Below are positions 1 to 64,000 of a DNA stretch of 64,000 bases, piece by piece. Source of the stretch: Pirellulimonas nuda (GTDB taxonomy: Bacteria > Planctomycetota > Planctomycetia > Pirellulales > Lacipirellulaceae); the NCBI RefSeq assembly GCF_007750855.1, contig NZ_CP036291.1, forward strand, positions 4,030,001 to 4,094,000. Direction: 5' to 3'. The notes under the pieces are model-generated. The model had not been told where the DNA came from, ran no database searches, and saw only the letters and a list, made by a program, of their open reading frames with translations. How positions within the stretch are numbered: position 1 is the first letter of the stretch; each line of letters opens with the position of its first letter. The position numbers and the translations under genes are program-made.

Positions 1-564
1 TTTGGGGACGGGTCCCGGGCGACAGCGCTCTACACGTCGTCTTGGATTGCGCCTCAGAGCGACGTGCACTCGCAACAGCGCTTTTTCTACATGGGGCAGA
101 AGGGGGAGCTCAACATCGATCAGGCTCACCGCGGCTACGCCCTGGCGACCGACGGCGCCGGCTACTCCTCGCCGAACCCCCTCTTCATGAAGTATGCGCC
201 CGACGCACACGGCCGATTCGCCGGACAGTCGGGGTACGGGTATCGCAGCATCGAGGCGTTTGTAGACGCGGTCCACCTCATCCGTGAGGGCAAAGAGACA
301 ACCGAGGACTTCAACGGCCGCCTAGCGACCATCCACGACACGGCCCAAGTGACCGCGGTGCTGGACGCGGGGCGCCGGAGCCTGGACGACGGGGGCCGTC
401 GCTTCGCCATTGAATACGGCGCCGACGGCCGCGTGTTGCGGATTGCGCCCTCTGCCGCAGTGTCGAAAGCCGGAGGCCCGCACTGGAGCGGCAACGGCGT
501 CCCCCCTGCCCACCCCATCGTCGCGACCGACCTCGCCACACTCGCTTCGGCTCCGGAGCGCTAG
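1..564 (+). CDS. Gfo/Idh/MocA-family oxidoreductase, C-terminal part (5' end outside window)
   Basis: This is the last ~187 residues of an NAD(P)-dependent sugar oxidoreductase; the reading frame is open to the window edge, so the N-terminal Rossmann domain lies upstream. The protein aligns almost residue for residue with the C-terminal part of the complete gene at 4422-5744: both share TSSWIAPQSDVHSQQRFFYM, the GELNIDQAHRGYALATD stretch and the FNGRLAT motif. The two are therefore paralogues. The two tails diverge after GRRSLD. The gene precedes a pectate lyase, which suggests a role in metabolism of pectin-derived sugars, but the substrate cannot be read from the sequence. Confidence 0.9.
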   Translation, partial: FGDGSRATALYTSSWIAPQSDVHSQQRFFYMGQKGELNIDQAHRGYALATDGAGYSSPNPLFMKYAPDAHGRFAGQSGYGYRSIEAFVDAVHLIREGKETTEDFNGRLATIHDTAQVTAVLDAGRRSLDDGGRRFAIEYGADGRVLRIAPSAAVSKAGGPHWSGNGVPPAHPIVATDLATLASAPER

Positions 565-657
565 TCACGTTCAACTGGTTGGCCTCCGATCTGCTCTTAG
601 CAATCTGGGCGACGCCATCGTCGCGGTAGACGCGTCAACGAATCTTCTTCCAACAAC

Positions 658-3240
658 GTGAGTAGCGGGATGAATTGCGTCGATCCGACCCAACACGACG
701 TGCGGCACACCGGCCCTAACTCTGCACCCACCCGCAGGGGGCCCGCCGTGGGAGGATTTTTCGGGCCACGGCGCGTGGTTCGGACCGCGCGCGACAGCGG
801 TCGCCTGGTTGCTGGGTGCGCGGCGTTGCTGTGCGGTCTGTCGCTGGGTGGGGCCTCCGCGCAGGCGCAGCTGCCGTTCTTTCCCGGCGCGGAAGGCTAC
901 GGCGGCGCCTTTTCCGGAGTCGCCCCCGCGGCGGGCTGGCTCTCCAACGCCACCGTCTACCACGTCACCAACCTGAACGACGACGGCGCCGGCTCGTTCC
1001 GCGGCGCCTTCACGCAGAACAGCGCGAACAAGATCATCGTGTTCGATGTCGCGGGGACGATCAACATCGGCGCCAACGTCGACATCAAGAACCTCTCGAA
1101 CTACTACATCGCGGGGCAGACAGCTCCCGGTCCGGTGACGATCTACGGGAACACGGTCCAGTTGACCCACAGCGGCGGCAAGGAGAACCGCAACGTCGTG
1201 CTGCGGTACCTTTCGTTCCGTAAGGGCGACGCAGACGGCAGCGACACCATCACCTTTGCCGGCGGAGGGCTGGGAACCAACCTGATCCTCGACCACGTCT
1301 CTGCGTCTTGGTCGGAAGACGAGGTCTTGTCCGTCGCCAACAACAACACCAACGTCACCGTCCAGTACTCAATGATCAACGACGCGCTGGTCAGCGGCCA
1401 CGCCTACGGGTCGCTGATACGCCCGCGGATCAGCTCCGAAGTGACTTTCCACCACAACCTGTACGCCAACAACGCAAGCCGTCAGGCGCGATTCGGCACG
1501 TACAACGGCGAAACCCTCACGGCAGACTTCCGCAACAACGTGGTGTACAACTTCCGCGATCGCGCCAGCTACACTGGCGGCAGCTCCGAGGACGATCAAG
1601 AGCAAACCGACGTGAACTATGTCGGCAACTACATCGTGGCCGGGCCGGGCACGCAGGCGGCCGGCAACATCGCGTACTCGGTCGACAAGAACGTCGACAC
1701 CCGCGTCTTCCAGTCGGGCAACTTCATCGACCCCGACGAGGCCCCAGGGGGCGCCCCGGCCGACGGCGTGCTGGACGGCGCCGACACCGGCTGGGGCATG
1801 TTCACTGTCAACAACCCCACCGATCAGACCTTCACACAGATGGCGTCGCCGTTTGACACGCCGGCCGTAGCCACCCAGTCGGCGCCCGACGCGTACGCGC
1901 AGGTCCGCGACTACGTGGGCAACTGGTGGTGGAACCGCGACGCGATCGATTCCCGCGTCATCGGCAACCTCGTCAACTTCACCGGCCCGCCGATCGGCGC
2001 GTCGGGGCCCAACGCGGGCGAATTGAGCGCGTTGCTGGCCGCCCCTCAAGTGAATCACCCCGCCGGTTACGACACCGACGGCGACGCCATGCCCGACGCG
2101 TGGGAGACCGCCCACGGCCTCAACCCGAACCTAGCAAGCGATTGGAACCTCGACTTCGACAACGACGGGTATATCAATCTGCTCGAGTTCATCAACGAGA
2201 AGGGCGAGTTCCCGGCCCCCACGCCGATTGTGTTCGACGGCGCCGCGAGCGGCCGCTACGCCGACATCATGAACTGGAGGACGGACGACGGGGGCGTCAC
2301 CGACGGCAGCAACTGGCAGCCGTCACGTTTCGACGCCGCCGTCATCCATAGCGGCGCCGTCGTGGTCGACTCGGTAGGACAGCACGCCGGCGCCCTGCTG
2401 ATCGCCCCCGATTCGTCCGACAACGCGTCGCTAAGCATCACGGCGGGTTGGCTGATGGTAGACCAGCGGATCGAGGTCGGATCGTCCTCCGGGGTGGGAC
2501 GCCTCACGCTCACTCCCGGCGGGATGCTGGTGGCGCCGGTCACCGAGATCGGCGCCAGCGGAGAACTGACCGGCGAAGGCGAGCTTATCGGCGACCTCGT
2601 CAACGGAGGGCTGGTGTCGCCCGGCGACTCGCCCGGCATCTTGATGGTGGATGGCGACTACACCCAAACCGCCGGCGGCCGATTGCTGATGGAGCTCTCC
2701 TCGGAGTCGGTCTTCGACCACTTGCTCGTCGAGGGCGCCGTCTCGACCGATGGCGCGTTGGAGGTTGTCCTCTTGGAGGGCTACACTCCGAGCGAGGGAG
2801 CTGTGTTCGACCTGCTGGACTGGGTGGGCGCCAAGTCGGGCGCGTTCCAGTCGCTCCTGCTGCCTTCGCTCCCGGCGTCGCTCGCCTGGGACGTTTCACT
2901 GCTGGAGAGCCACGGCGTCCTGAGCGTCGCGGCCGCCGCCCCGCTGCTCGCCGGCGACTACAACAACGACGGCGCCGTCGACGCGGCCGACTACGCCGTG
3001 TGGCGGGACAACCTGGGCGCCCCCGCCGGCACGCTGCAGAACGACCCCAATAGCAGCGCCATCGGACAAGCACAGTACGACACGTGGAAAGCAAATTTTG
3101 GCCTACCCGCGGGCAGCGGCCAAGGCAGCGCCGCGAACACCCCGGTGCCCGAGCCCTCGGCCGGCATCCTTCTGATGATGGGAGTAGCGCTCGGGTGCAC
3201 CGCAGGCCTGTCGCTCAGCAGGGGGCGGCGCGCGCGTTAA
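658..3240 (+). CDS. Secreted PL1-type pectate lyase with dockerin-like repeat and PEP-CTERM tail
   Basis: The protein has 860 residues when read from the GTG at 658; an ATG at 670 is an alternative, and neither has a clear ribosome binding site. A hydrophobic signal segment lies at about residues 48-70, after a long basic N-region. A right-handed beta-helix pectate-lyase domain begins at FFPGAEGYGG (about residue 74) and continues with the repeated Asn-rich turns typical of PL1. The middle (about 500-760) looks like an autotransporter-type beta-repeat region. A dockerin-like pair of calcium loops (GDYNNDGAVDAADYAVWRDN) starts near residue 766. The last 31 residues, from VPEPSAG through a hydrophobic helix to RGRRAR, form a PEP-CTERM sorting signal. 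The likely role is extracellular, surface-retained cleavage of pectin or homogalacturonan. Confidence 0.88.
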   Translation: MSSGMNCVDPTQHDVRHTGPNSAPTRRGPAVGGFFGPRRVVRTARDSGRLVAGCAALLCGLSLGGASAQAQLPFFPGAEGYGGAFSGVAPAAGWLSNATVYHVTNLNDDGAGSFRGAFTQNSANKIIVFDVAGTINIGANVDIKNLSNYYIAGQTAPGPVTIYGNTVQLTHSGGKENRNVVLRYLSFRKGDADGSDTITFAGGGLGTNLILDHVSASWSEDEVLSVANNNTNVTVQYSMINDALVSGHAYGSLIRPRISSEVTFHHNLYANNASRQARFGTYNGETLTADFRNNVVYNFRDRASYTGGSSEDDQEQTDVNYVGNYIVAGPGTQAAGNIAYSVDKNVDTRVFQSGNFIDPDEAPGGAPADGVLDGADTGWGMFTVNNPTDQTFTQMASPFDTPAVATQSAPDAYAQVRDYVGNWWWNRDAIDSRVIGNLVNFTGPPIGASGPNAGELSALLAAPQVNHPAGYDTDGDAMPDAWETAHGLNPNLASDWNLDFDNDGYINLLEFINEKGEFPAPTPIVFDGAASGRYADIMNWRTDDGGVTDGSNWQPSRFDAAVIHSGAVVVDSVGQHAGALLIAPDSSDNASLSITAGWLMVDQRIEVGSSSGVGRLTLTPGGMLVAPVTEIGASGELTGEGELIGDLVNGGLVSPGDSPGILMVDGDYTQTAGGRLLMELSSESVFDHLLVEGAVSTDGALEVVLLEGYTPSEGAVFDLLDWVGAKSGAFQSLLLPSLPASLAWDVSLLESHGVLSVAAAAPLLAGDYNNDGAVDAADYAVWRDNLGAPAGTLQNDPNSSAIGQAQYDTWKANFGLPAGSGQGSAANTPVPEPSAGILLMMGVALGCTAGLSLSRGRRAR

Positions 3241-3425
3241 CGGCGCATGGCAGCGCGGCCGTAGAAGCGCGACTTCGGTCCGGCGACTGGCGCCGCGAGG
3301 CGCATGCGACAAGACGCTGCGTCGCCTAATGCCATGCGGCCTCGGAGGGGCCCGATAGGATAACGCAACGTCTCTCTCGGCCATCAGAGGAGGAGCCACT
3401 ACGCACGCACGGATGGTACCAAGCG

Positions 3426-4079
3426 ATGAGGCTCCCTGTTTGGGCCCGCACTAGCGGCCCGCTCGCCCGGCATGGCGCCGCTTGCCCCAAGGGAACGATC
3501 CGCCGCGGGGCGTTCGAACAGCTCGAAGAACGGGCCATGCTGTCGGTCGTGCGGATCGCTTCCTGGAACACCCTCAACGGCCCCAACGACGCCGAGGGCC
3601 AGGCAGCGTTTGCGACGGTGCTGGGCGCCACCGGCGAGGCGTCCCTGGCCGGCAACGCCAGCGTCGACCTCTCGGGCTGGCTGCTGGACGACGAAGACGC
3701 CGCCAACTGGTCGCCGATCCCGGCCCGCGTCGTGCTCGCTATTGGCTTAGGTGGCGGTGTTGTTCGACAGCGCGTTCACCCTCGACGCGACGTTCCGTGC
3801 GGCGTGGCAGGCGCCGACGGCCGCACTCGTGATCGGCATCGGCTGGGGCAACCTCGCCCACTCCCCCAACGCCACTGACAAGGTGCTCTAGTTCCGCGAC
3901 GCACAGGCATGCAGATCGACCTCGTGAACCCTTCGCGCCGCCCGCCCCCCAGATCGCCGTTCTCTTCAAGCGTTTCTAAAGCGATTGAGACAGAGGACCA
4001 GCAATCCGAAATCGCCAACGACGCCGATGCACTCTTTGCGCTGCTCACATCAGAAGGCCCGACTGCCTCCGCGGATTGA
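3426..4079 (+). pseudogene. Decayed LEPR-XLL surface protein (endonuclease/exonuclease/phosphatase start plus lamin-tail remnant)
   Basis: The fragments lie in three reading steps. Frame 1 (3426-~3745) has the planctomycetal targeting motif FEQLEERAML, then VVRIASWNTLNGPND, the usual beginning of an endonuclease/exonuclease/phosphatase domain, which stops after ~40 residues and jumps to a lamin-tail-like piece (LSGWLLDDEDAANWSPIPA). The lamin-tail piece continues after a frame change as VAVLFDSAFTLDATFRAAW (3751-3891, stop TAG). A third open stretch, 3909-4079, encodes 56 residues with an acidic Asp/Glu-rich tail (ANDADALFALLTSE) like the C-termini of other planctomycetal surface proteins. 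A large internal deletion plus frameshifts is the simplest reading. No intact product is expected. Confidence 0.7.
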
Positions 4080-4421
4080 ACCGTCGTGGAAGCTTGGTCA
4101 CCGCCGCATCGTGTTCGCGAACGAGCGGTTGTGCCACAGACCTGCTTGGTTCTCTCCTGCAATGTTCCCGTTCTTGCAACCACGAGAACAAGAAACCCCG
4201 AGAGCGTCGTGGCGGGACGCGCATCGGGCTTCACCCCTGCCAGCATTCGTGCCGCTAGGCGTGGTTGTCTCATTTCGGGGCAGAAAGCGAATTGCGGCGT
4301 TTCGGCTTTGCCCTGCATACTGACGGTCGGGGAGCAGTGCTGTCGGTGCGACGGCGCCGCGCCTCCGCCGTTTGCGCCTGCCAGACGCCGTGCGTGTCCG
4401 CCGAAAGAACCGCGAGATAAG
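4080..4421. other. Intergenic region upstream of the Gfo/Idh/MocA gene
   Basis: No coding sequence is supported in these ~340 bases. The same frame as the downstream gene is open back to 4086 but shows no family-like residues before the ATG at 4422. A short inverted pair, TTCTTG and CAAGAA about 12 bases apart near 4172-4196, is the only dyad seen and might be an operator; the support is weak. Confidence 0.4.
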
Positions 4422-5744
4422 ATGTCACTCCCTCGTCTGTTGATGGTCGGCACGGGCGAGTACACGACGGGCTATGTCCGCGACGGGGCGAGCGGTTCGG
4501 ACAAGAGCGCAGGCGTGGTGGCGCTTACCTGCTTCGACCTGCGTGACCGGGGGCGGCTGGGTGACCTGAGCATGGCGGGCGCCAACGGCGCCAAGTTCCC
4601 CGCCATCCGCCGCCACCTGCAGGATCTGGTCGGCGACAAGTACAGCGGCCTCGACGTGTCGTTCCGCAGCTTCCCCGCGGACGACACGCCCCGCGACCCG
4701 CTGGCCTACCTGGCGGCGCTCGACGCGTTGGAGCCGGGCGACCTGGTGACGGTCTTCACGCCGGACGACACGCACTTCGAGATCGCCATGCGGGCGGTCG
4801 AGCGGGGCATGCACGTGCTGGTCGCCAAGCCGATCGTGAAGAACCTGCGGGAACACCTCCTGCTCGCGGCCGCCGCCCGCCGCCACGGGGTGCTGGTGGC
4901 GATGGAGGTGCACAAGCGATGGGACCCGCTCTACGCCGACGCCCGCGACCGCATCCGCGAGCTGGGCGCCTTCAGCTTCTTTAGCTCGTACATGAGCCAG
5001 CCGAAGAGCCAGCTCGGCACGTTCCGGGCGTGGGCGGGCAAGTCGAGCGACATCAGCTTCTACCTGAACGCGCACCACGTCGACTTCAACAACTGGGTCG
5101 TCGAGCACTGCGCGCGGCCGTTGGCGGTCTCCGCCATCGCGTCGACCGGCGTGGCGGCGGCGGCGGGGCTCGACACCGAAGACACGATCACGCTCTGCGT
5201 CGAGTGGGAGAACCTGGCGGACCGCTCCCGCGCGTCGGCCCTGTACACCTCGTCGTGGATTGCGCCGCAGAGCGACGTCCACTCGCAGCAGCGGTTCTTC
5301 TACATGGGGCACAAGGGGGAGCTGAACATCGACCAGGCCCACCGGGGCTACGCGCTGGCGACCGACACGGCGGGCTACGCCTCTCCCAACCCGCTGTTCA
5401 TGAAGTACGCCCCCGACGCACGGGGGCGGTTCGCCGGCCAGCACGGCTACGGCTACCGCAGCATCGAGGCGTTCGTCGAGGCGGCCCAGGCGGTCCGCAC
5501 GGGCAAAGCGGCCTGCGACGACTTCAACGGCCGCTTGGCCACGGTCCACGACACGACGCGTGTGACGGCCATCCTCGACGCCGGCCGCCGGAGCCTCGAC
5601 GCCGGGGGGCAGCGGTTCGAACTCGAGTACGACGCCGCCGGGCAGGTCTGGGCCATCAACACGCCCACGCCGGCCGGCCCGGAAGGACCCCATTGGACCA
5701 GCCGCGCCCCAAGCGGTGGGAAGGCCGTGATCGGTCAGGCGTGA
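4422..5744 (+). CDS. Gfo/Idh/MocA-family oxidoreductase (complete paralogue)
   Basis: A 440-residue cytoplasmic oxidoreductase with no signal peptide. The Rossmann nucleotide-binding start is LLMVGTGEYTTGYV (residues 6-19). The family signature around the conserved lysine is VLVAKPIVKN (about residue 130), with the following HKRWDPLY and the catalytic-region NAHHVDFNNWV. The ATG at 4422 is chosen because similarity to the family begins at once; the open frame reaches further upstream without recognisable sequence. It is a paralogue of the partial gene at 1-564, and together they bracket the PL1 lyase and the pseudogene. A role in oxidation or reduction of a pectin-derived sugar acid is an inference from the neighbourhood only. 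Confidence 0.87.
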   Translation: MSLPRLLMVGTGEYTTGYVRDGASGSDKSAGVVALTCFDLRDRGRLGDLSMAGANGAKFPAIRRHLQDLVGDKYSGLDVSFRSFPADDTPRDPLAYLAALDALEPGDLVTVFTPDDTHFEIAMRAVERGMHVLVAKPIVKNLREHLLLAAAARRHGVLVAMEVHKRWDPLYADARDRIRELGAFSFFSSYMSQPKSQLGTFRAWAGKSSDISFYLNAHHVDFNNWVVEHCARPLAVSAIASTGVAAAAGLDTEDTITLCVEWENLADRSRASALYTSSWIAPQSDVHSQQRFFYMGHKGELNIDQAHRGYALATDTAGYASPNPLFMKYAPDARGRFAGQHGYGYRSIEAFVEAAQAVRTGKAACDDFNGRLATVHDTTRVTAILDAGRRSLDAGGQRFELEYDAAGQVWAINTPTPAGPEGPHWTSRAPSGGKAVIGQA

Positions 5745-6464
5745 GGGCTGCTAGAAGGCCCGGTGGTGGACAGGGGTGTTGGCACACAACACGGGGGCCA
5801 CACACCTATCTACCAGTCGCGTGGGACAAGCACACCACCCAGTCGCGACCGCGCGCAAATACAGAAGTTCGACCAGCAGAAAGGCCGAACCGCGCTTCCT
5901 CTGAGCGCGTGTTGCGATGGCGATGAGTTTGCTGGGCTGCAACATGAATGAACTCAGTTACGTTGAAACCGCTAGACGAGAAGGGCCATCTCAATGGCGG
6001 ACGATGAGTTGCAGCAGAAGCCGCGCACGCGGGCCGAGCGTATGACAATCTGTCGGCCGCTCTAGCGGTGCGCATGTTGCCAGATTGTTTCAACGGTAAA
6101 GACGCCGAGGGATCGGATTGCGTAATTGGATACGCCGATTGCAGAAATGGGGACGCAATCGTAGCTACTACGACGGGCTCGTTCATTGCTGTTGCTCCCA
6201 AGCGCGAATAAAATGGCGTCTGGAGTGACATGGCTGAGGCGGCCTATCCCAGTCGAACGTCGCCCGCGCCCTAGATCGATTTCTGCTGGTGGTCTATGAC
6301 AGCTAGGGGCTGTCGAGTGCTCATCGCCCGGCTTGCCCCGATCGTTCGCCTAGGCGACGGTCGAACTCTTCAACGACGTCCGGCGTTTGGTCCCCCTGCC
6401 TGCCTGCCAAGCCAACCGCCGCGTCCGGCGGTCAAGCCGCCAAGCAACTCATGGTGCGTCGCGC
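5745..6464. other. 720-base intergenic region without a supported gene
   Basis: Short open frames occur on both strands but none has a recognisable domain, a ribosome binding site or the codon bias of the neighbours. A hairpin, GTGTTG - GCACA - CAACAC at 5776-5792, lies 31 bases after the stop at 5744 and could terminate the oxidoreductase transcript, though no T-tract follows. The remainder probably holds the leader and promoter of the PL11-GH106 operon. Confidence 0.45.
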
Positions 6465-9400
6465 ATGAAGCAATCAATCAACGCCGTGCGATATGCTCGG
6501 CGGGGGCGGAACCTGAGGATGGAGCCGCTAGAAGACCGACGGCTCCTCGCCCTCGCATCGCTAACAGCGGCGGCCGACACGTTCACGCGGTCTGGGGTCA
6601 ACGCGGGCGGCGCATCAACGCTCGACGTGCTCGACGCAAACGGCCCGGGCGACCGGATGGCCTACGTGCGGTTCGACTTGTCGCAACTCAACATCGACGC
6701 CATCTCAAACGCGACGCTCTCGCTCTACAAAGCCGGCGGTACGCGCAACGACACCATCGTGCCCGACCGCTTTGACGTTTATGGCCTGACCAACGCCCCC
6801 GGCGCAACCCCGCAGAACTGGAGCGAGTCGACACTGGCCGAAGGGGGCCTCGGGGCCGAGTACGCCCACACCGGCGGCGACGGCGTCGACCCTTCCTTGG
6901 TGTTCAGCCTAGACCAGGAGAGCGGCGCCGCGGTAACCGAGAGCGTAACGAACGCCCAGGGCGCGCCGCAGACGATCACCGGTCAGGATTTGGTCGCTTT
7001 TCTGAACAGCCGTGTCGACGACAATGGGCTCGTCACCTTCATTACCCGGGTAGACGCGGGCGCCGTGCGGGGCTGGGGGTACTCGTCGCGTGAGGACGCC
7101 GACCCGGCGGTTCGGCCGACGCTGACCATCGAGTACGACGAGGACGCCGCGCCCCCCGCAACGCCTCAGTTCTATCGGCAGGTCGAGAAACTTAATCGCG
7201 GGGTTGTCGTGGTGCGCCCCACCTCCAACACGGCGTATGTAGGTTGGAGGATGCTGGGAGACGACCCCCAGGACGTAGCGTTCAACCTGTACCGTTCCGC
7301 AAGCAGCGGCGCCCCGGTCAAACTCAATGCGTCGCCACTCACGCAATCGACCAACTTTGTCGACTCTACCGCGAACCTGAACGTGGCCAACAGCTACTTT
7401 GTTCGCGCCGTGGTCGGGGGTCAGGAGCTCGCACCGAGCGAGTCGTACACGCTCGCAGCCGCGTCGACGGTCGAGCAGCACCTAACGATTCCGCTCCAGA
7501 TCCCGGCCGGAGGGACAACCCCCAGCGGAGAGAGTTTTACCTACAACGCCAACGACGCTTCCGTGGGCGACCTCAACGGAGACGGCCAATACGAAGTGAT
7601 CCTCAAGTGGGACCCATCGAACTCAAAGGACAACTCGCAGTCGGGCTACACCGGCAACACCTACGTCGACGCCTACACGCTCGAAGGCGAGCTGATGTGG
7701 CGGATCGACCTGGGGCGCAACATCCGCTCCGGCGCCCACTACACCCAGATGGCGGTCTACGATTTCGATGGCGACGGGCGTGCCGAGATTGTATTGAAGA
7801 CCGCCCCGGGCACGATCGATGGCCAGGGCAACGCCGTGCTCCTGGGAGGCGACTCGGTAGCGGACGACTTTCGCAACTCAAGCGGATACGTTCTGAGCGG
7901 ACCGGAGTACCTGACCGTGTTCGACGGTCTCACCGGCGCTGAGCTCGACTCCATCCCGTTCGCTCCGGTGCGAGGAAGTGTATCTGGGTGGGGCGATACT
8001 TACGGCAACCGCGTCGATCGGTTCACGGTCGGGGTCGCCTACTTCGACGGCACACGCCCCAGCGTCGTCTTCGGACGGGGCTACTACGGGCCGCAGTCGG
8101 GGCGACAGTCGCGCAACGAGGTGGCCGCATACGATTGGCGGGACGGACATTTGACCCAGCGGTGGATATTTCAGGCCGCCACCAACGGGGCGAACCCCGA
8201 CTACATTGGCCAGGGGGCCCACTCACTGACCATCGGCGACGTCGACGGCGACGGCTTCGATGAAGTGATCTACGGCGCTTCGGCGATCGACCACGACGGC
8301 ACGGGTCTGTACACGACCGGCTTGGGGCACGGCGACGCGCTGCACATGTCGGACATGGATCCGACGCGGCCCGGCCTTGAAGTGTTCATGGTGCACGAGT
8401 CTCGCGGCGAGTACGAGAGCGAAGGACGCGACGCGGGGGGTGAGCTCCGCGACGCAGCGACCGGCGCGTTGCTGTTCCAGATCCCCTCGAACAACGACGT
8501 CGGACGGGGCGTGGCGATGGACATCGACCCGAACCACCTCGGGTACGAGTTCTGGGCGTCCACCGACGAGGGGACGCGGATGATCTACAACGTGTCGGGC
8601 GAGGCGCTCTACGAGACCCCCGGCGGCATGATGTACAACTTTGGCGTTTGGTGGGACGGCGACCTGTCACGCGAACTTCTCGATGGGACGACCATCTCCA
8701 AGTGGAACAACCCGGGCCGCACAAACCTGGTCTCGTCTGGGAGCAGCGGGATCAACAGCACCGCAGGGCTGTCCAGCAACAATGGCACCAAGAGCACCCC
8801 AAGCCTGTCGGCCGACATCCTGGGCGACTGGCGCGAGGAAGTCATCTGGCGTCGGAGCGACAACTCTGCATTGGAAATCTGGACCACCACCATCGTGACG
8901 CAGACGCGCCTCACTACGCTGATGCACGACACGCAGTACCGCGAGGCGATCGCTTGGCAGAACGACGGGTACAACCAACCCCCCCACCCGAGTTTTTACC
9001 TCGGGGCCGGGATGCAGACGCCGCCACAGCCGCTGATCTACTTCGGCGGAGAGCTGCGGGGCGACTACAACAACGACGGGTCCGTCGATGCAGCCGACTA
9101 CACCGTCTGGCGAGACTCGCTGGGGAGCGTCGGCAACCCGCCGGCCGATGGCTACCACAACGGGGTGGTGGATCAGAGCGACTACGGCGTGTGGCGAGAG
9201 AACTTCGGCGCCGTGGCGCCGGCCGCGAACGGTACCCGCGCCGCTGAGTCTGTTGCCGCCGCAGGTTTGATTACGGATCAAGCAAACGCCCCCGAGCCGC
9301 CAACGAGAGGCCTATCCCCGGTTGGCTATGCGGCTGCTCCGACGGCGGCCCCGGCTCTGGCAAGCGGAGCCGCAGGGCGAACCCAGCGGGCTCCGCTGGC

Positions 9401-9599
9401 CTCGGCGATGGCATCGCCTGCGCCCGACCACGCGCCGCTGTTGCTGTTGTTATCAGCAGAAGAGCAATACGCGGCGAACTCTTGCGTGTTGGCTGCCCCC
9501 ATCACGCAAGACGCAGTCGACTCGTCGGATCTCGACGACGTACTGCAGTTAGTATTCGAGACTTGGGACAGCGTCGCACCGCTTGAGAGGCCCCGATGA
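6465..9599 (+). CDS. PL11 rhamnogalacturonan endolyase with N-terminal DNRLRE/CBM96-like domain and dockerin-like repeats
   Basis: A 1044-residue secreted protein. The start at 6465 places the planctomycetal LEPR-XLL-type motif (MEPLEDRRLLAL) at residues 20-31, as expected for this targeting signal. A DNRLRE-type beta-sandwich follows (about 35-220; AYVRFDLSQLN, SNATLSLYKAGG). The PL11 lyase begins at VEKLNRGVVVV and shows the beta-propeller repeats DLNGDGQYEVILKWD, DLGRNIRSGAHYTQM, DFDGDGRAEIVLKTAPG and DVDGDGFDEVIYG. Near the C-terminus are two dockerin-like loops (GDYNNDGSVDAADYTVWRDS and the GVVDQSDYGVWREN copy), then an Ala/Pro-rich tail. It should cleave the RG-I backbone by beta-elimination. 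The stop overlaps the next start (ATGA at 9596), so the two genes are translationally coupled. Confidence 0.9.
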   Translation: MKQSINAVRYARRGRNLRMEPLEDRRLLALASLTAAADTFTRSGVNAGGASTLDVLDANGPGDRMAYVRFDLSQLNIDAISNATLSLYKAGGTRNDTIVPDRFDVYGLTNAPGATPQNWSESTLAEGGLGAEYAHTGGDGVDPSLVFSLDQESGAAVTESVTNAQGAPQTITGQDLVAFLNSRVDDNGLVTFITRVDAGAVRGWGYSSREDADPAVRPTLTIEYDEDAAPPATPQFYRQVEKLNRGVVVVRPTSNTAYVGWRMLGDDPQDVAFNLYRSASSGAPVKLNASPLTQSTNFVDSTANLNVANSYFVRAVVGGQELAPSESYTLAAASTVEQHLTIPLQIPAGGTTPSGESFTYNANDASVGDLNGDGQYEVILKWDPSNSKDNSQSGYTGNTYVDAYTLEGELMWRIDLGRNIRSGAHYTQMAVYDFDGDGRAEIVLKTAPGTIDGQGNAVLLGGDSVADDFRNSSGYVLSGPEYLTVFDGLTGAELDSIPFAPVRGSVSGWGDTYGNRVDRFTVGVAYFDGTRPSVVFGRGYYGPQSGRQSRNEVAAYDWRDGHLTQRWIFQAATNGANPDYIGQGAHSLTIGDVDGDGFDEVIYGASAIDHDGTGLYTTGLGHGDALHMSDMDPTRPGLEVFMVHESRGEYESEGRDAGGELRDAATGALLFQIPSNNDVGRGVAMDIDPNHLGYEFWASTDEGTRMIYNVSGEALYETPGGMMYNFGVWWDGDLSRELLDGTTISKWNNPGRTNLVSSGSSGINSTAGLSSNNGTKSTPSLSADILGDWREEVIWRRSDNSALEIWTTTIVTQTRLTTLMHDTQYREAIAWQNDGYNQPPHPSFYLGAGMQTPPQPLIYFGGELRGDYNNDGSVDAADYTVWRDSLGSVGNPPADGYHNGVVDQSDYGVWRENFGAVAPAANGTRAAESVAAAGLITDQANAPEPPTRGLSPVGYAAAPTAAPALASGAAGRTQRAPLASAMASPAPDHAPLLLLLSAEEQYAANSCVLAAPITQDAVDSSDLDDVLQLVFETWDSVAPLERPR

Positions 9600-12307
9600 A
9601 CTACCGTCGCCATTCCGCTCTTCGCGGCCTGATCGTTCTTATCGTGCTTTGCCAGCCGCTCGTTGGCCGGGCCCAGCAACAACAGGGGGCGCTGCCCGCG
9701 TCGCCCGCTTGGCCCGAGGTAACTCAGACCGCCCGCCCTTGGACGCGTTGGTGGTGGCACGGCTCCGCGGTCGATGCGCCCAACCTCACCCGGCTGCTCG
9801 AAGCGTACCACGCCGCCGGTCTGGGTGGGGTCGAGATCACCTGCATCTACGGCGTGAAGGGGAACGAGCAGCGCAACCGCGCATACCTATCGGAAGCGTG
9901 GGTCGAGGCCGTAAAGCACACGCTCCAAGAAGCCAAACGGCTAGGGATGGGGGTCGACCTCCCCGCGGGCTCGGGCTGGCGGATGGGGGGGCCGAGTGTG
10001 CTGCCGAAGGACGCAAACTCGCGGGTCGAGATCGCTAGTGAAACAGTTGCGGCCGGCGATGCCTACACCAAACAGTTTAGCCGGTCGACGCCGCAATCCG
10101 CGTTGGCGATCAGCAAAGACGGGCGGCGGATTGACCTCTCCGATCAAATCACCGGCAGCGCCCTCGAGTGGCGGGCGCCAGACGGAGACTGGACCGTCTA
10201 CACGCTCGCCTACCGTTGGTCGGGAGACCGCGTCAAGCGGCCCGGCCCCGGCGGCGAAGGGCTCAACATCAATCCGTTCTCCGCCCCTTCGGTTGAGCAC
10301 TTCCTAGCCTACTTTGGCAAGACGCTCGACCAACTGCCGGGCCTCCGCGCGCAGTTCCACGACTCGTTCGAGTACGACGGCAACTGGCAGCCGGAGTTCC
10401 TGGAAGCTTTCGCTGCCCGGCGCGGCTATCGGCTCGAGGACCAACTGCCGGCCCTGGCGGGAGATGGCCCGCAGGACACGGTGGAGCGCGTCAAGAGCGA
10501 CTACCGTGAGACGCTGGCAGACCTGGTGCTCGAGAACCTCGTCGAGCCGTGGGCCGCCTGGGCTCATCGCCACGGCCAGCTCGCCCGCAACCAGTCGCAC
10601 GGCTCCCCCGCGAACTGGCTCGACCTTTATGCGGCCGTCGATATCCCCGAGACCGAGAGCTTCGGGCGGTTGCAGGGGGGCGACGCCGACCCGCTGGTCC
10701 TGAAGTTCGCTTCGTCGGCCGCCAACGTGGCGGGCAAGAAGCTGGTCTCTTCCGAGTCGGCCACGTGGCTCGACGAGCACTTCAACGTGACGCTCGCGCA
10801 GCTCAAGCAGATCGTCGACCGCTTGATGCTGGCGGGGGTGAACCACGTCTTCTACCACGGCACGGCCTACTCGCCTGCGGACGCCCCCTGGCCCGGTTGG
10901 CTGTTCTATGCCTCGACGCAGCTCAACCCGCAGAACCCCATCTGGCGCGACTTCCCGACGCTCAACACGTACGTCACCCGCTGCCAGTCGGTGCTGCAAG
11001 ACAGCAGTCCCGACAACGACGTGCTGCTGTACTGGCCGCTGCACGACGCTTGGCACACCACGAAGGGGTTGAGGATGGAAGTGCGCGTTCACAACGGGGG
11101 CGACTGGTTCTACGGCCGGCCGTTGGGGGACGCCGCGGTGCTGTTGGACGAGCACGGCTACGCGTTCGACTATGTGTCCGACCGCGGGCTGGCGAGCTGC
11201 GCAGCGCGCGGCCGGCGCATCAAGGCGCCGGGCGGAACGTATTCCGCGGTTGTCGTGCCCCGCGCCCAGCACATGCCGTTGGCGACGCTGATGCGTCTCG
11301 CCGAGTTGGCAGACGGGGGAGCGACCGTGCTGTTTTGGGGCGGTCTGCCGACCAGCCAGCCCGGCATGGCGGGCGCCCAGCCGAACGCCGAATGGGACGC
11401 CGTGTCGCAGAAGATCCGCGCGCTTGCGGCAAAGGGCCGCGTACGTATTGGCGACGACGTGCCAGCGATGCTCCGGGCGGCCGGGGTTCGCAATGAACAT
11501 CAACTCCGAGACCTCGGCCTCGTCTTTTTGCGGAAGAAGTGGAACGGCAGTTCGGTTTACTTTCTCAGGAACAAGCGAGACACGCGATTCGATGGCTGGG
11601 CGCCGTTGGCGGCGTCGTTTACTTCGGCCGCAATCATGGACCCCATGTCGGGGAAGGTCGGCTTAGCGCAGGTTCAAGGCACTGCAAAGAGGGGTTCCTC
11701 GCTACGTTTACAACTGGCGGCCGGTCAATCGGTTCTCGTCTGCGCCAGCAACAATGATCTCAAAACGGATGAATGGCCCTACCGACAGCCGGCAGGCGCA
11801 TCGTCGACGCTCGCTGGGCCTTGGCGGGTGAGGTTTCTCACGGGGGGACCCAACCTTCCTGAAGGATTCGAGTCCGATGGTCCGAAGCCTTGGACCGAGG
11901 CCCCCGACCAATCCGCTCAGAGCTTTGCGGGCACGGTAAGTTACGCTGCTTCATTCGATGCGCCCCAGAGTGCTGGCCCGAGAATCCTACTCGACCTGGG
12001 TGAAGTCCTCGGCAGCGCCCGCGTGCGGGTAAATGGCGAAGAAGTCGCCACGCTGATAGCGCCGCCGTTTGAGGTCGAGCTGAACGAGCTTCTGCCAAGA
12101 GGAAACAAGCTGGAAGTGGAGGTAACCGGCGTGGCCGCGAATCGAATCCGCGACCTCGACCGACGCGGCGTCGTGTGGCGGGTGTTTGAGGACATCAATC
12201 TGGTGAACATCGACTACAAGCCGTTTGACGCCTCGGTCTGGCCGGTCCGCCCACTGGGGCTCACCGGCCCGGTGACGCTTACCCCATTGCGAGCGACGCA
12301 GCAGTGA
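9596..12307 (+). CDS. GH106 family alpha-L-rhamnosidase, secreted
   Basis: A 903-residue protein with an N-terminal signal peptide (about residues 8-26, LRGLIVLIVLCQPLVGRAQ). The family start is clear: ARPWTRWWWHGSAVDAPNLT, then GLGGVEITCIYGVKG and the LGMGVDLPAGSGWRMGGP segment. The later SESATWLDEHFNV and GVNHVFYHGTAYSP stretches belong to the catalytic barrel. The C-terminal galactose-binding-like sandwich (DLGEVLGSARVRVNGEEVAT) is also typical. It would remove terminal rhamnose from unsaturated RG-I oligosaccharides made by the PL11 enzyme encoded just upstream, with which it overlaps by four bases. Confidence 0.9.
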   Translation: MNYRRHSALRGLIVLIVLCQPLVGRAQQQQGALPASPAWPEVTQTARPWTRWWWHGSAVDAPNLTRLLEAYHAAGLGGVEITCIYGVKGNEQRNRAYLSEAWVEAVKHTLQEAKRLGMGVDLPAGSGWRMGGPSVLPKDANSRVEIASETVAAGDAYTKQFSRSTPQSALAISKDGRRIDLSDQITGSALEWRAPDGDWTVYTLAYRWSGDRVKRPGPGGEGLNINPFSAPSVEHFLAYFGKTLDQLPGLRAQFHDSFEYDGNWQPEFLEAFAARRGYRLEDQLPALAGDGPQDTVERVKSDYRETLADLVLENLVEPWAAWAHRHGQLARNQSHGSPANWLDLYAAVDIPETESFGRLQGGDADPLVLKFASSAANVAGKKLVSSESATWLDEHFNVTLAQLKQIVDRLMLAGVNHVFYHGTAYSPADAPWPGWLFYASTQLNPQNPIWRDFPTLNTYVTRCQSVLQDSSPDNDVLLYWPLHDAWHTTKGLRMEVRVHNGGDWFYGRPLGDAAVLLDEHGYAFDYVSDRGLASCAARGRRIKAPGGTYSAVVVPRAQHMPLATLMRLAELADGGATVLFWGGLPTSQPGMAGAQPNAEWDAVSQKIRALAAKGRVRIGDDVPAMLRAAGVRNEHQLRDLGLVFLRKKWNGSSVYFLRNKRDTRFDGWAPLAASFTSAAIMDPMSGKVGLAQVQGTAKRGSSLRLQLAAGQSVLVCASNNDLKTDEWPYRQPAGASSTLAGPWRVRFLTGGPNLPEGFESDGPKPWTEAPDQSAQSFAGTVSYAASFDAPQSAGPRILLDLGEVLGSARVRVNGEEVATLIAPPFEVELNELLPRGNKLEVEVTGVAANRIRDLDRRGVVWRVFEDINLVNIDYKPFDASVWPVRPLGLTGPVTLTPLRATQQ

Positions 12308-12327
12308 CGGGCGCCGGGTCGCCGTCG

Positions 12328-14304
12328 CTAGCGGTCGACTGGCGCTTCGTTCTGCAACCGGATCGCCTCGCCGTCACCCACCAGCCGGATGTTGGGGGCC
12401 GGGGGCGTGTTCATGCCGTCTCCCAGGTAGAAGCCCGGGTAGCAGGGCCGGTTGTAGACCACGTTCTGCCACACCAGCCCCAGTCGGTATTGGGGGTCGT
12501 GCAGCAAGGTCCTCAAGCGGATGTCGGTGGGGATTGTCGTGGTGTAGAGCCGCAGGGCGTTGCCGTCCGGAGCAGTGAGCAGCAGCTCTTCCCGCCAGTC
12601 GCCGATCAGGTCGCCCGCCAGGTTTGGTCGCCCCGTAGACGACACGCCGTTGAGCTCTGCGAGTGGTCGATCTTGCTTAGAACTCCAATCCCACTTGAAC
12701 ACTTGGGTCGGCCAGCCATCGGCCCGATCGCCCCCCCGTCGCCCCGGTCCGCCACGCCACGCCGGACGCCCAACGGCCAGCAGCTCGCGCAGCGGGTCGC
12801 CGTCCCACCAGAGTGACCACCCGCCGGCGCGCGGCGCGGGGCCAATCGATTTTCCGTCCGAGTCTCGCAGCCCCCCTGGCCCACCCCACGCTTCGAACCC
12901 GCGGTGCGTGGGGTCGATGTCGGCAGCCATCCCGCCCCCTACGTCCACCGTCGGGCTGTGGCTCCAGAGGATCTTGCCGGTCCGCGCGTCGCGCATCGCG
13001 GCGCCCGGGGTTTGGAACTGCTCGGCGTGCTCTTCGTTCTCTTGCACCGAGAAGACCTCCATCCCGGGGCGGTCGGGGTACATGTCGGTGATAAACATCG
13101 CGTCCCCATGACGCAGTCCGGTGGAGTAGAGCCCCCGCCCGTCGTCGTCGACCACCATCGCCTGGTAGACGATCTCGTCCTTGCCGTCGTCGTCGACGTC
13201 GGCCACAGAAAGGGAGTGTCCCCCCATGCCCGAGTAAGGAGAGGCGTCTGTGTACGGGGCGCGGCCGACGCCCGTGTCGAACGTCCAGCGGAGGGTCAGC
13301 TCGCCGTCCCGCCAGTCCCAAGCGGCCATCACGATCCGTCCATAGACCCCGCGGCACATCACCACGCTGGGACGTTGGCCGTCGACGTAGGCCACGCACG
13401 CCAGGAAGCGGTCGCAGCGGTTTCCGTAGCTGTCGTTGCCGGCGTTGCCGCCGATCCCCCCCCAGCCGTTGATCGGGTCGCGTCCCGGCACGTAGCCCAC
13501 CGTCTTGAGCGCGGCGCCGGTCCGCCCGTCGAAGATCGTGAAGTACTCCGGTCCGTCGAGCACGCGTCCGTCCCGCTGTGACCCCGGCTGCAGGGTGCGC
13601 CAGTCTTTCTCACCGTCGCCGATCACTACCCCCACGCCGTCGGTGGCGCCGTCGGCCGTCTTGCAAGCCACTTCTGCGCGGCCGTCGCCGTCCAGGTCGT
13701 ACACCATGAACTGCGTGTAGTGCTCTCCCTCGCGGATGTTCCTGCCCAGGTCGATGCGCCACAGCCGCGTGCCGTCGAGCCGGTACGCGTCGAGGACCGG
13801 GGTCCCCGTCACGCCCGTCGATCCGTTGTCGCGACCCCGCGAGGACTGGTGCAGCACGACGTCGAGCCGCCCGTCGCCGTCGAGGTCGGCCGCTGAGGCG
13901 TCACCCGGTCGGTACCCGGCGATGGGGTCGATGGGGATCTCTAGGAACCCTTGCTGCCAGACCGCCACCGCTTTGCAGGGCGCTAGCTCGCGGCCATCGA
14001 GCACCGGCCGCACTGCGTAGGACAACGACGCGTCGTTGGGGGCAGCTGCGTCGACCAGGTTGGTGGCGCCCGCTACCGGCCCGTCGTTGACGCGTTGGGC
14101 GTCGCCCCCGCTGGTCTGCCGATACACGTTGAACGCCACCCCTTCGGGGTCGGTCCCCAGCAGCCGCCAACCAACGTAGACGCCCGCGTTGGGTTGACGG
14201 ACCGCCACGACCCCGCGCGTCAGGTTCTCCATCTGACGCTGCGCGCCGACGGGCGTCGGCGCTAGCGCCAAGAGGATCAGAAGCGCAATGTGCCGGCGTT
14301 GCAT
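12328..14304 (-). CDS. PL11 rhamnogalacturonan lyase, secreted
   Basis: A 658-residue protein with a cleavable signal peptide (LLILLALAPTPVGAQ, about residues 8-22). It starts with the PL11 hallmark MENLTRGVVAVRQP and then YVGWRLLGTDPEGVAFNVYR. Propeller calcium-loop repeats are seen as DLDGDGRLDVVLHQSS, DLDGDGRAEVACKTADG and DVDDDGKDEIVYQAM. Unlike the PL11 at 6465 it lacks the DNRLRE domain, the dockerin-like repeats and the LEPR-XLL motif, so it is probably periplasmic and acts on imported oligosaccharides; this division of labour is an inference. It lies 57 bases downstream of the GH51 gene on the same strand and converges on GH106 with a 20-base gap. Confidence 0.9.
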   Translation of the reverse strand: MQRRHIALLILLALAPTPVGAQRQMENLTRGVVAVRQPNAGVYVGWRLLGTDPEGVAFNVYRQTSGGDAQRVNDGPVAGATNLVDAAAPNDASLSYAVRPVLDGRELAPCKAVAVWQQGFLEIPIDPIAGYRPGDASAADLDGDGRLDVVLHQSSRGRDNGSTGVTGTPVLDAYRLDGTRLWRIDLGRNIREGEHYTQFMVYDLDGDGRAEVACKTADGATDGVGVVIGDGEKDWRTLQPGSQRDGRVLDGPEYFTIFDGRTGAALKTVGYVPGRDPINGWGGIGGNAGNDSYGNRCDRFLACVAYVDGQRPSVVMCRGVYGRIVMAAWDWRDGELTLRWTFDTGVGRAPYTDASPYSGMGGHSLSVADVDDDGKDEIVYQAMVVDDDGRGLYSTGLRHGDAMFITDMYPDRPGMEVFSVQENEEHAEQFQTPGAAMRDARTGKILWSHSPTVDVGGGMAADIDPTHRGFEAWGGPGGLRDSDGKSIGPAPRAGGWSLWWDGDPLRELLAVGRPAWRGGPGRRGGDRADGWPTQVFKWDWSSKQDRPLAELNGVSSTGRPNLAGDLIGDWREELLLTAPDGNALRLYTTTIPTDIRLRTLLHDPQYRLGLVWQNVVYNRPCYPGFYLGDGMNTPPAPNIRLVGDGEAIRLQNEAPVDR

Positions 14305-14361
14305 AACGACTGACTCGGGGGAACGGGGGGAAGCGCTGCCGCCGCGGGGCTGGTCGCTGCC

Positions 14362-15948
14362 TCACTTCTTCTCGTCCAGCTCCAGCACCAGCACCGACCG
14401 CGGCGGCGCCTCGACCACAAGCTCCCCGTCTGCCAGCGAAGCCCCGTCAAACTCCCGGGGCGTGAGCCGGTCGGGCGACTCGAACGTGTTGTGCGCGTCG
14501 AGCCGCTGGGCGGTGAGCACCCTCCCACGCACGGCGCCCGCGTCGACCCCGGAGAGCCGGCAGCGGAGCTTCACCGGCGCCTTGGCGTCGACGTTCACGA
14601 TCGATACGTGCACCTTGCCGGCGTCGTCCCGCGACGCCGAGACGCTCAGCGCCGGCATCGACTCGCCCCCAAAAGCGTAGTCGGGCGACGTGAGTTCGAG
14701 CGGGAGCCGCGTGGCGTCGTGGTGGACCTTGAACATCTCGAACACGTGGTAGGTGGGGGTGCGGAGCATCTTGTCCCCCTCGGTGAGGATCATGGCCTGC
14801 AGCACGTTCACCACCTGGGCGATGTTGGCCATGTGGATGCGGTCGTTGTGCTCGTGGAACATGTGCAACGACATCCCCGCCAGCAGCGCGTCGCGCAGCG
14901 AGTTCTGCTGGTAGAGGCCGTAGTCGGGCGCGCCGGGCTCCGTGCGGTACCAGGCGCCCCACTCGTCGACGAACAGGCCGATCCGTTTCTTGGGGTCGAC
15001 GCGGTCCATCTCTTCCTCGGTCACGCGGATAGCGTGCTCGATGCCCAGCGACTCTTTGAGGATCGCGAACCACTTCTCTTCCCCGAAGCCGGTGGCCGGG
15101 AGCTTGTCGCCCCACGGCGCGGCGAGCGTGTACTGGTGCAGCGAAAGCCCCTGCGTCCGCCCCCCTACCCGCTGCATCACCACGCGGCTCCAGTTGCGGT
15201 CCGCCCCGTTCGGGCCGCAGGCGATCCGCACCAGGCGGTTGCCGCTGTACTCGTGGCAGAAGGTGGCGTACCGGCGGTATAGGTCGCTGTAGTACTCGGG
15301 CGTCATCTGGCCGCCGCAGCCCCAGTTCTCGTTCCCGATCCCGAAGTATTTCACTTTCCACGGCTTCTCGCGGCCGTTGGCGCGGCGGAGGTTGGCAAGC
15401 TGGCTGTCGCCATCGAACGTCATGTACTCGATCCAGTCCCGCATCTCCTCGGGCGTGCCGCTCCCCACGTTGCCGGCGATGTACGGGTCGGCGCCCAGCA
15501 GCTCGCACAGGTCGAGGAACTCGTGCGTGCCGAACGCGTTCGTGTCGATCACCTTGCCCCAGTGCAGGTTGACCCGCTTGGGCCGCTGGTCCAGCGGCCC
15601 GATGCCGTCGCGCCAGTGGTAGTCGTCCGCGAAGCAGCCGCCGGGCCAGCGGAGGTTCGGGATGTCGATCGCCTTGAGCGCCTCGACGATGTCGGTGCGG
15701 TAGCCATGCGTGTTGGGGACCGCGGAGTCTTCCCCCACCCAGATGCCGTCGTAGATGCACCGACCGAGGTGCTCGGCGAAGTGTCCGTACAGGTGGCGGC
15801 TGATCTTGCCGCCGTCTTGATCGCCGTGGATCTCCCCGACCGCGTCGCCGGCCCGCACGCCGCTGGCGACGCAAAGCGCGAGCAGCCCGGCCAGACACAG
15901 GGTGGATCGATGAATCAAAGGAGAACGAGGGTCTCTTGCGATTGACAT
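14362..15948 (-). CDS. GH51 alpha-L-arabinofuranosidase, secreted
   Basis: A 528-residue protein with a signal peptide (about residues 13-33). The GH51 barrel is recognisable by [19 protein letters not shown] and [20 protein letters not shown]. The expected acid/base is Glu207 in [11 protein letters not shown] and the nucleophile Glu329 in [13 protein letters not shown]-terminal beta-domain follows. The enzyme would remove arabinofuranosyl residues from arabinan or arabinogalactan side chains of RG-I, and it is probably co-transcribed with the PL11 gene immediately downstream. Confidence 0.92.
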
Positions 15949-16274
15949 GGGTGGTCTCGTAACTCAGTGGAGCAAACAACAGGGCAACTTTCCCGCAGAG
16001 CCGAAGGCGCGGGGCCCTCGCGGTTCGACGAGTGCTTCACACTATATCCCAGCCGGTTCACTACCGACCGTGTCGCTGAGTCGCGCCTGCATGACGCACG
16101 TTCTCGCGATGCCGTCGTCGCCCCTTGTTTTCCCTGCCGCGGCGGCGGTCGGCCCCGCGCGCGTCGGCCGTGGCGGGACCGAAAAGAAGGCCGCTTTGCA
16201 AGCGTGGCGCGCACGCGCCTGTACCACGGCGCCGCAGCCAACGACCGGTCGACCGCGCCGCCGACCCGCTCGTC

Positions 16275-16577
16275 GGGTTTTGTCCTTTTGTCCCATGCCC
16301 CGATTGGTTTTTTGGCCTCATGGCTGCTTGAGTCGCGGGCGCCCTGCTTGCGCCGCAACGACTTACGACGACGCTCGGGGGGCGTCGGCCGCTCGGCAGC
16401 GGACAAAACGACCCGCAGAGCGGACACCAGCCCCCCTCTAGCGGACACCTCAGGGACAAAATCCTGCGCCCCCTCCGGCCGCGGGGTGTGCGCGCAGCGT
16501 CCCCGCACGGCCCCCGGCAAGAGAGGTCGGAATCGCTGCTGATTATCGCGGCGAGGGTGGCTAAAAGCGAGGCAAAA
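16275..16577 (+). repeat. GGACA/TGTCC intergenic element, copy A
   Basis: This is a ~303-base non-coding element with a second copy at 54056-54367. It begins with TTTTGTCCTTTTGTCCC, carries GCAACGACTTACG 74 bases after the first TGTCC, then three AGCGGACA boxes at 16398, 16419 and 16440 (exact 21-base steps), then GGGACAAAATCC, and ends with GGGTGGCTAAAAGCGAG at 16555. The opening TTTTGTCC and closing GGACAAAA are inverted with respect to each other and could pair. The element stops 47 bases from the stop codon of the minus-strand gene at 16625. The function is unknown. The rest of the 15949-16624 gap shows nothing else I can support beyond the GH51 leader. Confidence 0.75.
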
Positions 16578-16624
16578 CCGCCAACAAACGCCCCGTCATC
16601 GTGAGCGGTAGGACGGGACCGGCG

Positions 16625-17023
16625 CTAGGCCGCGCCGGCAGACGCGCGGCGGTCGGCGGCGGCCGCGTCGCGGCTGCGGCTGAAGGGGATCCCGAAGCCG
16701 ATCAACGTGCCGACGGCGATCATCACCAGCGTGATCGGCTTGAGCTGACGCCAATGGGCCAAGAAGAACCCGAAACTCCCGTCCGCCACAAACGGCGCGA
16801 AACGCCATTCGGCGAACAGCCCAAGCCCGAGCGCCAGCACCCCGCAGACAACGCCCAGGTACCCGGACCGCGACTGAAACAGCCCCGCCCCGCACCCCAG
16901 CAGCCCGCCCGGCAGCACCAGCCCGTAAAACCCCTGGCCCGCAAGCCAGAAGAACCCGGCATAGCCCAAAGCGCCGCCGACGAGGGCGCCGAGCAGAACG
17001 AGGCAGTCTTGCTTCCATCGCAT
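16625..17023 (-). CDS. Small membrane protein, unknown function
   Basis: A 132-residue protein with about four hydrophobic segments (roughly 7-27, 32-48, 54-70 and 95-112) and short loops, ending in a polar, Ala/Arg/Asp-rich tail. No family is recognised. A GAGGCG sequence lies about seven bases before the ATG. It is followed downstream by repeat copy A. Codon use is like that of its neighbours, so I take it as a real gene. Confidence 0.6.
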   Translation of the reverse strand: MRWKQDCLVLLGALVGGALGYAGFFWLAGQGFYGLVLPGGLLGCGAGLFQSRSGYLGVVCGVLALGLGLFAEWRFAPFVADGSFGFFLAHWRQLKPITLVMIAVGTLIGFGIPFSRSRDAAAADRRASAGAA

Positions 17024-17161
17024 GGGGGGCGCCTCGTTTTTTCTCTACTGGAAGGGCTTGGTGTCGTGAAATAGAACGTCACCGCCGGAAACCCGAGCCG
17101 TCGGCCGCAGCAACTACCAGAGCGGCAAACAATCTGATCACGACCCCCCCGCCGGCGCCAC

Positions 17162-17659
17162 TCATGTCTCGTCGGCGTCTGAGGCGGAACCGAGGTTTGT
17201 GCTGTGCGGCGTCGATACGCGGACGCGACGCCACCCGCAGGCGCCAAGATAGACGTTCGTTGCGCCAAAGACGAGCACCAAGAACGCGACAAGGCCGCGG
17301 TCGATCGGTTCGGGCGACACGTAGACTTCGCCCAGGCCGCTCACGAGGCCGAAGAGCATTAGGGCCGCCAGAAGCAGATTGCAGACGCCCAGTAGTCGTT
17401 TCAACCCCGACCTCTGGCGATACCAGCAGAGCCATTCGGCGACCGCGTAGGCGCCCACCGGCGGCACGGTGAGGACAGCACTAACGAACGCATAGGGGTC
17501 GTCGCCAGCCGCGATCGCGCTGGCGCTAGCGGCAAGAATCAAGAGCGCGGTGACAAAGTTGATGGCCAGCAGCAGCGTGTCGATCAACGCACGGCCGGGG
17601 GTCGGGTTGCGCGTGCCCGAGCCGACCGGCGCCTGGTCGGGAGAGGCGTCTTGGACCAT
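17162..17659 (-). CDS. Predicted membrane protein, unknown function
   Basis: A 165-residue protein with a polar N-terminus and about four hydrophobic helices (roughly 24-50, 56-76, 88-108 and 122-142). The family is not recognised. It starts 45 bases after the stop of the Rrf2-type regulator on the same strand and may be transcribed with it, but nothing in the protein ties it to NO or nitrate. Confidence 0.6.
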   Translation of the reverse strand: MVQDASPDQAPVGSGTRNPTPGRALIDTLLLAINFVTALLILAASASAIAAGDDPYAFVSAVLTVPPVGAYAVAEWLCWYRQRSGLKRLLGVCNLLLAALMLFGLVSGLGEVYVSPEPIDRGLVAFLVLVFGATNVYLGACGWRRVRVSTPHSTNLGSASDADET

Positions 17660-17704
17660 GGCCGCCTGTCAGAAGGGGATGCCGGCAGCGCGCCCGCGCG
17701 CCCC

Positions 17705-18127
17705 TCAGGCGCTCTCGCAGAGCGGGATGATGGGGCTGGTCGATTCTACTAGCTGCTTGATCGTCACCCCTTTGAACGCCTTCTCGACCGCGGCGTACGC
17801 CTTGTCCAACTCGGCGTGCAGTGGGCAGAGCGCCTTGTGCGTCTTCAGGCCGAGCGGGCAGGAGCGGATGCGCTGGACCGGCGAGACCGCGTTGACCACG
17901 TCTAGGATCGTCAGCTTGCCTGTCGGCTTGCTCAGCTCGTACCCCCCCCCGGGGCCGGGGCGCGAACGCACCAGGCCGGCGCCCGCCAGCTCTTGCAGCA
18001 CGCGTGTCAGGTAGCGCCGCGGCACCTTGGTTTGCTCTGCCAGGTGGTCTGCCGACACAGGCGACTCCGGCTGGCTCCCCATGCACGCAACAGCCCGCAA
18101 GGCGTACTCGGCTGTCTTGGAAAGCAT
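17705..18127 (-). CDS. Rrf2-family transcriptional regulator, NsrR-like
   Basis: A 140-residue regulator. The ATG at 18127 is chosen because [16 protein letters not shown] is the canonical Rrf2 N-terminus; the frame is open further upstream without family sequence. The winged helix spans about residues 1-65 ([20 protein letters not shown] recognition helix, [11 protein letters not shown] wing). The ligand loop [17 protein letters not shown] has Cys90 and Cys101, one cysteine fewer than the three of classical NsrR/IscR; Cys15 and Cys137 are further candidates. It is divergent from hmp and ric, exactly the genes NsrR controls in other bacteria, so NO sensing is the best inference. Some uncertainty remains because of the altered cysteine set. 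Confidence 0.82.
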
Positions 18128-18425
18128 GGTTTTGAGCCTCTTGGTACTAGCACGTCGGCCGCAGGCATGGGGCACGCCGGCCGCGGGCATGGGGGCCCGC
18201 CCGTCTATTCTACACCCGGCGATGCAGCAATTCAGCATAGGCGCCCGCCCCGGCGCCGACAACCGCAAAGCGGCGGGGTCGGCCGGCGGAGGCGAGGGAA
18301 AAATCCGCTGCAACGTGCACGTTGACGTGCAGGTTGCGATTGTATACCTTTGCGTACACATTGCAGGCCCCTCCATTATCCGCCCCGCAGCCCACTCCCC
18401 CACCCGCCCCCAAGAGAGAACCTCG
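18128..18425. promoter_or_regulatory. Divergent nsrR-like/hmp control region with two dyads
   Basis: The 298-base gap between the divergent regulator and hmp contains a perfect 14-base palindrome, CAACGTGCACGTTG, at 18311-18324. It also holds an interrupted inverted repeat, TGTATAC - 6 bases - GTACACA, at 18341-18360 (one mismatch between arms). Both lie 66-115 bases before the hmp start and are candidate operators for the Rrf2 protein. Hmp has AGAGA about seven bases before its ATG as a modest ribosome binding site. Assignment to the regulator is inference. Confidence 0.5.
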
Positions 18426-19661
18426 ATGCTGAGCGACAAGACGATCCAGATCATCAAGGAGATCACCCCCGCCGTGGCGGCCAACGCCGAGGCGATCACC
18501 GTGCGGTTCTACGAGCGCATGTTCGCCGGGAACCCCGAGGTCAAGGTCTTCTTCAACCAGGCGCACCAGCACAGCGGCGGCCAACAGCGGGCGCTCGCCG
18601 GGGCGATCTGCGCCTACTTCACCCACATCGACAACCTCGAGGTCTTGCTGCCGGCGGTCGAGCTGATCGCCCAGAAGCACTGCTCGTTGGGCATCCAGCC
18701 AGAACACTACCCGATCGTCGGCAAGCACCTGCTGGACGCCATCGGCGACGTGATGGGGGACGCGGCCACGCCGGAGATTGTCGAAGCAGTGGCCGAGGCC
18801 TACGGCCTGCTGGCCGAGGTTTGCATCGGGCGTGAGAAAGACATCTACCAGCAGCAGGCGGCGGCCGAGGGGGGCTGGAACGGCTTCCGCGACTTTGTCG
18901 TCGACCGCAAGGTCGCCGAGAGCGAGATCGTGACCTCCTTCTACCTGAAGCCGGCCGACGGCGGCGCGTTGGCGGCCTTCGCGCCGGGCCAGTACATCAC
19001 GGTCCGCCTCGAACACCCCACCACGCCGACCTCCCCGCGGAACTACAGCCTGTCCGACAACCCGGGCAACGGCCACTACCGGATCACGGTCAAGCGAGAG
19101 CCGGCCCTGGCGGCCGAGGCCCCCGGCGGTCTGATCTCGAACTACCTGCACGACCACGTGAACATCGGCGACACGATCCAGGTCGGCCCCCCTTGCGGCG
19201 AGTTCACCATCGACCCGAGCGAAGCGAACCCGCAGCCAATCGTGTTCATCGCCGGGGGCATCGGGGTGACCCCGCTGCTGTCGATGGCCAAGAGCCTGGT
19301 GGCCGCGAAGACGCCGGCGCCGATCTACTTCCTGCAGGCGGCCCGGAACAGCGCCGTGCACGCCCTGGCGGGGGAGGTCCGCGGCCTGGCCGGCAGCGGT
19401 TGCGACGTGAAGACCCAGGTGGTGTACGACGCCCCGCTGGAGGGCGACCTGAACTCCGGCAAGTGCGACGGCCACGGGTTGGTGACGGCCGAGCTGCTGC
19501 GTTCTTGGGCGCCCATCGCCGAGGCGCGGTTCTACTTCTGCGGACCGAGCCCGTTCATGGCGTCGGTCGCCGACAGCCTGAAAGAGCTGGGGGTGGACGA
19601 CTCGCGGGTCAACTACGAGTTCTTCGGCCCCAAGCAGCAGTTGCAGACCGTCGCCGCGTAA
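18426..19661 (+). CDS. hmp: Flavohemoprotein, nitric oxide dioxygenase
   Basis: A 411-residue cytoplasmic enzyme that turns NO and O2 into nitrate using NAD(P)H. The globin domain (1-~145) has Tyr29, Gln53 and the proximal His85 (QKHCSLGI), matching the E. coli Hmp positions. The FAD domain follows with RNYSLSD (flavin binding) and the NAD domain with [11 protein letters not shown] and the terminal [10 protein letters not shown] and YEFFGP motifs. All three domains are complete. It is followed by ric 49 bases downstream, so the two probably form an operon. Confidence 0.96.
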
Positions 19662-19710
19662 CGCCAGGCCGCCAGCCAAACAAGTTCCTCTACCTCAAAG
19701 GGAGCCCCCT

Positions 19711-20415
19711 ATGCAAACGATCGACCCCCAAGCCACCGTGGGCGAGCTCGTGCGAGCCGTCCCCGGCCGCGCACGCGTGTTTGAGTCGCTGAAGATTGAC
19801 TACTGCTGCGGCGGCAAGGTGCCGCTGGCCGAGGCGTGCGCCAAGATGCAAGTCGCCCCCGAGGCGGTGCTGGACGCGCTCGGCCAAGTCGATGGGGCGG
19901 AGCGGACGCCGCTGGTAGACGCGGACTGCATGGGCCTGACCGAGCTGGCCGACCACATCGAGCAGACGCACCACGCCTACCTGCGCGAAGAACTGCCGCG
20001 GCTCGACTTCTTGACCGAGAAGGTCTCCCGCGTGCACGGCGACAAGGACCCCCGCCTGGCGACGGTGCGCGAGGCCTTCCTGGCGCTCAAGAACGAGCTC
20101 GAGCCCCACATGATGAAAGAAGAGGTCATCCTCTTCCCGCTAATCCGCGAGCTGGAAGCGTCCGCCGACCAACCGCAGCAGCACGGCTGCGGCGTCGCGG
20201 GGCCGATCCGACAGATGGAGCACGAGCACGACCTCGCCGGCGACGCGCTAGCGATCTTGCGCGAAGCGACCGACGGATTTGCGCCGCCGGAGTGGGCCTG
20301 CAACACCTATCGCGCCATGCTGGACTCGCTCGACCAGCTCGAAGCAGACATGCATCAACACATCCACAAGGAGAACAACGTGCTGTTCCCCAAGGCGCTG
20401 GCGATGGGCGCCTAA
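19711..20415 (+). CDS. ric: Di-iron iron-sulfur cluster repair protein (RIC/YtfE/ScdA family)
   Basis: A 234-residue protein with both RIC parts: the N-terminal ScdA-type domain with VGELVRAVPGRARVFE and the Cys32-Cys33 pair (IDYCCGGK), and the hemerythrin-like four-helix domain with His/Glu ligands in HIEQTHHAYLREEL, EPHMMKEEVILFPLI, MEHEHDLAGDAL and QHIHKENNVLFPKAL. A good ribosome binding site, AAGGGAG, precedes the ATG. It repairs iron-sulfur clusters damaged by NO or oxidants and fits with hmp immediately upstream. Confidence 0.94.
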   Translation: MQTIDPQATVGELVRAVPGRARVFESLKIDYCCGGKVPLAEACAKMQVAPEAVLDALGQVDGAERTPLVDADCMGLTELADHIEQTHHAYLREELPRLDFLTEKVSRVHGDKDPRLATVREAFLALKNELEPHMMKEEVILFPLIRELEASADQPQQHGCGVAGPIRQMEHEHDLAGDALAILREATDGFAPPEWACNTYRAMLDSLDQLEADMHQHIHKENNVLFPKALAMGA

Positions 20416-20433
20416 CGCCCTCGGTAGGGAAGC

Positions 20434-20736
20434 CTAAGAGGGACGGTCCGCGGGCATGCGGTTGCGGACGATCTTGGTCGTGGGGTCTCCCGGCATGATC
20501 GTGTCGCACCACACGTCGTTCTCGAAGCGGTACTGCACCTGGATCGCCTGGGCGGCGCCCGCGGCGAACGCCTGCTTGGCGTCGGCCAGCGTGGCCGCCG
20601 CGTCGCCCGTGGTGGTGCGTAGCTGCACGTGCAGGACCTCGGCGCCGTCGCGCAGGTCGTCGAACAACTGCTCTACCAGGTCGGCGGGCCACTCGGCCTG
20701 CAAGAGCTCTGGGATGGCGTCGTCGTCGCTGCTCAT
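20434..20736 (-). CDS. Small cytoplasmic protein of the nap operon, unknown function
   Basis: A 100-residue soluble protein with an acidic N-terminal half. It has no signal peptide, membrane segment or cofactor motif; the only cysteine is in the C-terminal VWCDTIMPGDPTTKIVR. It begins six bases after the stop of the ferredoxin-type gene and is therefore the last gene of the nap transcript. It does not resemble NapD, NapE or NapF. A role as assembly or regulatory protein is only suggested by position. Confidence 0.65.
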   Translation of the reverse strand: MSSDDDAIPELLQAEWPADLVEQLFDDLRDGAEVLHVQLRTTTGDAAATLADAKQAFAAGAAQAIQVQYRFENDVWCDTIMPGDPTTKIVRNRMPADRPS

Positions 20737-20742
20737 GTCACC

Positions 20743-21546
20743 TTACGGGGTAGGCCGGATGAACGCGGGCATCAGCAGGATAGCATTCTCTGGCGCCGGG
20801 CAAACGTAGCGGCACACACCGCAGCCGGCGCAGGCCGCTTCGTTGACGGTCGGCTTGCCGTGGGCGACGGCGATCGCCCCCTCCACGGGGCAGCGCTCGC
20901 TGCACGTGGTGCAGGTGGTGCCGTGGTGGGCCAGGCAGAGGTGCTCGGTCACCTTGGCGGTCCCCATGACAACCGGGACCGCGCGGGTCAGCACACCCGG
21001 CTCACACGCAGCGATGCAGGGCAGGTCCTCGCACATCAGGCACGCCGCGACGTCGGGCTCGATGACCGGCGTGCCGGCAACCGACCCCAGACGCTGGGGC
21101 GCCTTGCGGATCGCTTGGTAGGGGCAGGCCGTGATGCAGTCGCCGCAGCGGGTGCAGCCGGCCAGGAAGCGGCCTTCTTCGATGGCGCCCGGGGGCCGGA
21201 ACACCGGGATCGACCGCGACCGCGGGAGGCCTGCGAGGTTGCTCGCCGGGACGGGCTCGATCGCGATGCCGCCAATGCTCTTGGGCGCCGGCCGGTCGGA
21301 TGCCTCCGCCTTGGGGTACCGCATCACCAGCGGCGGGAACTCGGGGGGCCGGACGAGCTTCCAGAACTTCCCCTGGATAAAGTCGCGGCGGCCGCGTGAG
21401 GGCCTGGTTGGGGCGAACAGACGCCCGAAAAACACAACCGGCAACCGGAGGGCGACCGCGATCCAGCGGAGGGGCGCCGAGCCGCGGGGTCGCTCCGCGG
21501 CGGCCCTGCCCTCCGACCCGCCGCGTTGGCTCGACCTGTTGTCCAT
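20743..21546 (-). CDS. 4Fe-4S ferredoxin-type protein of the nap operon (NapG/NapF-like)
   Basis: A 267-residue protein with four cysteine clusters: CTRCGDCITACP (131-142), CLMCEDLPCIAACEP (169-183), CTTCSERCP (212-220) and CAGCGVCRYVCP (239-250), enough for four [4Fe-4S] centres. The N-terminus has one hydrophobic stretch (LRWIAVALRLPVVFFGRLF) but no twin-arginine motif, unlike typical NapG; it may be membrane-attached with the clusters in the cytoplasm. It starts one base after the stop of the tetraheme gene. Electron transfer to, or maturation of, NapA is likely. No NapH partner is present here. Confidence 0.82.
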   Translation of the reverse strand: MDNRSSQRGGSEGRAAAERPRGSAPLRWIAVALRLPVVFFGRLFAPTRPSRGRRDFIQGKFWKLVRPPEFPPLVMRYPKAEASDRPAPKSIGGIAIEPVPASNLAGLPRSRSIPVFRPPGAIEEGRFLAGCTRCGDCITACPYQAIRKAPQRLGSVAGTPVIEPDVAACLMCEDLPCIAACEPGVLTRAVPVVMGTAKVTEHLCLAHHGTTCTTCSERCPVEGAIAVAHGKPTVNEAACAGCGVCRYVCPAPENAILLMPAFIRPTP

Positions 21547-21547
21547 C

Positions 21548-22360
21548 CTACTCCGCCACGACTTCCAGCGGCGGCAGCATCGGGACCACGGCCGCCGGGA
21601 TCGCTTGGTCGAGGACCGCCGACGGGGCGTGGCACTGCGTGCAGTTGGTGCGCCACGGGTGGGTCGACTCCATGCCGGCCCAGCCGTTCGGCCCGCCGTG
21701 GCAGGCGGTGCAGTTCTGCCGCATCCACTGGGAATGCGGGATGGTCGGCGGCGCGCCGGGGAAGGCCCGTTTGCCCGCCTTGGGTGCGGGGAGCCCGACG
21801 AACGAGGACTGCACGCCGGTGTCGGCGCCCTTGAACGGCTCCGGGGGGGGCGGGGCGTGGCACTGCGTGCAGTTCGCGAGGAACGGGTGCGACATCACGC
21901 TCGCCTTGAGCCCCGCCAACCGCATCCCCTGCGAGTGGCACGCGTAGCAGGCCGCATCGGTGGTGTTCTGCACGGCGTGCGGGATGACCGGCGGCGCGCC
22001 GTTGTAGGCCCGCCGCGACGCCCGGATCTTGCCCGACTCGGCCTTCTCCGCTTCGCTCGGATGGACCTCGGCGAAGAGGTCGTACGCGGGCTGCGGCAAC
22101 ATCTTGGCAGAGGCCTGGAAGCCGGCGGTCGGCCCCATGGCGGCGCCGGGGATCTGCCCGTAGGTAACCGCCGGGACAACCTTGTTCTCGGCCGAGACCG
22201 ATGCGTGGTGCTCGCCCCCCGGAAGCCACGACGCCTCGAGCGCCCCTGCCCCGGACAGCCCCGCCGGCTTCGGCACGCCGTCGCTGAGTCCAACAAAGTA
22301 CCCCACGACCGCGATGCCGATCACGCACGCCAGCAGGATCGGCGTCAAGCGTTTGATCAT
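21548..22360 (-). CDS. napB: Tetraheme cytochrome c, tandem-duplicated NapB
   Basis: A 270-residue protein with an N-terminal membrane anchor or signal (residues 5-24). Four CxxCH heme sites are seen at residues 138-142 (CYACH), 164-168 (CTQCH), 217-221 (CTACH) and 240-244 (CTQCH). The sites form two copies of a NapB unit: RAYNGAPPVIPH..CYACH..SHPFLANCTQCHAP and RAFPGAPPTIPH..CTACH..THPWRTNCTQCHAP. Ordinary NapB is about half this length with two hemes. The start ATG at 22360 overlaps the napA stop (ATGA). It should pass electrons to NapA in the periplasm. The gene symbol reflects family, not proven equivalence. Confidence 0.85.
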   Translation of the reverse strand: MIKRLTPILLACVIGIAVVGYFVGLSDGVPKPAGLSGAGALEASWLPGGEHHASVSAENKVVPAVTYGQIPGAAMGPTAGFQASAKMLPQPAYDLFAEVHPSEAEKAESGKIRASRRAYNGAPPVIPHAVQNTTDAACYACHSQGMRLAGLKASVMSHPFLANCTQCHAPPPPEPFKGADTGVQSSFVGLPAPKAGKRAFPGAPPTIPHSQWMRQNCTACHGGPNGWAGMESTHPWRTNCTQCHAPSAVLDQAIPAAVVPMLPPLEVVAE

Positions 22361-24774
22361 GTTCGCGCCCCGGACTGCTTCATGACGCGCACGGCGCACT
22401 TCTTGTAGTCGGGCTGCTTCGAGAACGGGTCGTGCGCTTCGAGCGTGCAGTTGTTGATCAGCTTGGTTTCATCGAAGAAGGGGACGAACACGGTCCCGCG
22501 CGGCGGGCGGCCGCGGCCGTCGATCCACACCGGCAGCTCCGCCGTTCCGCGTCGCGACTCGATCACCACCGTCTCTCCCTGGCGGATGTTGGCGGCGCGG
22601 GCGTCTTCTGGGTTCATCTCCACGTAGGCGGTGGGCATCGCGCGGCTTAGCGGCGCCACCCGGCGGGTCATCGTGCCGGAGTGCCAGTGCTCTAGCACAC
22701 GCCCGGTGCAGAGCCAGAACGGGTACTCCCCGTCGGGCATCTCCGGCGGCGGCTGGTACTCGTGGAACCAGATCTGCGCCCGGCCGTCCTTGGACGAGGA
22801 GTGGTAGAAGTCGAACTCTTCCCCTTCGGCGACAAACGGGTCGTCGAACCCCGAGAAGCGGTAGCGGGTCTCGCGCCACGACCCGTCGGGCTGCTCGACC
22901 ACGGGCCAACGCAGGCCGCGGGCTTTGACGTACTCGTCGTACGGCGCAAGGTTCTTGTGCTTCATGGTGGTGAAGCCGCGGTACTCCTCGAACAGGTGTT
23001 TATCGACGTTCGTGTCGTAGTAGTGCTCGTACTCCCAGACCGGCAGTTCATCGCCGGCGTCGTCGCGTACGGCGAAGATAAACTCGCCGTCTTTGTCCTT
23101 CATCCCCTCGTGGCCGAGCTCCAGCAGCTTGTGGGCGATGGCGATCGTCATCCAGCAGTCGTCGCGCGCCTGGCCGGGGGGATCGACCATCTTGAACCAC
23201 TGCTGGGTGCGGCGTTCGCTGTTGCCGAACATGCCGTTCTTCTCTACCCACATCGCGGCGGGCAGGATCAGGTCCGCCAGCCGCGTCGTCGCGGTCGGGT
23301 AGACATCGGAGACGATGAGGAACTTGTCTTCCAGGCCCTGCTTGTCGTTGAACAACGCGTTCAGGTTGGGGAGCGTCTGCCCCGGATTGGTGACCTGAAC
23401 GAACATCGTGTCGATGTCGCCCCCTTCGGCGGTCGGCTTGGTGAACTGCTCGAACATCTTCACCGTGTGGTAGCCCGGCGTGGCGTTGATGCTGCCCGGG
23501 CGGAGGTTCCACAGCTCCTCGCACTGCTGGCGGTGCTCGGCGTTTTCGACCAACCTCCCGCCGGGCAGCGCGTGGGCGAGCGTGCCGACCTCGCGCACCG
23601 TGCCGCAGGCCGAGGGCTGGCCGGTGAGGCTGGTGGGTGCGTCGCCCGGTCGCCCGAAGTGGCCGCTGAGCAGGTGCACCCCGTGCACCAGCGAGTTGAT
23701 CGCGGTGCCCATCGTGTGCTGGTTCATCCCCATGCACCACAGCGACGTGATGCGGATCTCGCGGTCGGCGAACAGGTCGGCCAGCATGCGGATCTTGGCG
23801 GCGGGCACGCCCGACAGCGCCTCGACATGCTCGGGGGTGTACTTGGCGATCCGCTTGCGGAAATCGGCCTCGCTGATCGCCTCGCCGTGGAGCGTCGGGG
23901 CGTCGGCCTCGGCGCCGCGGAAGTTGCAGTGCTTCTCCACAAAGGCCTTGTCGTAGTTCTCGTTGGCGACCAACAGGTGCATGACGCCCAACGAGATCGC
24001 GACGTCGCCGTGGGGCTTCATCTCCAGGTACTCGTCCGCGGCGTCGGTGGTGCGGGTCCGACGCGTGCCGATATCGATCAGCATCACCTTCTCGCCGCGC
24101 GACCGGCGGTCGGTGACCCGCGAGAACAGCACCGGGTGCATCTCCGCCGGGTTGTTGCCCCAGGTGATCACCACGTCGCACTCGTCGAGGTCCTGGTAGC
24201 AGCCGGCCGGCTCGTCCACTCCGTAGGTGGCCAGGAAGCCGGTCACCGCCGACGCCATGCACAGCCGGGCGTTCGGGTCGATCTGGTTGTTCCCCAGCCC
24301 CCCCTTCATCAGCTTCTGCGCGGCGTAGCCCTCGGGGATGGTCCACTGCCCCGAGCCGTAGAAGGCGAACCGCTCGGGCGCCTTCATGATCCGCTCGGCG
24401 ATGATGGTGATCGCCTCGTCCCAGGAGACCTCCGTCAGCCGCCCCTCTTTGCGCAGCAGCGGCTGGGTCAGGCGGTCTTCGCCGTAGAGGATGCCCCCGA
24501 CGTGGTAGCCCTTGACGCACAGCAGGCCCTTGTTGACGTCGGCCGCCTTGTCGCCGGCGATCGCCACCACGCGGCCCGACTCAACGCCCACCTGCACGTG
24601 GCAACCGGTGCCGCAGAAGCGGCACGGCGCCTTGTTCCAGCGGACGTCGTCGCCGTCTGGCAGGTGGTCCTCGGCGGCCAGCACCGGCAGCGACAGGCTC
24701 GTGCCGCTGGCGACCAGGGATCCCGCCGCGGCCATCGCGGACGACTTCAAGAAGGTACGGCGCTGTGCGTCCAT
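22357..24774 (-). CDS. napA: Periplasmic nitrate reductase, catalytic molybdoprotein
   Basis: A 805-residue bis-MGD molybdenum enzyme reducing nitrate to nitrite. The Tat signal is RRTFLKSSAM (residues 5-14). The [4Fe-4S] ligands are Cys51, Cys54, Cys58 and Cys86 in CRFCGTGC..LLCVKGYH. The molybdenum ligand is Cys172 (NARLCMASAV), as in NapA rather than the Asp of NarG. Further cofactor-binding regions are seen, such as TWGNNPAEMHPVLF. Length and termini are complete. Upstream napD is 11 bases away and downstream the cytochrome overlaps by four bases, so all are one operon. Confidence 0.96.
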   Translation of the reverse strand: MDAQRRTFLKSSAMAAAGSLVASGTSLSLPVLAAEDHLPDGDDVRWNKAPCRFCGTGCHVQVGVESGRVVAIAGDKAADVNKGLLCVKGYHVGGILYGEDRLTQPLLRKEGRLTEVSWDEAITIIAERIMKAPERFAFYGSGQWTIPEGYAAQKLMKGGLGNNQIDPNARLCMASAVTGFLATYGVDEPAGCYQDLDECDVVITWGNNPAEMHPVLFSRVTDRRSRGEKVMLIDIGTRRTRTTDAADEYLEMKPHGDVAISLGVMHLLVANENYDKAFVEKHCNFRGAEADAPTLHGEAISEADFRKRIAKYTPEHVEALSGVPAAKIRMLADLFADREIRITSLWCMGMNQHTMGTAINSLVHGVHLLSGHFGRPGDAPTSLTGQPSACGTVREVGTLAHALPGGRLVENAEHRQQCEELWNLRPGSINATPGYHTVKMFEQFTKPTAEGGDIDTMFVQVTNPGQTLPNLNALFNDKQGLEDKFLIVSDVYPTATTRLADLILPAAMWVEKNGMFGNSERRTQQWFKMVDPPGQARDDCWMTIAIAHKLLELGHEGMKDKDGEFIFAVRDDAGDELPVWEYEHYYDTNVDKHLFEEYRGFTTMKHKNLAPYDEYVKARGLRWPVVEQPDGSWRETRYRFSGFDDPFVAEGEEFDFYHSSSKDGRAQIWFHEYQPPPEMPDGEYPFWLCTGRVLEHWHSGTMTRRVAPLSRAMPTAYVEMNPEDARAANIRQGETVVIESRRGTAELPVWIDGRGRPPRGTVFVPFFDETKLINNCTLEAHDPFSKQPDYKKCAVRVMKQSGART

Positions 24775-24785
24775 AGCGGATCTGC

Positions 24786-25067
24786 TTACGGCTGAGCTGG
24801 TTTCGATGAGGGGGTCGGTTCGTCGTCGAACCCGACGAAGGCGATCTGCAGGTCGGCTACGCCGGGCAGGCCTCGCACCCAGGCGTTGATCTCAATATCC
24901 TGTTCCCGCGACTCGGAGTCTATCACGATCGCGAGCCGATTAGAACTTTTCTGCCCGACGTCGATTGACGGGTGATTGGCGAGGCGTGTTATCGTATCAT
25001 CCATCTGGTCTTGGCCGCCGCCGAAGACCACCACTAGTCCACTGATCGGCACGCGTGCGTCGCTCAC
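24786..25067 (-). CDS. napD: NapD-like chaperone for the NapA Tat signal
   Basis: A small ferredoxin-fold protein of about 93 residues. VPISGLVVVFGG matches the NapD first strand, followed by TITRLANHPSIDVGQ, RLAIVIDSES and the LPGVADLQIAFVGFDDE end. The GTG at 25067 is preferred because NapD proteins start just before the first strand; an ATG at 25124 would add 19 residues that lie in the divergent promoter. Location directly before napA supports the role of binding the NapA twin-arginine signal during maturation. Sequence conservation is moderate, hence the reduced confidence. Confidence 0.78.
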   Translation of the reverse strand: MSDARVPISGLVVVFGGGQDQMDDTITRLANHPSIDVGQKSSNRLAIVIDSESREQDIEINAWVRGLPGVADLQIAFVGFDDEPTPSSKPAQP

Positions 25068-25147
25068 AAGTAGGGGTGGCGTGTATCCTGCACTTAGTTG
25101 TATACTATTCGGGCCGCCAGCCAAACCCCATCTCCGAGCAGCAAAGC
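25068..25147. promoter_or_regulatory. Divergent nap / quinol-dehydrogenase promoter region
   Basis: Only 80 bases separate the two divergent transcripts. It contains TGTATC and TTGTATACTATTC at 25082-25110; TATACT (25101-25106) could be a -10 box for the rightward operon. The TGTATAC core also occurs in the hmp region at 18341. A shared regulator is possible but unproven. Confidence 0.4.
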
Positions 25148-25795
25148 ATGACGCGCCGTGCGACCCCTCTCCTCGCCCGAGCGGCCCGCGCGATCGCGTT
25201 GATGGTTGTCGCGGCCGCGGCGCTGCCCGGGTGCCGCCCTTCCGATGGCGAGGCGCGCCACGCCCACCCGGCTCCGCCGGCGCCCGCCTCGGTCGCGGCC
25301 TACCAGGTCAACATCCGCCGGCCCTCGGGGCCGCCGCTGATCGAGCTCGCCGGCGCCGACCCGCAGGGACGCGCCGCCAGCGTCGCCTGCTCGACGTGCC
25401 ACAGCGTCCGCAAGCCGAACCTCGAGAACAAGACCGCCGCGTCGCTGGACGAGTTCCACCAGGGGCTCACGGTCAACCACGGCGCCTTGGCCTGCTACGC
25501 GTGCCACTCCCCCGACAACGCAGACACGCTGCGGCTAGCCGACGGCACCACGGTCGAGTACGTCGACGTGATGACGCTGTGCTCGCAGTGCCACAGCAAG
25601 CAAGCCGAGTCGTTCGCCCACGGCGCCCACGGCGGCATGAATGGGTTCTGGGACCTGTCGCGGGGCCCGCAGACCAAGAACAACTGCATCGACTGCCACG
25701 ACCCCCACGCCCCCAAGTACCCGAAGATGGTCGTCGACTTCAAGCCGCACGACCGTTTCTTGGACGCCAGCGAGGAGCCGCATGACCGACACTAA
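25148..25795 (+). CDS. Tetraheme c-type cytochrome lipoprotein
   Basis: A 215-residue protein. The signal peptide ends in a lipobox, ALPGC (Cys29), so it is anchored by lipid. Four heme motifs are seen: CSTCH (81-85), CYACH (116-120), CSQCH (145-149) and CIDCH (180-184), with additional His residues (HQGLTVNHG, HGAHGG, HDPHAP) as likely distal ligands. It heads an operon with an NrfC-like and an NrfD-like protein and overlaps the next gene by 14 bases. It probably takes electrons from that quinol dehydrogenase and passes them towards the divergent nap system. Confidence 0.86.
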   Translation: MTRRATPLLARAARAIALMVVAAAALPGCRPSDGEARHAHPAPPAPASVAAYQVNIRRPSGPPLIELAGADPQGRAASVACSTCHSVRKPNLENKTAASLDEFHQGLTVNHGALACYACHSPDNADTLRLADGTTVEYVDVMTLCSQCHSKQAESFAHGAHGGMNGFWDLSRGPQTKNNCIDCHDPHAPKYPKMVVDFKPHDRFLDASEEPHDRH

Positions 25796-26732
25796 CCACC
25801 CGTCCAGGCCGGACCTGCCGACGCTGCCGATCATCGAGAACTTCTCTCGCCGGGCGGCGATCAAGGGGGGCTTTGCGACGCTGGGGGCGGCCGCCTTTGT
25901 AGCGGCGATCTCGCCGCTGCGCCACGCGGCGCAGAACACGTCCGCCGGCGAGTTCATGCAGAACCACTACACCGAGCTCACGCCAGAGCAGAAGGCCGAC
26001 GTCATCGCCCGCCTGGAGGAAGAAGCCAAAGAGAAGTACGGCGCCGAGGTGACCATCGGCGACGACCGGCCGATCCCGGGCACCAAGTTCGTCTACGCCA
26101 TCAACCTGAGCGTCTGCAACGGCAACGGCAAGTGCGTTGAGGCGTGCCACAAAGAAAACAACCACGATCGCGCCACCAACCAGTCGTACATCCGCGTCAT
26201 CGAGATGCCCAAGGGGACGATGGACATGGAGCAGGGGTCGACGACCTACACGGGCGCGGTCCCTAAGGACGACAAGTTCTACTTGCCCGTGCAGTGCCAG
26301 CAGTGCGACGAGCCCCCGTGCGTCGACGTCTGCCCGGTCAAGGCGACCTGGAAGGAAGACGACGGCATCGTGGTGGTGGACTACAACTGGTGCATCGGCT
26401 GCCGGTACTGCGAGGCGGCCTGCCCCTACCACGCCAGGCGGTTCAATTGGAAGCAGCCCGAGGTGCCCGCCGAAGAGGTCAACCCCGACCAGAGCTACCT
26501 GAGCAACCGCATCCGTCCGGTGGGGGTCGTCGAGAAGTGCACCTACTGCCTGCACCGCACCCGCCGCGGCAAGCTGCCGGCCTGCCTCGAGGCCTGCCCC
26601 ACGGGGGCGCGTGTCTTTGGCAACATCCTCGACCCGGAGTCGAACATCCGCTGGCTGCTCGAGAACAAACGCGTCTATATCCTCAAGGAAGAGCTCGGCA
26701 CCAAGCCGGCGTTCTTCTACTACTTCGACTAA
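25782..26732 (+). CDS. NrfC/DmsB-like 4x[4Fe-4S] electron-transfer protein, Tat-exported
   Basis: A 316-residue protein. A twin-arginine signal (FSRRAAIKGGFATLG, residues 21-35) exports it folded. Four ferredoxin cysteine groups are present: CNGNGKCVEACHKEN, CQQCDEPPCVDVCP, CIGCRYCEAACPYHARRF and CTYCLHRTRRGKLPACLEACP. This is the standard pattern of the iron-sulfur subunit that works with NrfD-type membrane proteins. The ATG at 25782 lies inside the end of the cytochrome gene; an earlier start would not give the Tat signal. Confidence 0.9.
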   Translation: MTDTNHPSRPDLPTLPIIENFSRRAAIKGGFATLGAAAFVAAISPLRHAAQNTSAGEFMQNHYTELTPEQKADVIARLEEEAKEKYGAEVTIGDDRPIPGTKFVYAINLSVCNGNGKCVEACHKENNHDRATNQSYIRVIEMPKGTMDMEQGSTTYTGAVPKDDKFYLPVQCQQCDEPPCVDVCPVKATWKEDDGIVVVDYNWCIGCRYCEAACPYHARRFNWKQPEVPAEEVNPDQSYLSNRIRPVGVVEKCTYCLHRTRRGKLPACLEACPTGARVFGNILDPESNIRWLLENKRVYILKEELGTKPAFFYYFD

Positions 26733-26793
26733 TCGCTCCCGCAACCGCCGATCCGCAGGGGACCGGCGCCCGGCCGAACCGGCGCGAACCAGC

Positions 26794-28041
26794 ATGACCA
26801 CCTCCACCGCACCGGCCGACAAGCCTTCGTACATCGCGAGCTACCCGAGGTTCCTCGCCCGCTCGCTGTGGCAGGCGACCGAGGGCTCGCTCGGTTTCTA
26901 CGCCTGGATGACGCTGCTGACCGCGTTGTTCTTGGTCGGCGCGAACGCCTGGGCCAACCAGGTGGCCGGCGGCATGATCGGCACCCACATGACCGATCAG
27001 GTGAGCTGGGGGCTCTACATCGCCAACTTCACCTTCATGGTCGGCCTGGCGGCGGGCGGGGTGATGATGGTGATCCCGGCCTACCTCTACCACGACCGCA
27101 AGATGCACGACGTGGTCATCATCGGCGAGCTGCTGGCGATCGCCGCGATCGTCATGTGCCTGATGTTCGTCGTCGCCGACCTCGGACGCCCCGACCGGTT
27201 CTGGCACATGATGCCGGGCCTCGGGAAGTTCAACTTCCCCATCTCGATGCTCACCTGGGACGTCATCGTCCTGAACGGCTACCTGCTGCTCAACCTGCAC
27301 ATCTGCGGCTACCTGCTCTACATGCGGTTCCTGGGCCGCGAGCCCAACCCCGTTTGGTACGTGCCGTTTGTGATGCTCTCGATCGTCTGGGCCATCTCCA
27401 TCCACACCGTAACGGCCTTCTTGTACTGCGGCCTAGGCGGGAGGCCGTTCTGGAACACGGCGCTGCTCGCCCCGCGTTTCCTGGCGTCGGCCTTCGTCTC
27501 CGGGCCGGCGTTCATCATCGTCACCATGGTGCTGATGAAGAAACTCACACGAGTCCAGGGGCTCGATCAGCCCATCGCCACGCTCACCAAGATCGTGCGC
27601 GTGACGATCCTCATCAACCTGCTGATGGTGGCGTCGGAACTGTTCACCGAGTTCTACACCGGCGGCGCGCACGTCAGCGCGGCCAAGTACCTGTTCTTCG
27701 GCCTGCACGGCAAGACCGGCCTGGTGCCCTGGACCTGGACCGCCATCGGGTTGAACGTCACCGCGGCCTGCCTGTTCCTGTGGCCCGGCCTGCTGGCGCC
27801 GCGGCTGCGTTGGCTGCTGGTGTCCGCCTGTGTGATGGCGTTCGTGGGGACCTGGATCGAAAAGGGGATGGGGCTGATCATCCCCGGCTTTATCCCCAGC
27901 ACGCTGCACCAGATCGTGGAGTACGCCCCCAGCTTGCTGGAGTGGAAGGTCACCGTCGGGATCTGGGCGTTCGGTCTGATGGTCTTCACGATCGCGATCA
28001 AGACGGCGCTGCCGACGCTCAGGCAGGCCGACCAAGACTGA
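26794..28041 (+). CDS. NrfD/PsrC-family integral membrane quinol dehydrogenase subunit
   Basis: A 415-residue membrane protein with about nine to ten transmembrane helices. Family features are WGLYIANFTFMVGLAAGGVM near the first helices, the VVADLGRPDRFWHMM loop, PISMLTWDV, and the last helix pair with GTWIEKGMGLIIPGF. It forms a quinol-oxidising complex with the preceding iron-sulfur protein and probably the tetraheme lipoprotein. It replaces NapC/NapH as the likely quinol link for the divergent nap genes, which is inference from context. Confidence 0.92.
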   Translation: MTTSTAPADKPSYIASYPRFLARSLWQATEGSLGFYAWMTLLTALFLVGANAWANQVAGGMIGTHMTDQVSWGLYIANFTFMVGLAAGGVMMVIPAYLYHDRKMHDVVIIGELLAIAAIVMCLMFVVADLGRPDRFWHMMPGLGKFNFPISMLTWDVIVLNGYLLLNLHICGYLLYMRFLGREPNPVWYVPFVMLSIVWAISIHTVTAFLYCGLGGRPFWNTALLAPRFLASAFVSGPAFIIVTMVLMKKLTRVQGLDQPIATLTKIVRVTILINLLMVASELFTEFYTGGAHVSAAKYLFFGLHGKTGLVPWTWTAIGLNVTAACLFLWPGLLAPRLRWLLVSACVMAFVGTWIEKGMGLIIPGFIPSTLHQIVEYAPSLLEWKVTVGIWAFGLMVFTIAIKTALPTLRQADQD

Positions 28042-28285
28042 AGCAGGACGCCCTTCACGACCCTCCGCGCCGCTCAGCCGTCACGCGCACTAGGCGTCTG
28101 ACCGACGGCCGCACGCTCCTGCGCGGCAGGCTGCCGCCTCCTGGCCGGCCCGCCATTGGGAGGCTGATTCGCTCCGCGGCGCCCACTGTCCCCAACAATG
28201 GTTCGGCAACGAGCACATTCTGCTAGAGTGCAACTTGATCGGACGCCGCCCAGCAAGAACGACCCGCTACGATGCAACGAGCCCC

Positions 28286-30010
28286 ATGACCGACCACGCC
28301 GCCCCGCCTGCCATCGCCGACATCAACCCGGAGCAGTTGCCGGTGGCGGAGCACGAGCTTCACGGCTGGACTCACTTTGCGGGGCTGTACGCGGGCGAGC
28401 ACGTGGCGGCGACCGAGTTTGTCATCGGCGCCACCTTTGTCGCGATGGGCGCCTCGACCAAAGACATCCTTGTGGGGCTGCTGATCGGCAACATCCTCGC
28501 GATTCTAAGCTGGACGCTGATCACGACGCCGATCGCCGTTCAGACGCGGCTGAGTCTCTATACGTATCTGCACAAGATCGCCGGAGACTCGATGAGCGAT
28601 CTTTACAACTGGGCCAACGTGCTGATCTTCACCGTGATCTCAGCGGCCATGATCACCGTTTCTTGCACGGCCGTTCGCCTGCTGCTGGGGATCCCTGCGC
28701 AGCTAGAGTGGTACCCTACCGACGGTCTGTTCGTGCTGGTCGTGCTGGCGGTGGGGATGATCGTCGTGCTGGTGGCCATGTATGGCTTCAACGCCGTCGC
28801 CGCGTTTTCAGGCCTGTGCGGTCCGTGGCTTGTGGTGATGTTTATCAGCGGCGCGTTTGTCCTTTTTCCGGCGCTCGCCAACGCGGTGCTCGGCAGAACG
28901 CAGCTAACGGGCTTCGACGACTTCATCGCGATCGGCGACCACTCCATCTGGACCGGCGTGAACAGCGAGGGCAAGCCCGGCATCGGCTTGCTGGAGGTGA
29001 TTGGGTTCGCCTGGGCGGCCAACACGATCACCCACTTCGGACTGATCGACATGGCGCTGCTGCGTTACGCCAAACGGACCGTGTACGGGCTGTGCACCAG
29101 CGCGGGCATGCTGTTCGGTCACTACATCGCCTGGATCGCCGCGGGAATCATGGGCGCCGGCACGGCGGTGCTGATGAAGTCCGCCATCGTCGAGCTCGAC
29201 CCGGGCGACGTCGCGTACCGGGCGTTGGGCCTGTCGGGCTACGTGATCGTCATTATCGCCGGATGGACAACCGCCAACGCAAATCTGTACCGGGCCGGAT
29301 TGGCGGCGCAAGCGATCTTCCACAAGCATTCGCGGATGCGCGTCACGCTCGCCGTCGGCGTGGTGACGGTTGTGATCGCGTGCTTCCCGTTCGTGTACAA
29401 GCAGATCTTGCCGCTGCTGACCTAAGCGGGCCTGTTGGTGGTTCCGGTGGGCGGGATTGTCTTCGCAGAGCACTTCCTATTCCCGCGCATCGGGCTTACC
29501 CGATACTGGGCGAAGTACCGCGGCCTAAAGCACAGCACCCCGGCGGTGGCCTCCTGGGCGGCGGGGCTGGCGTTCGGGTTCGGGCTGAACTACCTGCAGG
29601 TCATGTCGTTCTTTTACCTCTTCCTGCCGACCTGGGCGTTCACGATTGTCCTCTACACGATCCTGGCGAGCCGCTACGGTGCGAGAGAACGCTACCCGGC
29701 CGAGGAGGGGGCCGAGCGTGCACGCAGCGAAGCGATCAAGGACTACCAAAGGCAACAAGCCCTCGCCCAAAGCCCGCCGGTCCACGACCGCTCGGCCCTG
29801 ACCTACATCTTGCGGGGCACGAAGTGGCTCGCCCTGGCGGCCACCTTGATACTGGCGCTGGTAGTTATGTTCCGCAGCCCCGACATGCCCGCCTACCAGC
29901 GGAACGCAGACGTGTTCTACCCATGGGGCTTTGCCCTCACGATCATCTACTTCGCCTCCGCCTATTGGGTGTTGCAGCGCACGACACGACTAAACAAGGC
30001 AAAAGCATGA
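28286..30010 (+). pseudogene. NCS1-type (purine-cytosine permease-like) transporter interrupted by an in-frame TAA
   Basis: From ATG 28286 the frame encodes a multi-helix permease with NCS1 features (GLYAGEHVAATEFVIGATFV, GNILAILSWTLITTPIAVQT, WAANTITHFGLIDMALLRYA). It reaches a TAA at 29423-29425. In the same frame, immediately after it, the protein goes on without any loss (AGLLVVPVGGIVFAEHFLFP ... to 30010), giving four or more further helices. The stop therefore sits where a tyrosine codon would be expected, and a single base change explains it. The 3' part ends in an ATGA overlap with mannitol dehydrogenase. If real, the gene is inactive or yields a truncated permease; a sequencing error is possible. 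Confidence 0.8.
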
Positions 30011-31503
30011 AGACGCTGATAGCGTTGAACCAGCAGAACCTCTCGCGGCTTCCCAGCGACATCGCCCGACCGACCTACGACCGCGGCCGGTTGACCACGG
30101 GGATCGTGCACGTTGGCGTGGGGGGGTTCCATCGCTCTCACGAAGCGTACTATACCGACCTGCTGCTAGAGTCCGGAGACGCCCCGCGATGGGGGATCTG
30201 CGGCGTTGGCCTGCGTGATTCCGACCGCAGGATGGCCACGATCCTGAAGCAGCAAGACTACCTCTACACATTGATCGTCAAACGCCCGGACGGCGCCGTC
30301 GAGACCAGGGTGATCGGATCCATCGTTGATTTCCTGATGGGGTGCGACGATCCAGCGGCGGTCATCGACCGCATGGCCCATCCAGAGACGAAGATCGTTT
30401 CACTGACGATCACCGAAGGGGGCTACGGCGCCGACGCCGCGACGGGTGAGTTCGACGCGACCCACCCAGACGCCCGGCACGACATCGACCATCCGCTTCA
30501 GCCCCGACAGGTGTTTGGGTACTTGACCGCCGCGTTGCGGAAGCGCCGCGAGCAGGGGCTGCCGGCGTTCACGGTTCAATCTTGTGACAACATCCAGCAC
30601 AACGGCGATCTAACACGGAAGATGCTGCTGGGCTTTGCGCGTCTGCAAGATGCAGAGTTGGCCGAGTGGATCGAGAGAGAAGCATGCTTTCCCAACGCGA
30701 TGGTCGATCGCATCACGCCGGTCACGGTCCAGTCCGACATCGACTATCTGCGGTCGGAGCACAACATCGATGACCAGTGGCCGGTGGTCTGCGAGCCCTT
30801 TTGCCAGTGGATCATCGAGGACCGCTTCTCGGCGGGCCGTCCCGATTGGCAGAACGTGGGAGTCCATTTTGTTCCCGATGTCACGCCGTACGAGAAGATG
30901 AAGCTGCGGCTGCTCAATGCGGGCCATTCGGTGCTGGGGATTCTTGGCAGCGTGTTCGGCTACCAGACCATCGACGAGTGTGTGGGCGACGACCTCTTTC
31001 GAGAGTACCTCCAGCGGTTCTACGACCTAGAGGCAACCCCCGTTCTGGACGCCGTGGAAGGGGTCGACCTAGACGACTACAAGGCGACGCTGCTCGGGCG
31101 GTTTGGCAATCCGAACATACGGGACAACCTTGCCAGGATTTGCCTAGAGAGTTCGAGCAAGTTGCCCGTCTTCTTGATCCCCACCATCCGAGAAAACCTC
31201 GCCAGGGGCGGCAGCGTCCGCTACGCGGCGCTCGTGATCGCGGCGTGGTGCTACTACAGCGACAAGCACGCCGATCGCCACGGCCAGCCTCTGGTAGTGA
31301 CGGACGCGTTGAAGGACTGTTTGCACGATGCAGCGAAGGCGACCCGCGAAGACCGCTTGTCGTTCTTGAGAATCAAACTCGTGTTCGGCGACCTCGCCAA
31401 CGACGAGCGGTTCGCGAAGACCTACACTGACATGATCGACCGCGTGTATCGTACGGCCGATGTCACCGAGCACATGCAGGCCCTGATGCGTGATGAAGAC
31501 TGA
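30007..31503 (+). CDS. Mannitol 2-dehydrogenase (long-chain polyol dehydrogenase)
   Basis: A 498-residue NAD-dependent enzyme oxidising mannitol to fructose or a related polyol/uronate. The Rossmann motif IVHVGVGGFHRSHEAYY is at about residues 34-50. The family blocks VSLTITEGGY, FTVQSCDNIQHNGDL and FPNAMVDRITPVT are present, and the catalytic Lys/Asn/His helix is YEKMKLRLLNAGHS. Length fits mannitol 2-dehydrogenase; fructuronate reductase is the alternative. It is translationally coupled to the upstream NCS1 permease gene, suggesting that the permease imported its substrate. Confidence 0.9.
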   Translation: MKTLIALNQQNLSRLPSDIARPTYDRGRLTTGIVHVGVGGFHRSHEAYYTDLLLESGDAPRWGICGVGLRDSDRRMATILKQQDYLYTLIVKRPDGAVETRVIGSIVDFLMGCDDPAAVIDRMAHPETKIVSLTITEGGYGADAATGEFDATHPDARHDIDHPLQPRQVFGYLTAALRKRREQGLPAFTVQSCDNIQHNGDLTRKMLLGFARLQDAELAEWIEREACFPNAMVDRITPVTVQSDIDYLRSEHNIDDQWPVVCEPFCQWIIEDRFSAGRPDWQNVGVHFVPDVTPYEKMKLRLLNAGHSVLGILGSVFGYQTIDECVGDDLFREYLQRFYDLEATPVLDAVEGVDLDDYKATLLGRFGNPNIRDNLARICLESSSKLPVFLIPTIRENLARGGSVRYAALVIAAWCYYSDKHADRHGQPLVVTDALKDCLHDAAKATREDRLSFLRIKLVFGDLANDERFAKTYTDMIDRVYRTADVTEHMQALMRDED

Positions 31504-31593
31504 CCGGACAGATACTGGGTTGGGGCGGCGACACACGAGCCACCTAGCCGCCCGCTACACCAGCCGGCCCCCGGTTCGCTAGAGGCGCCCCCC

Positions 31594-31911
31594 CTACTTG
31601 GCCATCGTGACGAGCACGATCGAGTCGGCTGTGGCCGTCAGCGCGTGCGGCTCGCTGGGGGGGAGGTGCAGCAGGTTGCCCGGCGCCATTGTGTGGGTTT
31701 GCCCCATCGCCGTGAACTCGACCCGGCCCGTGACGCACTGCACCACGATCTCCTTGGGCGCCTTGTGCTCGGCGATCGTTTTACCCGCCGGGAGCGCCAA
31801 CCGCATGACCTTGAACGCATCGTTCTGCAGCAGCAGCTTCGGCTTGGGTTCGGGCTGGGCGCCCGTGTCGAACAAGTCGATCAGCCGTCCAGCGTCGTTG
31901 ATATCCGTCAT
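31594..31911 (-). CDS. Small cupin-domain protein
   Basis: A 105-residue single-domain cupin. Metal-binding-type residues are recognisable in IAEHKAPKEIVVQCVTGRVEF (His and Glu of motif 1) and NLLHLPPSEPHAL (motif 2, His). No signal peptide. It starts 18 bases after the stop of the YwiC-like gene and appears to be the last gene of the radical SAM-HemG-YwiC operon. The ligand is unknown. Confidence 0.8.
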   Translation of the reverse strand: MTDINDAGRLIDLFDTGAQPEPKPKLLLQNDAFKVMRLALPAGKTIAEHKAPKEIVVQCVTGRVEFTAMGQTHTMAPGNLLHLPPSEPHALTATADSIVLVTMAK

Positions 31912-31929
31912 CTCGATTTCCTTCTTGCA

Positions 31930-32724
31930 CTAGGCGATTGCGATCATCCCTGCGGCGGTCGCCACCGTGGCGGCCACCAGGGCCCATCCGATCCGTTTGA
32001 TCTGTTGTGCGGGGGGAGGCCAGAACACCAGCCAAGCACTTACCCCCAGCATCGGCGCCGAGACGACCGCCGGCGTTCGACCGGCAAGCGTCAGCCCCGC
32101 CGCCAGGCCCGCCAGCGCGACGATCCAAGCCCCGCGGGCGGCCCTCGACCGCGTCTTCTTCTGCGCCAGCACGCTCCCCATCGCTACGGTGGTCGCGGCG
32201 AAGCCGATCAACCACGCGGCCCACGTGGCGATGCTCTGCGAGATCGACCAGTCCCCCGACAGCAGGATCGGCACGCAGGGCGCGGACAAGCCGGCGACGC
32301 ACCACAACCGGGCCCCCTGCGTGCGGTGGCCGCCGGCCGCCGCCAGCGCCAGGCCGCTCGCCGCCAGCAGCAGGCACCCCAACATCGCCACGCGCGTTGC
32401 GGGGGACCCCTGCAGCAGGGCCACCGACCCGCAAGCAGACGCCGCGGTCAGCAGGAGCAAGAGCCGCCGCCGGGCCGCGGGCGCGGCTTGTTGCGCCCGC
32501 TGGCCGCGACGCCCCCAAGCCACCAGCAGCGGCTCGTGAGCCAAGAAGCCGGCCGCCGACGCCAGCGCGACGCAGGCGCCCTCGATCGAGAGGCCCGCCA
32601 TCCAGATCGACGTGAGCAGCGGGATCCCTAGGATCGCGTAGGCGCCATGCTCCCTTGGCTCCAGCTTCGCCCGGGGAATGGGGGGCACGCTCAGCAGCGA
32701 ATGTGAAACCGAGGTCGCGCTCAT
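31930..32724 (-). CDS. YwiC-like integral membrane protein
   Basis: A 264-residue membrane protein with about eight hydrophobic helices. The YwiC family signature KLEPREHGAYAILGIPLLTS lies at residues 20-39, with a second family block around LAHEPLLVAWGRRG. YwiC of Bacillus subtilis lies in the anaerobic nar-fnr gene neighbourhood; here too a nitrate reductase lies nearby. The function of the family is not established. The start overlaps the HemG-like stop (ATGA), so the two are co-translated. Confidence 0.85.
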   Translation of the reverse strand: MSATSVSHSLLSVPPIPRAKLEPREHGAYAILGIPLLTSIWMAGLSIEGACVALASAAGFLAHEPLLVAWGRRGQRAQQAAPAARRRLLLLLTAASACGSVALLQGSPATRVAMLGCLLLAASGLALAAAGGHRTQGARLWCVAGLSAPCVPILLSGDWSISQSIATWAAWLIGFAATTVAMGSVLAQKKTRSRAARGAWIVALAGLAAGLTLAGRTPAVVSAPMLGVSAWLVFWPPPAQQIKRIGWALVAATVATAAGMIAIA

Positions 32725-34178
32725 ACGACTCCCCCCGGCGCCGCCCTGCCGATCGGCGAAGACTCCATCGCGGCGACCACGCGTCGCGCCGCTTCTTGTC
32801 CGCTCGCGATGCAGCCGGGCGCCCCCACCCCGTTCAGCGCGCTGCCGGCCAATGCGAGCGTGGGGCGCGCAAGCAACCGCTGGTTGATCTGGGCGACGCG
32901 GTCCAGGTGTCCCAGGTGGTACTGGGGCATGGCGTGGTTTTGGCGGGTGACGTGGCTGAGGATCGGGCCCCCCCGGATCCGCAGTAGCGCGGCCAGCTCT
33001 TGGCAGGCAAGCTCCACCAGCCCGCTGTCGGGCGAGTCGAGCAGGCCGGGCTGCAGCGCGCCGCCAATGAACACCCGCATCAGAACGGCGCCCTCGGGCG
33101 CGCGTCCCGCGTATTTCTCGCTCGAGAAGCTGCACGAGAGGATTCGGCGGCCTTCGATGCGGGGCGCCACAAACCCGAACGCGTTGATCGGCCGGCGGAT
33201 CTGGTCGCGCCCGAAGGCGAGTGACACCACCGCGCAGCTGGCGTACTCGATCTGCGAGAGCAGCCGCGTGATCGTGGGATCAACCCGCCGCACGATCGCG
33301 GCCGCCTGCGGCGCCGGGCACGCTACCACCACCGCGTCTGCGTCGAGCCGGCCCCCGTCGCCGTACGACAGCCGCCAGCCGTCGCCGTCGTGATCGAGCG
33401 CATGAACAGGCGCGTTGTGGCAGACCGCGTCCGCCGGGAGGCTGGCGCCCAGCGCGTCGATCAGTCGCGACATCCCGCCCCGCAGCGTCATGAACTGGCT
33501 GTAGCGGGCGCCCCCGTGCTCCTCGCGTGCCTGCCCCCGCTGCCGACGCTCGGCCATCATCGCTCGGATGAGGCTTCCGTGCTTGCGCTCCATCTCCAAG
33601 AACCTAGGCATCGTCGCCGCGACGCTCAACCGCGCGGGGTCCGCCGTGTAGATGCCCCCCACCAGCGGCTGAACGAGCCGTTCGAACATCTCCCTCCCAA
33701 ACCGACGCGTCACGAACGACTCCAGCGATTCGTCGTCGCCGCCCCGTTTGCGCGGCGCCAGCAGCTCGCAGGCGCTGCGCAGCTTGCCCAGCGGGCTCAG
33801 CACCCTCGTCGAGAGCAGCGGCCAGACCCGCGAAGGAGCCATCACCACGAACCCCGGCGGGATCGGCTCGAGCCTGCCGCGGCTCACCACCATCGCGCCG
33901 TGGCCGTTCGGGTTGGTGCGGATCAGTTCGTCGGTCAGGCCGAGGTCGTGGCACAGATCGACCGCGTGCGGCGGGTTGGTGATGAAGTTGTCCGCTGCCC
34001 CCTCGATGAGGAACCCGCTCTCGCGGTGCGTGCGGATCACGCCCCCGAGACGCGGGCCCGACTCCAGCAGACGGACGTCGAGCCCCGGTGCGAGCCGACG
34101 GAGCCGGTGCGCGGCGGCTAGCCCTGAGACGCCTCCACCGATCACGGCGACGCGTCGCTGCCCGGTGAAACGATCCAT
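32721..34178 (-). CDS. Protoporphyrinogen/coproporphyrinogen III oxidase (HemG/HemY/CgoX type)
   Basis: A 485-residue FAD flavoprotein of late heme synthesis. The nucleotide-binding start VAVIGGGVSGLAAAHRL (residues 10-26) and LLESGPRLGGVIRT are canonical, followed by the substrate-region FLIEGAADNFITNPP, QPLVGGIYTADPARLS and GGMSRLIDAL blocks and the C-terminal AGSALNGVGAPGCIASGQEAA. The ATG at 34178 overlaps the last base of the upstream radical SAM stop (TGATG). Whether it makes protoporphyrin IX or coproporphyrin III cannot be decided by inspection. Confidence 0.92.
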   Translation of the reverse strand: MDRFTGQRRVAVIGGGVSGLAAAHRLRRLAPGLDVRLLESGPRLGGVIRTHRESGFLIEGAADNFITNPPHAVDLCHDLGLTDELIRTNPNGHGAMVVSRGRLEPIPPGFVVMAPSRVWPLLSTRVLSPLGKLRSACELLAPRKRGGDDESLESFVTRRFGREMFERLVQPLVGGIYTADPARLSVAATMPRFLEMERKHGSLIRAMMAERRQRGQAREEHGGARYSQFMTLRGGMSRLIDALGASLPADAVCHNAPVHALDHDGDGWRLSYGDGGRLDADAVVVACPAPQAAAIVRRVDPTITRLLSQIEYASCAVVSLAFGRDQIRRPINAFGFVAPRIEGRRILSCSFSSEKYAGRAPEGAVLMRVFIGGALQPGLLDSPDSGLVELACQELAALLRIRGGPILSHVTRQNHAMPQYHLGHLDRVAQINQRLLARPTLALAGSALNGVGAPGCIASGQEAARRVVAAMESSPIGRAAPGGVV

Positions 34179-35281
34179 CACGCCGTGCCCTGGTACGCGG
34201 GGGGAATATAAACGCAGTCGGGCTCTTCGGCCATCATGTCGCCGGTCGCGCCAAACGCCCGGGCGCGCGACCCGCCGCACACGTTGCGGAACTCGCACAC
34301 GCCGCACTTGCCCCGCAACTGCCGAGGGTCGCGCAGCGTCTTGAACGTCGGCGAACGCTGATAGACCTCGACGAGGCTGTCCGCAGGGAAGCGGCCGCAG
34401 CGCACCGGCAGGAATCCGGTGGGAAAGACCTCGCCGGTGTGGCTGACAAACATCACCCCTTTACCGTCGTTCACGCCGGCCGGGATGAACCCACGCGGCG
34501 CGGTAGGCGCCCCCCGATTCGAGGCGTTCTGGATCACGTACCGGCGGTAGTGGGGCGCTTCGGTAGTCTTCACCATGTACGATCGCCGCCGCGACTCTTG
34601 CAGCAGCAGCCCGAACGCCTCCTCACACTCCTGGGCGTCGAGCCGCTGCATCCCCGCGGCGCGCCCGACCGGGATGAGGAAAAAGACCGACCACAGGGCG
34701 ATCCCCAGCGTGTCGCACAGCCCGGCTATCGCCCCGATCTGGCCGACGTTGGCGGGCGTCAGCGTGGTGTTGACTTGCGACTGGACCCCCTCTTGCCGGG
34801 CGATGCGCAGCGCCTCCAGGCTGCGGTCGAAGCTGCCGGCCACGCCGCGGTTGGCGTCGTGGGTCGCCGCGTCGGCGCCGTCGATGCTGATGGCCATCCG
34901 CGAGATCCCGGCACGCCGCAGGCGGCTGATGGAGTCGCGGTTGATCAGTGGCGTGGCGCTGGGCGTGATCGATACCTCGATGCCCGACTCCACGGCGTGC
35001 TCGATCAGTTGGAAGATGTCCCGCCGCTTCAGGGGGTCGCCCCCGGTCAGCACCAGCATCGGCGGCGAAGGGAACCTCGTCAGCTCGTCGATCAACCGCT
35101 TCGATTGCTGGGTGGAGAGCTCGCGCGGGTCGGGGCGGCTCTGGGCGCACGCGCGGCAATGCAAGCAGACCAGGTCGCACGCCCGGGTCAGCTCGTAGAA
35201 CACGAGCATGGGGCTGTGATCGAACGACGCACGCGACCTCAGGTGCGTAGGGCGGGTGGCGTCTCGGGGTCCGGCGTGCAT
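34178..35281 (-). CDS. Radical SAM/SPASM protein of the AhbD/NirJ-like group (TIGR04053-type)
   Basis: A 367-residue protein. The radical SAM cluster is Cys35, Cys39 and Cys42 in TRACDLVCLHCRACAQ, the sequence context of heme-modifying radical SAM enzymes (AhbD, NirJ). GGDPLKRRDIF and the SLD-like ISIDGADA stretch bind AdoMet. A C-terminal SPASM region has Cys in VRCGRFP and GKCGVCEFRNVCGG. Together with the HemG/CgoX-like gene directly coupled to it, a function in anaerobic heme synthesis or modification is the best inference. The start at 35281 is the most upstream ATG; the family proper begins at about residue 24. Confidence 0.85.
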   Translation of the reverse strand: MHAGPRDATRPTHLRSRASFDHSPMLVFYELTRACDLVCLHCRACAQSRPDPRELSTQQSKRLIDELTRFPSPPMLVLTGGDPLKRRDIFQLIEHAVESGIEVSITPSATPLINRDSISRLRRAGISRMAISIDGADAATHDANRGVAGSFDRSLEALRIARQEGVQSQVNTTLTPANVGQIGAIAGLCDTLGIALWSVFFLIPVGRAAGMQRLDAQECEEAFGLLLQESRRRSYMVKTTEAPHYRRYVIQNASNRGAPTAPRGFIPAGVNDGKGVMFVSHTGEVFPTGFLPVRCGRFPADSLVEVYQRSPTFKTLRDPRQLRGKCGVCEFRNVCGGSRARAFGATGDMMAEEPDCVYIPPAYQGTA

Positions 35282-35340
35282 CGCGGCGGCTCTGATTCGG
35301 TGGCTAAGCTCCTGATCACCTTATCGTATCTGCACCCCAA

Positions 35341-35353
35341 TGTATAGAATACA
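35341..35353. promoter_or_regulatory. TGTAT-AGA-ATACA dyad upstream of the radical SAM operon
   Basis: A perfect 5-3-5 inverted repeat 60 bases before the radical SAM start. It resembles in core sequence the TGTATAC elements before hmp and between the nap operons. It may be an operator of the same regulator; a chance occurrence cannot be excluded for so short a motif. Confidence 0.4.
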
Positions 35354-35398
35354 AACCGCCGTTCGTGCCGCGTCAAACGGTCACGCCCGAAGTGGCCG

Positions 35399-36592
35399 CT
35401 ACTTGCTGGGCCGGCGGAGCGCCTCGAGCGCCGCTGGAAGATCGGGGTCCGCCAGCCCCCACTCGCCGCGTCCTTCCTTCTCGATGCGGAAGTTGGCGAC
35501 CCGCAGGATCGTGGGGACGTCGGCGTCCCACACCTTTGCGCGCCCGTCCGCGGCGGGCGCGGCGTAGGGACGCACCAAGCGGAAACCGATGTCCTGCGCC
35601 TCGTCGTTGGCGTACCACCACGGGCTGGTCGGGGTGTTGGGGTCGTAGAGCTTCAGCTCCTCGTCGTCCGCCGCCCGGCGGGCCGCGCTGCGGCTGCGCT
35701 CGGCGTCCAGCAGCGCCGAACCGCCGCGCAGCGTCCTGGGGGAGAGCTTGGTGGGCCACTGCACCGCTTGGTCGGAGGGGGTTGGGCCCGGGGGCAGCGC
35801 GGCGTAGCCCTCTGGGGTGTAGGCGTCTAACACCCACTCGCAGGCGTTGCCGTGCATGTCGTACAGGCCCCACGCGTTGGGCCGCTTCTGCCCCACGGGG
35901 TGCGTCGCCTCGTCGGAGTTGCCGGCGTGCCAGGCGTGCTGGTTGAGCTGCTCGGCCCCGTCGCCGAACGCGTACGCCGCGCCCGAGCCGGCCCGGCAGG
36001 CGTGCTCCCACTCGGCCTCGGTCGGCAGCCGGTAGAACCGCTCGTTCACCAGGCTGATCCACTTGGAGTACTGCTTGGCCGAGAACTGCGTCATCGACAC
36101 CGCGGGGAGCTGAGGGTCCTCGCCCGCGGCGAACGTGAAGCTCGGCTCGTACAGCTTCGAGGGCGCCGTGATCGCGTCGACACGGTTCTCGTCGGTCACG
36201 GGACGGGTCCCCGCGTCGTTGAACTTCTCGAACGCCGCGCACAGGTTCATGAACGGGCGGTACTCGGCCCAGGAGACCTCACGCGCCGCGATCCAGAACG
36301 GCGGGAGGGTCACCCGCCGCTGCGGGCCCTCGTCGTCGGCGCGGCCCGGCTCGGAGTCGGGGCTGCCAAGCAGCAGCTCTCCCCCCGGCACGGGGATCAT
36401 CTCGAACCGCACGTCGGCGCCAGGCACCTGTTCCCAGTACGGGACCAGGAACACCCCGTCGTGCTCGACGAAGGGTCCTTCGGACGGCCGTTCCGCCGCG
36501 ACGCCCGGCGGCAGCTCCGCCTCGGCCGAGTACGCCGGCGCCGCGGCCAGCAACCCGGCCGCCAGTAGCATTACGCGCGCTAGCATGCTCAT
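35399..36592 (-). CDS. FGE/SUMF1-fold secreted protein, probably not an active sulfatase-modifying enzyme
   Basis: A 397-residue protein with a signal peptide (LARVMLLAAGLLAAAPAYS). The FGE-sulfatase fold is clear from MIPVPGGELLLGSPDSE, the REVSWAEYRPFM segment, YRLPTEAEWEHACRAG, GLYDMHGNACEWVLDAY and the terminal DIGFRLVR. In the active-site region, where formylglycine-generating enzymes have two cysteines after the RGGS motif, this protein reads RGGSALLDAERSRSAARR with no cysteine. It is therefore more likely a binding or carbohydrate-related FGE relative. The ATG at 36592 overlaps the upstream Gfo/Idh/MocA stop by four bases. Confidence 0.83.
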   Translation of the reverse strand: MSMLARVMLLAAGLLAAAPAYSAEAELPPGVAAERPSEGPFVEHDGVFLVPYWEQVPGADVRFEMIPVPGGELLLGSPDSEPGRADDEGPQRRVTLPPFWIAAREVSWAEYRPFMNLCAAFEKFNDAGTRPVTDENRVDAITAPSKLYEPSFTFAAGEDPQLPAVSMTQFSAKQYSKWISLVNERFYRLPTEAEWEHACRAGSGAAYAFGDGAEQLNQHAWHAGNSDEATHPVGQKRPNAWGLYDMHGNACEWVLDAYTPEGYAALPPGPTPSDQAVQWPTKLSPRTLRGGSALLDAERSRSAARRAADDEELKLYDPNTPTSPWWYANDEAQDIGFRLVRPYAAPAADGRAKVWDADVPTILRVANFRIEKEGRGEWGLADPDLPAALEALRRPSK

Positions 36593-37914
36593 GCGAACTT
36601 GGTGACCCCCGGGATCGCGACCGGCGGCGACTCGATGTCGGTCCAGGCGTACTGGGCGGGGCCGAGCTTCTGTTCGCTGGCCGCCACCTGGTCCCACGTG
36701 AGCGTCTTGCCCGTGTAGGCCGCCATCCGGCCCATGATCGAGATCTGCGTGCTGTTGATCATGTAGTCGCCGTTGTGGATCGGGTCGCCGTCGCGGATGC
36801 TGCGGAACAGTTCCTCGTGCTCGACGCGGTACATGCTGGGCTTGGGGCCGTCGTACTTCCAGGCGCTGGGGCCGTCGATGCGGCCCGCCAGCACCTCGGC
36901 CGTGCCCTTGGTGCCAAGCACCCGTTCCTCGACCCGCGTGGTGCAGCCGTCCTGCTGGCGGCAGGTGAAGTAGACGTGCTGCCCCTGGGGGTAGGTGAAG
37001 AAGACCGAGAAGTGGTCGAACACGTGGCCGTACTTCGGGTCGGTGCGTTGCTGGCGTCCGCCGAGCGCCATCGCCTCAACGGGGCTGGCGTCGCCCAGCA
37101 GCCAAGCGGTCTTGTCGAGGCTGTGGATCGCCTGCTCGCAGATGATGTCGCCGCTGAGCCACGTGTAGTACAGCCAGTTGCGCACCTGCTCTTCCATCTG
37201 GCTCCACGGGGGCGCCCCCGGCTTCGGGGTGCGGCGCCACAGCGTGCCGGCGTTGTAGCTCGACTCGATCGCCACGATGTCGCCGATGGCGCCGTCTTGG
37301 AGCCGCTTGACCGTCTCGCGGACCCCCGGGTCGTACCGCCAGCAGAGGCCCGAAACAACCGCCAGCTTCTTCTTCCTCGCCTCGTCGCAAGCGGCCGCTA
37401 CGCGGCGTAGGCTGGGGATGTCGGTCGCCACCGGCTTCTCGACGAAGCAGTGCTTGCCCTGCGCCACGGCGTACTCGAACTGCTCTGCGCGGAAGTGGGG
37501 CGGCGTGCACAGCAGCACGACGTCGACGCCGCTGTCGATCACCTGCTTGTACGCGTCAAAGCCGCTGAACACCCGGTCGCCCGAGACCTTGATCCGATCG
37601 GCGACCGACTCCTCGAACCCCAATGCCTCGAGCATGTCCTGCGCCCGGTCGACGAACGTGTCGCCCACGGCCACCAGCTCGGAGTTCTTGTCTGCGACCA
37701 ACGCGTCGACCGCGGCGCCGGTCCCGCGCCCGCCGCAGCCCACCAGCCCGATGCGGAGCGTCTCGTCGACCCCCGTGTGGACGCCGGCGGTCGCGCCGAC
37801 GGCGCGTGGCGCAGCCCAGGCCGCGGTTGCGAGGGCGGACGACGCGACCGCGGCGCCCTTGAGGAACACGCGACGGTCGGGCGAGCTTGTATGAGATGTA
37901 TCAGTCATGTTCAA
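36589..37914 (-). CDS. Tat-exported Gfo/Idh/MocA-family oxidoreductase
   Basis: A 441-residue protein with a twin-arginine signal (DRRVFLKGAAVASSALATAA, residues 13-32). The Rossmann fold follows with IGLVGCGGRGTGAAVDAL, and the family motif CFVEKPVATDIPS with the conserved lysine. C-terminal features such as SGDIICEQAIHSLDKTAWLL are typical of the planctomycetal Tat group, and GH109 glycosidases share this architecture. Export of a dinucleotide-binding enzyme implies a tightly bound NAD(P). Substrate unknown. It is preceded by the TIM-barrel gene (63-base gap) and coupled to the FGE-fold gene. Confidence 0.88.
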   Translation of the reverse strand: MNMTDTSHTSSPDRRVFLKGAAVASSALATAAWAAPRAVGATAGVHTGVDETLRIGLVGCGGRGTGAAVDALVADKNSELVAVGDTFVDRAQDMLEALGFEESVADRIKVSGDRVFSGFDAYKQVIDSGVDVVLLCTPPHFRAEQFEYAVAQGKHCFVEKPVATDIPSLRRVAAACDEARKKKLAVVSGLCWRYDPGVRETVKRLQDGAIGDIVAIESSYNAGTLWRRTPKPGAPPWSQMEEQVRNWLYYTWLSGDIICEQAIHSLDKTAWLLGDASPVEAMALGGRQQRTDPKYGHVFDHFSVFFTYPQGQHVYFTCRQQDGCTTRVEERVLGTKGTAEVLAGRIDGPSAWKYDGPKPSMYRVEHEELFRSIRDGDPIHNGDYMINSTQISIMGRMAAYTGKTLTWDQVAASEQKLGPAQYAWTDIESPPVAIPGVTKFA

Positions 37915-37977
37915 CCTGCTTGAGTGTTTTTTTCGTAGCCGTTGGGTGATGGGTGTTGGCCTAGCCGACGACGATCC

Positions 37978-38952
37978 CTAGGCCAGGGCCAGCACCTTGT
38001 TCATCCGCTGAGCGATGTCCGCCAGCCGCTCGCGTCCACCTCCCTCAACCTCTGCGGTACACCAGCCCGTGAAGCCGATCTCCGCCAGCGCCTGCCGCAC
38101 CGCCGGCCAGTTGACGTCGCCGTCGCCGATCTTGCAGAAGCCGCTTGAGGCGCCCCAGTCCTTCACGTCGAGCTTGACGATGCGCGGACCGAGCGTGCGG
38201 ACCCACTCTTCGCTGGGGGCGAACTTCCGGACGTTGCCGATGTCGAAGTAGGCGCCCACCCAGGGGCTGTCGATCTCGTCGAGGTAGTCGCGCGCCTCGT
38301 CCGGGTTCTCGCAGAAGCCGTTCCAGACGTTCTCGATCAGCACCCGCACCCCCAGCCGGCTGGCCAGCGGCAGCGTGAGGCGGATCTGCTCGATCGAGCG
38401 ACGCCACACGTCGTCGTGCGTTTCGTCCGCGCCGCCCACGTTGCCCGGCACCAGCAGCACCGACGAGCCGCCGTACGCGTGGCAGTCGCGCAGCGACTGT
38501 TCGAAGAACTCCCGTCCCTGGTCGCGCACCTTGGGGTCGGGCGACGAGAGGCGGACGTCCCAATGCTTCATGTCCACCAGCCCGTGCACCGGCATGCCGG
38601 TCGCTTCGCTGGCGGCGCGTACTTCGGCGGCGCTCGGCCCCTCCGGGCTGACCAGTTCCATGCCGTCGTAGCCCAGTTCTTTGCACAGGCGGAAGCGATC
38701 GAGCGTCGTTGTTTCGGCGGGGCCCTCGATCGCGATCATCCCCCACTTCACCGACTTGAAGATGCGCCCCTTGTTGCTGTCGGCGGCCGGCGCCGTCGGG
38801 GCCGCCGCCACGCGCCGCGGCACCACCGTCCAGCCGGCGCCCAGCAGCGAGGCCGCCGACAGACGCTGGACGAACCCCCGCCGCGACACGGCGGGGCCGG
38901 TCGGTTCTGTTGGCGGATGGACGGGCGTGCTCGTTCCGATCGGGCTGGGCAT
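37978..38952 (-). CDS. Tat-exported sugar phosphate isomerase/epimerase-like TIM-barrel protein
   Basis: About 324 residues from ATG 38952. That start gives a twin-arginine signal (VSRRGFVQRLSAASLLGAGW, residues 22-41); an in-frame ATG at 39012 would add 20 residues. The AP-endonuclease-2-like barrel shows GYDGMELVSPEG, GMPVHGLVDMKHWDVR, VRVLIENVWNGFCENPDEA, WVGAYFDIGNVRKFAP, IVKLDVKDWG and a final TAEVEGGG, giving the Glu/Asp/His metal ligands. Known members include xylose-isomerase-like epimerases and 3-keto-glycoside-processing enzymes. It heads the operon with the Gfo/Idh/MocA and FGE-fold genes. Confidence 0.87.
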   Translation of the reverse strand: MPSPIGTSTPVHPPTEPTGPAVSRRGFVQRLSAASLLGAGWTVVPRRVAAAPTAPAADSNKGRIFKSVKWGMIAIEGPAETTTLDRFRLCKELGYDGMELVSPEGPSAAEVRAASEATGMPVHGLVDMKHWDVRLSSPDPKVRDQGREFFEQSLRDCHAYGGSSVLLVPGNVGGADETHDDVWRRSIEQIRLTLPLASRLGVRVLIENVWNGFCENPDEARDYLDEIDSPWVGAYFDIGNVRKFAPSEEWVRTLGPRIVKLDVKDWGASSGFCKIGDGDVNWPAVRQALAEIGFTGWCTAEVEGGGRERLADIAQRMNKVLALA

Positions 38953-39254
38953 GTTCAGTTCTCGGCTGGTCTGCGAAAAGCGGCGCGCCTCCGCCAAGAA
39001 GCGCACATTCATATTACCACAACCGCTGCCCGGGAACCGGGCTGGACGGGTCGCAAGCAGCCAGGAAGGCGCCGCTCTTCGACGTGCCCCTTTCGACCAC
39101 ACCGGCCGGGTGCGGCCGGCCGCGGAACGGCCGATCGGTATCGACACCGCAAGGCGCCGGTGTATGCTGACGGCTTCGCCTGGGAGCGCCGCGCTTCCCG
39201 GCCAACCTCCTCGACGCCCACGCGCCGGTTCAATGGGCTTACGGCGCCCCTGCA

Positions 39255-40358
39255 TTGGAGAGTTCGAAACTGCGGCGGCAGATCGCCTGGGAGGCGGCCC
39301 GCTTGATGTACGACCGGCAAGAGTCCGAGTACTTCCGAGCCAAGCAGAAGGCGGCCCGGCGCTACTGCCGCGGCTGGACCAGCCCGGCCGACCTGCCCAG
39401 CAACGCCGAGATCCGCGACCAGATCCAGTTGTTCGCCCGCCTGCACGAGGGGGATCAACGGACCGTCAATCTGCAGACGATGCGTCTGGCCGTGCTGCAG
39501 ATGATGCGATTGATGGCGCGGTTCCGCCCGCGGCTGATCGGCAGCGTGCTGACGGGCCACGTCCGGCAGGGGTCGGACATCGACCTGCACCTCTTCTCCA
39601 ACAGCATGCAGGCGGTGACCGGTGTGCTCGACCAGCAGGGCCTGGTCTACGACGTCGAGCGGAAGCAGGTCCGCAAGAACGGCCAAGAGCAGGTCTTCCG
39701 GCACGTGCACGTCGCCGCGGAGCACCCGCTGGAGCTGACGGTCTACGGCGCGGCTGAGGCGAACTTCGTCTTCAAGAGCTCGATCACCGGCAAGGCGATC
39801 GAGCGCGTCAGCATCGCCGAGCTGGAGCAGCTATTGCAACTAGAGTACCCGAACCTCGACCTCGAGCACGCGCTCGCTGAGGCCCAGGGGCGGGTCGATC
39901 GCTTTCAGCTCTTCGAGGTGTTGTTGCTCCCTTTGGAGAACGTGATGCAGGCGCGCCAGCACCACCCCGAAGGAGACGCCCTGTACCACAGCCTGCAGGT
40001 CTTCGACCTGGCTTGCGACGTGCTTCCGTACGACGAGGAGTTCCTCACCGCGGCGTTGCTGCACGACGTGGGCAAGGGGATCGATCGCTCCGACCACGTG
40101 GCGGCCGGCCTCGAGGCGCTCGAAGGGGTCATCTCAGACCGCACCCATTGGCTGATCGAGAACCACATGCTCGCGCACTGCATCGCGGATGGATCGATCG
40201 GCAAACGCAGGTTGCGGCGTCTGAAAGAGTCGGAGAGCTTTGACGAACTCGTGCTGCTGGGCGAGTGCGACCGGGCCGGCCGGCAGCCGGGCGTTGAGGC
40301 GCCAGAGCTGGAGGAAGCGATCGCGTACCTCCGCGACCTCAGCGCCATGTGCGGCTGA
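39255..40358 (+). CDS. Nucleotidyltransferase-like / HD-domain protein
   Basis: A 367-residue cytoplasmic protein. An N-terminal helical region (to about 90) is followed by a nucleotidyltransferase-fold piece with GSVLTGHVRQGSDIDLHLFS (GS..DxD metal motif). The C-terminal HD phosphohydrolase domain has YHSLQVFDLA and TAALLHDVGKGIDRSDH (HD pair near residue 272). The order resembles tRNA nucleotidyltransferase and GlnD-type enzymes but no ACT domain is seen. The TTG at 39255 is a weak start; ATG 39306 has GGGAGG eleven bases before it and is a good alternative. Confidence 0.8.
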   Translation: MESSKLRRQIAWEAARLMYDRQESEYFRAKQKAARRYCRGWTSPADLPSNAEIRDQIQLFARLHEGDQRTVNLQTMRLAVLQMMRLMARFRPRLIGSVLTGHVRQGSDIDLHLFSNSMQAVTGVLDQQGLVYDVERKQVRKNGQEQVFRHVHVAAEHPLELTVYGAAEANFVFKSSITGKAIERVSIAELEQLLQLEYPNLDLEHALAEAQGRVDRFQLFEVLLLPLENVMQARQHHPEGDALYHSLQVFDLACDVLPYDEEFLTAALLHDVGKGIDRSDHVAAGLEALEGVISDRTHWLIENHMLAHCIADGSIGKRRLRRLKESESFDELVLLGECDRAGRQPGVEAPELEEAIAYLRDLSAMCG

Positions 40359-40520
40359 GCGGCACGTTTGCGGAAAGGCCGCCCGTGCGAACACGCGTTG
40401 ACGTTTTTTCGCTCGAAGGCGCCCGCAATGCGTTTTCGCGACCGGCGGCGTCGATGCCGGTAGCCTACAATCGGGGGTTGACGTCGCCGCTAGCCCCCCA
40501 AAGCCCGACCCCACCCAGAC

Positions 40521-41471
40521 ATGCCCCAGTCCAGCCCCACGCTCCCCCGGCCGCTCACAGGGATCGTCCCCCCACTGCTGACGCCGCTAGCCGATCGCGA
40601 CCAGATCGACGCCGCCGGCCTTCAGCGGCTCATCGAGCACGTGCTGGCCGGCGGCGTCAGCGGCCTGTTCCTGCTGGGCACCACGGGGGAAGCCGTGTCG
40701 CTCTCCCCGGCGGCGCGGCGCGAGTTGGTACGCCTGGCGATCGGCTACGTCGATGGCCGCGTCCCCGTGCTGGTCGGGGTGACGGACAACTCCGTCGCAG
40801 AGACGATCGCGATGGCGCAGCACGCGGCGCAGGCGGGCGCCGCGGCCGTGGTGGCGACCACCCCCTTCTTCATCCCGCTGGAGCAGCACGAGCTGGCGTC
40901 GTACATCCGCGCGGTCGTCGCAGAGTGCCCGCTGCCGCTCTTCCTGTACAACATGCCGCGGCTCACCAAGACCTGGTTCGAGACCGACACAGTCGCGGAG
41001 CTGATGGAGATTGAATCGATCGTTGGGCTGAAGGACAGCTCGGGCGACCTGCGGTACCTGGCCACGGTGTGCAAGCTCGCCCGTCGCCGGGCCGATTGGT
41101 CGGTGCTGGTGGGCCCGGAGGACCTGCTTGTCGAGGCGGTCGGGCTGGGGGCGCACGGCTGCGTCGGCGGCGGCGGCAACGTCTGGCCCCGGCTGCTGGT
41201 AGACCTCTACCGAGCCGCGGCCGCCGGAGACGAACCGCTCACGCGCGCGTTGCAGGCCCGCCACGCCGCGCTGTGCGAAGTTTTTTCGAGCGGCGGCTAC
41301 GCCGCCGGCGCGATCCGCGGCATCAAGTGCGCCGCCGAGCTGGTGGGGCTATGCTCGGGCCGGATGGCAGAGCCGCTGGCGCCCTGCACCGCTGCGCAGC
41401 GAGAGCAGGTTGAGCGGGTGCTGAACGACGCGGGGCTGCTCTCGCCCCGGCCCATAGCCGCCGCCGACTAA
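40521..41471 (+). CDS. Dihydrodipicolinate synthase / N-acetylneuraminate lyase family aldolase
   Basis: A 316-residue class I aldolase. The Schiff-base lysine is Lys171 (IVGLKDSSGD) and the catalytic tyrosine Tyr143 (LFLYNMPR). The entrance motif FLLGTTGEAVSLSP is at about 50-63. Because it converges on an L-fucose-type pathway operon, a 2-keto-3-deoxy sugar acid aldolase role is possible, but genuine DapA activity cannot be excluded. The start ATG at 40521 has no clear ribosome binding site. Confidence 0.88.
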   Translation: MPQSSPTLPRPLTGIVPPLLTPLADRDQIDAAGLQRLIEHVLAGGVSGLFLLGTTGEAVSLSPAARRELVRLAIGYVDGRVPVLVGVTDNSVAETIAMAQHAAQAGAAAVVATTPFFIPLEQHELASYIRAVVAECPLPLFLYNMPRLTKTWFETDTVAELMEIESIVGLKDSSGDLRYLATVCKLARRRADWSVLVGPEDLLVEAVGLGAHGCVGGGGNVWPRLLVDLYRAAAAGDEPLTRALQARHAALCEVFSSGGYAAGAIRGIKCAAELVGLCSGRMAEPLAPCTAAQREQVERVLNDAGLLSPRPIAAAD

Positions 41472-41524
41472 GTCGACCTGTCCTCGTCCCCCCTGGCGGC
41501 GGGCCGCCGGCAGCGAAACGGCGT

Positions 41525-42364
41525 TCAGGCCCCGCAATCGATCCGGTAGAAGTCGGCCGCGTTCCGATAGAACAGCCCGTCGCGTTCGGGCTGCGACAGC
41601 GCCGCGGCCCATTCCGATACGACCTCGACCCAGCGGTGGTAGGGGCTCGCCAACAGGCTCACCGGCCAGTCGGAGCCAAACATCAACCGCCCCGGCCCGA
41701 AGGCCTCCAGCGCAGCGTCGAGGTAGGGCCTGAGCTGCTCGGGCGACCATTGCTCCCAGTCGGCCTCGGTGACCATCCCCGAGACCTTGCAGCAGACGTT
41801 CGGCCGCTCGGCGAGGTGATTCAGCCCCGTGCGCCACACCTCGATCTCTCCCTCGGCGATCGCCGGCTTGCCGAGGTGATCGAGCACGAACCTCCCTTCG
41901 GGGTGACGGTCGACCAGGCGGATCGCCGCCGGCAGATGCCGGGCGAAGATCAGGATGTCGTAGCTGTAGCCGGCCGCCAGCGCCTGGCGGACGCCCCGGT
42001 TGAAGTCTTCCCGATCGAGGAAGCCGTCGTCCGGCTCGTCTTGCACGACGTGGCGCAGCCCCTTGAGCACGGCATGGTCCGCCCAGCGCTCCAGGCGCCG
42101 CGCAAGCGAGGGGTCGGCCAGGGGCGCCCAACCGACCACGCCCCGGATCATCCCCGGCTGCTCCGCCAGGCTGATGAGCCAGTCCGTCTCTTCTACCGTC
42201 TGGCGGGCCTGGACCGCGACCGACGCCTCAACGCCGGCGGCCGCCGCGGCGGCCTCTAGGTCGCTCAGCGCGAAGTCGCGTGCGATCGACTCCATCCCCT
42301 TGCCGATCCATCCGTACTCGCGGGGGCTGTACTGCCACAGGTGGTGGTGCGAATCGAGGATCAT
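41525..42364 (-). CDS. Amidohydrolase-2 family sugar lactonase (L-fuconolactonase-like)
   Basis: A 279-residue TIM-barrel metal hydrolase of the COG3618 group. The HxH motif is in MILDSHHHLWQY, with the second ligand His in GRFVLDHLGKPAI and the final Asp in RLMFGSDWPVSLL. The ATG at 42364 overlaps the FucU/RbsD stop (ATGA). Its neighbours, an aldose dehydrogenase and a sugar mutarotase, support hydrolysis of a sugar-acid lactone such as L-fucono-lactone. Confidence 0.88.
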   Translation of the reverse strand: MILDSHHHLWQYSPREYGWIGKGMESIARDFALSDLEAAAAAAGVEASVAVQARQTVEETDWLISLAEQPGMIRGVVGWAPLADPSLARRLERWADHAVLKGLRHVVQDEPDDGFLDREDFNRGVRQALAAGYSYDILIFARHLPAAIRLVDRHPEGRFVLDHLGKPAIAEGEIEVWRTGLNHLAERPNVCCKVSGMVTEADWEQWSPEQLRPYLDAALEAFGPGRLMFGSDWPVSLLASPYHRWVEVVSEWAAALSQPERDGLFYRNAADFYRIDCGA

Positions 42365-42750
42365 GACGATTCCAGGATCATGTTGGCGTATTGGGTGGTG
42401 TCGCCGGTGCGGATCAGGCCGATCGCGTAAGGGACGCGGCGCTTGAACTCGACGTGCGGCTCGTGGTGGACCGCTACGCCCGACAGGGCGTCCGCGAACG
42501 CCGCGGTGGTGGGCGCGTCGTTGTTCTCGAGGAACTCTTGCGCCATCCACGCGTGCCCAACCTGAAAGTTTGCGCGGATAGCGCTGAGCACCTGCAGCAC
42601 GGTCGGCACGTCGTCTACCAAGCTGATATCAACCGTCTCGATCATCGGCCAGCAGGGGAAGCCGCGATCGGAGATCACCAGCGTGTTGGTATGGCGCACA
42701 CGCCGCAGCAGCGACGCGATCGCGGGGTTGAGTATTCCGGTCTTAATCAT
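42361..42750 (-). CDS. RbsD/FucU family sugar mutarotase
   Basis: A 129-residue single-domain protein. The family catalytic His is in RRVRHTNTLVISDRGFPCWP (His20), with the C-terminal EFKRRVPYAIGLIRTGDTTQYANMI. It converts sugar anomers and pyranose/furanose forms; L-fucose is the likely substrate here because of the dehydrogenase and lactonase genes around it, while D-ribose is the alternative. It lies 17 bases after the stop of the aldo/keto reductase gene. Confidence 0.88.
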   Translation of the reverse strand: MIKTGILNPAIASLLRRVRHTNTLVISDRGFPCWPMIETVDISLVDDVPTVLQVLSAIRANFQVGHAWMAQEFLENNDAPTTAAFADALSGVAVHHEPHVEFKRRVPYAIGLIRTGDTTQYANMILESS

Positions 42751-42767
42751 GGCGGCGGCTCGCTGGT

Positions 42768-43817
42768 TTATCGGCCGACAGGCGCATCGGCGGCGAGGTA
42801 GGGATAGTCACTGGAGATCAGGCCGAGTTGCTTCGCCTCGCGCCAGAAGGCGTCGTCGAGCGGGGTGGTGGCGAAGTGCAGGTTCTGAGCGACACGGTCG
42901 GGATCGGTGGTGTTGAGCGCTACCGCCTCGACCCCCAACGGCGAGAGCCCGAACTGGATGCAGGCGTGCGCCGGCGCCACCGCGTGGGCCTCGCACAGCC
43001 GCTTGAACGCGTCGCGCCACTCGAAAAGCTGCGCTTCTGCGTCGCGCTGCACCCGCCGGTAGTCGAAGTACTGCCCGCCGACCAAGAACCCCGCGTTGAA
43101 GACGCCCGAGTTGATCACCCGCACGCCTGAATCCGACAGGCCGCGGATAAAGTCGAGCGCCTCGGGGGCGTGCGTGTAGGCGGTCACGCAGTTGGCCAGC
43201 ATCACCCAGTCGACGTCGACCCGGGCGGTGATCTGCTGCACCACACGCCAGTCCTTTGAGCCGATACCGAGCGTCGTCCCGGGCTCCGATCGGCGCAGGT
43301 CGCTCAGCGCGGCGTAGGCGTCCAGCACGTCTGTCCAGCGCCGGTCGCGGTCCGCTGCGTCGGAGGCAGCCGCCAGATACTCGTCCGGGTCGTGCACCGA
43401 CATCATGCGCGGCCGGTAGGGCTCGCCGAGCAGCTCGACCCCCTGACGCCAGCACTCGAGGATCCCCTCGCCGCTGATCCGCTGTTGGGCGTCAAACTCC
43501 AGGTCGACCCAGGCGCCCGGCTCGAAGGTTGGTTCGGGCCCACGGAGCGGCACGCGGTACCAGCCCAGCTTGTTTCCGACAGCCACCCGCTCCGGCGGCA
43601 CGCCCAGCCGCCGCAGGCACACGCCCAGTTGCTCGAGCGCCAGCCCGGCGCCGTACTTCCCTGCCGTATCGATGACCACCGGACCCGACTCGTTGTCGCC
43701 TCCGCCCCCCTGGTCGAACCAGGCGCGGACTAGATCGAGCTTGCGCTCGTCCGGGAGCGCCTCGTACAGGTTCCCCAATGCGCTCGACCCGAAGACCACG
43801 CGGGGGAACTGGTCCAT
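42768..43817 (-). CDS. Aldo/keto reductase, L-fucose / D-threo-aldose 1-dehydrogenase type
   Basis: A 349-residue enzyme. The family start is FPRVVFGSSALGNLYEALPD, followed by the catalytic Asp-Tyr pair in VIDTAGKYGAGLALEQLG, the VAVGNKLGWYR segment with lysine, and MSVHDPDEYL. The ATG at 43817 gives the usual few residues before the first strand; ATG 43856 is in frame 13 codons upstream. It should oxidise the sugar to a 1,5-lactone, the first step of a non-phosphorylating route, feeding the lactonase encoded downstream. Confidence 0.86.
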   Translation of the reverse strand: MDQFPRVVFGSSALGNLYEALPDERKLDLVRAWFDQGGGGDNESGPVVIDTAGKYGAGLALEQLGVCLRRLGVPPERVAVGNKLGWYRVPLRGPEPTFEPGAWVDLEFDAQQRISGEGILECWRQGVELLGEPYRPRMMSVHDPDEYLAAASDAADRDRRWTDVLDAYAALSDLRRSEPGTTLGIGSKDWRVVQQITARVDVDWVMLANCVTAYTHAPEALDFIRGLSDSGVRVINSGVFNAGFLVGGQYFDYRRVQRDAEAQLFEWRDAFKRLCEAHAVAPAHACIQFGLSPLGVEAVALNTTDPDRVAQNLHFATTPLDDAFWREAKQLGLISSDYPYLAADAPVGR

Positions 43818-44128
43818 CGTTGGCCGGCGGCCATCGTCGCGCGATCTGTCAGGCATGACTTCGTGTGCCGCAATGCGAACAGGGGCGTGAAAAGCGTTCG
43901 TCGAGTAGCGGAGTACGACGAGCCGGGCGGGCGCCGCCCGCGGCGGGTCGATCCCGACGGTGCACAACTTACCTTTTCGTGCCGCCCCCCGTCCATGGAG
44001 TGGATCGATGGGCGATTCGCCTGCGGGTATCGCCTAGCGTTCCGCCGCCTGCCGGTTCGCAACGGGCCGCATCCCACGGGCCGTATAAGCGTTGCAGAGC
44101 TCGCCCTGCCAGTTGCCGTGACGCAGCG
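43818..44128. other. Intergenic region between the sulfatase and aldo/keto reductase genes
   Basis: About 310 bases without a supported gene. It must hold the promoter of the aldo/keto reductase-FucU-lactonase operon and the end of the sulfatase transcript. No convincing operator or terminator was seen. Confidence 0.4.
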
Positions 44129-45781
44129 TCACCAGGCCGCTTTCCGGACCGTCATGAGCTGTTCGTGCGGCTCGTCGGTGTCGCCCACTTCTTCTTTGAG
44201 GGCGAGCAGACGCTGCTTGAGGTCGGCGGCCACATCGGCGTAGCGGGGGTCGTCGATCACGTTGTTGTCTTCGGTGGGGTCCCCCCGCAGGTCGTAGAGC
44301 TCCCAGTAGGCCGGGGTCGGCGTCGGCAGCGCCCCGCGTGCGTCAAGCGGCAGGCCGTAGAAGAAGACCAGCTTGTAGTCGTCGGTGCGGATGCCGTAAT
44401 GGGCCGGCACGTCGTGGTGCGTCATGTGCATCCAGTAGCGGTAGTACGCCTGGTCGCGCCAATCCTCGATGGCCTCGCCCGAAAGCATCGGGGCGAAGCT
44501 GCGGCCGTCGAGCTGTGCGCCGGCGGCATCGTCACCAGCAAGATCGTCGCCGGCAGGGTCGGCGCCGGCGAGATCGAGGATAGTGGGCAAGTAGTCCACG
44601 TTGGAGATCAGCTCGTGGCGCACCGCGCCGCCGGACGGGACCCCGGCGCCCCAGACGATCAGCGGCATGCGCATCGATTCTTCGTAGATCCACCGCTTGT
44701 CGATGTAGTCGTGCTCGCCCAGCATGAACCCCTGGTCCGCCGTGTAGATGACGATCGTGTTGTCGAGCTGCCCCAGATCCTTTAACGCCCGCAGTAACCG
44801 CGCGATGTTGTCGTCGACCCCGCGGACGCAGCGCAGGTACTTCTTCAGGTAGCGCTGGTACGACTCGGCCGTGTACGCCTGGTCGTCTAGCGACTGGGGC
44901 GTGTCCATGTGCTGCCCCATGTTCCTCCGGGTGTTCCGGCGAGAAACGCTGGTGCCGTACGGCGGCCTGCCCACAGGCCCGTGGCCGCCGCGGTGGGTAA
45001 GGTTTGCCGGCTCGGGGATCTCGACGTCGTCGTACAGCCAGTCGTAGCGCTCGGCGTTCTCAAAGTTGTCGTGGGGCGCCTTGAAGTGGTGCATCAGGAA
45101 GAAGGGGCGGTCGGACTTCCGCTTGCGCAACCAAGCGATCGACTCGTCCGTGATCGCGTCGGAAGAGTGGATCGAGTCGTACGAGGCGTCCGACGGCCGG
45201 CGGGTGTTGTGGGGCCATGCCTTGGGGCCGCGCACGAAGAACGTGGGGTTGAAGTACTTGCCCTGACCGTCCAGCACACAGTAATGGTCGAACGCCGCGG
45301 GCTCCGCCCCCAGGTGCCATTTGCCGATCATCGCGGTCTCGTAGCCCGCCTCACGCATCCGCAGCGCCAGCGTCTGCCGCTCGGCGGGCAGCTCGCCGAC
45401 CAGCGTACGCAGGCCGTTCTTGTGAGAGTACTGCCCCGTCATCAGCGTGGCGCGGCTGGGGACACAGATCGAGTTGCTGCAGAAGCAGCGGTCGAATCGG
45501 ACCCCCTCGGAGGCCAGCCGGTCGAGCGTCGGCGTCGGATCAAGCGGGGCAAACCGCCCGCCGTAGGCGCCGATCGCGTGGGCCGCGTGGTCGTCCGACA
45601 TGATGAATAAGATATTGACGGGCGGCTTGTCTGCGGCGGCGACGCTCCCGGCGAACAACACCAGCAGCGCACCCGTGGCGCTCAGCACACTCCGCCGAAC
45701 CTTTCCCGCCAACAGAGGATGTCGGCAGACGGCAGAAGAGACGAGGCGCAGCACGCGGAAAAGAAATGAGGAATGAGTCAT
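44129..45781 (-). CDS. S1-family sulfatase, secreted
   Basis: A 550-residue formylglycine sulfatase. A hydrophobic export segment lies at about residues 33-50. Metal ligands are Asp63 and Asp64 (FIMSDDHAAH). The formylglycine site is Cys106 in ICVPSRATLMTGQYSHKNG, complete with C-x-P-S-R. Further family residues are MIGKWHLGAEP and YTADQGFMLGEH. The protein has a short low-complexity insertion (ADPAGDDLAGDDAAGA) near residue 420. Placement beside L-fucose-type genes suggests a fucose-sulfate or fucoidan-type substrate, but no motif proves it. It needs a formylglycine-generating enzyme from elsewhere. Confidence 0.93.
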   Translation of the reverse strand: MTHSSFLFRVLRLVSSAVCRHPLLAGKVRRSVLSATGALLVLFAGSVAAADKPPVNILFIMSDDHAAHAIGAYGGRFAPLDPTPTLDRLASEGVRFDRCFCSNSICVPSRATLMTGQYSHKNGLRTLVGELPAERQTLALRMREAGYETAMIGKWHLGAEPAAFDHYCVLDGQGKYFNPTFFVRGPKAWPHNTRRPSDASYDSIHSSDAITDESIAWLRKRKSDRPFFLMHHFKAPHDNFENAERYDWLYDDVEIPEPANLTHRGGHGPVGRPPYGTSVSRRNTRRNMGQHMDTPQSLDDQAYTAESYQRYLKKYLRCVRGVDDNIARLLRALKDLGQLDNTIVIYTADQGFMLGEHDYIDKRWIYEESMRMPLIVWGAGVPSGGAVRHELISNVDYLPTILDLAGADPAGDDLAGDDAAGAQLDGRSFAPMLSGEAIEDWRDQAYYRYWMHMTHHDVPAHYGIRTDDYKLVFFYGLPLDARGALPTPTPAYWELYDLRGDPTEDNNVIDDPRYADVAADLKQRLLALKEEVGDTDEPHEQLMTVRKAAW

Positions 45782-46151
45782 TTACTTGGCGCTTTTCGGA
45801 CTAGAGGAGCGAAGGCTGCATTCAACTACGCCAGACCCGTTGGGTCAATCGAACAGACGCGGGCCCACCGCATTGGGCGCTGCGGTGGCAATGCTCGGCG
45901 CGGGAATCCCAAGCCGCGCCCAGGCGTCGATCGACTGATCTCTGCCCAGCCGGGCTGACGGGGTGGTTTCGGAGTAACTTCCGCTCCCTACCCGCGGAAT
46001 AGCGCCCTATCGGCGAGGGACAAGTGGGCTTTCCTGCCAGAAGACCACTCCCAGCGGCCCCCGCGGATGACCGCCACAAGCGATTGCAATAATAGGCCGC
46101 TTCCGACTAAGATTGGGGGATTCTCTCTTCTACTCGGGAGCGCGCCGTCCC
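45782..46151. promoter_or_regulatory. Divergent control region between sulfatase and planctomycetal cytochrome gene
   Basis: A 370-base region with no supported gene. The frame of the rightward gene is open back to a TTG at 46113, but GTG 46152 has CGGGAG eleven bases before it and gives a more usual signal peptide. No clear operator was found. Confidence 0.45.
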
Positions 46152-48551
46152 GTGCCACGATTCCGCCAATACCACCGCCTCGCGGCCCTAGCGGCATGCT
46201 ACGCCGTAGTCGCCGGCGCCGCGCAACTGTCGGCCGCCGAGCCTTCGATGGACGCCGCGGTCGGTTTGGTCGAGAACTACTGCCTCGACTGCCACAACTC
46301 GTTCGAGGCGACCGCCGGATTGGACCTCGAGGGGTTCTCGGAAACGGTACCCCAGGTTCGCGCGGGCTCGGACGCCGCGGCTTGGGAGAAGATGGTCCGC
46401 CGTTTGCGGTCCCGCCAGATGCCCCCGACCGGAGCGGCCCGTCCCGAAGAAGAAGAGTACCGACAGGCCCTGTCGGCGATGCAGTCGCTTCTCGACCAAG
46501 CCGCGGCCGCCCACCCGCAGCCGGGGCGGACCGATTCGATCCGTCGCTTGAACCGCACGGAGTACCACAACGCGATCCGAGACCTGCTGGCGCTCGATAC
46601 CGACGTCAACGCGATCTTGCCGGCCGACGAGTCGGGCCACGGGTTCGACAACGTCACGGTCGGAGACTTGTCGCCGGCGCTGCTCAGCCGGTACATCACC
46701 GCCGCGGAGCGGATCAGCCGACTCGCGGTGGGGGGCGCCGTCCACGGGCCGACCGGCGTCAACGTCCGCATCCCTGCCGACCTCACGCAAGACTCCCACG
46801 TCCAGGGGCTGCCGCTGGGGACACGCGGCGGAACCGTGTTCGACTACCAGTTCCCTGCGGCCGGAGAGTATGAGATCCAACTCCGTTTGACCCGCGACCG
46901 CGACGAGCACGTCGAGGGGCTGCGCGGCTCGCACGACATCGACGTGCTCATCGACCGGAAGCTCCTGCACCGTTTTACGGTGTCGCCGAAGGACGAAAGA
47001 GCCGACGCGCGGGTCGAAGACGGCCTCCGCAAGCGGTTCTGGATCGGTGCCGGGCCGCACCAGGTAGGCGCCGCCTTCCCGCAGAAGGGGGCCTCGCTGT
47101 CTGAGATCAAACGTCAGCCGTTCGAGGCCAGCTTCAACCGCCACCGGCACCCGCGTCGGACGCCGGCCCTCTTTGAGGTGTCGATCGTTGGCCCGCTCGA
47201 CGGTTCGGGCGCAGCGGACAGCGCTAACGCGTCGTCCGGCGCCGCGGGCGACACGCCGAGCCGGCAGCGGCTGCTGTCGTGCACCCCCACGACCGCGGCC
47301 GAAGCCCCCGACTGCGCCCGGGAGATTCTGCGGCCCCTGATGCGTCGCGCCTACCGGCGCCCGGTTACCGATGACGACTTGGTTGTGCCGATGGAGTTTT
47401 TTGAGCAGGGCTACGCCGAGGGCGGATTTGAAGCCGGCATCGAATCGGCGCTCGCCGCGGTGCTGGTGAACCCCTACTTCCTGCTGCGTGCCGAATCGCA
47501 GCCCAGCGGGCTCGTCAGCGGCGAGGCCTACCGCATCTCGGACCTGGAGTTAGCGTCGCGGCTTTCGTTCTTCTTGTGGAGCAGCGTGCCGGACGACACG
47601 TTGCTGACCCTCGCCGAGCAGAACCGCCTGCACGAGCCCGAGGTGCTGCGAGAGCAGACCCGGCGGATGTTGGAAGACGAGCGTTCTCAGTCGCTCGTCA
47701 CCAACTTTGCGGCCCAGTGGCTGTACCTCCGTAACCTCGACTCCTTCCGCCCCGACATGCGGCTGTTTCCCGACTTCGACGACAACCTCCGTCAGGCCAT
47801 GCGGAAGGAGACGGAGCTGCTGTTTGACCACGTGATGCGTGCCGACCGCAGCGTGCTGGAACTAATCGATACCGATACAGCGTTCCTGAACGAGCGGCTG
47901 GCGCGGCACTACGGGGTTCGGGGCGTCGTCGGCAGTCAGTTCCGTCCCGTTAAGTTGAAAGAAGGCGACGGCCCGCGCGGCGGCCTGCTCCGCAACGCCA
48001 GCGTCTTGGCCGTCACGTCGTACGCCACGCGCACCTCCCCAACCGTGCGCGGCAACTGGATCTTGGGCAACATCCTGGGGAGCCCCCTCCCGCCGCCGCC
48101 CCCGAACGTGCCTAGCCTGAAGGACAAGCAGGAATCCGTAGCGGTGTCGATCCGCGAACGCCTGGCCGAGCACCGGGCCAACCCCGCCTGCGCAAGCTGT
48201 CACGACGTGATGGACCCGGTTGGCTTCTCGCTGGAGAACTTCGACGCCGTCGGGCGGTGGCGCGTGATCGACGAGGGAGAGAAGATCGACCCTTCGGGTG
48301 AACTTCCAGACGGCGCCCCGATAAGCGACTTTACCGATCTCGAAGAAAGTATCCTGGAGCGGCCCGAGATGTTTGTTGGGGCGCTCACCGAGAAGCTGCT
48401 CACGTTCGCGCTGGGCCGCGGCGTCGAGACGTACGACGGGCCCGCGGTGCGGAAGGTAGTCCGCCAGGCCGAGGCAGAGGACTACCGGTTCTCTTCCTTG
48501 ATTACGGCGGTCGTTTCCAGCGTCCCTTTTCAGATGAGGATGGCGGAATGA
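46152..48551 (+). CDS. Planctomycetal cytochrome c protein (DUF1587/DUF1592/DUF1588/DUF1585 type)
   Basis: About 799 residues from GTG 46152 (TTG 46113 is the alternative). After a signal peptide the heme-type site is ENYCLDCHNSFEATAGLDLE. DUF1587 follows with SIRRLNRTEYHNAIRDLLAL, then the beta-domain, DUF1592/1595 (RPLMRRAYRRPVTDDDL, LASRLSFFLWSSVPDD), DUF1588 (a region with a second CxxCH, ACASCHDVMDPVGFSLENFD) and the C-terminal DUF1585 (LTEKLLTFALGRGVETYD). This order is a hallmark of Planctomycetota. The role is unproven, probably a periplasmic redox enzyme. It ends in an ATGA overlap with the DUF1552 gene. Confidence 0.92.
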   Translation: MPRFRQYHRLAALAACYAVVAGAAQLSAAEPSMDAAVGLVENYCLDCHNSFEATAGLDLEGFSETVPQVRAGSDAAAWEKMVRRLRSRQMPPTGAARPEEEEYRQALSAMQSLLDQAAAAHPQPGRTDSIRRLNRTEYHNAIRDLLALDTDVNAILPADESGHGFDNVTVGDLSPALLSRYITAAERISRLAVGGAVHGPTGVNVRIPADLTQDSHVQGLPLGTRGGTVFDYQFPAAGEYEIQLRLTRDRDEHVEGLRGSHDIDVLIDRKLLHRFTVSPKDERADARVEDGLRKRFWIGAGPHQVGAAFPQKGASLSEIKRQPFEASFNRHRHPRRTPALFEVSIVGPLDGSGAADSANASSGAAGDTPSRQRLLSCTPTTAAEAPDCAREILRPLMRRAYRRPVTDDDLVVPMEFFEQGYAEGGFEAGIESALAAVLVNPYFLLRAESQPSGLVSGEAYRISDLELASRLSFFLWSSVPDDTLLTLAEQNRLHEPEVLREQTRRMLEDERSQSLVTNFAAQWLYLRNLDSFRPDMRLFPDFDDNLRQAMRKETELLFDHVMRADRSVLELIDTDTAFLNERLARHYGVRGVVGSQFRPVKLKEGDGPRGGLLRNASVLAVTSYATRTSPTVRGNWILGNILGSPLPPPPPNVPSLKDKQESVAVSIRERLAEHRANPACASCHDVMDPVGFSLENFDAVGRWRVIDEGEKIDPSGELPDGAPISDFTDLEESILERPEMFVGALTEKLLTFALGRGVETYDGPAVRKVVRQAEAEDYRFSSLITAVVSSVPFQMRMAE

Positions 48552-49894
48552 ATTTCATGAGCAAATCGCTTTCGAGAAGGACGCTGCTACGCGGCGCCGG
48601 CGCCGCGTTTGCGCTGCCGCTGCTCGACGCAATGATCCCCGCGGGGCGTGCGCTTGCGGCCACGGCCGCTAGCCCCTCGAAGCTCCGCCGCTTGGGCTAT
48701 GTGTACATCCCGATGGGGTTCAACCCGGCGCCGTGGACCCCCAAGGGGGAGACGCTCGACAACCTGCCCTTCACGCTGCAGCCGCTTGAGAAGATCAAAG
48801 ACCAGGTGACCGTGGTCTCCGGCATGGAGCTGAAGAACGCCTACCCGGGCTCCCACGCCACGTCAAACGCCGCGTTCTTGAGCGCCGCCACCGCCCGCCG
48901 CACCGAGAGCTCCGACTACTACCTGGGGACCACGGTCGACCAGATCGCGGCGCAGCACATCGGCCAGGACACGCAGCTCCCCTCGCTCGAGCTCGCGATG
49001 GACCTGCTGAACAATGTCGGCCAGTGCGACAACGGCTACGCCTGCGTCTACCAGAACAACCTCTCTTGGTCGTCCCCCACCACGCCGCTGCCGGCCGAGG
49101 CCCACCCGCGGCTGGTGTTTGAGACGCTGTTCGGCGAAGGGGGTTCGCCCGAGGCCCGCCGCGGCGCCCTGGCGCGCCGGGCCAGCCTGCTCGACTCCGT
49201 GACCGACGAGATGCGTCGCTTCCAGGCGGGCCTGGGCGCAGGCGACCGCAACAAGGTAGAGGCCTACTTCGAGAGCATCCGCGAGGTCGAGCGGCGTATC
49301 CAACGCGCCGAGGCCAACGTCGCCGACAACCCGCTGCCCGACCTCGACCGCCCGGTCGGCGTGCCGGCCGAGTACGCCGAGCACGCCCGGCTGATGTTCG
49401 ACCTGCAGCGGCTGGCGTTCCAGGGCAACATCACACGCGTGGCCTCGTTCCAGCTCGCCCGCGAGGCGAGCACCCGCACCTACCCAGAAGCGGGCGTGCC
49501 CGACCCCCACCACCCCGTTTCGCACCACGGGAAGAACCCGGAGAAGCTCGAGAAGCTAGCCAAGATCAACCGCTTCCACGTCTCGCTGTTCGCCGAGTTC
49601 TTGGAAAAGATGGCCGCCACCCCCGAGGGGGACGGCACGCTGCTCGACCACTCGCTGCTGCTGTACGGCAGCGGGATGGGGGACTCCGACGCGCACGACC
49701 ACACCGACCTGCCGATCCTGGTCGCCGGCGGCGCCGCGGGCAACATGCGCGGCGGCCGACACGTCACCTACGACAAGCACACGCCGCTCTCGAACCTGCA
49801 CCTCACGCTGCTCAACAAGGCGGGCGCCAACCTCGACCGCTTCGCCGACAGCAGCGGGCGCGCCGACGAGCTGTTTGGCCCGCTTTCGATCTAG
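48548..49894 (+). CDS. DUF1552 family Tat-exported protein
   Basis: A 448-residue protein with a twin-arginine signal (LSRRTLLRGAGAAFALPLLD, residues 8-27). DUF1552 is recognised from RLGYVYIPMGFNPAPWTP, the MELKNAYPGSHATSNAAFLS region, VPDPHHPVSHHGKNPEKLEK and the metal-like SLLLYGSGMGDSDAHDHTDL segment. It is related in fold to alkaline-phosphatase-like sulfatases such as DUF1501. It is nearly always paired with the cytochrome gene upstream; the joint function is unknown. Confidence 0.93.
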   Translation: MNFMSKSLSRRTLLRGAGAAFALPLLDAMIPAGRALAATAASPSKLRRLGYVYIPMGFNPAPWTPKGETLDNLPFTLQPLEKIKDQVTVVSGMELKNAYPGSHATSNAAFLSAATARRTESSDYYLGTTVDQIAAQHIGQDTQLPSLELAMDLLNNVGQCDNGYACVYQNNLSWSSPTTPLPAEAHPRLVFETLFGEGGSPEARRGALARRASLLDSVTDEMRRFQAGLGAGDRNKVEAYFESIREVERRIQRAEANVADNPLPDLDRPVGVPAEYAEHARLMFDLQRLAFQGNITRVASFQLAREASTRTYPEAGVPDPHHPVSHHGKNPEKLEKLAKINRFHVSLFAEFLEKMAATPEGDGTLLDHSLLLYGSGMGDSDAHDHTDLPILVAGGAAGNMRGGRHVTYDKHTPLSNLHLTLLNKAGANLDRFADSSGRADELFGPLSI

Positions 49895-49966
49895 CGGTTT
49901 TGGGGAAGCCGATTGGAAAAGTTGGTTTGCCCTGAGCCGCTTTAGTCACTCAAACGGACGGAAGGA

Positions 49967-50095
49967 ACCACGGATAGCACGGAACGGCACGGATAAGGAG
50001 ACATAGCTGTGCTGCTTTGATTTGGCTCGCGCCCTATTTACGGTTGATTCTGCTTTCGTCTGCTCTTATCCGTGATCATCCGTGTTTTCCGTGGT
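49967..50095. repeat. CACGGAT inverted-repeat element
   Basis: Two 31-base arms, at 49967-49997 (ACCACGGATAGCACGGAACG and so on) and 50065-50095, are imperfect reverse complements, with most positions matching. Each arm holds short tandem CACGGA units. The central 67 bases are AT-richer than the surroundings. The general form (ACCACGGAT...CACGGAT) recurs in planctomycete and verrucomicrobial genomes to my knowledge and resembles a REP- or MITE-like element without a transposase. The right arm overlaps the earliest possible start of the ankyrin gene. Confidence 0.7.
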
Positions 50096-50180
50096 CAAAC
50101 GTCTTCCATTGCTTTGCGCCATTCGCTTGAACCCTGCCGGCGCCACGACTAGCCGATTGACCCTTCTACGAGGCCGCGCA

Positions 50181-51698
50181 TTGTCTAGAGCTCGACTAGT
50201 TCTCCGATGGGTAGCCGTCTTCTGCCTGGCCTGGCCGGCTAGCGGCCTATTTGCCGCTAGCGGCGCGTCGGACGTCGCCCGCGTCGCCAACCAACCCGAG
50301 GCCGGCTCTCCGCTGGCCGACGCCGCGGAAGCCGGCGATTGGCCCCTTGTCCGCCGATTGCTGGATCAAGGCGCCGACGTCCGGCAGGCTCAGCCAGACG
50401 GGATGATCGCGCTGCACTGGGCGGCGCTGCACGGCCGCACGGAACTCTTGCAACCATTGGTCGATGCGGGCGCCGACGTCAACGCGACCACCCAGTACCA
50501 AGTCACGCCGCTCTCGATCGCCTGCACGCACCCCAGCAGCGACGCCGTTGCGGTTCTGTTGGCGGCCGGCGCCAAGGCCGACTTCACCGCGCCGGGGGGC
50601 GAGACGCCGCTCATGATCGCCGCCCGGGCCGGCGCCGCGGATTCGATCAAGCGGCTGCTGGCTCACGGCGTGGCGATCGACGCCGCCGACAAGAGCGGTC
50701 AAACCGCGTTGATGTGGGCCGCGGCCGAGGGCAATGTCGAAGCGGTCGACGCGCTCATCGAAGCGGGCGCCGACCTCAAGGCCGCCAGCGACGGGGGATT
50801 CACCGCGATGATGTTCGCTGCCCGCGACGGCCGCCCGGGAGTCGTGCGGCGGCTGATCGCCGCCGGCGTCGACGTGAACGCCGCCATCGCCGAGAAGCCG
50901 GCGGGGGAAAGGGCGCCACGCAAGGGCGCCTCGGCGCTCATCTTCGCTGTTGAGAGCGGGCACTACGAACTGGCGATGGAGCTGGTGGCCGCGGGCGCCG
51001 ACCCGAACGACCAGCGCAACGGCTTTGCGCCGCTCCACATCCTCAGTTGGGTGCGCAAGCCGGACAGCGGCGACAGCCCCAGCGGCGATCCCCCCCCGCG
51101 CGGGTCGGGCAGCCTCACCGACCTCCAGTTTGTCCACGCGCTGGTCGCCGCCGGCGCCGACGTTAACGCACGCCTCGAAAACGGCAACGGCGGCCGCGCG
51201 CAGCTCACGCCCCGCGGCGCAACGCCGCTGCTGTACGCGTCCCGCACCGCCGACCTGCCGTTGATGAAGACGCTGGTCGAGCTGGGCGGCGACCCATCGA
51301 TCCCCAACGCCGACGGCTGCACCACGATGATGGCCGCGGCCGGTGTGGGGGTCCGTTCGGTCGACGAAGAAGCCGGCACAGAGCCCGAGGTGCTCGAAAC
51401 GGTGGCGTACTTGGCGGGCCTGGGTCTGGGCGTGAACACGGTCGACAAGAACAACGAAACCGCCATGCACGGCGCCGCGTACCGCTGCTTCCCGCTGGTG
51501 GTGGCGCAGCTTGCAGAGCTGGGCGCCGATCCGCAGGTCTGGGACCACAAGAACAAGTGGGGCTGGACGCCGATGAAGATCGCCGAAGGGTACCGCCCCG
51601 GTTCCTTCAAGCCGTCGCCCGAGACCGTGCGCGCTGTCGAAGCCGCGAAGTTGCGCAAGGTGACCTCCGCGTCGCGCCAGCGCGATCCGGCGAGGTAG
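50181..51698 (+). CDS. Secreted ankyrin-repeat protein
   Basis: About 505 residues from the TTG at 50181, which has ACGAGG seven bases upstream; a GTG at 50082 would add 33 residues and start inside the repeat element. A signal segment (VLRWVAVFCLAWPASGLFA) is followed by at least nine ankyrin repeats, for example GMIALHWAALHGRTELLQPL, GETPLMIAARAGAADSIKRL, GQTALMWAAAEGNVEAVDAL and GFTAMMFAARDGRPGVVRRL. Later repeats are interrupted by a Ser/Gly/Pro linker near residue 290. It is probably a protein-protein interaction module in the periplasm. The partner is unknown. Confidence 0.85.
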   Translation: MSRARLVLRWVAVFCLAWPASGLFAASGASDVARVANQPEAGSPLADAAEAGDWPLVRRLLDQGADVRQAQPDGMIALHWAALHGRTELLQPLVDAGADVNATTQYQVTPLSIACTHPSSDAVAVLLAAGAKADFTAPGGETPLMIAARAGAADSIKRLLAHGVAIDAADKSGQTALMWAAAEGNVEAVDALIEAGADLKAASDGGFTAMMFAARDGRPGVVRRLIAAGVDVNAAIAEKPAGERAPRKGASALIFAVESGHYELAMELVAAGADPNDQRNGFAPLHILSWVRKPDSGDSPSGDPPPRGSGSLTDLQFVHALVAAGADVNARLENGNGGRAQLTPRGATPLLYASRTADLPLMKTLVELGGDPSIPNADGCTTMMAAAGVGVRSVDEEAGTEPEVLETVAYLAGLGLGVNTVDKNNETAMHGAAYRCFPLVVAQLAELGADPQVWDHKNKWGWTPMKIAEGYRPGSFKPSPETVRAVEAAKLRKVTSASRQRDPAR

Positions 51699-51737
51699 CG
51701 CCACCCGATCGGGCCTGCCAATTGCAGCGGCTGGTGC

Positions 51738-52067
51738 CTATTCGGGCGAGACCGGGTAGCCCAGCCGCTCGAGTTCTCTGATCAGCCGCCGGCTGCGCAG
51801 CGTGTTGAAGATCAGCCGCGGGTGGAAGTCGGGGCTCTGATGCCAGAAACGGACGCCGCTGGGGTAGACCCAGCCGATGACGGGCGCCCGGTGCAGGCAG
51901 ACCGACTCGACGCCGTGCTTCGGGATGACCTTCTCGGTGCGGTAGCGGAACACAAGCCGGTCCGGGTAGATCGTCAGCCGATAAAGGGGCGTATTGAAGC
52001 CGCCGTTCCGCAGTTGCCCGACAAAGGTCGGCGCCTCGGGGCTGGGTTGGATCGGCGTGCTGCTCAT
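51738..52067 (-). CDS. Small conserved-looking protein, unknown function
   Basis: A 109-residue soluble protein with no signal peptide or membrane segment. It is rich in beta-strand-like stretches (YRLTIYPDRLVFRYRTE, VIGWVYPSGVRFWHQ) ending in an alpha helix, as in PH-like domains, but no family is recognised. Codon use is like the neighbours. It converges with the ankyrin gene and lies back-to-back with Sua5. Confidence 0.6.
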   Translation of the reverse strand: MSSTPIQPSPEAPTFVGQLRNGGFNTPLYRLTIYPDRLVFRYRTEKVIPKHGVESVCLHRAPVIGWVYPSGVRFWHQSPDFHPRLIFNTLRSRRLIRELERLGYPVSPE

Positions 52068-52250
52068 ATCGTTTTGCGCCGCGGCGGCGGGGTCTGCTCG
52101 GTGCTGGTTCTTGTTCTATCGTAGCCTACGCCGGCGCCCGGCCAGCACTGAGCAGACCCCCGCGGCCCGGCTAAGCTAGGGGGGGCGGCCGATCCGCCCC
52201 CGATGCGCCGGCCCAGCGGCGCTGGTCCGTGCGTCGTCAGGAATCAGGCC

Positions 52251-53279
52251 GTGAAGACCCAGGTGCTGCGAGTAGCCGGCAAGCCTCCCGAGGACGACGT
52301 GTTCCTGCGGGCCGCGGCGGTGCTGCGGGCCGGCGGGCTGGTCGCGTTTCCTACGGAGACCGTGTACGGCCTTGGCGCCAACGCCCTGTGCGCAGACTCT
52401 GTTAACCGGATCTTCACCGCCAAGGGGCGCCCCGCCCACAACCCGTTGATCGTGCACGTGGCGGGCGTCGCCGGAGCGGCGCGGGTGGCCGCGGGTTGGC
52501 CCGCCAACGCGGCGCTGCTGGCCGAGCGGTTCTGGCCCGGGCCGCTGACGCTGGTGCTGCCCAAACACGCGGACGTTCCCGGCGTGGTCACCGGCGGAGG
52601 GCCGACGGTCGCCGTGCGCGCGCCGGCCCACCCGGCGGCGCAGGCGCTGCTGCGTGCGGCGGGGCTCCCCATCGCGGCGCCCAGCGCCAACCGCTCCAAC
52701 GGGCTCTCGCCGACCCAGGCCGAGCACGTCCGCCGCGGACTGGAGGGCCGCATCGAGATGATCCTCGACGGCGGCCCCACGCCGGGCGGCATCGAGTCGA
52801 CCATCATCGACCTCACCTCCGATCCGCCGCGCCTGCTGCGCCCGGGGCTGATCACGCCGGCGGAGATCGAGGCCGTCGTCGGCCCCATCCAGCGGTCGGC
52901 GCCAACGCCCCACGCCGAGGGCCCCCTCCCCTCCCCCGGCATGCTCCAGCGGCACTACTCCCCCCGGGCGCCGCTGGAGTGCGTGCACGCGGGGGGCGCC
53001 CGACTGGCGGACCAGTGGCTCCGCGCCGGCCTGCGCGTCGGCTGGTTGCGCCGCGCGCCCGGCCCCCCGCCGCACCCCCCGACACACGCAGCCCCGGGGC
53101 TGGTAGTCATCGACATGCCCCCCGACGCCCCCCCCTACGCCGCACGGCTGTTCGCGGCGCTGCACGAGCTGGACGACGCCGGCGTCGACCGCATCGTGGT
53201 CGACGCCCCCCCCGACTCCGACGCGTGGCTCGGCGTGCGCGACCGACTGCGCCGCGCCAGCGCCCCTACGCCCCGCTGA
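52251..53279 (+). CDS. L-threonylcarbamoyladenylate synthase (Sua5/TsaC family)
   Basis: About 342 residues from GTG 52251, which has CAGGAA seven bases before it; the frame is open back to ATG 52203. The YrdC domain has VAFPTETVYGLGANAL, KGRPAHNPLIVHV and AVRAPAHPAAQALLRAAG, with the SANRSNGLSPTQAEHV loop. The longer C-terminal part, from GMLQRHYSPRAPLE, is the Sua5 domain, so this is the two-domain form. It makes threonylcarbamoyl-AMP for the t6A tRNA modification. Confidence 0.93.
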   Translation: MKTQVLRVAGKPPEDDVFLRAAAVLRAGGLVAFPTETVYGLGANALCADSVNRIFTAKGRPAHNPLIVHVAGVAGAARVAAGWPANAALLAERFWPGPLTLVLPKHADVPGVVTGGGPTVAVRAPAHPAAQALLRAAGLPIAAPSANRSNGLSPTQAEHVRRGLEGRIEMILDGGPTPGGIESTIIDLTSDPPRLLRPGLITPAEIEAVVGPIQRSAPTPHAEGPLPSPGMLQRHYSPRAPLECVHAGGARLADQWLRAGLRVGWLRRAPGPPPHPPTHAAPGLVVIDMPPDAPPYAARLFAALHELDDAGVDRIVVDAPPDSDAWLGVRDRLRRASAPTPR

Positions 53280-53874
53280 GCGTCGGCAAGATCTCGCGGA
53301 GCGCCTCCAGGATCATCTCCACCGCGACCGCCGCGAGCACGATCCCCATCACCCGCACCAGCAGGCTCGAGCCCGCCTCGCCCAGCACCGCGTAAATCCG
53401 GCTCGCCTGCAGCAGCGCCGTCAGCGTGATCGCCAGCACCCCCAGCAACAGCAGCGTTGTGAGCGTCTGCTCGGCGATCGTGTACTCGCGGTTGTCGGTC
53501 AGCACCACCGCCGCGAGGATCGACCCCGGGCTGGCGATCGACGGCACCGCCAGCGGGAACACCGCCACATCGCGTCCCTCTTCCCGCGTCCCGTCGGCGC
53601 TGACCGCGCCCGAGCCGAACACCATCTGCAAGCCGAACAAGAAGAAAATGATCCCCCCGGCGAGCTGAAACGAGGCCAGCGGCACGCCGATCGACACCAG
53701 CAGCAACTGCCCCACCAGGATGAACGACACCAGGATCGCCGCCGAATAGCCGATCGCCCGCCAAGCGATCCTCGCCCGCTGCTCGGGCGACGCGGCCGCC
53801 GTGAGCCCGACGAAGATCGTCAGCGTGCCGATCGGATCGATCGTGGTCAGGAAGGTCAAGAAGTCGGCTACCAT
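53266..53874 (-). CDS. MarC-family integral membrane protein
   Basis: A 202-residue protein with six predicted helices. MarC hallmarks are FLTTIDPIGTLTIFVGLT, FQLAGGIIFFLFGLQMV and FPLAVPSIASPGSILAAVVL. ATG 53874 is preferred because GGGAG lies just before it; the frame remains open far upstream without family sequence. The stop region overlaps the Sua5 gene end by 14 bases, tail to tail. Function in the family is not settled. Confidence 0.92.
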   Translation of the reverse strand: MVADFLTFLTTIDPIGTLTIFVGLTAAASPEQRARIAWRAIGYSAAILVSFILVGQLLLVSIGVPLASFQLAGGIIFFLFGLQMVFGSGAVSADGTREEGRDVAVFPLAVPSIASPGSILAAVVLTDNREYTIAEQTLTTLLLLGVLAITLTALLQASRIYAVLGEAGSSLLVRVMGIVLAAVAVEMILEALREILPTLSGA

Positions 53875-54055
53875 TTTCTCCCAGCAATGTCTGCGTCCCG
53901 CGCGATCCAACCGGCGCGGCAATCGCCGGCGCCCCGTCCAACTCGGCCGCCCCCACCCCCGCGGCGAAGGGGCCCGCCGCGAGGGGGACAGCCTATGCGG
54001 GCGGGCCCGGCGGGGCAATCTGACGCCCGCATCGCCGCTCGTTGAGACGCCACCC

Positions 54056-54367
54056 GGGTTGTGTCCTTTTGTCCCCCTGCCGGGCCAACGGTTTTCGGAC
54101 AAAACCCCACCCTCACCACGTCGACGGCCCAACGGGCAACGACTTACGTCAACCTCCCTCGCCCGCGCCGCCGTCAGAGCGGACAAACCGCGCCCCGCAG
54201 CGGACACCCCGGGCCCCCAGCGGACACAAGCAGGACAAAACCCCGCGCCCCCCGCCGCCCGCCCGGCCCGCGGTGCCGGCGCGCAGCGGCGCCCACTCGG
54301 CCACCCCAACGGGGAGGCCGATCGCGGGTCTATTTTCCTAGATGGGGTGGCTAAAAGCGAGCGAAAA
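54056..54367 (+). repeat. GGACA/TGTCC intergenic element, copy B
   Basis: This is the second copy of the element at 16275-16577, about 312 bases long. It has TGTCCTTTTGTCCC at 54062, GCAACGACTTACG at 54136 (again 74 bases after the first TGTCC), AGCGGACA boxes at 54178, 54199 and 54219, AGGACAAAACCCC after them, and the same end GGGTGGCTAAAAGCGAG at 54345. An additional CGGACAAAACCCC lies at 54096. As in copy A it lies 58 bases beyond the stop of a minus-strand gene (54426) and upstream of another minus-strand gene. The rest of 53875-54425 shows no coding sequence. Confidence 0.75.
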
Positions 54368-54425
54368 GTTGACGGGTGCGTGTAGGCCGGTCGCCAGCCG
54401 AAGACCGACCGACTGATCCTCACCC

Positions 54426-54848
54426 CTACTGCTTCTGCTCCTCGCGCAGCAGCTCAACCTGCGCGTTCAAGCGGCCGACTCTTGCCTTCATCACGTCGGT
54501 CGGGGCGCCATCTCCGTTCTCGGCGAGGGCCGACACCCCCTCTTCTAGCCGCACGGCGAGACGCAGTTGCGACCGGCGGATGGCGATGCGTTCCTGGGGC
54601 GTCGTGGCGGCGTCTAACCGGGCCTCGAGCAGTTCGCTTTCGGCAGCGATCAGCGTTTCGAGAGAGCCCTCCCCTTGCTCGTGGTTGCTCCTGGCCAGAT
54701 CGACAAGCTCTTGCAGCGTCTGCTGCCGCTGGTTGAGCAGGGCGGCGAGCGACGGGCCTCCGGCGCCCGGTTGCTGTTGGGCAAGCACAAACGAAGCCGC
54801 CGCGACGACCACGGCGGACAGCAGGACCGCCCCTTTTTGTTTCGACAT
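54426..54848 (-). CDS. Small exported coiled-coil protein, unknown function
   Basis: A 140-residue protein with a signal peptide (GAVLLSAVVVAAASFVLAQQ). The mature part is almost wholly charged alpha helix with heptad-like Leu/Ala spacing (LLNQRQQTLQELVDLARSN, LEARLDAATTPQERIAIRRS), reminiscent of one hairpin of a TolC-type outer-membrane channel, but far too short to be one. A role is unknown. It is divergent from the large secreted gene at 55109. Confidence 0.65.
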   Translation of the reverse strand: MSKQKGAVLLSAVVVAAASFVLAQQQPGAGGPSLAALLNQRQQTLQELVDLARSNHEQGEGSLETLIAAESELLEARLDAATTPQERIAIRRSQLRLAVRLEEGVSALAENGDGAPTDVMKARVGRLNAQVELLREEQKQ

Positions 54849-55108
54849 CCGGTGGGTTCCTTCTGGGATCGCGGAGCAACACTACCCGTCTCTGCTAGTG
54901 GCCTCAAGCGTGGGCGGGCCGCCAACCGGCCCCGCCATTCTACCCGCGGGCGCCGCCGGCCGCCGGCTTATTTGCAGGGGGCATCCGGCCGGGGGCCATG
55001 CTCCCTACGCGTACGGGCGGGGTGCTACAATCGGGGCGCTGCTCTTCGAGCGTGTCGCTTCTAGATCGTGTCGCTTTCCGATCGTGCCTGGGTCTCCAAG
55101 GAACCGTC

Positions 55109-58100
55109 ATGACTGCGCTGTTGGTTCGGATTGCACGCGTGGCCGCTGGGGGGCCAGCGATGCAGGGCGCCGCCTGGTTGTTGGCAGTCTTGATGGCGGC
55201 CCCCGCAGCGGCGGCGGACGAGGTAGGGGGGGCCGAGCCCCCGGCGCCTCTGGTGCTGGGCGTTGTGCACGACTCCGAGGGCGCCCCGGTCGCTGGGGCG
55301 CGGCTGTGGCTCGTCGGGGGCAACTACGGCGCCCCCGAGTTGCTGGGCGAAACCACTTCGGACGCCGAGGGGGGTTTCGCGTTCACCTCGCTGCCGGCAG
55401 AGGACGCCGTCTTCGCCAATCCGGGGCAGCTCACCGTCTGGGCACGCCACGACGGCGCCGGCCTCGGCTGGTTCAATGGGCTGTACAACCACCGCCGGAC
55501 GCCGCTGAGCGTGGAGCTGGCGCCCAGCGCCGAGTGCCGTGGGCGGCTGAGCGATCCTGAGGGGGGGCCGATCGCCGGCGCCCAGGTCACACCACGCATA
55601 CTGCTTCGCACAGAGCTGGGCGTCGGCGGGGGCGACTACGGGCAGCTCCCCCCCGAATGGAGCCGAGAGAAGACCGTGACGACGGGGCCCGACGGGAGCT
55701 TCGCGATCCCGGGGCTGCCGACCACGGGCGCCCTGTCGGCCGGGGTGTCGAAGCCGGGCTACGGGCGCCCGACCGTGATGTGGAACCTGGGGGCGCCGGC
55801 GTCGCTGTCGTTGGCGCCGGCCGGATCGCTGGCGGGCTCGATCGCTTGGCACGGCGGCGAGCCCCCCGCCGGCCTCGACCCCGATAAGCCCGTCGGCACA
55901 TTGAATGTCTACGGCTACGTGCGGCGCGAGGGCAGCAACGTGAGCGTCAACGAGGAGGCGTCGATCCAAGCCGACGGCACGTTCCGGGTCGACGGGCTCC
56001 CCCCCGGCCAGTACCGCCTGTCGGCCGCGTTCGCCGCGGGGGTCGCTGCGCGGCCCGGCGCGGTGGTAGAGGTAAATGTTGAGCCCGGCCAGGCGACCCG
56101 CGGGGTCTCCCTGACTACCGAGCCGGGGGTCTGGCTGCGGGGCCGCGTGCTGGCTTTCGCCGACAAGCGGCCCGTCGGCGGGGCTACAGTGACGTACAAC
56201 AGGATCGAAGAGGGGCGGTCTACCCACGAAGGACAGTGCGTGACCGATCAAGATGGAGCGCATGCGGCGTTTGTGCGCGAAGGGACGTACCAGATCCAGG
56301 TGCTGCTGACCCCCGACCGGTACGTGCCACTCAACTCGAGCTTTCACTCCGGAGGCGATGCAAAGTCGCGTATGCCGCGGCTGGCGGTCGCGGCGGACAC
56401 CCAGTGGCCCGACCTGCTGTTGGACCCCGCCGGCGACCTGGCGATCGAGGTCGTGGACGAGGCGGGTCGGCCCGCGGCGGGCGCCGTCGTGCACGTCGTC
56501 TGCTCGGTGGGGGTGCAGGCGGAACTGCGGCGTTCGATCCAGAAGGCCGACGCCAGCGGCCGGTTCACGATCCGCGGCGTCGCGCTGAACGACACGCTGC
56601 CGATACGCGTCCGCACCCCGGACGCGATCAGCAAGCCGTCGCTGGTGGTCACTCCCGAAAAGGTGGCGCAGCCGCTGCGGGTCGAACTCTCTACGGCGCA
56701 CGGCTTCCGCTTCCGCTGCAAGGTGGTTGACCCGGAGGGCGAGCCGATCGCCGGCGCTACGATCCATTTTGGCACATCGTACCCCTACGCTACCAAGTGG
56801 CAGGGCCCAGGCGGCGGCGTGTCGGTTTCCGGGACGGCCGGAACCGCGACCACCGACGCCAGCGGCGAAGCCCAGAGCGACCTGCTGTGGAACGACCTGA
56901 ACTACTGGGTATCGGCGTCCGCCGAGGGCTACTCTTCCGCCGAGGCGCCGCAGGTGCACGGCATCTCCGAGGAGGTGCTGACGCTTAATCCGCTGGTGCT
57001 GGCCAAGGCCGCGCCCCCCACCACGGGAACAGTGGTGGGGGCAGACGGGGCGCCCTTGGGCGGCGTGCGGGTGTTTGCCGCCGGAAGCGAGTGGGGGCCC
57101 GCAGTACAGCTTACCGGCAGGTCGGGCGCGTTTCGGCTGGAGAAGACCGCCCCGGACGTACGCTGGGTGTTCGCGGATAAGGAGGGCTACCGCCTAGGGG
57201 GCGCGCGACTGCCCGACGACGGGTCGGCGGTGCGTATTGAGTTGCGGGCCGACGACGCCACGCCGGTCGGGTTGCCGGCCGTCCCTAGCCCCGACTTGCA
57301 GCAGCGGCGTGCGGCGGCGCGGGAACTGATCGAGCTCGCCTGGAAGCTGCCGACCGATCCCCGCAGCACGGCGCGGATGTCGCTGCTGGAAGGGATGACC
57401 CGGATCGACATCGAGCGGGCCGATGCGATGTCGGGCGAGGTAGACGGCGCGTTCGGCTACGTCGTTCGTAGCCAGGAGGCGCGCGACGTGATACGCGAAG
57501 ATCCACAGCGTGGGCTGACGCTGCTGATCGAAGCAAAGGCCGGGGGGCAACCTACGGTGATAGAGTTGGCCAAGCGGTTCGCGCGTTCGCCGCAGGTGGA
57601 GGAGCGGGGCCTGGCCCTGCCGCTGGCCAACATCGCCGCGCAGCGGGCCGAGGCCACGGGCGCCTCGTACGACTTCGCACGCGCGGCCATGCTGCAATCC
57701 CAGCTCGGGTTTCACGACGCCGCAGAGCTGATGGCGGCCAAGGCGTTTGCGGCGGTCGACAAGGAACCCAACCCGTCGCGCCAAGAAGCGGCCACCCAGT
57801 CCGCCGCGGCGGCCCTCGCCCCCTACGAGCTGGCGGGCGCGCTGGAGATGGCCAACATCGGTGACTCGGACTTCTCTCGGATCCGAGCACTGGCGCGCGT
57901 GGCGGTGGCCGCTGCGGTGACGGACCCCGACGCCGCGATCGCCGCCCTTGAGTCGCTCAAGGGGGACGCCAACGCCGTGACCTCGCGTGACCGGGGTCGG
58001 CTAAAGATCGCGATGCAGATCGTGGCGACCGACACCGCGGGCGCCGCGGCGCTGGTGCGCCGCTGCGAAGACGCCGGCAACCGCGCCCAGGCGCTGGGCT

Positions 58101-58690
58101 ACCTGGCGGTAGAAGTCGCCCCCGTCGACCAGCAACTCGCCTGGACGCTGATCGACGAGGCGCTCGCCATCCACCGCGGCTCGCCCGACGCCTACCAGGG
58201 GTACATCAACTACGGCCAAGCAGGCCCGTTCGCGGGGCTGTTGGCCTATCAAGCGTCGCTGGTCGGCTACCCCGACATGGAGAGCGTGGTGTGGCACGTG
58301 ATGGCCGCGGCGCGGGCGCAGGGCAGGAGCGTCCGCGGACAGGCTCGGCTCCAAGTGACGATTGGGACCGCCCGCTTCTTGGCGCTCGTCGATCCCGCCG
58401 CGGCCCGTGAACTGCTGCTGACCGTCGGCGAGCAGGAAGACCAGCTCCCACGCGGCGACGGGGGCGTGTCGCTGTACGACCAGTGGCTGCAAGCCTGGCT
58501 GCTGGTGGACTTCGCCCACGGGGCAGAGCTGCTCAAGCAAGACCTGCGGCGTCTGGCCGACGGCGGCAAGCAAGACCCGCTGCGGCACGGCCACGGCGGC
58601 GTGTTCCGCTTGCTGACGGCGCACCCCGAGGAGCGTGTTGAGATCGTCAACGACAGCGAGACCGGGCTGTGGAAGCTGGACGAGGAGTGA
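55109..58690 (+). CDS. Large secreted protein with carboxypeptidase-regulatory-like domains and helical C-terminus
   Basis: A 1193-residue protein. The ATG at 55109 has AAGGA seven bases before it and leads into a signal peptide (AAWLLAVLMAAPAAAA). About six to seven beta-sandwich carboxypeptidase-regulatory-like units fill residues ~48-730, recognised by repeated DxEGxPVAGA and FxxxxLPxGxY elements such as DSEGAPVAGARLWLVGG, DPEGGPIAGAQVTPRI and DEAGRPAAGAVVHVVC. The remaining ~450 residues are alpha-helical and Ala-rich, resembling a tetratricopeptide or HEAT solenoid. No catalytic motif is seen. An extracellular scaffold or adhesion role is possible. Confidence 0.85.
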   Translation: MTALLVRIARVAAGGPAMQGAAWLLAVLMAAPAAAADEVGGAEPPAPLVLGVVHDSEGAPVAGARLWLVGGNYGAPELLGETTSDAEGGFAFTSLPAEDAVFANPGQLTVWARHDGAGLGWFNGLYNHRRTPLSVELAPSAECRGRLSDPEGGPIAGAQVTPRILLRTELGVGGGDYGQLPPEWSREKTVTTGPDGSFAIPGLPTTGALSAGVSKPGYGRPTVMWNLGAPASLSLAPAGSLAGSIAWHGGEPPAGLDPDKPVGTLNVYGYVRREGSNVSVNEEASIQADGTFRVDGLPPGQYRLSAAFAAGVAARPGAVVEVNVEPGQATRGVSLTTEPGVWLRGRVLAFADKRPVGGATVTYNRIEEGRSTHEGQCVTDQDGAHAAFVREGTYQIQVLLTPDRYVPLNSSFHSGGDAKSRMPRLAVAADTQWPDLLLDPAGDLAIEVVDEAGRPAAGAVVHVVCSVGVQAELRRSIQKADASGRFTIRGVALNDTLPIRVRTPDAISKPSLVVTPEKVAQPLRVELSTAHGFRFRCKVVDPEGEPIAGATIHFGTSYPYATKWQGPGGGVSVSGTAGTATTDASGEAQSDLLWNDLNYWVSASAEGYSSAEAPQVHGISEEVLTLNPLVLAKAAPPTTGTVVGADGAPLGGVRVFAAGSEWGPAVQLTGRSGAFRLEKTAPDVRWVFADKEGYRLGGARLPDDGSAVRIELRADDATPVGLPAVPSPDLQQRRAAARELIELAWKLPTDPRSTARMSLLEGMTRIDIERADAMSGEVDGAFGYVVRSQEARDVIREDPQRGLTLLIEAKAGGQPTVIELAKRFARSPQVEERGLALPLANIAAQRAEATGASYDFARAAMLQSQLGFHDAAELMAAKAFAAVDKEPNPSRQEAATQSAAAALAPYELAGALEMANIGDSDFSRIRALARVAVAAAVTDPDAAIAALESLKGDANAVTSRDRGRLKIAMQIVATDTAGAAALVRRCEDAGNRAQALGYLAVEVAPVDQQLAWTLIDEALAIHRGSPDAYQGYINYGQAGPFAGLLAYQASLVGYPDMESVVWHVMAAARAQGRSVRGQARLQVTIGTARFLALVDPAAARELLLTVGEQEDQLPRGDGGVSLYDQWLQAWLLVDFAHGAELLKQDLRRLADGGKQDPLRHGHGGVFRLLTAHPEERVEIVNDSETGLWKLDEE

Positions 58691-58785
58691 GCCGCAATGC
58701 GGCCGGCGAGCGGCTGGGGTACCGAAGCGTCAGAGTTTCAGCTTGTACTTTATCCCCACCAAGACGGGCGCCGCCGGGCGCCGCG

Positions 58786-59658
58786 TCACTTGATCAGCTT
58801 CGCTTGCAAGAACGGCAGGATCTCGTCCCGGTACGCCTGTGGGTCGTACTCCAGCAAGTCAACGTGCCCGGCGCCGCGGAAGACGACGAGCTGCTTTGGA
58901 TCACGCGCGGCCTCGAACAAGCGGCGGGTTTCGTCGATGGGGGTGTGCAGATCCCGGTCGCCAGCCGCGATCAGGATCGGACAGCCCGCGTCGTCGACAA
59001 AATCGATGGGACGCAGGTCCGCGGGCGTGACGCCGAGCCTCGGCCCGAGCTGGCAGAGCAAGGCGGGGGCCACGGCGTACCGGCCCACGCCGAGCCGCAT
59101 GCCGACGCGGTCGTACACCGCGTCGGCTACCGTGGGATAAACCGACTCGACGACCATCGCGTCTACTCCAAGCGGGGACGCCAACAGGGCGGACGCGCCG
59201 CCCAATGATCGCCCGACGACGCCGATCTGGTGGCCTGGGCTTCTGAGCCTCACGAACGCGACCGCGGCCCGGACGTCGAGCTTCTCGAGATGCCCGAGGG
59301 TCAGCCGCTCGCCCGCGCTCTCGCCGTGCGCTTGGAAGTCGATCATCAAGACCGCAAAGCCCGCCTCGTGCAGCAGGGCCGCACGGCCGAGCATCGAGCG
59401 GCGGTCGCCGCGGATCGGGTGGAGCAGGACGACGGTCGCCGTCGCCCCGTCGGCCGGCACGAGCCACGCCGCCAGTTCAGAACCCGATGACGAGGCGATG
59501 CGGAGCGTTTCGACGGGCAGGTCGGCGGGAGGGGGCCCGACCGGCCGATTCGCTGCCGCGACGAGCGACCCGCCAACCACCCACGCCCCGACGGCAAAGG
59601 ACAGCATTAGCACCAATGCGACCACGGCGACACAGCGGCGGTAGCGTCTTGGCTTCAT
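58786..59658 (-). CDS. Alpha/beta-hydrolase with N-terminal membrane anchor
   Basis: A 290-residue protein. One hydrophobic helix (about 9-34) anchors or exports it. The hydrolase core has VVLLHPIRGDRRSM (oxyanion region), the nucleophile Ser151 in VVGRSLGGASAL, Asp in ILIAAGDRDLHTP and His in FRGAGHVDLLEYDP, so the triad is complete. The closest general relatives are BAAT/dienelactone-type peptidase-like hydrolases. Substrate unknown. Confidence 0.88.
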   Translation of the reverse strand: MKPRRYRRCVAVVALVLMLSFAVGAWVVGGSLVAAANRPVGPPPADLPVETLRIASSSGSELAAWLVPADGATATVVLLHPIRGDRRSMLGRAALLHEAGFAVLMIDFQAHGESAGERLTLGHLEKLDVRAAVAFVRLRSPGHQIGVVGRSLGGASALLASPLGVDAMVVESVYPTVADAVYDRVGMRLGVGRYAVAPALLCQLGPRLGVTPADLRPIDFVDDAGCPILIAAGDRDLHTPIDETRRLFEAARDPKQLVVFRGAGHVDLLEYDPQAYRDEILPFLQAKLIK

Positions 59659-59786
59659 GCTATAGCGGTATCCGGGCGCGGACGGTTCTGTCGGGCTAAA
59701 GGGCTGGTCGGGAGCGGCGGCCGGTAGCCCGTTCCACCAACCTCAAGCGAGCCGGACATCCCGCGCCGCCGCCGGGCCCCCCTGCC

Positions 59787-62165
59787 CTACTCTCCACTCC
59801 ACGTAAACGTCTCCCCCTTCGCGAGCTCCTTCTCCACGACCTTGGCGCCGTACCGCAGCTTCAGCGGGTTTCCGTTTAGCGAGCGGATCTTGGCCGTGGC
59901 TAGTTTGCCGTCTTTCCAGTCGATGTCGACCTCGAAGCCGCCGCGTGCGCGGAGGCCTTGGACCGAGCCCTCGGGCCACGCCTGGGGGAGCGCCGGGAGG
60001 AGTTGGACCTCGCCGGCGTGGCTTTGGAGCAGCATCTCGGCGATCGCGGCGGCGCCGCCGAAGTTGCCGTCGATCTGGAACGGGGGGTGGGTGTCGAACA
60101 GGTTGGGCAGGGTCCCCTTCTTCAGCAGGTTGCTCAACAGCAGGTGGGCGCGGTCGCCGTCCTGAAAGCGGGCCCAGAAGTTCACCTTCCACGCCATGCT
60201 CCAGCCGGTGCCGCCGTCGCCCCGCCCTTCCAGCGACTTCCTGGCGGCCGCGAACAGCTCGGGCGTGCCGGTGGGGGTGATCTGCCGCCCCGGGTGCAGG
60301 CCGAACAGGTGCGACGTGTGCCGGTGCTTGGGGTCCTTCTCGCGGTAGTCTTCCACCCACTCCTGCAGGCGCCCCGTCCTGGGGCTGATCTGCAGCGGCG
60401 CCAGCTTCTCCAGAGCGGCTTCTACCTCCGCGCGGAACTCCGGGTCGAAATCGCCGTCGGGGCCAATGGCTTCGTTCGCTTCAAGCACGCCGGTAAACAG
60501 GTCGTGGACGATCTCGAGGTCCATCGTGGCCGCGTACGTGAACACCGACTGCGATCCGTCCGCCTTGATGAAGGCGTTCTCGGGCGAGTGGGACGGGTTG
60601 GTGACCAGCCGGCCCGCGACGGGGGTCCCCTGCGGGGCCTCGATCAGGAAGTCGAGGATGAACCGCGCCGCCCCCTTCATCATCGGGTAGCCGCGTTCGA
60701 CCAGGAACTCTCGATCCCCGCTGAAGCGGTAGTACTCCATCAGGTCGCGCGTGGCCCAGGCGGCGCCCAGCGGCCAGATGCCGTGCACGCCGTCGGCCGG
60801 GGGGGTGAAGCCGTAGTTGTCGGAGAGGTGGTGCAGCACCCAGCCGCGGGCGCCGTAGTGAACGTCGGCCGTCTCCTCGCCGAAGGGGACGAGGGTTTCG
60901 AGGAAGTCGAAGTAGGGCTCGTGGCACTCGGCGAGATTGCAGGTCTGCGCCGGCCAGTAGTTCATCTGCACGTTGATGTTGAAGTGGTAGTCGCTGTGCC
61001 AGGGGGCGTCGTAGTGCTGACACCACTTGCCCTGCAGGTTGGCCGGCAGGCCGCCGGGTCGCGAGCTGCTGATCAACAGGTAGCGGCCGAACTGGAAGTA
61101 GAGCGCCTCGAGCTGGGGATCGCTGGCGCCGCGGCTCACGGCGCGCAGGCGCTCGTCGGTGGGCCGCTGGGCGGCGTCGGCCCCGCCGAGGCTGAGTTTG
61201 ACGCGGTCGAATAGTTTCTTGTAGTCGGCGACGTGCGCGGCGCGCAGCGCGTCATAATCTTTCGCCTTTGCGGCGCTCAGGGCGGCGTCGCAGCGCGCCG
61301 TGGCGTCTGCGGAGAGGTCGCTTGGGTTGACGTAGCTGGTCGCCCCCGCCAGCAACAGGGTGGCCTCGTCGGCGTTTGAAACGGCCAGCGAGTCGCCCGA
61401 AGCGACGACAGTGCCGCCGCTGACGATCGGCAGCAGTTGCGCCTCGTAATCGACGCCCAGTTTGCCGCGCAGGATCAGGCGGCCGCGTGCGTCTACCTCC
61501 GACTCGGCGCCGTCGCGAGCAAAGCGGGCCTTGAAGCTCACCTTCCCCGGTTGGTCTGCGGTGAGGCGGACCACGATCACCTGGTCGGGGGCGCTCACGA
61601 ACACTTCGCGCGTGTACTGCACGCCGTCCACTCGGTAGCGGACGCTCGCCACGCCGGTGGTGAGGTCTAGGTCGCGCCGGTAGCCGGCCACGGCGCCTGC
61701 CGGGGGAGAAAACTCCAAGAACAAGTCGCCCAGTGTCTGGTACGACTTGACCCGGCTGGGGCTCCCCATCATCCTCCGGCCGGCGAGCCTGGCGGCCTCG
61801 TCGTTCTTGCCTTCAAAGAGGAGACGGCGGACCTCTGGCAGTGCGGCCAGGGCCTCGGGGTTGTTGGGGTCTTGGGGGACGCCGTCCCAGACCGACTCTT
61901 CATTGAACTGGATGCGTTCTCGATCGATCCCGCCGAACACCATCGCCGCGAGTCGCCCGTTGCCCACGGGGAGCGCCTCGGTTTCCCACTTGGTGGCGGG
62001 CTTGCGGTACCACAGCGTCAGGGGCTCGGCCGGCGGGGGGGCGTCGTCGGTGAAGCGGAAATCCGCGGTGGGATTGTTGGCCTCTGAGGGGGGAGGGGTC
62101 TTCGCCAACAGGGTTCCCGCCGCGGCGCACCCGGCGGCCAGCAGCGCAAGAGCGGTTCTATTCAT
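59787..62165 (-). CDS. GH95 family alpha-L-fucosidase / alpha-L-galactosidase, secreted
   Basis: A 792-residue protein. ATG 62165 starts a signal peptide ([17 protein letters not shown]); the frame is open 11 codons further. GH95 is clear from [36 protein letters not shown] and [12 protein letters not shown], and from the catalytic-region motifs [17 protein letters not shown] (the two Asn), [11 protein letters not shown] (acid Glu) and FQIDGNFGG (Asp). Together with the L-fucose-type operon and sulfatase at 41-46 kb it suggests release of fucose from algal or plant glycans. Confidence 0.93.
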
Positions 62166-62390
62166 ACTTATTCCGCCAACGGCGCCCAAGAGTTGCATTG
62201 ATCAATGTCGCGAAAGAGATGTGCCTGACGAGAACGGCGTGGCCGGCAAAGCGGCGTGAACCTCGCCGCGTGCCGCACGGGCGCCGGAGACCTGCAACGC
62301 GTGTTGCGCTGGGGCCCAGCGGCCTTGCCGTGCCGCTAGTCTATCGCCCCGCGTGCTCGGGTTCAATCAACGCGTGTCAGACGGCCGGGG

Positions 62391-64000
62391 CTACTTCGCG
62401 GCCTTGACGTCGTCCGCCACGGCGCCCGCTTCGGCGCCCCCTTCTGGGGCCTGCTTGGCGAACCCGCCGAGGTAGGCGATGGTCCGCGCCACGGTGTTGG
62501 CCTCCCAGTACCACTGCAGGGCTTGGAGTTGCTCGCCCTGATCGCCCCCGCGTAGCATCCCCGCCGAGACGTAATCGAACACCACGTCGGAGGGGTCGAC
62601 GTCTTCGTTTCTCAGAAGCTGGATGTTCCGGCGCGTCTGGTCTTCGGCGAAGTCGAGCATGTACTTCAGCGGCGCGTCGCGCTTGACGTCGACGATATAG
62701 CCTTCGTCGTCCATTTCTACCCCCAGCGAGTAGTGGTTGGCCACCAGCGACGACGACAGCGTGTAGGTGCGGATCGCGAGGGCCAGCCGCGCGAGCGACA
62801 GTTGATCTCCCTCGAACTCGCGGAACATTTCTGCTTGGGAGAACTGCTGGGCGCCCCACGCCAGCAGGTACTGCTCGTCCTTGCTGAGCATGGCGTCCTT
62901 GGCGCGGGAGTAGGTGACCCCCGCCCCGTCGGCCGCTTGGTCGATCACCAGCTTCTCGAACTGGTTCAGGTTCGCCTGGGCGGCGCGGCGGAAAAAGTCC
63001 GCCGTCGCCTCCAGGGGCATCGAAGCCGGGGTGGCGCGCCCCTCGACGCGGCTGGCCAGGTCGAGCACGTCTTCGACGTAGTCGTAATCGGCGGCGGCCA
63101 TCTGCATGTAATAGACCGCCTCGAGGATCCGCTCCAACTCTACGTCGTCTTCCTCGGTCACCCGTGTGAGGATCGGCTTTTCGAGCTTCCCGCTCAGCAT
63201 CAGGTTCCCGAGGTTCTCGTAGGTGATCCCTTCGGTCAGGCTCATGTAGGCGTAGATCGTGGTCCCCAGGGCGCCGAGCGTGCGGGGCGACGCGTTCTTC
63301 AGCCGGTCGATCGCCATGCGGCGCTTCATCGGCGCCTGGGCGAACAGGCGGGCGTACTCGATGGCCCCCTCGCGGCCGCGGTCATTGTCGACCCAGATCG
63401 TCCGGGCGACTTCATTGGCCAGCGCCGCCGAGCTGGCGGCTTCGGTGATGGCCACCAGCGCCGCCGGGGCCACCCCTTGTGCGAGATGGTCGTCTACATT
63501 TTCCTCCACCTCGCGCGCCCACTCCATCATCGCCTCGGTGTACTCGCTCTTGTGGTCTTCCGGAATGCGGTCGTACTCGGCCGCCTCTTCGCGGAAGCGG
63601 AGCCGCCACTTGCTGGTGATGATCTTTGCCTGTTGGTAGCTGGCGTTCCCCAGCGTCGGCACGGGCGCGGGGGCGGGGCGCGGGAGCTCCGATCCGGTCG
63701 CCAGGCGGTAGGCCTCGTAGATGTCGCCCACGGCGCGGAGCTCGATGCCGCGGTCGGCGGCCCGCTGGAACAGGTCGACGTCGCGGCCGAGGGTTTCGTC
63801 GCGGTCGTTGCGCATGCCGTAGGGGATCAGCACCAGCCGCATGCCCGCCGCGGCGGCGCCGTCGATCTTGTGGGGCACGCCCCCCACGGGGCCGATGGTG
63901 CCGTCGGGGTTGATGGTGCCGGTCATCGCCACGTCGCTCAGCACCTTGTCTCCGCGCAGCGCGGCCAGCACGCCGACGGTGGTCAGGGCGCCGGCGCTGG
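62391..64000 (-). CDS. Lon-type (S16) peptidase domain protein with long helical C-terminus, N-terminus outside window
   Basis: The visible part is 536 residues and continues beyond the window edge. At its first residues is SAGALTTVGVLAALRGDKVL, with the S-A-G of the Lon catalytic serine. The catalytic Lys follows in IGPVGGVPHKIDGAAAAGM, a standard Ser-Lys dyad arrangement. After the peptidase (~100 residues) come ~400 residues of charged alpha helix (AKIITSKWRLRFREEAAEY and onward) unlike any Lon part I know. There is no ATPase domain in the visible portion. A GTG at 63971 is not a real start, since the frame and domain continue upstream. Confidence 0.82.
   Translation of the reverse strand, partial: SAGALTTVGVLAALRGDKVLSDVAMTGTINPDGTIGPVGGVPHKIDGAAAAGMRLVLIPYGMRNDRDETLGRDVDLFQRAADRGIELRAVGDIYEAYRLATGSELPRPAPAPVPTLGNASYQQAKIITSKWRLRFREEAAEYDRIPEDHKSEYTEAMMEWAREVEENVDDHLAQGVAPAALVAITEAASSAALANEVARTIWVDNDRGREGAIEYARLFAQAPMKRRMAIDRLKNASPRTLGALGTTIYAYMSLTEGITYENLGNLMLSGKLEKPILTRVTEEDDVELERILEAVYYMQMAAADYDYVEDVLDLASRVEGRATPASMPLEATADFFRRAAQANLNQFEKLVIDQAADGAGVTYSRAKDAMLSKDEQYLLAWGAQQFSQAEMFREFEGDQLSLARLALAIRTYTLSSSLVANHYSLGVEMDDEGYIVDVKRDAPLKYMLDFAEDQTRRNIQLLRNEDVDPSDVVFDYVSAGMLRGGDQGEQLQALQWYWEANTVARTIAYLGGFAKQAPEGGAEAGAVADDVKAAK

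Follow-up and report, generated by a model that had tools for sequence, protein, structure and literature searches.

In the window, a 64,000-nucleotide stretch of the single 6,618,662-base chromosome of Pirellulimonas nuda, we analysed two intergenic elements, designated copies A and B, which share a common set of parts (Table 1). Each copy starts with a left end carrying two TGTCC boxes, continues with a K motif and a right array of GGACA boxes, and closes with a right end that resembles the promoter/operator of a terminase-small-subunit-like (TerS) gene. The same window holds a group of pectin-degradation genes (658-31503 and 12328-15948), encoding pectate-lyase-like, rhamnogalacturonan lyase, alpha-L-rhamnosidase, arabinofuranosidase and fructuronate reductase-like proteins.

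Table 1. Features of copies A and B, with positions in the window
Feature	Positions	Strand	Remarks
Copy A, whole element	16275..16577	+	as drawn in the first-pass annotation
Copy A, left end	16275..16293	+	GGGTTTTGTCCTTTTGTCC; two TGTCC boxes 8 bp apart, starting at 16281 and 16289
Copy A, K motif	16355..16367	+	GCAACGACTTACG; minority motif
Copy A, right array	16398..16461	+	GGACA at 16401, 16422, 16443, 16454 (21/21/11); AGCGGACA at 16398, 16419, 16440; GGACAAAA at 16454
Copy A, right end, putative TerS-type promoter/operator	16537..16574	-	leftward into the array (TCGCTTTTAGCCACC ... GATAAT); GTGGCTAAAAGCGA at 16557
Copy B, whole element	54056..54367	+	
Copy B, left end	54056..54074	+	TGTCC at 54062 and 54070
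Copy B, inverted H box	54092..54109	+	TTTTCGGACAAAACCCC; TTTTCGGACAAAA at 54097
Copy B, K motif	54136..54148	+	GCAACGACTTACG
Copy B, right array	54178..54240	+	GGACA at 54181, 54202, 54222, 54233 (21/20/11); AGCGGACA at 54178, 54199, 54219; GGACAAAA at 54233
Copy B, right end, putative TerS-type promoter/operator	54327..54364	-	best matrix site of the window (training promoters from other genera); GTGGCTAAAAGCGA at 54347

The landmarks reported for the two copies in the first-pass annotation were all found again at the spacings given there, with the K motif offset by 74 bases in both copies and the array boxes spaced by 21/21 bases in A and 21/20 bases in B. The sequence GTGGCTAAAAGCGA had no other match in the window at up to one mismatch (0.07 expected), and all seven occurrences of TTTTGTCC or its complement in the window fell within copies A and B (0.76 expected). 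The layout had been described as fixed, and this was correct for the order and spacing of these landmarks, but the inverted TTTTCGGACAAAA box of copy B is missing from copy A. Likewise, GCAACGACTTACG is indeed a landmark shared by A and B, but it occurs in only ∼8-9 copies of the whole family.

That A and B belong to a larger family became evident from searches of the complete chromosome. With copy A as the query, blastn identified 19 places. A search for the core AGCGGACACCTCNGGGACAAAA (≤3 mismatches) yielded 54 genome sites as opposed to 1 for a reversed control, the left pattern TTTTGTCCN{0,2}TTTGTCC yielded 37 as opposed to 0, and the right-module pattern yielded 59 as opposed to 9. These three patterns mostly converged on the same loci, and joining their matches gave at least 63 dispersed copies in the 6.6-Mb chromosome, a minimum because the count comes from matches to patterns. 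There are many more elements than the two originally noticed, and A and B are not a pair produced by one recent duplication. When the core pattern was applied to 60 related genomes, no matches above chance were obtained and the array was absent there. The right-hand module is kept in other genomes as a promoter (see below). When the left-module pattern was run against 84,980 species genomes and viral contigs, all hits proved to be unrelated arrays that arose by chance or belong to phages, and none of these few hits was an insertion sequence with the layout of A and B. In the literature searched, neither the repeat nor dispersed solo TerS genes nor the head cluster dealt with below turned out to be described.

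Taking A and B in their + orientation as the reference, the family consensus begins at a sharp boundary, GAGTTTTGTCC-TTTTGTCC, with conservation setting in 6 bp ahead of the first TGTCC. The H box lies 27-28 bp beyond the left boxes in inverted orientation and reads (TTTTC or AAAAT)CGGACAAAACCCC, and a minority of copies carry the K motif GYAACGACTTACG. The right array has two to seven GGACA boxes and mostly closes with AGCGGACACCTCNGGGACAAAA. Beyond it, past a stretch that varies among copies, come S ([CG]ATTRTC) and E (GTGGCTATTTGCGAG), with a spacing from S to E of exactly 16 bp in 30 out of 30 copies. In about a dozen copies, E is inverted and lies farther out. The copy near genome position 447899 has an array expanded to as many as seven 11-bp units (AxCGGACACCT).

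The boxes were proposed to be under selection, and our alignments support this idea. Within layout classes, the identity of boxes amounted to 0.95-0.99, whereas ungapped spacers reached only 0.36-0.51, so that boxes were kept while spacers diverged. The copies were located mainly via their core boxes, and conservation of the core boxes is therefore partly ascertained. The left TGTCC boxes, however, played no part in ascertaining the 53 copies retrieved through the core, and both of them are kept in 47 of these. With respect to flanking genes, 19 copies lie between co-oriented genes, 12 between genes co-oriented the other way, 16 between divergent genes and 10 between convergent genes. The occurrence of all four arrangements speaks against the proposed 3′-UTR element. 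A position as promoter of the neighbouring gene was also rejected, as the gene arrangement is not fixed.

The first-pass suggestion of a transposase-less mobile element is supported by the dispersal of at least 63 copies. In the copy pair at 5868083 and 6293473, homology is limited to the span between the element ends; in two other pairs it begins at the left end and extends beyond the right end. The elements resemble MITEs in being short, non-autonomous, intergenic and dispersed, with a few relatives that still have a gene. A classical MITE of an unrecognised transposase, with the arrays serving as subterminal binding sites comparable to the TnsB-site arrays of Tn7, would account for the sharp left boundary, for dispersal as a unit and for the inversion of left relative to right boxes. 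However, the true ends, GAGTTTTGTCC on the left and GTGGCTATTTGCGAG... on the right, are not inverted copies of each other, and no 2-9 bp k-mer was consistently common to the flanks of 35 copies, as a target-site duplication would be. No parent transposon was seen, nor was there a transposase inside any fetched copy, two of which enclose an ORF encoding only an HTH protein. The results of the searches in relatives and elsewhere, as well as the predicted gene promoter at the right end, also count against a classical MITE, and we consider it quite improbable. As a separate observation, a 98-100% identical repeat is present 280-770 bp to the right of four copies (near 2431852, 4558418, 6402282 and 4932253), and this repeat contains a putative IS110-like transposase, as judged by eye.

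The spacing of the boxes proved to follow the helical repeat of DNA. Measured from the H box, the first right box occupies rungs ∼10.5 bp apart (76-78, 84-85, 93-96, 103-106, 115-118, 125-127 and 136-137 bp), with R = 0.82 for n = 44 copies and R = 0.69 (p = 5e-5) if only distinct values are counted. As this interval has no intact box, the gain or loss of 11-bp units should not shape the distances. Relative to the last GGACA, the boxes are positioned at 0, -11, -21, -31/32, -42, -52/53 and onward, and the H box at -106, -116, -127, -136, -148 and -158. For the distance from the H box to the last box, R was 0.78 (n = 41), and a free period scan had its maximum at 10.5. The left TGTCC boxes are phased too (R = 0.74). 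Accordingly, the right array of copy A shares its helical phase with the left boxes, and in copy B the H box is 27 bp away from the second TGTCC and 84 bp, or 8 turns, away from the first right box. For six control pentamers, phasing within these same copies was weak (R 0.09-0.25). Helical phase, near-random spacers and the weak phasing of the controls together argue that the element acts as DNA, probably as an array bound by protein on one face, and not as a folded RNA. This bears out the earlier proposal of a putative protein-binding array with helical-turn spacing, and the phasing is the strongest argument for action at the DNA level. Moreover, the A/T tracts of H and E swap strands among copies (TTTT versus AAAA), as expected if such exchanges are tolerated by DNA shape and not by RNA pairing.

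Conceivably, the boxes could instead belong to a structured RNA, either a small RNA or a leader, held together by pairing of TTTTGTCC with GGACAAAA. The boxes are complementary, the fold z-scores of copies A and B are -1.6 and -1.5, and the putative right-end promoter may transcribe the array leftward. Over both strands of 36 copies, however, the mean z was only ∼-0.87, that is, folding slightly better than in shuffles, with 11-17% of the copies below -2. In addition, as many as eight GGACA boxes stand opposite just two left boxes, an Rfam scan of the window gave no match, and the 10.5-bp phasing and the TTTT/AAAA swaps fit DNA. The folded small RNA that had been considered for A and B is thus very improbable. 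An array of the OmpR/PhoB type was considered for the 11-bp direct repeats and rejected: 10 out of 57 copies have convergent genes on either side, and the left pair is 8-9 bp apart in opposite orientation, in contrast to the uniform 11-bp head-to-tail arrangement of such arrays.

The nature of the right end was assessed with a weight matrix derived from 14 TerS-like promoters, all from other genera and none from the own genome. Scored over ∼128,000 window positions, this matrix gave 16.6 for copy B, 12.9 for copy A and 7.5 for the next site. Since B and A rank at the top of a matrix that contains no own-genome sites, the link with TerS promoters is independent of the GGACA boxes. The shared right end is thus predicted to be the promoter/operator of a TerS gene. 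Indeed, the two copies at 5868083 and 6293473 contain an HTH ORF of 100 aa between the array and the right end, on the opposite strand, which starts ∼40 bp after GAYAAT. The two ORFs are 71% identical to each other, with a dN/dS of 0.32-0.45, and a third homologue is located at 844 kb in the same genome. The element-borne ORF and its homologues match the profile of the terminase small subunit PHROG 4102 (7e-6 for the own-genome ORF, 1.4e-14 for a relative and 1.3e-9 for the TerS of the own head cluster). In related genera, the TerS-like homologues are longer and occur as dispersed multicopy genes, with up to 8-10 per genome. In both own-genome ORFs the HTH is retained, whereas the WRAAAWLLER segment (second domain) of these relatives is missing, and ring formation by the element-borne proteins is therefore doubtful. 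No relatives of the TerS-like protein were detected in 50,697 phage records or in viral contigs.

Most solo TerS-like homologues have the same motif upstream, in some cases as an inverted repeat GGTGGCC...GGGCCACC, and the two orientations of E may reflect retention of either half of such a repeat. The terminal GAGTTTTG/CAAAACTC motif recurs beside TerS-like genes of other genera at 7 of 44 loci, and no phased GGACA arrays were observed in the 3′ regions of such genes that were inspected. Two further observations concern the solo genes. The 3′ flanks of solo TerS-like genes from a different family (genome G047) also contain the K motif of A and B (GACTTACGTCGA), and eight ∼1.4-kb segments at different places in genome G022, 83-93% identical, each carry a solo TerS-like gene and a palindrome mosaic.

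Outside the window, at C1:383229-395390, the own genome contains a compact phage-head and packaging cluster. It comprises genes for a small protein, a trypsin-like protease, a 279-aa protein, a ParB-like protein, an ABC-GNAT protein, TerS, TerL, the portal, a protein of unknown function, a cement protein and the capsid, and no tail genes were seen beside it. Within the 20-kb region that holds the cluster, the best matrix hit was TTGTAGAAAGTAGCCACCCACCCTGCTAAAAAACACG, ∼140-175 bp ahead of the first gene. With matrices that excluded the scanned genome, the operator motif was found ahead of the cluster in most relatives. Synteny of the cluster was observed in the 16 loci inspected in other genera, some of which end at contig ends, and 49 of 60 relatives have TerL, almost always as a single gene. 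From this mostly single-copy TerL and the synteny, we infer that the cluster was probably inherited vertically. Its conserved, single-copy head and packaging genes are a feature looked for in gene transfer agents (GTAs), which makes the cluster a candidate for a GTA-like system.

Solo genes and cluster have the same operator type within a genome, namely GGGCCGGC in G047, AACCAGGCC in G016, AAATGGCC in G013 and TAGCCACC in the own genome. The identity between solo and cluster operator cores was 0.827 within genomes, compared to 0.685 ± 0.026 when shuffled (p = 5e-5). This excess argues for one trans-acting factor, and part of the co-variation may stem from common descent and not from a shared regulator. 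A matrix built from the cluster promoters alone was weaker, ranking B 2nd and A 83rd among 127,926 window positions.

An explanation other than a derivative of a mobile gene would be a domesticated, BIME-like architectural or regulatory array through which a host nucleoid or regulatory protein loops intergenic DNA. In this view, the TerS-type promoter would be a relic, or else an operator of the cluster regulator that is titrated by the 60-odd copies. The helical phasing, the conservation of boxes over near-saturated spacers, the intergenic location in every gene arrangement, and an operator that is conserved and co-varies with that of the cluster would all suit such a role. REP/BIME elements and their RAYT transposases are also comparable in that they involve many intergenic, species-specific copies with repeated protein-binding modules. 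What sets our elements apart is a promoter module and a helical phase maintained over long distances; copy A has no REP-type palindrome, and B has one imperfect 16-nt inverted pair. Furthermore, lineage restriction and movement as a unit resemble a selfish element, and even spacing along the chromosome is absent (CV 0.89 versus 0.98 for random placement). We regard domestication of this kind as rather unlikely.

The explanation that we favour, with a probability of roughly two in three, is that the repeat derives from a mobile solo-TerS gene as a non-autonomous, MITE-like element and carries an array for a TerS-like or related protein. Points that weigh against this reading are the lack of phased GGACA arrays in the inspected 3′ regions of TerS-like genes of other genera, the missing second domain of the own-genome ORFs, the lack of target-site duplications and of a transposase within a copy, the low rank of copy A under the matrix from cluster promoters, and the partial ascertainment of core-box conservation. 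The identity of the element and its action at the DNA level are the part that we hold to be highly probable. That TerS itself binds the array is a tentative assignment, the main alternative being a host or cluster regulator. Such an origin would be unusual for a dispersed non-autonomous repeat. Copies A and B are lineage-specific dispersed elements that would descend from a mobile gene for a solo TerS-like HTH protein. Their right end would be the promoter/operator of that gene, directed leftward. It would formerly have driven the HTH gene, which would have been lost from nearly all copies, and would still do so in the two copies where the gene survives between promoter and array. The two TGTCC boxes and inverted H on the left and the GGACA boxes on the right, all in one helical phase, would be gripped by an HTH protein from one face, and the left and right groups would be joined by looping or wrapping. 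Such binding may have spread the copies and may maintain them. On this view, the remnant of a viral packaging system would have populated the chromosome with sites to which it binds itself.

By analogy with the TerS-binding sites SPP1 pac and lambda cosB, the array may act as a packaging site of the pac/cosB type or as a regulatory loop site. What these sites have in common with the elements is the HTH protein family (PHROG 4102), boxes that are short and follow each other at about one helical turn, and left and right groups bridged by bendable DNA. Adjacent HTHs in TerS rings are spaced by about one turn of B-DNA (PMC4737164), which fits the phasing of the array. The differences are that the elements lie away from terL, that 60-odd copies are dispersed without a phage, and that the HTH proteins are short and their binding putative. 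A more specific version, which we deem unlikely, is that the arrays are chromosomal pac-like packaging starts for the vertically inherited phage-derived cluster, that copy-bearing segments are preferentially packaged and spread without a transposase, and that the solo TerS genes are the autonomous drivers. If this were true, the elements would spread by gene-transfer drive, and the solo TerS genes do share the operator of the cluster. Phage-inducible chromosomal islands and GTAs are similar in having a TerS homologue under the type of control seen for the head and packaging cluster, but the elements are ∼0.3 kb long and lack integrase and replication genes. The link between a TerS-like protein and a head cluster makes it testable whether GTA-like packaging has been kept and whether it is exploited by selfish elements. 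Irrespective of this, a phase held over seven rungs within one genome represents a natural experiment on DNA looping. Finally, a dense array of GGACAAGCG/GGACAAA boxes, unrelated to the elements, was encountered between phage-like genes on a contig of Metarhizobium album and also on an IMG/VR contig.
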